Below are positions 1 through 12,163 of a stretch of 12,163 nt of DNA, in pieces. Position numbers and translations under genes: made by a program. The stretch is from Lentihominibacter faecis (GTDB lineage: Bacteria; Bacillota; Clostridia; Peptostreptococcales; Anaerovoracaceae), in contig NZ_JACRWC010000040.1 in assembly GCF_014306095.1 (NCBI RefSeq), positions 1 to 12,163 on the forward strand, read 5' to 3'. Numbering within the stretch: the stretch's first letter is position 1; every line of letters starts with the position of its first letter. The notes under the pieces were generated by a model. The model was not told the DNA's origin. It worked only from the letters and a program-made list of their open reading frames with translations, and did not search any database.

Positions 1-121
<121 letters not shown>

Positions 122-126
122 ATGGT

Positions 127-152
127 ATTTAATCTTCCGAAGAAGTTTAAAT
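127..152 (-). other. UUCG-capped hairpin just upstream of mature 16S 5' end
   Basis: Read on the minus strand, ATTTAA-A-CTTC-TTCG-GAAG-A-TTAAAT folds into a 10-bp stem with one A·A mismatch and a very stable UUCG tetraloop. It ends about 5 nt before the inferred 16S 5' end at 121, so it may help define or protect the 5' processing site. The structure is visible; the role is inference. Confidence 0.55.
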
Positions 153-314
153 CGTTTGAATTTCTAACTCTTTAAACGCATTAGCGTTATTTGCTAATTC
201 TTTATCCGAATTATTCTCTAGAAATTGTCGGAAACTATCTTGCATTTCCTTTTCAGGTTGTGCTGTTAGTATCCTTTAAATCAAATTTATTTTGACTCAA
301 ATTTCTACACTATG

Positions 315-330
315 AAGTTTTCAATGTTCT
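315..330 (-). promoter_or_regulatory. boxA-like antitermination element
   Basis: On the transcribed strand the sequence AGAACATTGAAAACTT resembles the Firmicute boxA type (TGYTCTTTGAAAACT). It lies directly downstream of a GCCTT/AAGGC hairpin in the rRNA leader, the usual position for the site where Nus factors load to prevent premature termination. The match is by eye and the 5' half is imperfect. Confidence 0.45.
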
Positions 331-370
331 CGCCTTTTTCAAGGCTTGCCCGCTCTTAGCGAGCTTTTAT

Positions 371-399
371 ATTGTATCGCGTATCAGTGATTTTGTCAA
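371..399 (-). promoter_or_regulatory. rRNA promoter P2 (SigA-type)
   Basis: On the minus strand the -35 box TTGACA (399-394) is separated by exactly 17 bp from a -10 box TACAAT (376-371). Transcription would start near 364. The upstream flank is rich in A tracts (GTTGAAAAAAGTTC), like an UP element. This is a near-consensus housekeeping promoter, as expected for stable RNA. Confidence 0.9.
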
Positions 400-504
400 G
401 AACTTTTTTCAACTTTTCGAGGCGCTTTTTCTGTCCATTTCCATGCGAGCCATTGCCTCTTTTTTGTTGTTTTTGTTCCTGCATGTCTCCCTGACAGCTT
501 GATT

Positions 505-533
505 ATCTTACCAAAGATATCCACTCTTGTCAA
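505..533 (-). promoter_or_regulatory. rRNA promoter P1 (SigA-type)
   Basis: On the minus strand the -35 box TTGACA (533-528) is followed after exactly 17 bp by TAAGAT (510-505). It lies 134 bp upstream of P2, giving the tandem P1/P2 arrangement typical of rRNA operons. The bases upstream (534-560) are A-rich on this strand, consistent with an UP element. The intervening stretch of about 100 bp between P1 and P2 shows no gene. Confidence 0.87.
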
Positions 534-618
534 CGCTTTTTTCTATCTTTTTTTGACTTTTTTCCTGCCCTTTTCTCTACCCCCGTTCCCATGCCTGTTT
601 CAGCTGTTTTTTGATTCT

Positions 619-1773
619 TCAAGATACTCTTTTCGGCCTGAAAAGACCAAACGCGAAGTACAAAATAAATCCCGTCAAATTAAACATACTGAAAAACAAA
701 TACACACCCTTTGCACCGAAGTGATCCAGCAGCATCCCACCGAAAAACTGACAACAGATGGTGCTTAGATTGCTCCCGATGATGTAATAGGCCGAGATTG
801 CCAGACTTCGGATATTCTCCGGTGCCAGCTTTGCAGCATAGCGGACAAGTTCGATGAGAAGAATGCCGTTGACAGCCCCCTGGCTAAAGGATAAAAGAAG
901 CAGCATCCACCACGGAACACCAAGGCTGAATACAAAGAAACGCACAACGGAAATACCCAGAGAGATCGCCGTCAGCTTTTCCATAGTAAGCATTCGTGAA
1001 AGCCGTTCACACCATGCCATAAAAGGAAACTCACTACCTACCATCAGCAGCATGACCGCACCTACCCCTGCAAGGCTCCCGCCACCATCAATATACAAAA
1101 AACTGAAATACGTATTGTTCGCCACATTTGTCCCGCCCCAGAAGAAAGCACACAGGATCAGACGACGCAGCGGCTTTACCTTAAAAACCTCCAGATAACC
1201 TCGCAGGCTTCCCGCTTCATTGTGACTGCGCTGCCGTGATGTTCCCTCTCCTTTTCGGATCCAGAGGATCATAGCCACCGCCAGCAAATAGCTTCCGCTG
1301 TAAATAGGAAAGATCATAGAAAGACCCAGACTTTCAGCGAAGAGTCCCGTTACAAACGTTCCCAGCGCGAATCCGACGGCGCCCCAGGCTCGCAGCCCGC
1401 CAAACCCCTGTCCGCTTTCGACCGTAAAGGCATCGCTCAGCGACATGATGGGCGCCTGAAAGAAATACATGACACCAAATACCAGTAAAAACAGTCCATA
1501 CACGTGGATCCCGCTCAACACCAGACTGACCAGTGCCGCAGCCCCGCACAAAAATATCAGGATCTCGTATTTTTTTATGCTCCTGCTGTACTGTCCGCCC
1601 CAGAATGCCGATGCGAAAATAGCCACAGCAGTCCCTGTAGCCGTGATGCTCCCGATCTGTGTACCGGAAAACCCGATCTGCTTAAGATACTGTCCTATCA
1701 TCGGCGTCAGTGCTCCGATCGCCATATATGTAAAATGATACATCGCGGCATATCGCCCATAAAGATGCTTCAA
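619..1773 (-). CDS. MFS transporter (HcaT/LacY-like, MFS_1-like family)
   Basis: A 384-residue integral membrane protein with about twelve hydrophobic segments and a polar central loop near residues 172-200 (KGEGTSRQRSHNEAG), typical of the major facilitator superfamily. The block P108...D114 followed by LRAWGAVGF (127-135) resembles the conserved motif of the HcaT/nucleoside-H+ symporter/LacY-related branch. The substrate cannot be read from sequence; a sugar, nucleoside or small aromatic acid are all possible. The start codon is TTG at 1773-1771. It is supported by AAAGGAG at 1786-1780 with 6-nt spacing, and no upstream ATG is as well placed. The gene is monocistronic, divergent from the yetF-like pair, and ends about 85 bp upstream of rRNA promoter P1 with no clear terminator between. 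Confidence 0.85.
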   Translation of the reverse strand: MKHLYGRYAAMYHFTYMAIGALTPMIGQYLKQIGFSGTQIGSITATGTAVAIFASAFWGGQYSRSIKKYEILIFLCGAAALVSLVLSGIHVYGLFLLVFGVMYFFQAPIMSLSDAFTVESGQGFGGLRAWGAVGFALGTFVTGLFAESLGLSMIFPIYSGSYLLAVAMILWIRKGEGTSRQRSHNEAGSLRGYLEVFKVKPLRRLILCAFFWGGTNVANNTYFSFLYIDGGGSLAGVGAVMLLMVGSEFPFMAWCERLSRMLTMEKLTAISLGISVVRFFVFSLGVPWWMLLLLSFSQGAVNGILLIELVRYAAKLAPENIRSLAISAYYIIGSNLSTICCQFFGGMLLDHFGAKGVYLFFSMFNLTGFILYFAFGLFRPKRVS

Positions 1774-1842
1774 AAAAATCTCCTTTCCGTCATGCTCCTG
1801 CTCCTGCGTTTCCTGTCATATGCTAACATTTCACCGTATTTC

Positions 1843-1871
1843 AGTATATCAAATTCCCTTTTCGGAAACAA
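1843..1871 (-). promoter_or_regulatory. Candidate promoter for the MFS transporter gene
   Basis: On the minus strand, TTGTTT (1871-1866) is followed after 17 bp by an extended -10, TGATATACT, whose hexamer TATACT occupies 1848-1843. The inferred start near 1836 would give a leader of about 63 nt before the TTG start. The -35 box is weak, but the TG extension compensates. Confidence 0.5.
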
Positions 1872-1911
1872 TAATCCTTATAAAATCTTACGAAACCGGA
1901 GGTGCTCCCGC

Positions 1912-2616
1912 ATGCTGATCATCCTCATCCGCACGATCGTGCTTTATTTTATCATCCTTTTCGTTATGCGCGTCATGGGAAAAGCTGAACTGTCGAAAAT
2001 GTCTCCTTTTCAGATGATCGTTTCCTTCATGATCGCCGAACTCGCCGCCATGCCTATCGAATCTCCGGACATTTCCATGATCAGCGGGGTCACGGCCATC
2101 TTTACACTGTTGTTTCTGCAGGTGCTCATTTCCCTTCTTTCCATCAAAAGCGAACGGCTGAAAAATCTATTCAGCGGATCTCCCAGCGTACTGATCGAAA
2201 AAGGCAAGATCAACAAAAAAGAAATGAAACGGCTCCGGCTCACCATCAGCGATCTCCTGGAAGCTCTGCGCATCGGCGGCAGCCCCTCACTCTCCAGCGT
2301 CGAATATGCGGTCATGGAATCCAACGGGAACCTTTCCATCATCCAGAAAGCGCAGGAAAAGCCTCTTACCCCTGCAGATCTTTCTATTGCAAAGTCACCT
2401 GAATCCATGCCGCTCGTCTTGATCAGCGACGGGAACTTCTACCCTCAGAACCTGCAAGTCTCCGGATGGACGGAAACTCAGATGGACAGCGAGCTTCTGG
2501 CACGCGGCGTCACCAGTCGCAGTGAAGTGTTTTTCGCATTCTGTGATGAACAGAGTCGCCTTCACGTATTCTTAACAGACAGTTCAGATGTTTTCGCAAC
2601 GGAGGTGAGCCGATGA
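1912..2616 (+). CDS. YetF-like DUF421 membrane protein
   Basis: A 234-residue member of the DUF421/YetF-YcaP family. Residues 1-78 carry hydrophobic segments around the family signature GKAELSKMSPFQMIVSFM (23-40) and IAELAAMPIESPD (41-53). The soluble C-terminal part begins with PSVLIEKGKI (91-100) and LRLTISDLLEALR (108-120), and continues with a short strand-rich stretch EYAVMESNGNLSI (131-143). The start is ATG at 1912, preceded by GGAGGTG (1898-1904, 7-nt spacing). The longer open frame upstream lacks this support and runs into the divergent gene. A possible -10 (TATAAA, 1879-1884) has no good -35. The family's biochemical role is unclear; Bacillus paralogues are linked to spore or envelope physiology. 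It overlaps the next gene by 4 nt. Confidence 0.87.
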   Translation: MLIILIRTIVLYFIILFVMRVMGKAELSKMSPFQMIVSFMIAELAAMPIESPDISMISGVTAIFTLLFLQVLISLLSIKSERLKNLFSGSPSVLIEKGKINKKEMKRLRLTISDLLEALRIGGSPSLSSVEYAVMESNGNLSIIQKAQEKPLTPADLSIAKSPESMPLVLISDGNFYPQNLQVSGWTETQMDSELLARGVTSRSEVFFAFCDEQSRLHVFLTDSSDVFATEVSR

Positions 2617-2996
2617 AGGACCTTCTGATTTCCGTATGCTGCATGCTCCTTTTGCTGGTGCCGTGGGAGATCTACTCTTCCTATACAGCCGGGACGATGC
2701 ACTTTTGCAGCGATGCGATCGATGCAAAGGTCCTTCCGGCCGTTACGCAAAACGATTGGGAGAATGCAAAAAAAGGATTCGAGGAAGTTTCAGATCAATG
2801 GGATCATTACAAAAAAACAGCTGTCTGCTTCCTGAGCACCGAAGCACTCAACGAAGTAGACAGCACGATATGCAAAGCTTATTACTATATCCAGATGGAA
2901 GACGATTCAAACGCATCCGGCGAGGTTTCCGCGCTCCAGTATCAGCTCATGTATCTGCACGAAAATCAAAAGCCGACACTGGCCAATATCCTCTGA
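2613..2996 (+). CDS. DUF4363 family protein, coupled to YetF-like gene
   Basis: A 127-residue protein with one N-terminal hydrophobic segment (about 4-18, LLISVCCMLLLLVPW), suggesting a signal anchor or uncleaved signal, and a mostly helical polar remainder rich in W, Y and charged residues. It resembles DUF4363, a family of small extracytoplasmic proteins found beside DUF421 genes in spore formers. Its ATG overlaps the yetF-like stop codon (ATGA). A strong GGAGGTGA at 2601-2608 lies inside the upstream gene, so translation is probably coupled and the two products may act together at the membrane. Function is unknown. It converges with the CapA gene, leaving only 23 bp between the stop codons and no obvious terminator. 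Confidence 0.75.
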   Translation: MKDLLISVCCMLLLLVPWEIYSSYTAGTMHFCSDAIDAKVLPAVTQNDWENAKKGFEEVSDQWDHYKKTAVCFLSTEALNEVDSTICKAYYYIQMEDDSNASGEVSALQYQLMYLHENQKPTLANIL

Positions 2997-3019
2997 TTTC
3001 TGCAAAGGCTGCCCGGTTC

Positions 3020-4300
3020 TTAAAATCCGTATGCCTCGCTGACTTTATTCACCCCGTCACCGATGATCTTGTACGTTCTGTCGTAGGACGCCTGGGCCTG
3101 GGCCTGGATCCCTTTGATACCCGTCTTTTCCTCCACAGTAGAAGGGTCGTCCACCGGGACGATGGAATAGGTCGGTCCAGAAGCATTCTTATACACCCAG
3201 GTCGGGATATATTTCACACCTGTCAGCGATACATCGCCTTTCTTGTTCCTTGTGATTTCCAGATCGATAAACAGTCCATCCTCCGTATTACCGGTCTTAA
3301 GGCGCATCATCTCTCTGCGCTGATTGGATAACTGATTGCCTAAAGAGAAGGCACAGAAAGTCTTGTGCGTTCCATCTTCGCTGGTAAACACATCCACAGG
3401 CTCGATCACGTGCGGATGACCACCGATGATAGCATCGACGCCCATATTACACAGCTTCTGTGCGATTTCACGCTGCCAGGAAGCTTCTGTCATCTGATAT
3501 TCGATTCCCCAGTGCGGATATACGATGATGAATTCTGCACCATCTTTTCGCATAGCCTTGATCTGCTCTTCGATCTCCTGGTAGAAACTCTCCCTGTCGT
3601 TGGGATCGAATGAATTGAGCAGCGGCGCCACTTCCGGATCAATCGCAATACCGTTGAGTCCTTTTTTATCGTCAGAACGGGGAGTCTCGTACACGTAATT
3701 GATCATGCCCACTTTTATACCGTTGATGTCCTGCACCACGTATTTTTTTTCTTCTTCTGAATGACGCGCGCCAGTATAAAGCATGCCCTTATCCTTCATG
3801 ACCTGTGTTGTGCGCAGAAATCCGGTGTTGCCATAATCATAGATGTGATTGTTTGCCAGCAGGATCATATCAATGCCGCTGGCAGCAAGGGAATCCACCA
3901 GCGAGTCCGGCGATTTGAACATGGGATAACCGGAATAGCCCACTTCCTTACCCGGCAGACAGGTCTCGATATCGATGACAGAAAAATCTCCTTCCCCGTA
4001 AACATCCTTTATGTTGGAAAAGCACGGCGTAAAATCATAGTCTCCGTCTTTTTTATAAGCACTGGAACGGTAGAACGGGCTGTGGATGATGATATCACCG
4101 CCGTTTCCGATCATGATCGTCTGCTCTTTTACCGGTTCTGCAGCTGCAGGCTCTGCATCCTTTGACGGCATCAGATGAAAAAGTGCAGCACCGCCGATTC
4201 CTGCCAGGATGACACAGCAGGTAACTGCGAGGATCGCTTTTTTGATACTTCGGTTACTGGATTTGTTTCGTGGATTCTTTGTTTTCATAATTTTCCCCAT
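3020..4300 (-). CDS. CapA family protein (PGA_cap metallophosphatase-like), membrane-anchored
   Basis: A 426-residue protein with a basic N-terminus, one hydrophobic helix at about 20-43 and an A/P/E-rich linker, followed by a CapA/PgsA-type domain presumably outside the membrane. Family motifs are in order: GGDIIIH (67-73), IETCLPGKE (111-119), ANNHIYDYG (149-157), YPHWGIEY (261-268), GGHPHVIEP (293-301) and FSLGN (318-322). These carry the D, H and N residues expected to bind metal. CapA proteins take part in poly-gamma-glutamate or other envelope polymer export, but no pgsBC/capBC genes are nearby, so the substrate here is unknown. Two starts are possible, ATG 4300 and ATG 4288; the latter has GGGGA 5 nt upstream. 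It follows the rqcP terminator. Confidence 0.87.
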   Translation of the reverse strand: MGKIMKTKNPRNKSSNRSIKKAILAVTCCVILAGIGGAALFHLMPSKDAEPAAAEPVKEQTIMIGNGGDIIIHSPFYRSSAYKKDGDYDFTPCFSNIKDVYGEGDFSVIDIETCLPGKEVGYSGYPMFKSPDSLVDSLAASGIDMILLANNHIYDYGNTGFLRTTQVMKDKGMLYTGARHSEEEKKYVVQDINGIKVGMINYVYETPRSDDKKGLNGIAIDPEVAPLLNSFDPNDRESFYQEIEEQIKAMRKDGAEFIIVYPHWGIEYQMTEASWQREIAQKLCNMGVDAIIGGHPHVIEPVDVFTSEDGTHKTFCAFSLGNQLSNQRREMMRLKTGNTEDGLFIDLEITRNKKGDVSLTGVKYIPTWVYKNASGPTYSIVPVDDPSTVEEKTGIKGIQAQAQASYDRTYKIIGDGVNKVSEAYGF

Positions 4301-4358
4301 ATAAATCCGGACTTCTTCTTATACCGTAAGTCTAACCGCATCTTCTGCAAAAAGCAAG

Positions 4359-4400
4359 AAAAGCTTTGCAGACGGCTTGTTTCTCCTCTGCAAAGCTTTT
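4359..4400 (-). terminator. Rho-independent terminator after rqcP
   Basis: A perfect 14-bp inverted repeat, AAAAGCTTTGCAGA (4359-4372) and TCTGCAAAGCTTTT (4387-4400), with a 14-nt loop. On the minus strand it lies 17 nt past the rqcP stop and is followed by CTTGCTTTTT. The plus-strand side also has T-rich sequence. It separates rqcP from the capA-like gene downstream. Confidence 0.85.
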
Positions 4401-4416
4401 TCCTCACGTTTTTCTT

Positions 4417-4659
4417 CTATTCGATGACGCGGTACATTTTTACCGCATCTTCTTTCCTGCAGGATTCCAGAAGCGCCACGACTTCCACACGCAGGCTGCC
4501 GTTGCCGAACTGAACGAAGATCTCATCTCCCTCCTGCACTTCAGCACCAGGCTTGGCTGTTTTATCATTGAGCAGGATCCTGCCCTGCTCACAGGCTTCT
4601 TTCGCGACTGTTCTTCTTTTTATGATCCTGGAATTTTTTAGAAACTTATCGATTCTCAT
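4417..4659 (-). CDS. rqcP: RqcP (YabO), S4-domain ribosome quality control factor
   Basis: An 80-residue S4 RNA-binding protein. MRIDKFLKNSRIIKRR (1-16), VAKEACEQGRILLND (18-32) and VQEGDEIFVQFG (41-52) follow the pattern of Bacillus YabO, now RqcP, and E. coli Hsp15. The known role of RqcP is to bind obstructed 50S subunits with RqcH and drive C-terminal Ala tailing of stalled nascent chains. Its length matches the family. The ATG overlaps the upstream gene's TAA by one base (TAATG), so the two are translationally coupled; a weak GGGAAGG lies about 10 nt upstream. The HU–RqcP proximity is familiar in Clostridia, but the intervening NimA-like gene is unusual. The gene ends 17 nt before a strong terminator. 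Confidence 0.92.
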   Translation of the reverse strand: MRIDKFLKNSRIIKRRTVAKEACEQGRILLNDKTAKPGAEVQEGDEIFVQFGNGSLRVEVVALLESCRKEDAVKMYRVIE

Positions 4660-5129
4660 TATTTTGATGCCTTCCCAGTCATATGATCTATTTTAAATCT
4701 TAACATACTGATCTTGTCGATCGCTGCATTGATATATTCCAGACCGGCTTCACGATGATCCGGACTGATTTTTAACGCCAGCGCTTCGATGGCACTTCGT
4801 TTTTCTGCAGCGTCTTTCACAACATCTACCGTTCCGAAGACCGTTACGGATCTGTACTTTGTTGCAAACTTCTCCGGCATCAGTTCCACGGAGTCCACGA
4901 TGCTGAAACATGCATTGTGATTCCTGGCGATGTTGTCCAGTTTGTGACCGACGTCTTTAGCACAGTGGAAATACAGTGCACCATCTGTGTATACGAAGTT
5001 CAGCGGTGTGATATATGGTGTGCCGTCTTCACTTATGGTTGCCAGAGAGCCATATTCTGCCTCCTCCAGAGCCTTCAGGCATTCTTCCTCGGAGATCATC
5101 CTGTCTTTTCTTCTCATTTCTCTTTTCAT
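4659..5129 (-). CDS. NimA-like pyridoxamine 5'-phosphate oxidase family protein (flavin split barrel)
   Basis: A 156-residue protein of the FMN-binding split-barrel superfamily, most like the NimA-related group. Supporting segments are an N-terminal MRRKDRMIS (5-13), GSLATISEDGTPYITPLNFVY (27-47) for the flavin-binding barrel, and LYFHCAKDVGHKLDNI (52-67), which usually contacts FMN phosphate. Substrate is unknown. Relatives include 5-nitroimidazole reductases and many uncharacterised flavin or haem binders, so drug resistance should not be assumed. I chose ATG 5129 because GAGGTGG (5141-5135) lies 5 nt upstream. A GTG at 5138 would add three residues but overlaps that site. The gene follows the HU terminator by 30 nt, with no separate promoter visible, and is coupled to rqcP. 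Confidence 0.85.
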   Translation of the reverse strand: MKREMRRKDRMISEEECLKALEEAEYGSLATISEDGTPYITPLNFVYTDGALYFHCAKDVGHKLDNIARNHNACFSIVDSVELMPEKFATKYRSVTVFGTVDVVKDAAEKRSAIEALALKISPDHREAGLEYINAAIDKISMLRFKIDHMTGKASK

Positions 5130-5158
5130 ATCAGCCACCTCATATGTTCCTATGTTAT

Positions 5159-5182
5159 AAAAAAAGGGCAGCTGCGCTGCCC
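5159..5182 (-). terminator. Rho-independent terminator after HU gene
   Basis: On the minus strand, GGGCAGC (5182-5176), a 3-nt loop and GCTGCCC (5172-5166) are followed by seven T residues (5165-5159). It lies 11 nt after the HU stop codon and 30 nt before the start of the next gene, so it may act as an attenuator for downstream expression. Confidence 0.93.
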
Positions 5183-5193
5183 CGGAATTTCAT

Positions 5194-5472
5194 TTATTTG
5201 TTTACAGCATCCTTTAATGCTTTACCTGCCTTGAATACTGGAGCTTTAGAAGCATCGATTTTGATCACTTCTCCCGGTTTTCTAGGATTTCTTCCCTGTC
5301 TTGCTTTTCTCTGGCGAACTTCAAAAGTACCAAATCCGATCAACTGTACTTTTTCTTCCTTGACCAGTGCACTCTCTACGCTGGATACGAAAGCATTTAC
5401 AGCCAGTTCTGCATCCTTTTTAGTAAAACCAGTTTTTTCTGCTACTGCAGCTACTAATTCAGCCTTATTCAT
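5194..5472 (-). CDS. hup: HU family DNA-binding protein
   Basis: A 92-residue nucleoid protein, the standard length for Firmicute HU. It starts [16 protein letters not shown], carries the GFGTFEVR signature (46-53) and the DNA-intercalating arm with RNP at 61-63, and ends in the usual lysine-rich helix. It acts as a dimer, bending DNA and compacting the nucleoid. The ATG at 5472 has an ideal AAGGAGG (5487-5481) with 8-nt spacing. A longer reading from 5511 would add 13 unrelated residues and bury this site, so it is rejected. The gene has its own promoter and terminator and is probably strongly expressed. RRKPGE-type wording is slightly altered here (RNPRKPGE instead of the commoner RNPQTGE). 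Confidence 0.96.
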
Positions 5473-5528
5473 CAATAAATCCTCCTTAAAAATAATAACG
5501 AATAGTTTCAACTATCGTTTTTATAACA

Positions 5529-5561
5529 AGTCCAATGTCAGGTGAATCACCTTCGTGGACT
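5529..5561. repeat. Nested inverted repeat at the HU transcription start
   Basis: AGTCCA (5529-5534) pairs with TGGACT (5556-5561), and inside it AGGTG (5540-5544) pairs with CACCT (5548-5552) around a 3-nt loop. The outer arm abuts the -10 box and spans the predicted start of transcription, so it could be an operator or, for the inner part, a 5'-UTR hairpin. A second small palindrome, ATAGTT-TC-AACTAT, lies at 5502-5515 just before the ribosome binding site. Confidence 0.5.
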
Positions 5562-5590
5562 ATTGTCCCATTTTTCAACGGTTTTGTCAA
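5562..5590 (-). promoter_or_regulatory. Promoter of the HU gene (SigA-type)
   Basis: On the minus strand, TTGACA (5590-5585) and GACAAT (5567-5562) are separated by 17 bp. The -35 is a perfect match and the -10 matches at four of six positions. Transcription would begin near 5555, giving an 80-nt leader that contains small inverted repeats before the AAGGAGG site. Confidence 0.8.
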
Positions 5591-5650
5591 GTTCCATTTC
5601 TCCCAAATACACATTTTTTTCAAGACTTTACTGACAAAATCGTCATACAT

Positions 5651-7279
5651 TTACCATAATTTGATTTTTTCACAAAATGAGACAAATTTACGCCCTGCGG
5701 GGATTCGTCTCATTTCTTCTTTCTGAATCGTACCAGTGCGCAGGATCAGTATCCCATATATGAATACGGCAGCAGTCACCGCTCCCAGACAGGCTATACT
5801 GTTATATCCTGTCCACCCATAAAGGATCCCATAGCAAAACGCTGCCGACAATCCCATGATAACAGAACAGAGTGCCGGCTTCCAAAATGTCTGGATCATA
5901 TTTACCCGAGTCCCGGTAGTTCTCCTCAGTGCCCTCACATCCATCACAGCTGCGATCGTATACGCCGCTGCATTTCCCAGTGCCGCACCTTTTATATTGA
6001 CAGCCGGGATCGCTGTCAGCGACCACGTGAGTGCAAATTTCACCACTACTCCCAGAAACAGATTTCGCACGGGGATCAACTGTTTACCCATTCCCTGCAG
6101 TGCCCCTGTAGAGACCTGTACGATGGCCAGGGCAAGAAAACCAAGCCCAAGAAGCTGCAGGCAGGGTGCCGCATGAATGGCACTTGCCTTCTGTGTCGGA
6201 TACAGCAGCAGCAATATCGGTTTCGCTAAAGCGATCAGTCCTATCGCACACGGCATTCCCAGGATCATGGCGATCCGATATCCCGTCTGCAGCGTTTCCC
6301 TCAACAAAAAAACATCTTTTTTCTGCTTTGCAGCAGCCACCAGAGGCACGAGACTTACGACTACCGACTGGATCAATATCTGAGGGAACCCGATCAAAGG
6401 TGCTGCAAATCCCGTCAGCTGACCATATAGATCCTCTGCCACTTCTTTCTCCCATCCGGAGGCCTGCAGCCTGAACGCTACCACTCCTGCATCGATCAGA
6501 CCGACAATAGGCATGATCGCAGCACCAAGCGTGACAGGAAGTGCAATGATCAGGATCCGTTTCAGCAGCAGAAGCGAAGAGCTGCGCCGCCGGATCCTGT
6601 CCTGCCGTATCCGTTCTTTCAGCTGACGCCGCACCATAAGATACATGATCAGGATCGCAAGAAGTCCACCCAGACCGCCTGCAGCCGCTCCGAAGCATCC
6701 ACCTGCCGCACCCCTCTGCTGCCACGTAAACCCATCGAAGATCCAGACGTTATCCTTCAGGAACATAGCCATTGTCAGTCCTGCAGCAACACGAAAGATC
6801 TGCTCCGTGATTTGAGAAACAGCTGTGGGGATCATATTGTTCATTCCCTGGAAATATCCACGATAGGAAGCAACCAGCGGGACCAGAAACAGTGCCGGTG
6901 CCATAGCTCGCATCGAAAGAGACGCACCCGGTACATGAAACAGCCCTGCGATCTCCTCTGCATAAAGAAACACGATCCCAAATCCTGTTATTCCCGTCAT
7001 AAACATCAGCATCCGCGAAAGATGAAACACCTGCGCGGCTTCCCTGCATCGTCCGTCTGCCTGACGTTCCGAAACCATTTTGGACACAGCCACCGGAATG
7101 CCTGCCGTCGAAAACACCAGCAGGAAATTGTAAAGGGAATAGGCCGGCGCATAACTGGCCATGCCTGCCGCACCGATCATATTTGCCAGAGGAATCCGAA
7201 AAAAAGCCCCCAGAAACTTGACAAACAGTCCAGCTGCCGCCAGCACGGCAGTTCCCTTTACAAGCGATGTTTTGGTCAT
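5651..7279 (-). CDS. Polysaccharide biosynthesis / lipid flippase (SpoVB–YabM–MurJ-like, MOP superfamily)
   Basis: A 542-residue, highly hydrophobic protein with about fourteen membrane segments, the usual size for Firmicute MVF/Wzx-like flippases. The N-terminus (LVKGTAVLAAAGLFVKFLG, 6-24) and the block RGYFQGMNNMIPTAVSQ (140-156) with ITEQIFRV (157-164) are diagnostic of the SpoVB/YabM/YtgP group. These proteins flip lipid-linked cell-wall precursors; SpoVB acts in spore cortex synthesis and YtgP is B. subtilis MurJ. Which member this is cannot be settled by eye, so I leave the symbol blank. Its ATG lies 3 nt after the deaminase stop (TGATCTATG), with GGGAG inside that gene, indicating coupled translation as the third gene of the cls operon. 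No clear terminator follows. Confidence 0.9.
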   Translation of the reverse strand: MTKTSLVKGTAVLAAAGLFVKFLGAFFRIPLANMIGAAGMASYAPAYSLYNFLLVFSTAGIPVAVSKMVSERQADGRCREAAQVFHLSRMLMFMTGITGFGIVFLYAEEIAGLFHVPGASLSMRAMAPALFLVPLVASYRGYFQGMNNMIPTAVSQITEQIFRVAAGLTMAMFLKDNVWIFDGFTWQQRGAAGGCFGAAAGGLGGLLAILIMYLMVRRQLKERIRQDRIRRRSSSLLLLKRILIIALPVTLGAAIMPIVGLIDAGVVAFRLQASGWEKEVAEDLYGQLTGFAAPLIGFPQILIQSVVVSLVPLVAAAKQKKDVFLLRETLQTGYRIAMILGMPCAIGLIALAKPILLLLYPTQKASAIHAAPCLQLLGLGFLALAIVQVSTGALQGMGKQLIPVRNLFLGVVVKFALTWSLTAIPAVNIKGAALGNAAAYTIAAVMDVRALRRTTGTRVNMIQTFWKPALCSVIMGLSAAFCYGILYGWTGYNSIACLGAVTAAVFIYGILILRTGTIQKEEMRRIPAGRKFVSFCEKIKLW

Positions 7280-7282
7280 AGA

Positions 7283-8569
7283 TCACAGTCTCCCAAGAAT
7301 ATTTTTTGTTGCTGTAACAGCCTCGAACAGCACACGTTCTATATCTATTGTACAGTAATCACCGTTTTCATATACCACTTTTCCATCGATCATAGTCATT
7401 AAAATGTCGCTTCCCGATGCCGAGTAGACGATATTGTTGACCATGTTGTGCACCGGATGCATATTAGGCACCGAAAGATCCATCACGATCAGATCTGCAC
7501 GATTGCCTTCCTTCAGCACACCGCAGTCTCCGCGCCCCTGCGCCTTTGCACCACCCAGCGTCGCCGCCCGGATCACCTCTTCCGGCGTCACAGCTGTTGG
7601 ATCATCCGCCGCGATCTTGCCGCCGATCGCCATCAGCTTCATTTCCTCCACGAAGTTGAGACTGTTGTTGCTGGCCACGCTATCGGTGCCAACAGCAACC
7701 TTCACGCCTTCACGCAGCAGTCTTCCGCCATTGCATATCCCGCTGTCCAGCTTCATATTGCTGACCGGATTTAAGGCGACGGTCACTCCTTTGCGCCGAA
7801 AGATCTCCAGATCCTCCTCCGTCGCATAGACACAATGAGCTGCAACTGCCGGCACATCGAAGATCCCGCAACTCTCCAGATACGCCGCAGGCGTTTTTCC
7901 ATGACGCCCAATGCATTCTTCATGCTCCTGTTTCGTCTCCGATACATGCACCTGCATCCTCGTATCGATGCCGCGTGCGTAATCAGCCAGTGCACGTGCG
8001 GTTGCCGGATCCGAAGTGTATTCCGCGTGAAGGCTCATATCCACCAGGATCCGCCCATTTTCGGCTCCATTATAATCTCTGTAAAAATCTTTTGTCTCCT
8101 GCATACTCACAAGGCTGCGTGGATCCTCCCCTGTGACGTTGGCGATGGATCTTGCAATATTTCCCTTCGCCCCGCTGTCTGCAAAAGCTCTGGCCATATC
8201 ATCGCAGAAGTAATACATATCGCTTGTGGACACGATCCCGAATCGGAACGATTCTGCCAGAGCCAGCATGGTGCCCCAGTAAACGGCATTGCCATCCAGT
8301 TTTGCCTCAAACGGGAAGATTTTCTTGTTGAGCCAGTCCTGCAGTTTCAGATTTTCTCCATATCCACGCATAAGCGTCATTGGCGAATGGGCATGAGCGT
8401 TATAAAATCCGCTCATAAGCAGTTTGCCTCTGCCGTCGTATTCCCGTTCCCATTCTCCTGCAGGGCGCTGTGCACTGATCGAAACGATCTTCCCATTTCG
8501 AACTGCCACATAGCAATCCTCCTGCAGTTTCAGATTTTCATCCAGTATATTGATTTGTTTAAAAAGCAT
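7283..8569 (-). CDS. Amidohydrolase family protein, SAH/5'-methylthioadenosine deaminase-like
   Basis: A 428-residue TIM-barrel metal-dependent hydrolase of the TRZ/ATZ–MtaD group. Visible metal and substrate motifs are NAHAH (57-61, HxH), MRGYGENL (67-74), IFPFEA (84-89), H181 in SLHAEYT, HVSET (208-212), AAHC (243-246), NPVSNMKL (267-274) and GTDSVASNNSLN (294-305, catalytic D296). The pattern fits deamination of S-adenosylhomocysteine or 5'-methylthioadenosine to the inosyl forms, linking methyl-group recycling to purine salvage. Related guanine or triazine hydrolases cannot be excluded. The ATG at 8569 has AAGGAGGAG just upstream. The gene begins 20 nt after the cls stop and ends 3 nt before the flippase, so it is the middle gene of a tight three-gene operon. 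Confidence 0.87.
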   Translation of the reverse strand: MLFKQINILDENLKLQEDCYVAVRNGKIVSISAQRPAGEWEREYDGRGKLLMSGFYNAHAHSPMTLMRGYGENLKLQDWLNKKIFPFEAKLDGNAVYWGTMLALAESFRFGIVSTSDMYYFCDDMARAFADSGAKGNIARSIANVTGEDPRSLVSMQETKDFYRDYNGAENGRILVDMSLHAEYTSDPATARALADYARGIDTRMQVHVSETKQEHEECIGRHGKTPAAYLESCGIFDVPAVAAHCVYATEEDLEIFRRKGVTVALNPVSNMKLDSGICNGGRLLREGVKVAVGTDSVASNNSLNFVEEMKLMAIGGKIAADDPTAVTPEEVIRAATLGGAKAQGRGDCGVLKEGNRADLIVMDLSVPNMHPVHNMVNNIVYSASGSDILMTMIDGKVVYENGDYCTIDIERVLFEAVTATKNILGRL

Positions 8570-8589
8570 AGCTCCTCCTTCTTGTATCC

Positions 8590-10149
8590 TTACATCAGCG
8601 GTGCGATCAAACGCAGGATCTGACCTGCCAGTTTGGCGATCGGATTATATTTTTTACAGTTTTCCAGATCAATACGCTGACATTTCTCTAACGTATGAAA
8701 AAAGTCAAGTTCAATATCATTGATCACAGGGTTTTTCCAGATATACGCAGCACACTCAAAATGGAGATACAGGCTCCGGTAGTCCAGATTGATGGTCCCT
8801 ACCACAGCACGTTCGTCATCACATGTGAAAACCTTGGCGTGTACAAATCCCGGTGTATATTCGTAGATTTCCACCCCATTGCTGATCAGCTGCTGATAAT
8901 AAGTCCGTGCCAGCAGATAGGCATATTTCTTATCCGGGATATGCGGCAGGATCAACTTTACCTCTACCCCTCTCTGTGCTGCAAAGATCAGGGCATTGAT
9001 CATTTCTTCATCGATGATCAGATACGGTGTCATGATATGTACATAATCCTGCGACCTGTTGAGGATATCAAGGTATACCTTTTCACCCACATCCTCATCG
9101 TCATACGGGCTGTCTCCGTAGGGAACGACATATCCGCCATTTCGCATTCCGCGATCGATGACAGAGGTGTACTGCATGTATTTACTGTAATCTTCCTTTT
9201 CCTTCACGTTGATATTCCACAGCTGCAGAAACATCAGTGTAAAGCTGTTGACCGCTTCTCCCTGCACCATGACGGCAGTATCTTTCCAGTGGCCGAATCG
9301 TTCTTTTCGATTGATATACTCATCTGCCAGATTCACGCCGCCTGTGAAAGCTGCCCGCCCATCGATGACCGCGATCTTTCTATGATCCCGGTTATTCTGA
9401 TGCGTAGATAAAAACGGTCGCATCGGCGCAAAGATTTTACACTGGATACCCAGTTGTTCCAGACGTTTCGGGTAATTTCGCGGCAAAAGGGACAATGTAC
9501 AGGTGCCATCATACATAAATCGCACTTCCACGCCTTCTCGCGCCTTGCGCGCCAGAATCCTCAGGATCCGGTTCCACATGATGCCTTTATCCACGATGAA
9601 ATATTCCAGAAAAATAAACTTCTCAGCACGTTCCAGCTGGTACAGCAGTTCCTGAAATTTATCCTCTCCAAGCGGGAAATATTTTACGCTGGCATTGCTG
9701 TAGACCGGATACTTGCCCCGTTTATATAAATACTGCATGAAACCGCATTCCTGTTTCGACTCTGCATACACATCATACAGCGTGTCTTTATGCGGTGTCA
9801 GATAGTCCTTTTCTTCTTCGATCAGCGCATTGACCCGATGAGAGATATAAGCCGTGCCCGGCTGCACTCTGGTGAAAATATAGAAAGCCACTCCCACGAC
9901 CGGCACCACCAGGATCAGTATGATCCACATGAGCTTGAAACTCGAATTGCTTCTGGCATTGAGAATGTAGATCAAGATGATGACGGCCAGAAGACCGATG
10001 GTATAGTTGACGATCCAGGCACTCTTATCGATGAGGGCAAACCCTCCAAACAGGATCACTGCCTGCACCAGCAGCAGGAAAACCAGTATCCCTGTTCTGC
10101 CAAAAATCAGTTTCCATAATTTCTTTAATTTTTCCAGTTGTTTTTTCAT
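8590..10149 (-). CDS. cls: Cardiolipin synthase (phospholipase D family)
   Basis: A 519-residue membrane enzyme that condenses two phosphatidylglycerol molecules into cardiolipin and glycerol. Three hydrophobic helices occupy about 20-40, 48-64 and 73-93. Two complete HKD active sites follow: H256-K258-D263 within DHRKIAVIDG, followed by FTGGVN, and H437-K439-D444 within VHAKVFTCD, followed by GTINLD. Length and layout match the standard Firmicute Cls. I place the start at ATG 10149 because AGAGG lies 7 nt upstream. A TTG at 10167 or ATG at 10155 would extend it slightly but with badly spaced ribosome binding sites. First gene of an operon with the deaminase and flippase, divergent from spoVT. 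Confidence 0.93.
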   Translation of the reverse strand: MKKQLEKLKKLWKLIFGRTGILVFLLLVQAVILFGGFALIDKSAWIVNYTIGLLAVIILIYILNARSNSSFKLMWIILILVVPVVGVAFYIFTRVQPGTAYISHRVNALIEEEKDYLTPHKDTLYDVYAESKQECGFMQYLYKRGKYPVYSNASVKYFPLGEDKFQELLYQLERAEKFIFLEYFIVDKGIMWNRILRILARKAREGVEVRFMYDGTCTLSLLPRNYPKRLEQLGIQCKIFAPMRPFLSTHQNNRDHRKIAVIDGRAAFTGGVNLADEYINRKERFGHWKDTAVMVQGEAVNSFTLMFLQLWNINVKEKEDYSKYMQYTSVIDRGMRNGGYVVPYGDSPYDDEDVGEKVYLDILNRSQDYVHIMTPYLIIDEEMINALIFAAQRGVEVKLILPHIPDKKYAYLLARTYYQQLISNGVEIYEYTPGFVHAKVFTCDDERAVVGTINLDYRSLYLHFECAAYIWKNPVINDIELDFFHTLEKCQRIDLENCKKYNPIAKLAGQILRLIAPLM

Positions 10150-10184
10150 ATACATACCTCTGCGCAAACCTCGCCTATGATAAA

Positions 10185-10213
10185 ATGTTACTGCAAGAAC
10201 CTCGAAAAGTCAA
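10185..10213 (-). promoter_or_regulatory. Promoter of the cls operon (SigA-type)
   Basis: On the minus strand, TTGACT (10213-10208) and TAACAT (10190-10185) are separated by 17 bp, about 36 bp before the cls start codon. A second possible pair further upstream, TTGTCT (10252-10247) with TATACC (10230-10225) at 16 bp, overlaps the spoVT control region and is weaker. Confidence 0.65.
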
Positions 10214-10226
10214 AGATTTTTACAGG

Positions 10227-10253
10227 TATAATTGTCCAGTTTTTACAGACAAT
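10227..10253 (+). promoter_or_regulatory. Candidate spoVT control region: TATAAT box and ATTGTC/GACAAT dyad
   Basis: A TATAAT hexamer at 10227-10232 precedes spoVT by about 50 bp but lacks a recognisable -35. It overlaps an inverted repeat, ATTGTC (10231-10236) and GACAAT (10248-10253), spaced by 11 bp. In Bacillus, spoVT is transcribed by SigG in the forespore; I could not find a clear SigG-type -35/-10 pair here, so the promoter class is open. Confidence 0.35.
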
Positions 10254-10284
10254 AGACTTAGAAATTTTTACTGGAGGAAATAAT

Positions 10285-10776
10285 ATGAAAGCAACGGGAA
10301 TCGTAAGAAGGATCGACGATCTGGGGAGAGTAGTTGTCCCAAAAGAAATCCGCAAGGTCCTGCGGATCCGTGAGGGCGATCCTCTGGAAATCTATACAGG
10401 AACAGCAGGCGAAGTTATCTTGAAAAAATATTCACCCATCAACGAACTGGGGCAGATAGCCAAGAGTTTCGCCGAAACAGCCTCTACTGTGCTGGGGCTT
10501 CCTGTACTGATTTCCGATACCGACCGGTTCATCGCAGCTTCAGGGCTTCGCAAAAAAGATTATCTGAATCAGCAGATCGATACTGCGCTGGATGAGATCA
10601 TCCAGTGTAAAGAAAAGTCAAGGACTGCCTCAAGGCTTGTGGTTCCGATCCTCACCAATGGGGATCCCATCGGATCTGTGACCGTTCTTCCCACCGAAAA
10701 CCATGCGCTGACGGAAGCGGAAGTCAAAACAGCAGAACTTGGTGCAAAGCTTCTGGCATGCCAGATGGAGAATTAA
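10285..10776 (+). CDS. spoVT: Stage V sporulation protein T, AbrB-type forespore transcription regulator
   Basis: A 163-residue protein with an N-terminal AbrB/SpoVT swapped-hairpin DNA-binding domain, MKATGIVRRIDDLGRVVVPK (1-20), then EIRKVLRIREGDPLEIYT (21-38). A GAF-like domain of about 55-160 follows, as in B. subtilis SpoVT (178 residues). SpoVT modulates SigG-dependent genes in the forespore, and its presence indicates an endospore former. The ATG at 10285 has GGAGG (10273-10277) 7 nt upstream. The open frame extends to 10138, but that part overlaps the divergent cls start and lacks support. It lies alone on the plus strand and ends directly at a strong terminator. In Bacillus it neighbours yabM and rqcP, both of which have relatives in this window. 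Confidence 0.95.
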   Translation: MKATGIVRRIDDLGRVVVPKEIRKVLRIREGDPLEIYTGTAGEVILKKYSPINELGQIAKSFAETASTVLGLPVLISDTDRFIAASGLRKKDYLNQQIDTALDEIIQCKEKSRTASRLVVPILTNGDPIGSVTVLPTENHALTEAEVKTAELGAKLLACQMEN

Positions 10777-10777
10777 A

Positions 10778-10839
10778 AAAGAGCGTCCGCACATGGCTCA
10801 GGGAATGTCCTGCCACTTTGCGCGACGCTCTTTGTTTTC
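10778..10839 (+). terminator. Bidirectional terminator between spoVT and hpt
   Basis: AAAGAGCGTC (10778-10787) pairs perfectly with GACGCTCTTT (10824-10833), enclosing a loop that can form a further stem (TGGC with GCCA, AGG with CCT). T-rich sequence follows on the plus strand (GTTTTCT). On the minus strand the stem is followed by TTTAATTC, its own last bases also being T, so it can end both spoVT and the convergent hpt operon. Confidence 0.87.
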
Positions 10840-10882
10840 TATTGATCCCATAAAACTTCTCCGGCTTTTTCGGGCGTTTTGT

Positions 10883-11413
10883 TTACTCCTGTTCCAGATA
10901 AGTGATATACGGAAGATTCCGGTACTTCTGATCGAAGTCCAGTCCATAACCTACGATAAACCTGTCATCTACGGTAAATCCTATATAATCCACATCGATA
11001 TCCACTCTGCGCCCTTCCGGTTTGTCAAGAAGCGTACAGATCTTCACACACTTGGCATCGTGATTCTGCAGATACGCTTTCAGATAATTGAGAGTGGTGC
11101 CCGAATCCACGATATCCTCTACGATGATAACGTTTTTGCCACTGATATTGGTATCCAGATCCTTGTTGATCTTTACGACACCGGAAGATTTTGTTGATGC
11201 ACCATAGCTGCTGACTGCCATAAAGTCGATCACCATATCAAGGTTCACATTCTTCATGATATCCCCCATCCACAACACAGCGCCTCGCAAAATACCGATA
11301 AGGACTACTTCCTCTCCTGCAAAGTCCTTTTCGATCTGCTGGCCTATCTCTGCAGCCTTTGCATTGATTTCTTCCTGTGTGATCATAACTGTTCCGATTG
11401 TATCCTGATGCAT
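10883..11413 (-). CDS. hpt: Hypoxanthine phosphoribosyltransferase
   Basis: A 176-residue purine salvage enzyme that converts hypoxanthine (and usually guanine) with PRPP to IMP or GMP in the cytosol. The PRPP-binding loop IIVEDIVDSGTTL (96-108) is intact with both acidic residues. LIGILRGAV (38-46), SSYG (68-71) and RFIVGYGLDFDQKYRNLPYI (151-170) complete the family pattern. Length is typical for HPRT. The ATG at 11413 has AAGGAG 8 nt upstream. It lies 15 nt after the YkvA-like gene and is the last gene of the engB–ykvA–hpt group, facing the shared terminator near 10800. In Bacillus hprT usually sits with tilS and ftsH, so this position is different. Confidence 0.95.
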   Translation of the reverse strand: MHQDTIGTVMITQEEINAKAAEIGQQIEKDFAGEEVVLIGILRGAVLWMGDIMKNVNLDMVIDFMAVSSYGASTKSSGVVKINKDLDTNISGKNVIIVEDIVDSGTTLNYLKAYLQNHDAKCVKICTLLDKPEGRRVDIDVDYIGFTVDDRFIVGYGLDFDQKYRNLPYITYLEQE

Positions 11414-11428
11414 TGCGATTTCTCCTTG

Positions 11429-11773
11429 CTATTGGTTATTTTTGTCTTCCGCAGACTCTTCCTTTACTTCATATTCTACATCATCCACAAAGGTTTTTCC
11501 ACGGTATTTTTTCGAAAAATCTTTCGTCTTTCCTCCTGTCCAGTAACTGTCCAGCTCATTGCGCAAATGATAGAGAATAAACAGCCACAGCAGAAAATCA
11601 TCGATCCAGCCGATCGGAAACAAGATCGGCGGTATAAGATCGATAGGTAAAAACAGGTAAATGATACCGAAAACGATCAGCGCTTTCTTTCGTTTCGGAA
11701 CCGTTTTATCTGCCATCATAAAACGAATGGCCTTGATTCTTTTAAGTAATACCCGTATTCCCAAAAACTGCAT
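11429..11773 (-). CDS. YkvA/DUF1232 family membrane protein
   Basis: A 114-residue protein carrying the DUF1232 core: basic VPKRKK (25-30), then IIYLFLPIDLIPPILFP (37-53) and IGWIDDFLLWLFIL (54-67). The P-x-D-L-I-P...D-D pattern is the hallmark of this family. One or two hydrophobic helices suggest a small membrane protein; the C-terminal 40 residues are charged and poorly conserved in kind. The function of the family is not established. The ATG directly follows the engB stop (TAAATG, no gap), and its GGAGG lies within the last engB codons, so translation is likely coupled. The link to EngB or Hpt is positional only. Confidence 0.87.
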   Translation of the reverse strand: MQFLGIRVLLKRIKAIRFMMADKTVPKRKKALIVFGIIYLFLPIDLIPPILFPIGWIDDFLLWLFILYHLRNELDSYWTGGKTKDFSKKYRGKTFVDDVEYEVKEESAEDKNNQ

Positions 11774-12134
11774 TTAGTCCTCCAGTATTTCTTCCATGAC
11801 ATCAAGTAATTCTTCATATCCTGTCTTTTTCAGTGCTGAGACCGGGATCACCACGTCCTCTGCTGAAAGTTTCAAAGTCTGTCGGATCAGCTTGATCTGT
11901 TTCGGCAGCTGATTTCTGGAAATTTTATCTGCTTTGGTAGCTACAACGATTCCATCGAGTCCGAAATGACGCAGATACTGATACATTTCCACATCCTGTT
12001 TCGAAGGTGCATGGCGGATATCCACCAGCTGGATCACCTTTCGCAGGCTTTCCCGCTGTTCAAGATACCGCTCCATCATCTCGCCCCACCCTTCTGACAC
12101 TGATTTGGAAACCTTGGCATAACCGTATCCCGGC
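11774..12134 (-). CDS. engB: Ribosome biogenesis GTPase EngB/YsxC, 5'-truncated
   Basis: This is the C-terminal 119 or so residues of a TrmE-Era-EngA-EngB-like GTPase. Visible are the end of the G3 box (PGYGYAKVSKS), the EngB-typical LVDIRHAPSKQD, the G4 box TKAD in VATKADKIS, and the G5 region VSALKKTG. EngB assists assembly of the 50S subunit. The P-loop and G2, roughly 75 N-terminal residues, are missing because the contig ends. The open frame appears to continue to an ATG at 12151, but the residues MCIRDR there are translated adapter, not protein; genuine sequence stops at about 12134. The expected residue before PGYG is lost at the junction. First visible gene of the engB–ykvA–hpt group. 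Confidence 0.93.
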
Positions 12135-12163
12135 CTGTCTCTTATACACATCTGACGCTGCCG
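12135..12163. other. Illumina Nextera (Tn5) adapter sequence, non-genomic
   Basis: The bases CTGTCTCTTATACACATCT (12135-12153) are the 19-bp Tn5 mosaic end used in Nextera libraries, and GACGCTGCCG (12154-12163) continues exactly into the read-1 adapter. The reverse strand encodes MCIRDR, a well-known translated artefact. This end of the contig should be trimmed. Confidence 0.96.

Follow-up and report, generated by a model that had tools for sequence, protein, structure and literature searches.

The 29 terminal bases of the window (the whole 12,163-base stretch of DNA that was analysed) are almost certainly an untrimmed Nextera (tagmentation) adapter and not genome; adapter tips of this sort are familiar data errors and not a biological feature. 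Positions 12135-12163 match the 33-base Nextera read-1 transposase adapter exactly over 29 bases, comprising the 19-bp mosaic end and 10 bases of the adapter tail, with the outermost four of the 33 bases lying off the contig edge. The letters by which positions 12154-12163 were identified as adapter are those that we take to be the read-1 tail. On the plus strand, the terminus corresponded to the first 29 bases of the reverse-complemented 33-base read-1 adapter and the match reached the last base, 12163; with the window end taken as the contig end, the adapter is terminal and outward-facing. An exact terminal match thus bore out the original prediction of a Nextera adapter of 19 plus 10 bases retained at the contig end. 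Two papers (PMC4106830, PMC11075570) show the 19-mer as the sequence that Tn5 transposase recognizes. A second exact mosaic end was not detected elsewhere in the 12,163-base window. Chance as the source of the 29-base match is excluded, since a mosaic-end match at up to three mismatches was found in one of 200 shuffles, and since the reversed 29-mer had no match in a viral collection (IMG/VR) in which the true 29-mer had at least 120.

The gene that meets the adapter is engB, which is located on the minus strand and encodes the ribosome-assembly (ribosome-biogenesis) GTPase also termed YsxC/YihA (NCBIfam TIGR03598). As judged by its sequence, the engB of the window is a piece of an EngB/YsxC member and not a complete one. 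The open reading frame that starts within the adapter (the false ORF) covered positions 70-185 of the 186 in TIGR03598, and the fragment scored below the model cut-off of 124.45 bits in two readings (117 bits for the false ORF and 118.3 bits). By comparison, intact P0002, a 195-residue relative that represents a group of 336 sequences and whose longest contig has 205,558 bases, scored 228.9 bits. P0002 was identical to the window from Pro 77 to its end at residue 195, a run of 119 residues. The gene is therefore cut at the contig edge as predicted, with the first 76 residues of P0002 missing and the 5' part of engB that includes the P-loop lying off the contig. The G1 P-loop itself (GRSNVGKS, from residue 30 of P0002) falls within these 76 residues and is absent from the window.

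The point at which genome gives way to adapter was located to a single base. The genome extends to position 12134, a minus-strand G that occupies the third position of the D-L-P-G Leu codon, and the first full native engB codon is the Pro at 12133-12131 on the minus strand. The 29 bases had been predicted to be joined directly to the engB G3 box; the direct joining was confirmed, but the joint sits inside the G3 box, within the Leu codon. Where P0002 reads ...FRIVDLPGYG, the window equivalent is RQRQMCIRDRPGYG, and the G3 box of the window reads DRPG, in which the adapter supplies the D as well as two of the three bases that encode the R. A DNA search with 10880-12134 as query, without the adapter, gave matches in 166 of 197 genomes; the ten top-ranking places started at query base 1 or 2, such that similarity extended up to 12134 or 12133. 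The Leu codon aligned to 12134 was TTG, CTG, TTG and CTT in relatives L001 to L004, respectively; base 12134 (G) agreed with three of these four, and L004 carried T. Beyond the joint, the native sequence of the relatives continued differently from the window in both DNA and protein alignments.

Coordinates of the features of the window, with strand and basis of assignment
Feature	Position	Strand	Basis
5' end of 16S rRNA gene, cut by contig edge	1-121	-	Rfam RF00177, model 1-104 of 1533, 3' side cut off
Pyridoxamine-oxidase-like protein	4659-5138	-	NimABCDEF, NimIJ models
HU-type DNA-binding protein	5194-5511	-	
Amidohydrolase	7283-8569	-	
PLD-domain protein	8590-10167	-	
SpoVT-like regulator	10138-10776	+	191.5 bits, below cut-off 235.9
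Hypoxanthine phosphoribosyltransferase	10883-11413	-	
Genuine 3' part of engB: Leu third base, 119 codons from Pro, stop	11774-12134	-	TIGR03598; P0002 77-195
False ORF MCIRDR-PGYG..., 125 aa, chimera of 6 adapter-coded and 119 native residues	12151-11774	-	ORF list
Artificial joint, last genomic base 12134 / first adapter base 12135	12134-12135	.	DNA alignment with L001-L004, protein alignment with intact EngB
Nextera/Tn5 mosaic end AGATGTGTATAAGAGACAG, 19 bp, synthetic	12153-12135	-	0 mismatches
Read-1 adapter tail, 10 bases CGGCAGCGTC, directly outside mosaic end	12154-12163	-	10/10 bases match

The false start is an ATG inside the mosaic end (12151-12149, minus strand). Read from this ATG, the mosaic end encodes MCIRD followed by AG plus the first base of the insert, which gives R or S; the codon for the sixth residue of the false ORF accordingly takes two bases from the adapter and one from the genome. 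After MCIRDR the false ORF continues with the native PGYGYAKVSK, and its residues 7-125 represent the C-terminal three fifths of EngB (119 of the 195 residues of P0002). Upstream of the ATG this frame stays open as far as the edge of the contig, giving 129 residues that begin RQRQMCIRDR. A gene caller had been expected to report a complete 125-residue MCIRDR protein; the ORF exists, and this report is only one of two outcomes, as an open-ended partial gene is also possible. A GAC codon of the adapter coincides with the Asp that is conserved in the G3 box, and the D-R-P-G of the chimera fits DxxG. A motif scan limited to G3 would be misled by this DRPG, while a P-loop check would not. An alignment to EngB had been proposed in which residues from PGYG would align and those before would not: the first part held, and the second held with the exception of one chance residue, as the adapter-coded Asp meets the conserved Asp of D-L-P-G and the part before the joint is therefore not wholly unalignable.

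Intact relatives were informative as to what should precede PGYG. Among the best 120 of 5,662 protein matches, the two preceding residues were DL in 118 and DH in one, the motif was missing in one, and DR was found in none. The seven top protein matches were 194-197 residues in length and covered 97-98% of the query at 98-99% identity, and the eighth, P0008, had 185 residues and was without the DLPG stretch. Like P0002, P0001 and P0003 were identical to the window from the Pro of D-L-P-G onward. An open engB frame of 197-213 residues with no internal stop was present in 12 of 12 related genomes, which were picked for encoding an EngB relative.

A separate observation concerns the N-termini of P0001 and P0003, of identical C-terminal part, and of the nearly identical P0005, which were unlike P0002 up to the DLPGYG box. 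These three proteins are possibly metagenome-assembly chimeras joined at conserved motifs.

The placement of the adapter was next compared to its placement in the viral contigs, of which 80 read-1 loci and 82 read-2 matches were analysed as samples. Among the matches listed, the 29-mer lay within 100 bases of the locus end and faced outward in 79 of the 80 read-1 loci, 20 of which are partial stretches of contigs in which the locus end need not equal the contig end. The read-2 adapter lay no more than 100 bases from the locus end, likewise outward, in 81 of the 82 matches listed. When whole-contig loci only were counted among the matches listed, the adapter was terminal in 59 of 60 read-1 and 62 of 63 read-2 cases. 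The internal exceptions were L083 at 2158-2186 (one of the 80 read-1 loci) and L287 at 4953-4978 (one of the 82 read-2 matches), and these mid-contig copies may mark sites of false joins. The outer four adapter bases, TCGT, were present in 76 of the 80 read-1 loci. Translation from the mosaic-end ATG gave R as sixth residue in 54 of these loci and S in 26, and the MCIRD frame, a putative coding frame, was open for at least 60 residues in 15 of the 80 read-1 and 18 of the 82 read-2 cases of the sample.

The bases next to the adapter were compared with the insertion preference of Tn5, which favours G at position 1 and C at position 9. Insert position 1 was G in 36 of the 80 read-1 loci (background 0.24, P=3.5e-5) and position 9 was C in 30 (P=0.006), although the loci stem from a limited number of projects and are not independent of one another. 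The 9-mer of the window, GCCGGGATA, begins with G but has A instead of C at position 9.

On the plus strand, the parts are ordered as genome, mosaic end and read-1 tail, as would be expected from a read 2. We infer that the adapter entered by read-2 read-through and escaped by failed trimming. By this route, a library fragment ending inside engB would have been shorter than the read length, and the sequencer would have run past the end of the insert and on into the reverse-complemented read-1 adapter. The adapter would then have been left untrimmed and retained by the assembler as a contig tip, and the in-frame ATG of the mosaic end would have supplied the cut engB with its counterfeit N-terminus MCIRDR.

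Three alternatives to this explanation were weighed. The one that survives best is another laboratory route, namely an adapter-insert chimera or mis-merged overlapping read pairs in place of plain read-2 read-through. The contig-end orientation would presumably be identical by such a route, and internal adapter copies do exist elsewhere; however, short-insert read-through appears to be the simplest process that yields the observed order of parts, and we regard the other laboratory route as unlikely. Far less probable, to the point of being negligible, is that the source organism carried an engineered mosaic-end transposon, as in a mutant library, with the joint present in the cell. Laboratory Tn5 constructs do have the 19-mer at their ends, and translations of it such as LSLIHI and DVYKRQ have been published as linkers in engineered fusions. 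By contrast, the read-1 tail is present here outside the mosaic end and the contig ends within that tail, no transposon marker was found in the window, and several near relatives are uncultured animal-gut genomes (horse faeces for L002 and L006, goat caecum for L003), which makes an uncultured source likely. To our knowledge, there are no engineered mosaic-end constructs with a read-1 adapter tail outside the mosaic end. A genuine genomic origin of the 29 bases, either as a natural Tn5/IS50-type end or as a short in-frame EngB variant starting MCIRDR, is equally negligible: the ORF is open with an ATG and the chimeric protein still reaches 117 bits against the EngB/YsxC model, but the 10 outer bases are exactly the commercial read-1 tail with a match that stops at the contig edge, the P-loop is absent while full-length engB is open in all of the 12 related genomes, and the mosaic end was made in the laboratory by combining the Tn5 ends.

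The opposite end of the contig differs in kind. It cuts the 16S rRNA gene, and no exact mosaic end was found at this 16S rRNA contig end. The window is therefore probably a short-read contig, bounded by an rRNA operon on one side and by an adapter-tipped break on the other. The genes in between are ordinary bacterial ones. Among them, the protein at 4659-5138 scored 123.5 and 122.6 bits against the NimABCDEF and NimIJ nitroimidazole-reductase models, well below the respective cut-offs of 260 and 270, and the PLD-domain protein is presumably cardiolipin-synthase-like.

We also searched annotated records for the adapter. A copy of the 33-mer, complete or with no fewer than 29 of its bases, was detected in 26 of 50,697 records of a phage collection, a count in which some genomes appear under both GenBank and RefSeq, and the adapter was found in 8 of 72,556 plasmid records. 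It was found in none of the 20,395 records of RefSeq complete E. coli, a collection that looks clean at the sensitivity of that search. The adapter copy coincided with an annotated feature in 9 of the 26 phage records and with none in 13, the remaining 4 being unannotated records; for plasmids, a feature was present at the copy in one of 8. Internal adapter copies occurred in several phage and plasmid records.

Eight of the 34 phage and plasmid matches, mostly ones with a listed feature, were inspected. RefSeq YP_009909637.1 (Escherichia phage ev017, NC_049948.1; Lambda_ev017) has the mosaic-end ATG as its annotated start and opens with MCIRD. An open-ended partial CDS of Lambda_ev066 reads LSLRRQRQMCIRDS, and VUF54226.1 is an open-ended CDS that runs across the adapter. 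Other frames of the adapter were found in further proteins: CLLYTSDAADD near the C-terminus of the RefSeq phage terminase large subunit YP_009877169.1 (L205 from 1245 on the minus strand, NC_049386.1 1245-3053) and within WP_286497426.1 and QBQ77264.1, LSLIHI as the C-terminal end of the tail-fibre CDS QBQ77263.1, and VSYTHLTLPT near the C-terminus of YP_009909638.1. In two of the eight inspected records no annotated CDS lay over the adapter copy, with one copy under a 'similar to recombinase' note. A contig edge of this type can thus be annotated either with a false complete start or as an honest partial gene.

The forecast that the artefact would spread into protein databases was correct in kind, as YP_009909637.1 demonstrates, but was not supported for the window's own copy. 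The presence of the window's false protein in a large protein database was considered and not supported, as none of the best 120 of 5,662 matches to it starts MCIRD, although a 90% cluster such as that of P0002, with its 336 members, may conceal it. A search with the translation of YP_009909637.1 gave nine relatives in the large protein database, none of which starts MCIRD; this either speaks against easy spread or reflects an effect of clustering.

The adapter has no biological import, as engB is merely cut at the contig edge. Its weight for data quality is small: a 125-residue 'complete' EngB without a P-loop is wrong, and the Asp of its G3 box is faked. Trimming at 12134/12135 and marking engB as 5'-partial removes the error. 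More generally, we consider it somewhat probable that the mosaic end acts as a built-in counterfeit start, in which one frame in three yields a plausible 'complete' protein and MCIRD[RS], LSLIHI and CLLYTSDAADD are usable as audit tags. The counterfeit-start case applies to a cut gene that runs away from the contig tip, and a motif is sometimes faked (here DRPG). If this generalization is true, MCIRD[RS], plus the other-frame C-terminal strings LSLIHI and CLLYTSDAADD, would allow a simple database-wide audit of truncated proteins.

Several published cases are similar to the window. In the open-licence literature, which includes few subscription papers or bioRxiv preprints, no paper was found that names MCIRD as a sign of retained adapter. 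According to Moeller et al. 2024 (PMC11536531), adapter occurs at contig tips of MGnify genomes and is suspected of breaking contigs; it has one orientation where contigs end and appears as its reverse complement where they begin, and 1,110 of 15,657 MGnify species assemblies are enriched (P<0.01). The window resembles these cases in that adapter is retained at a contig tip. It differs in that the study counts a TruSeq 12-mer, whereas the adapter of the window is Nextera and its consequence is a false protein start; 'Nextera' and 'protein' each occur zero times in its main text. The closest likeness is to YP_009909637.1, which shares with the window a start at the mosaic-end ATG. In ev017 the final base of the mosaic end deviates (a match to 32 of the 33 adapter bases, compared to 29 of 29 in the window), the copy is set 75 bases in from the end of the record, and the product is annotated as a phage hypothetical protein. 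Engineered Tn5 fusions also contain mosaic-end translations: PMC4106830 gives LSLIHI and DVYKRQ as linker residues, PMC11075570 a DVYKRQ linker with LSLIQI for the other end in a figure legend, and PMC3066235 linker peptides such as CLLYTS...MCTRDR/S, the latter a near relative of the MCIRDR/S of the window. The peptides of engineered Tn5 and EZ-linker systems are, as described there, deliberate insertions in cloned genes, whereas that of the window is a sequencing left-over at a contig end.
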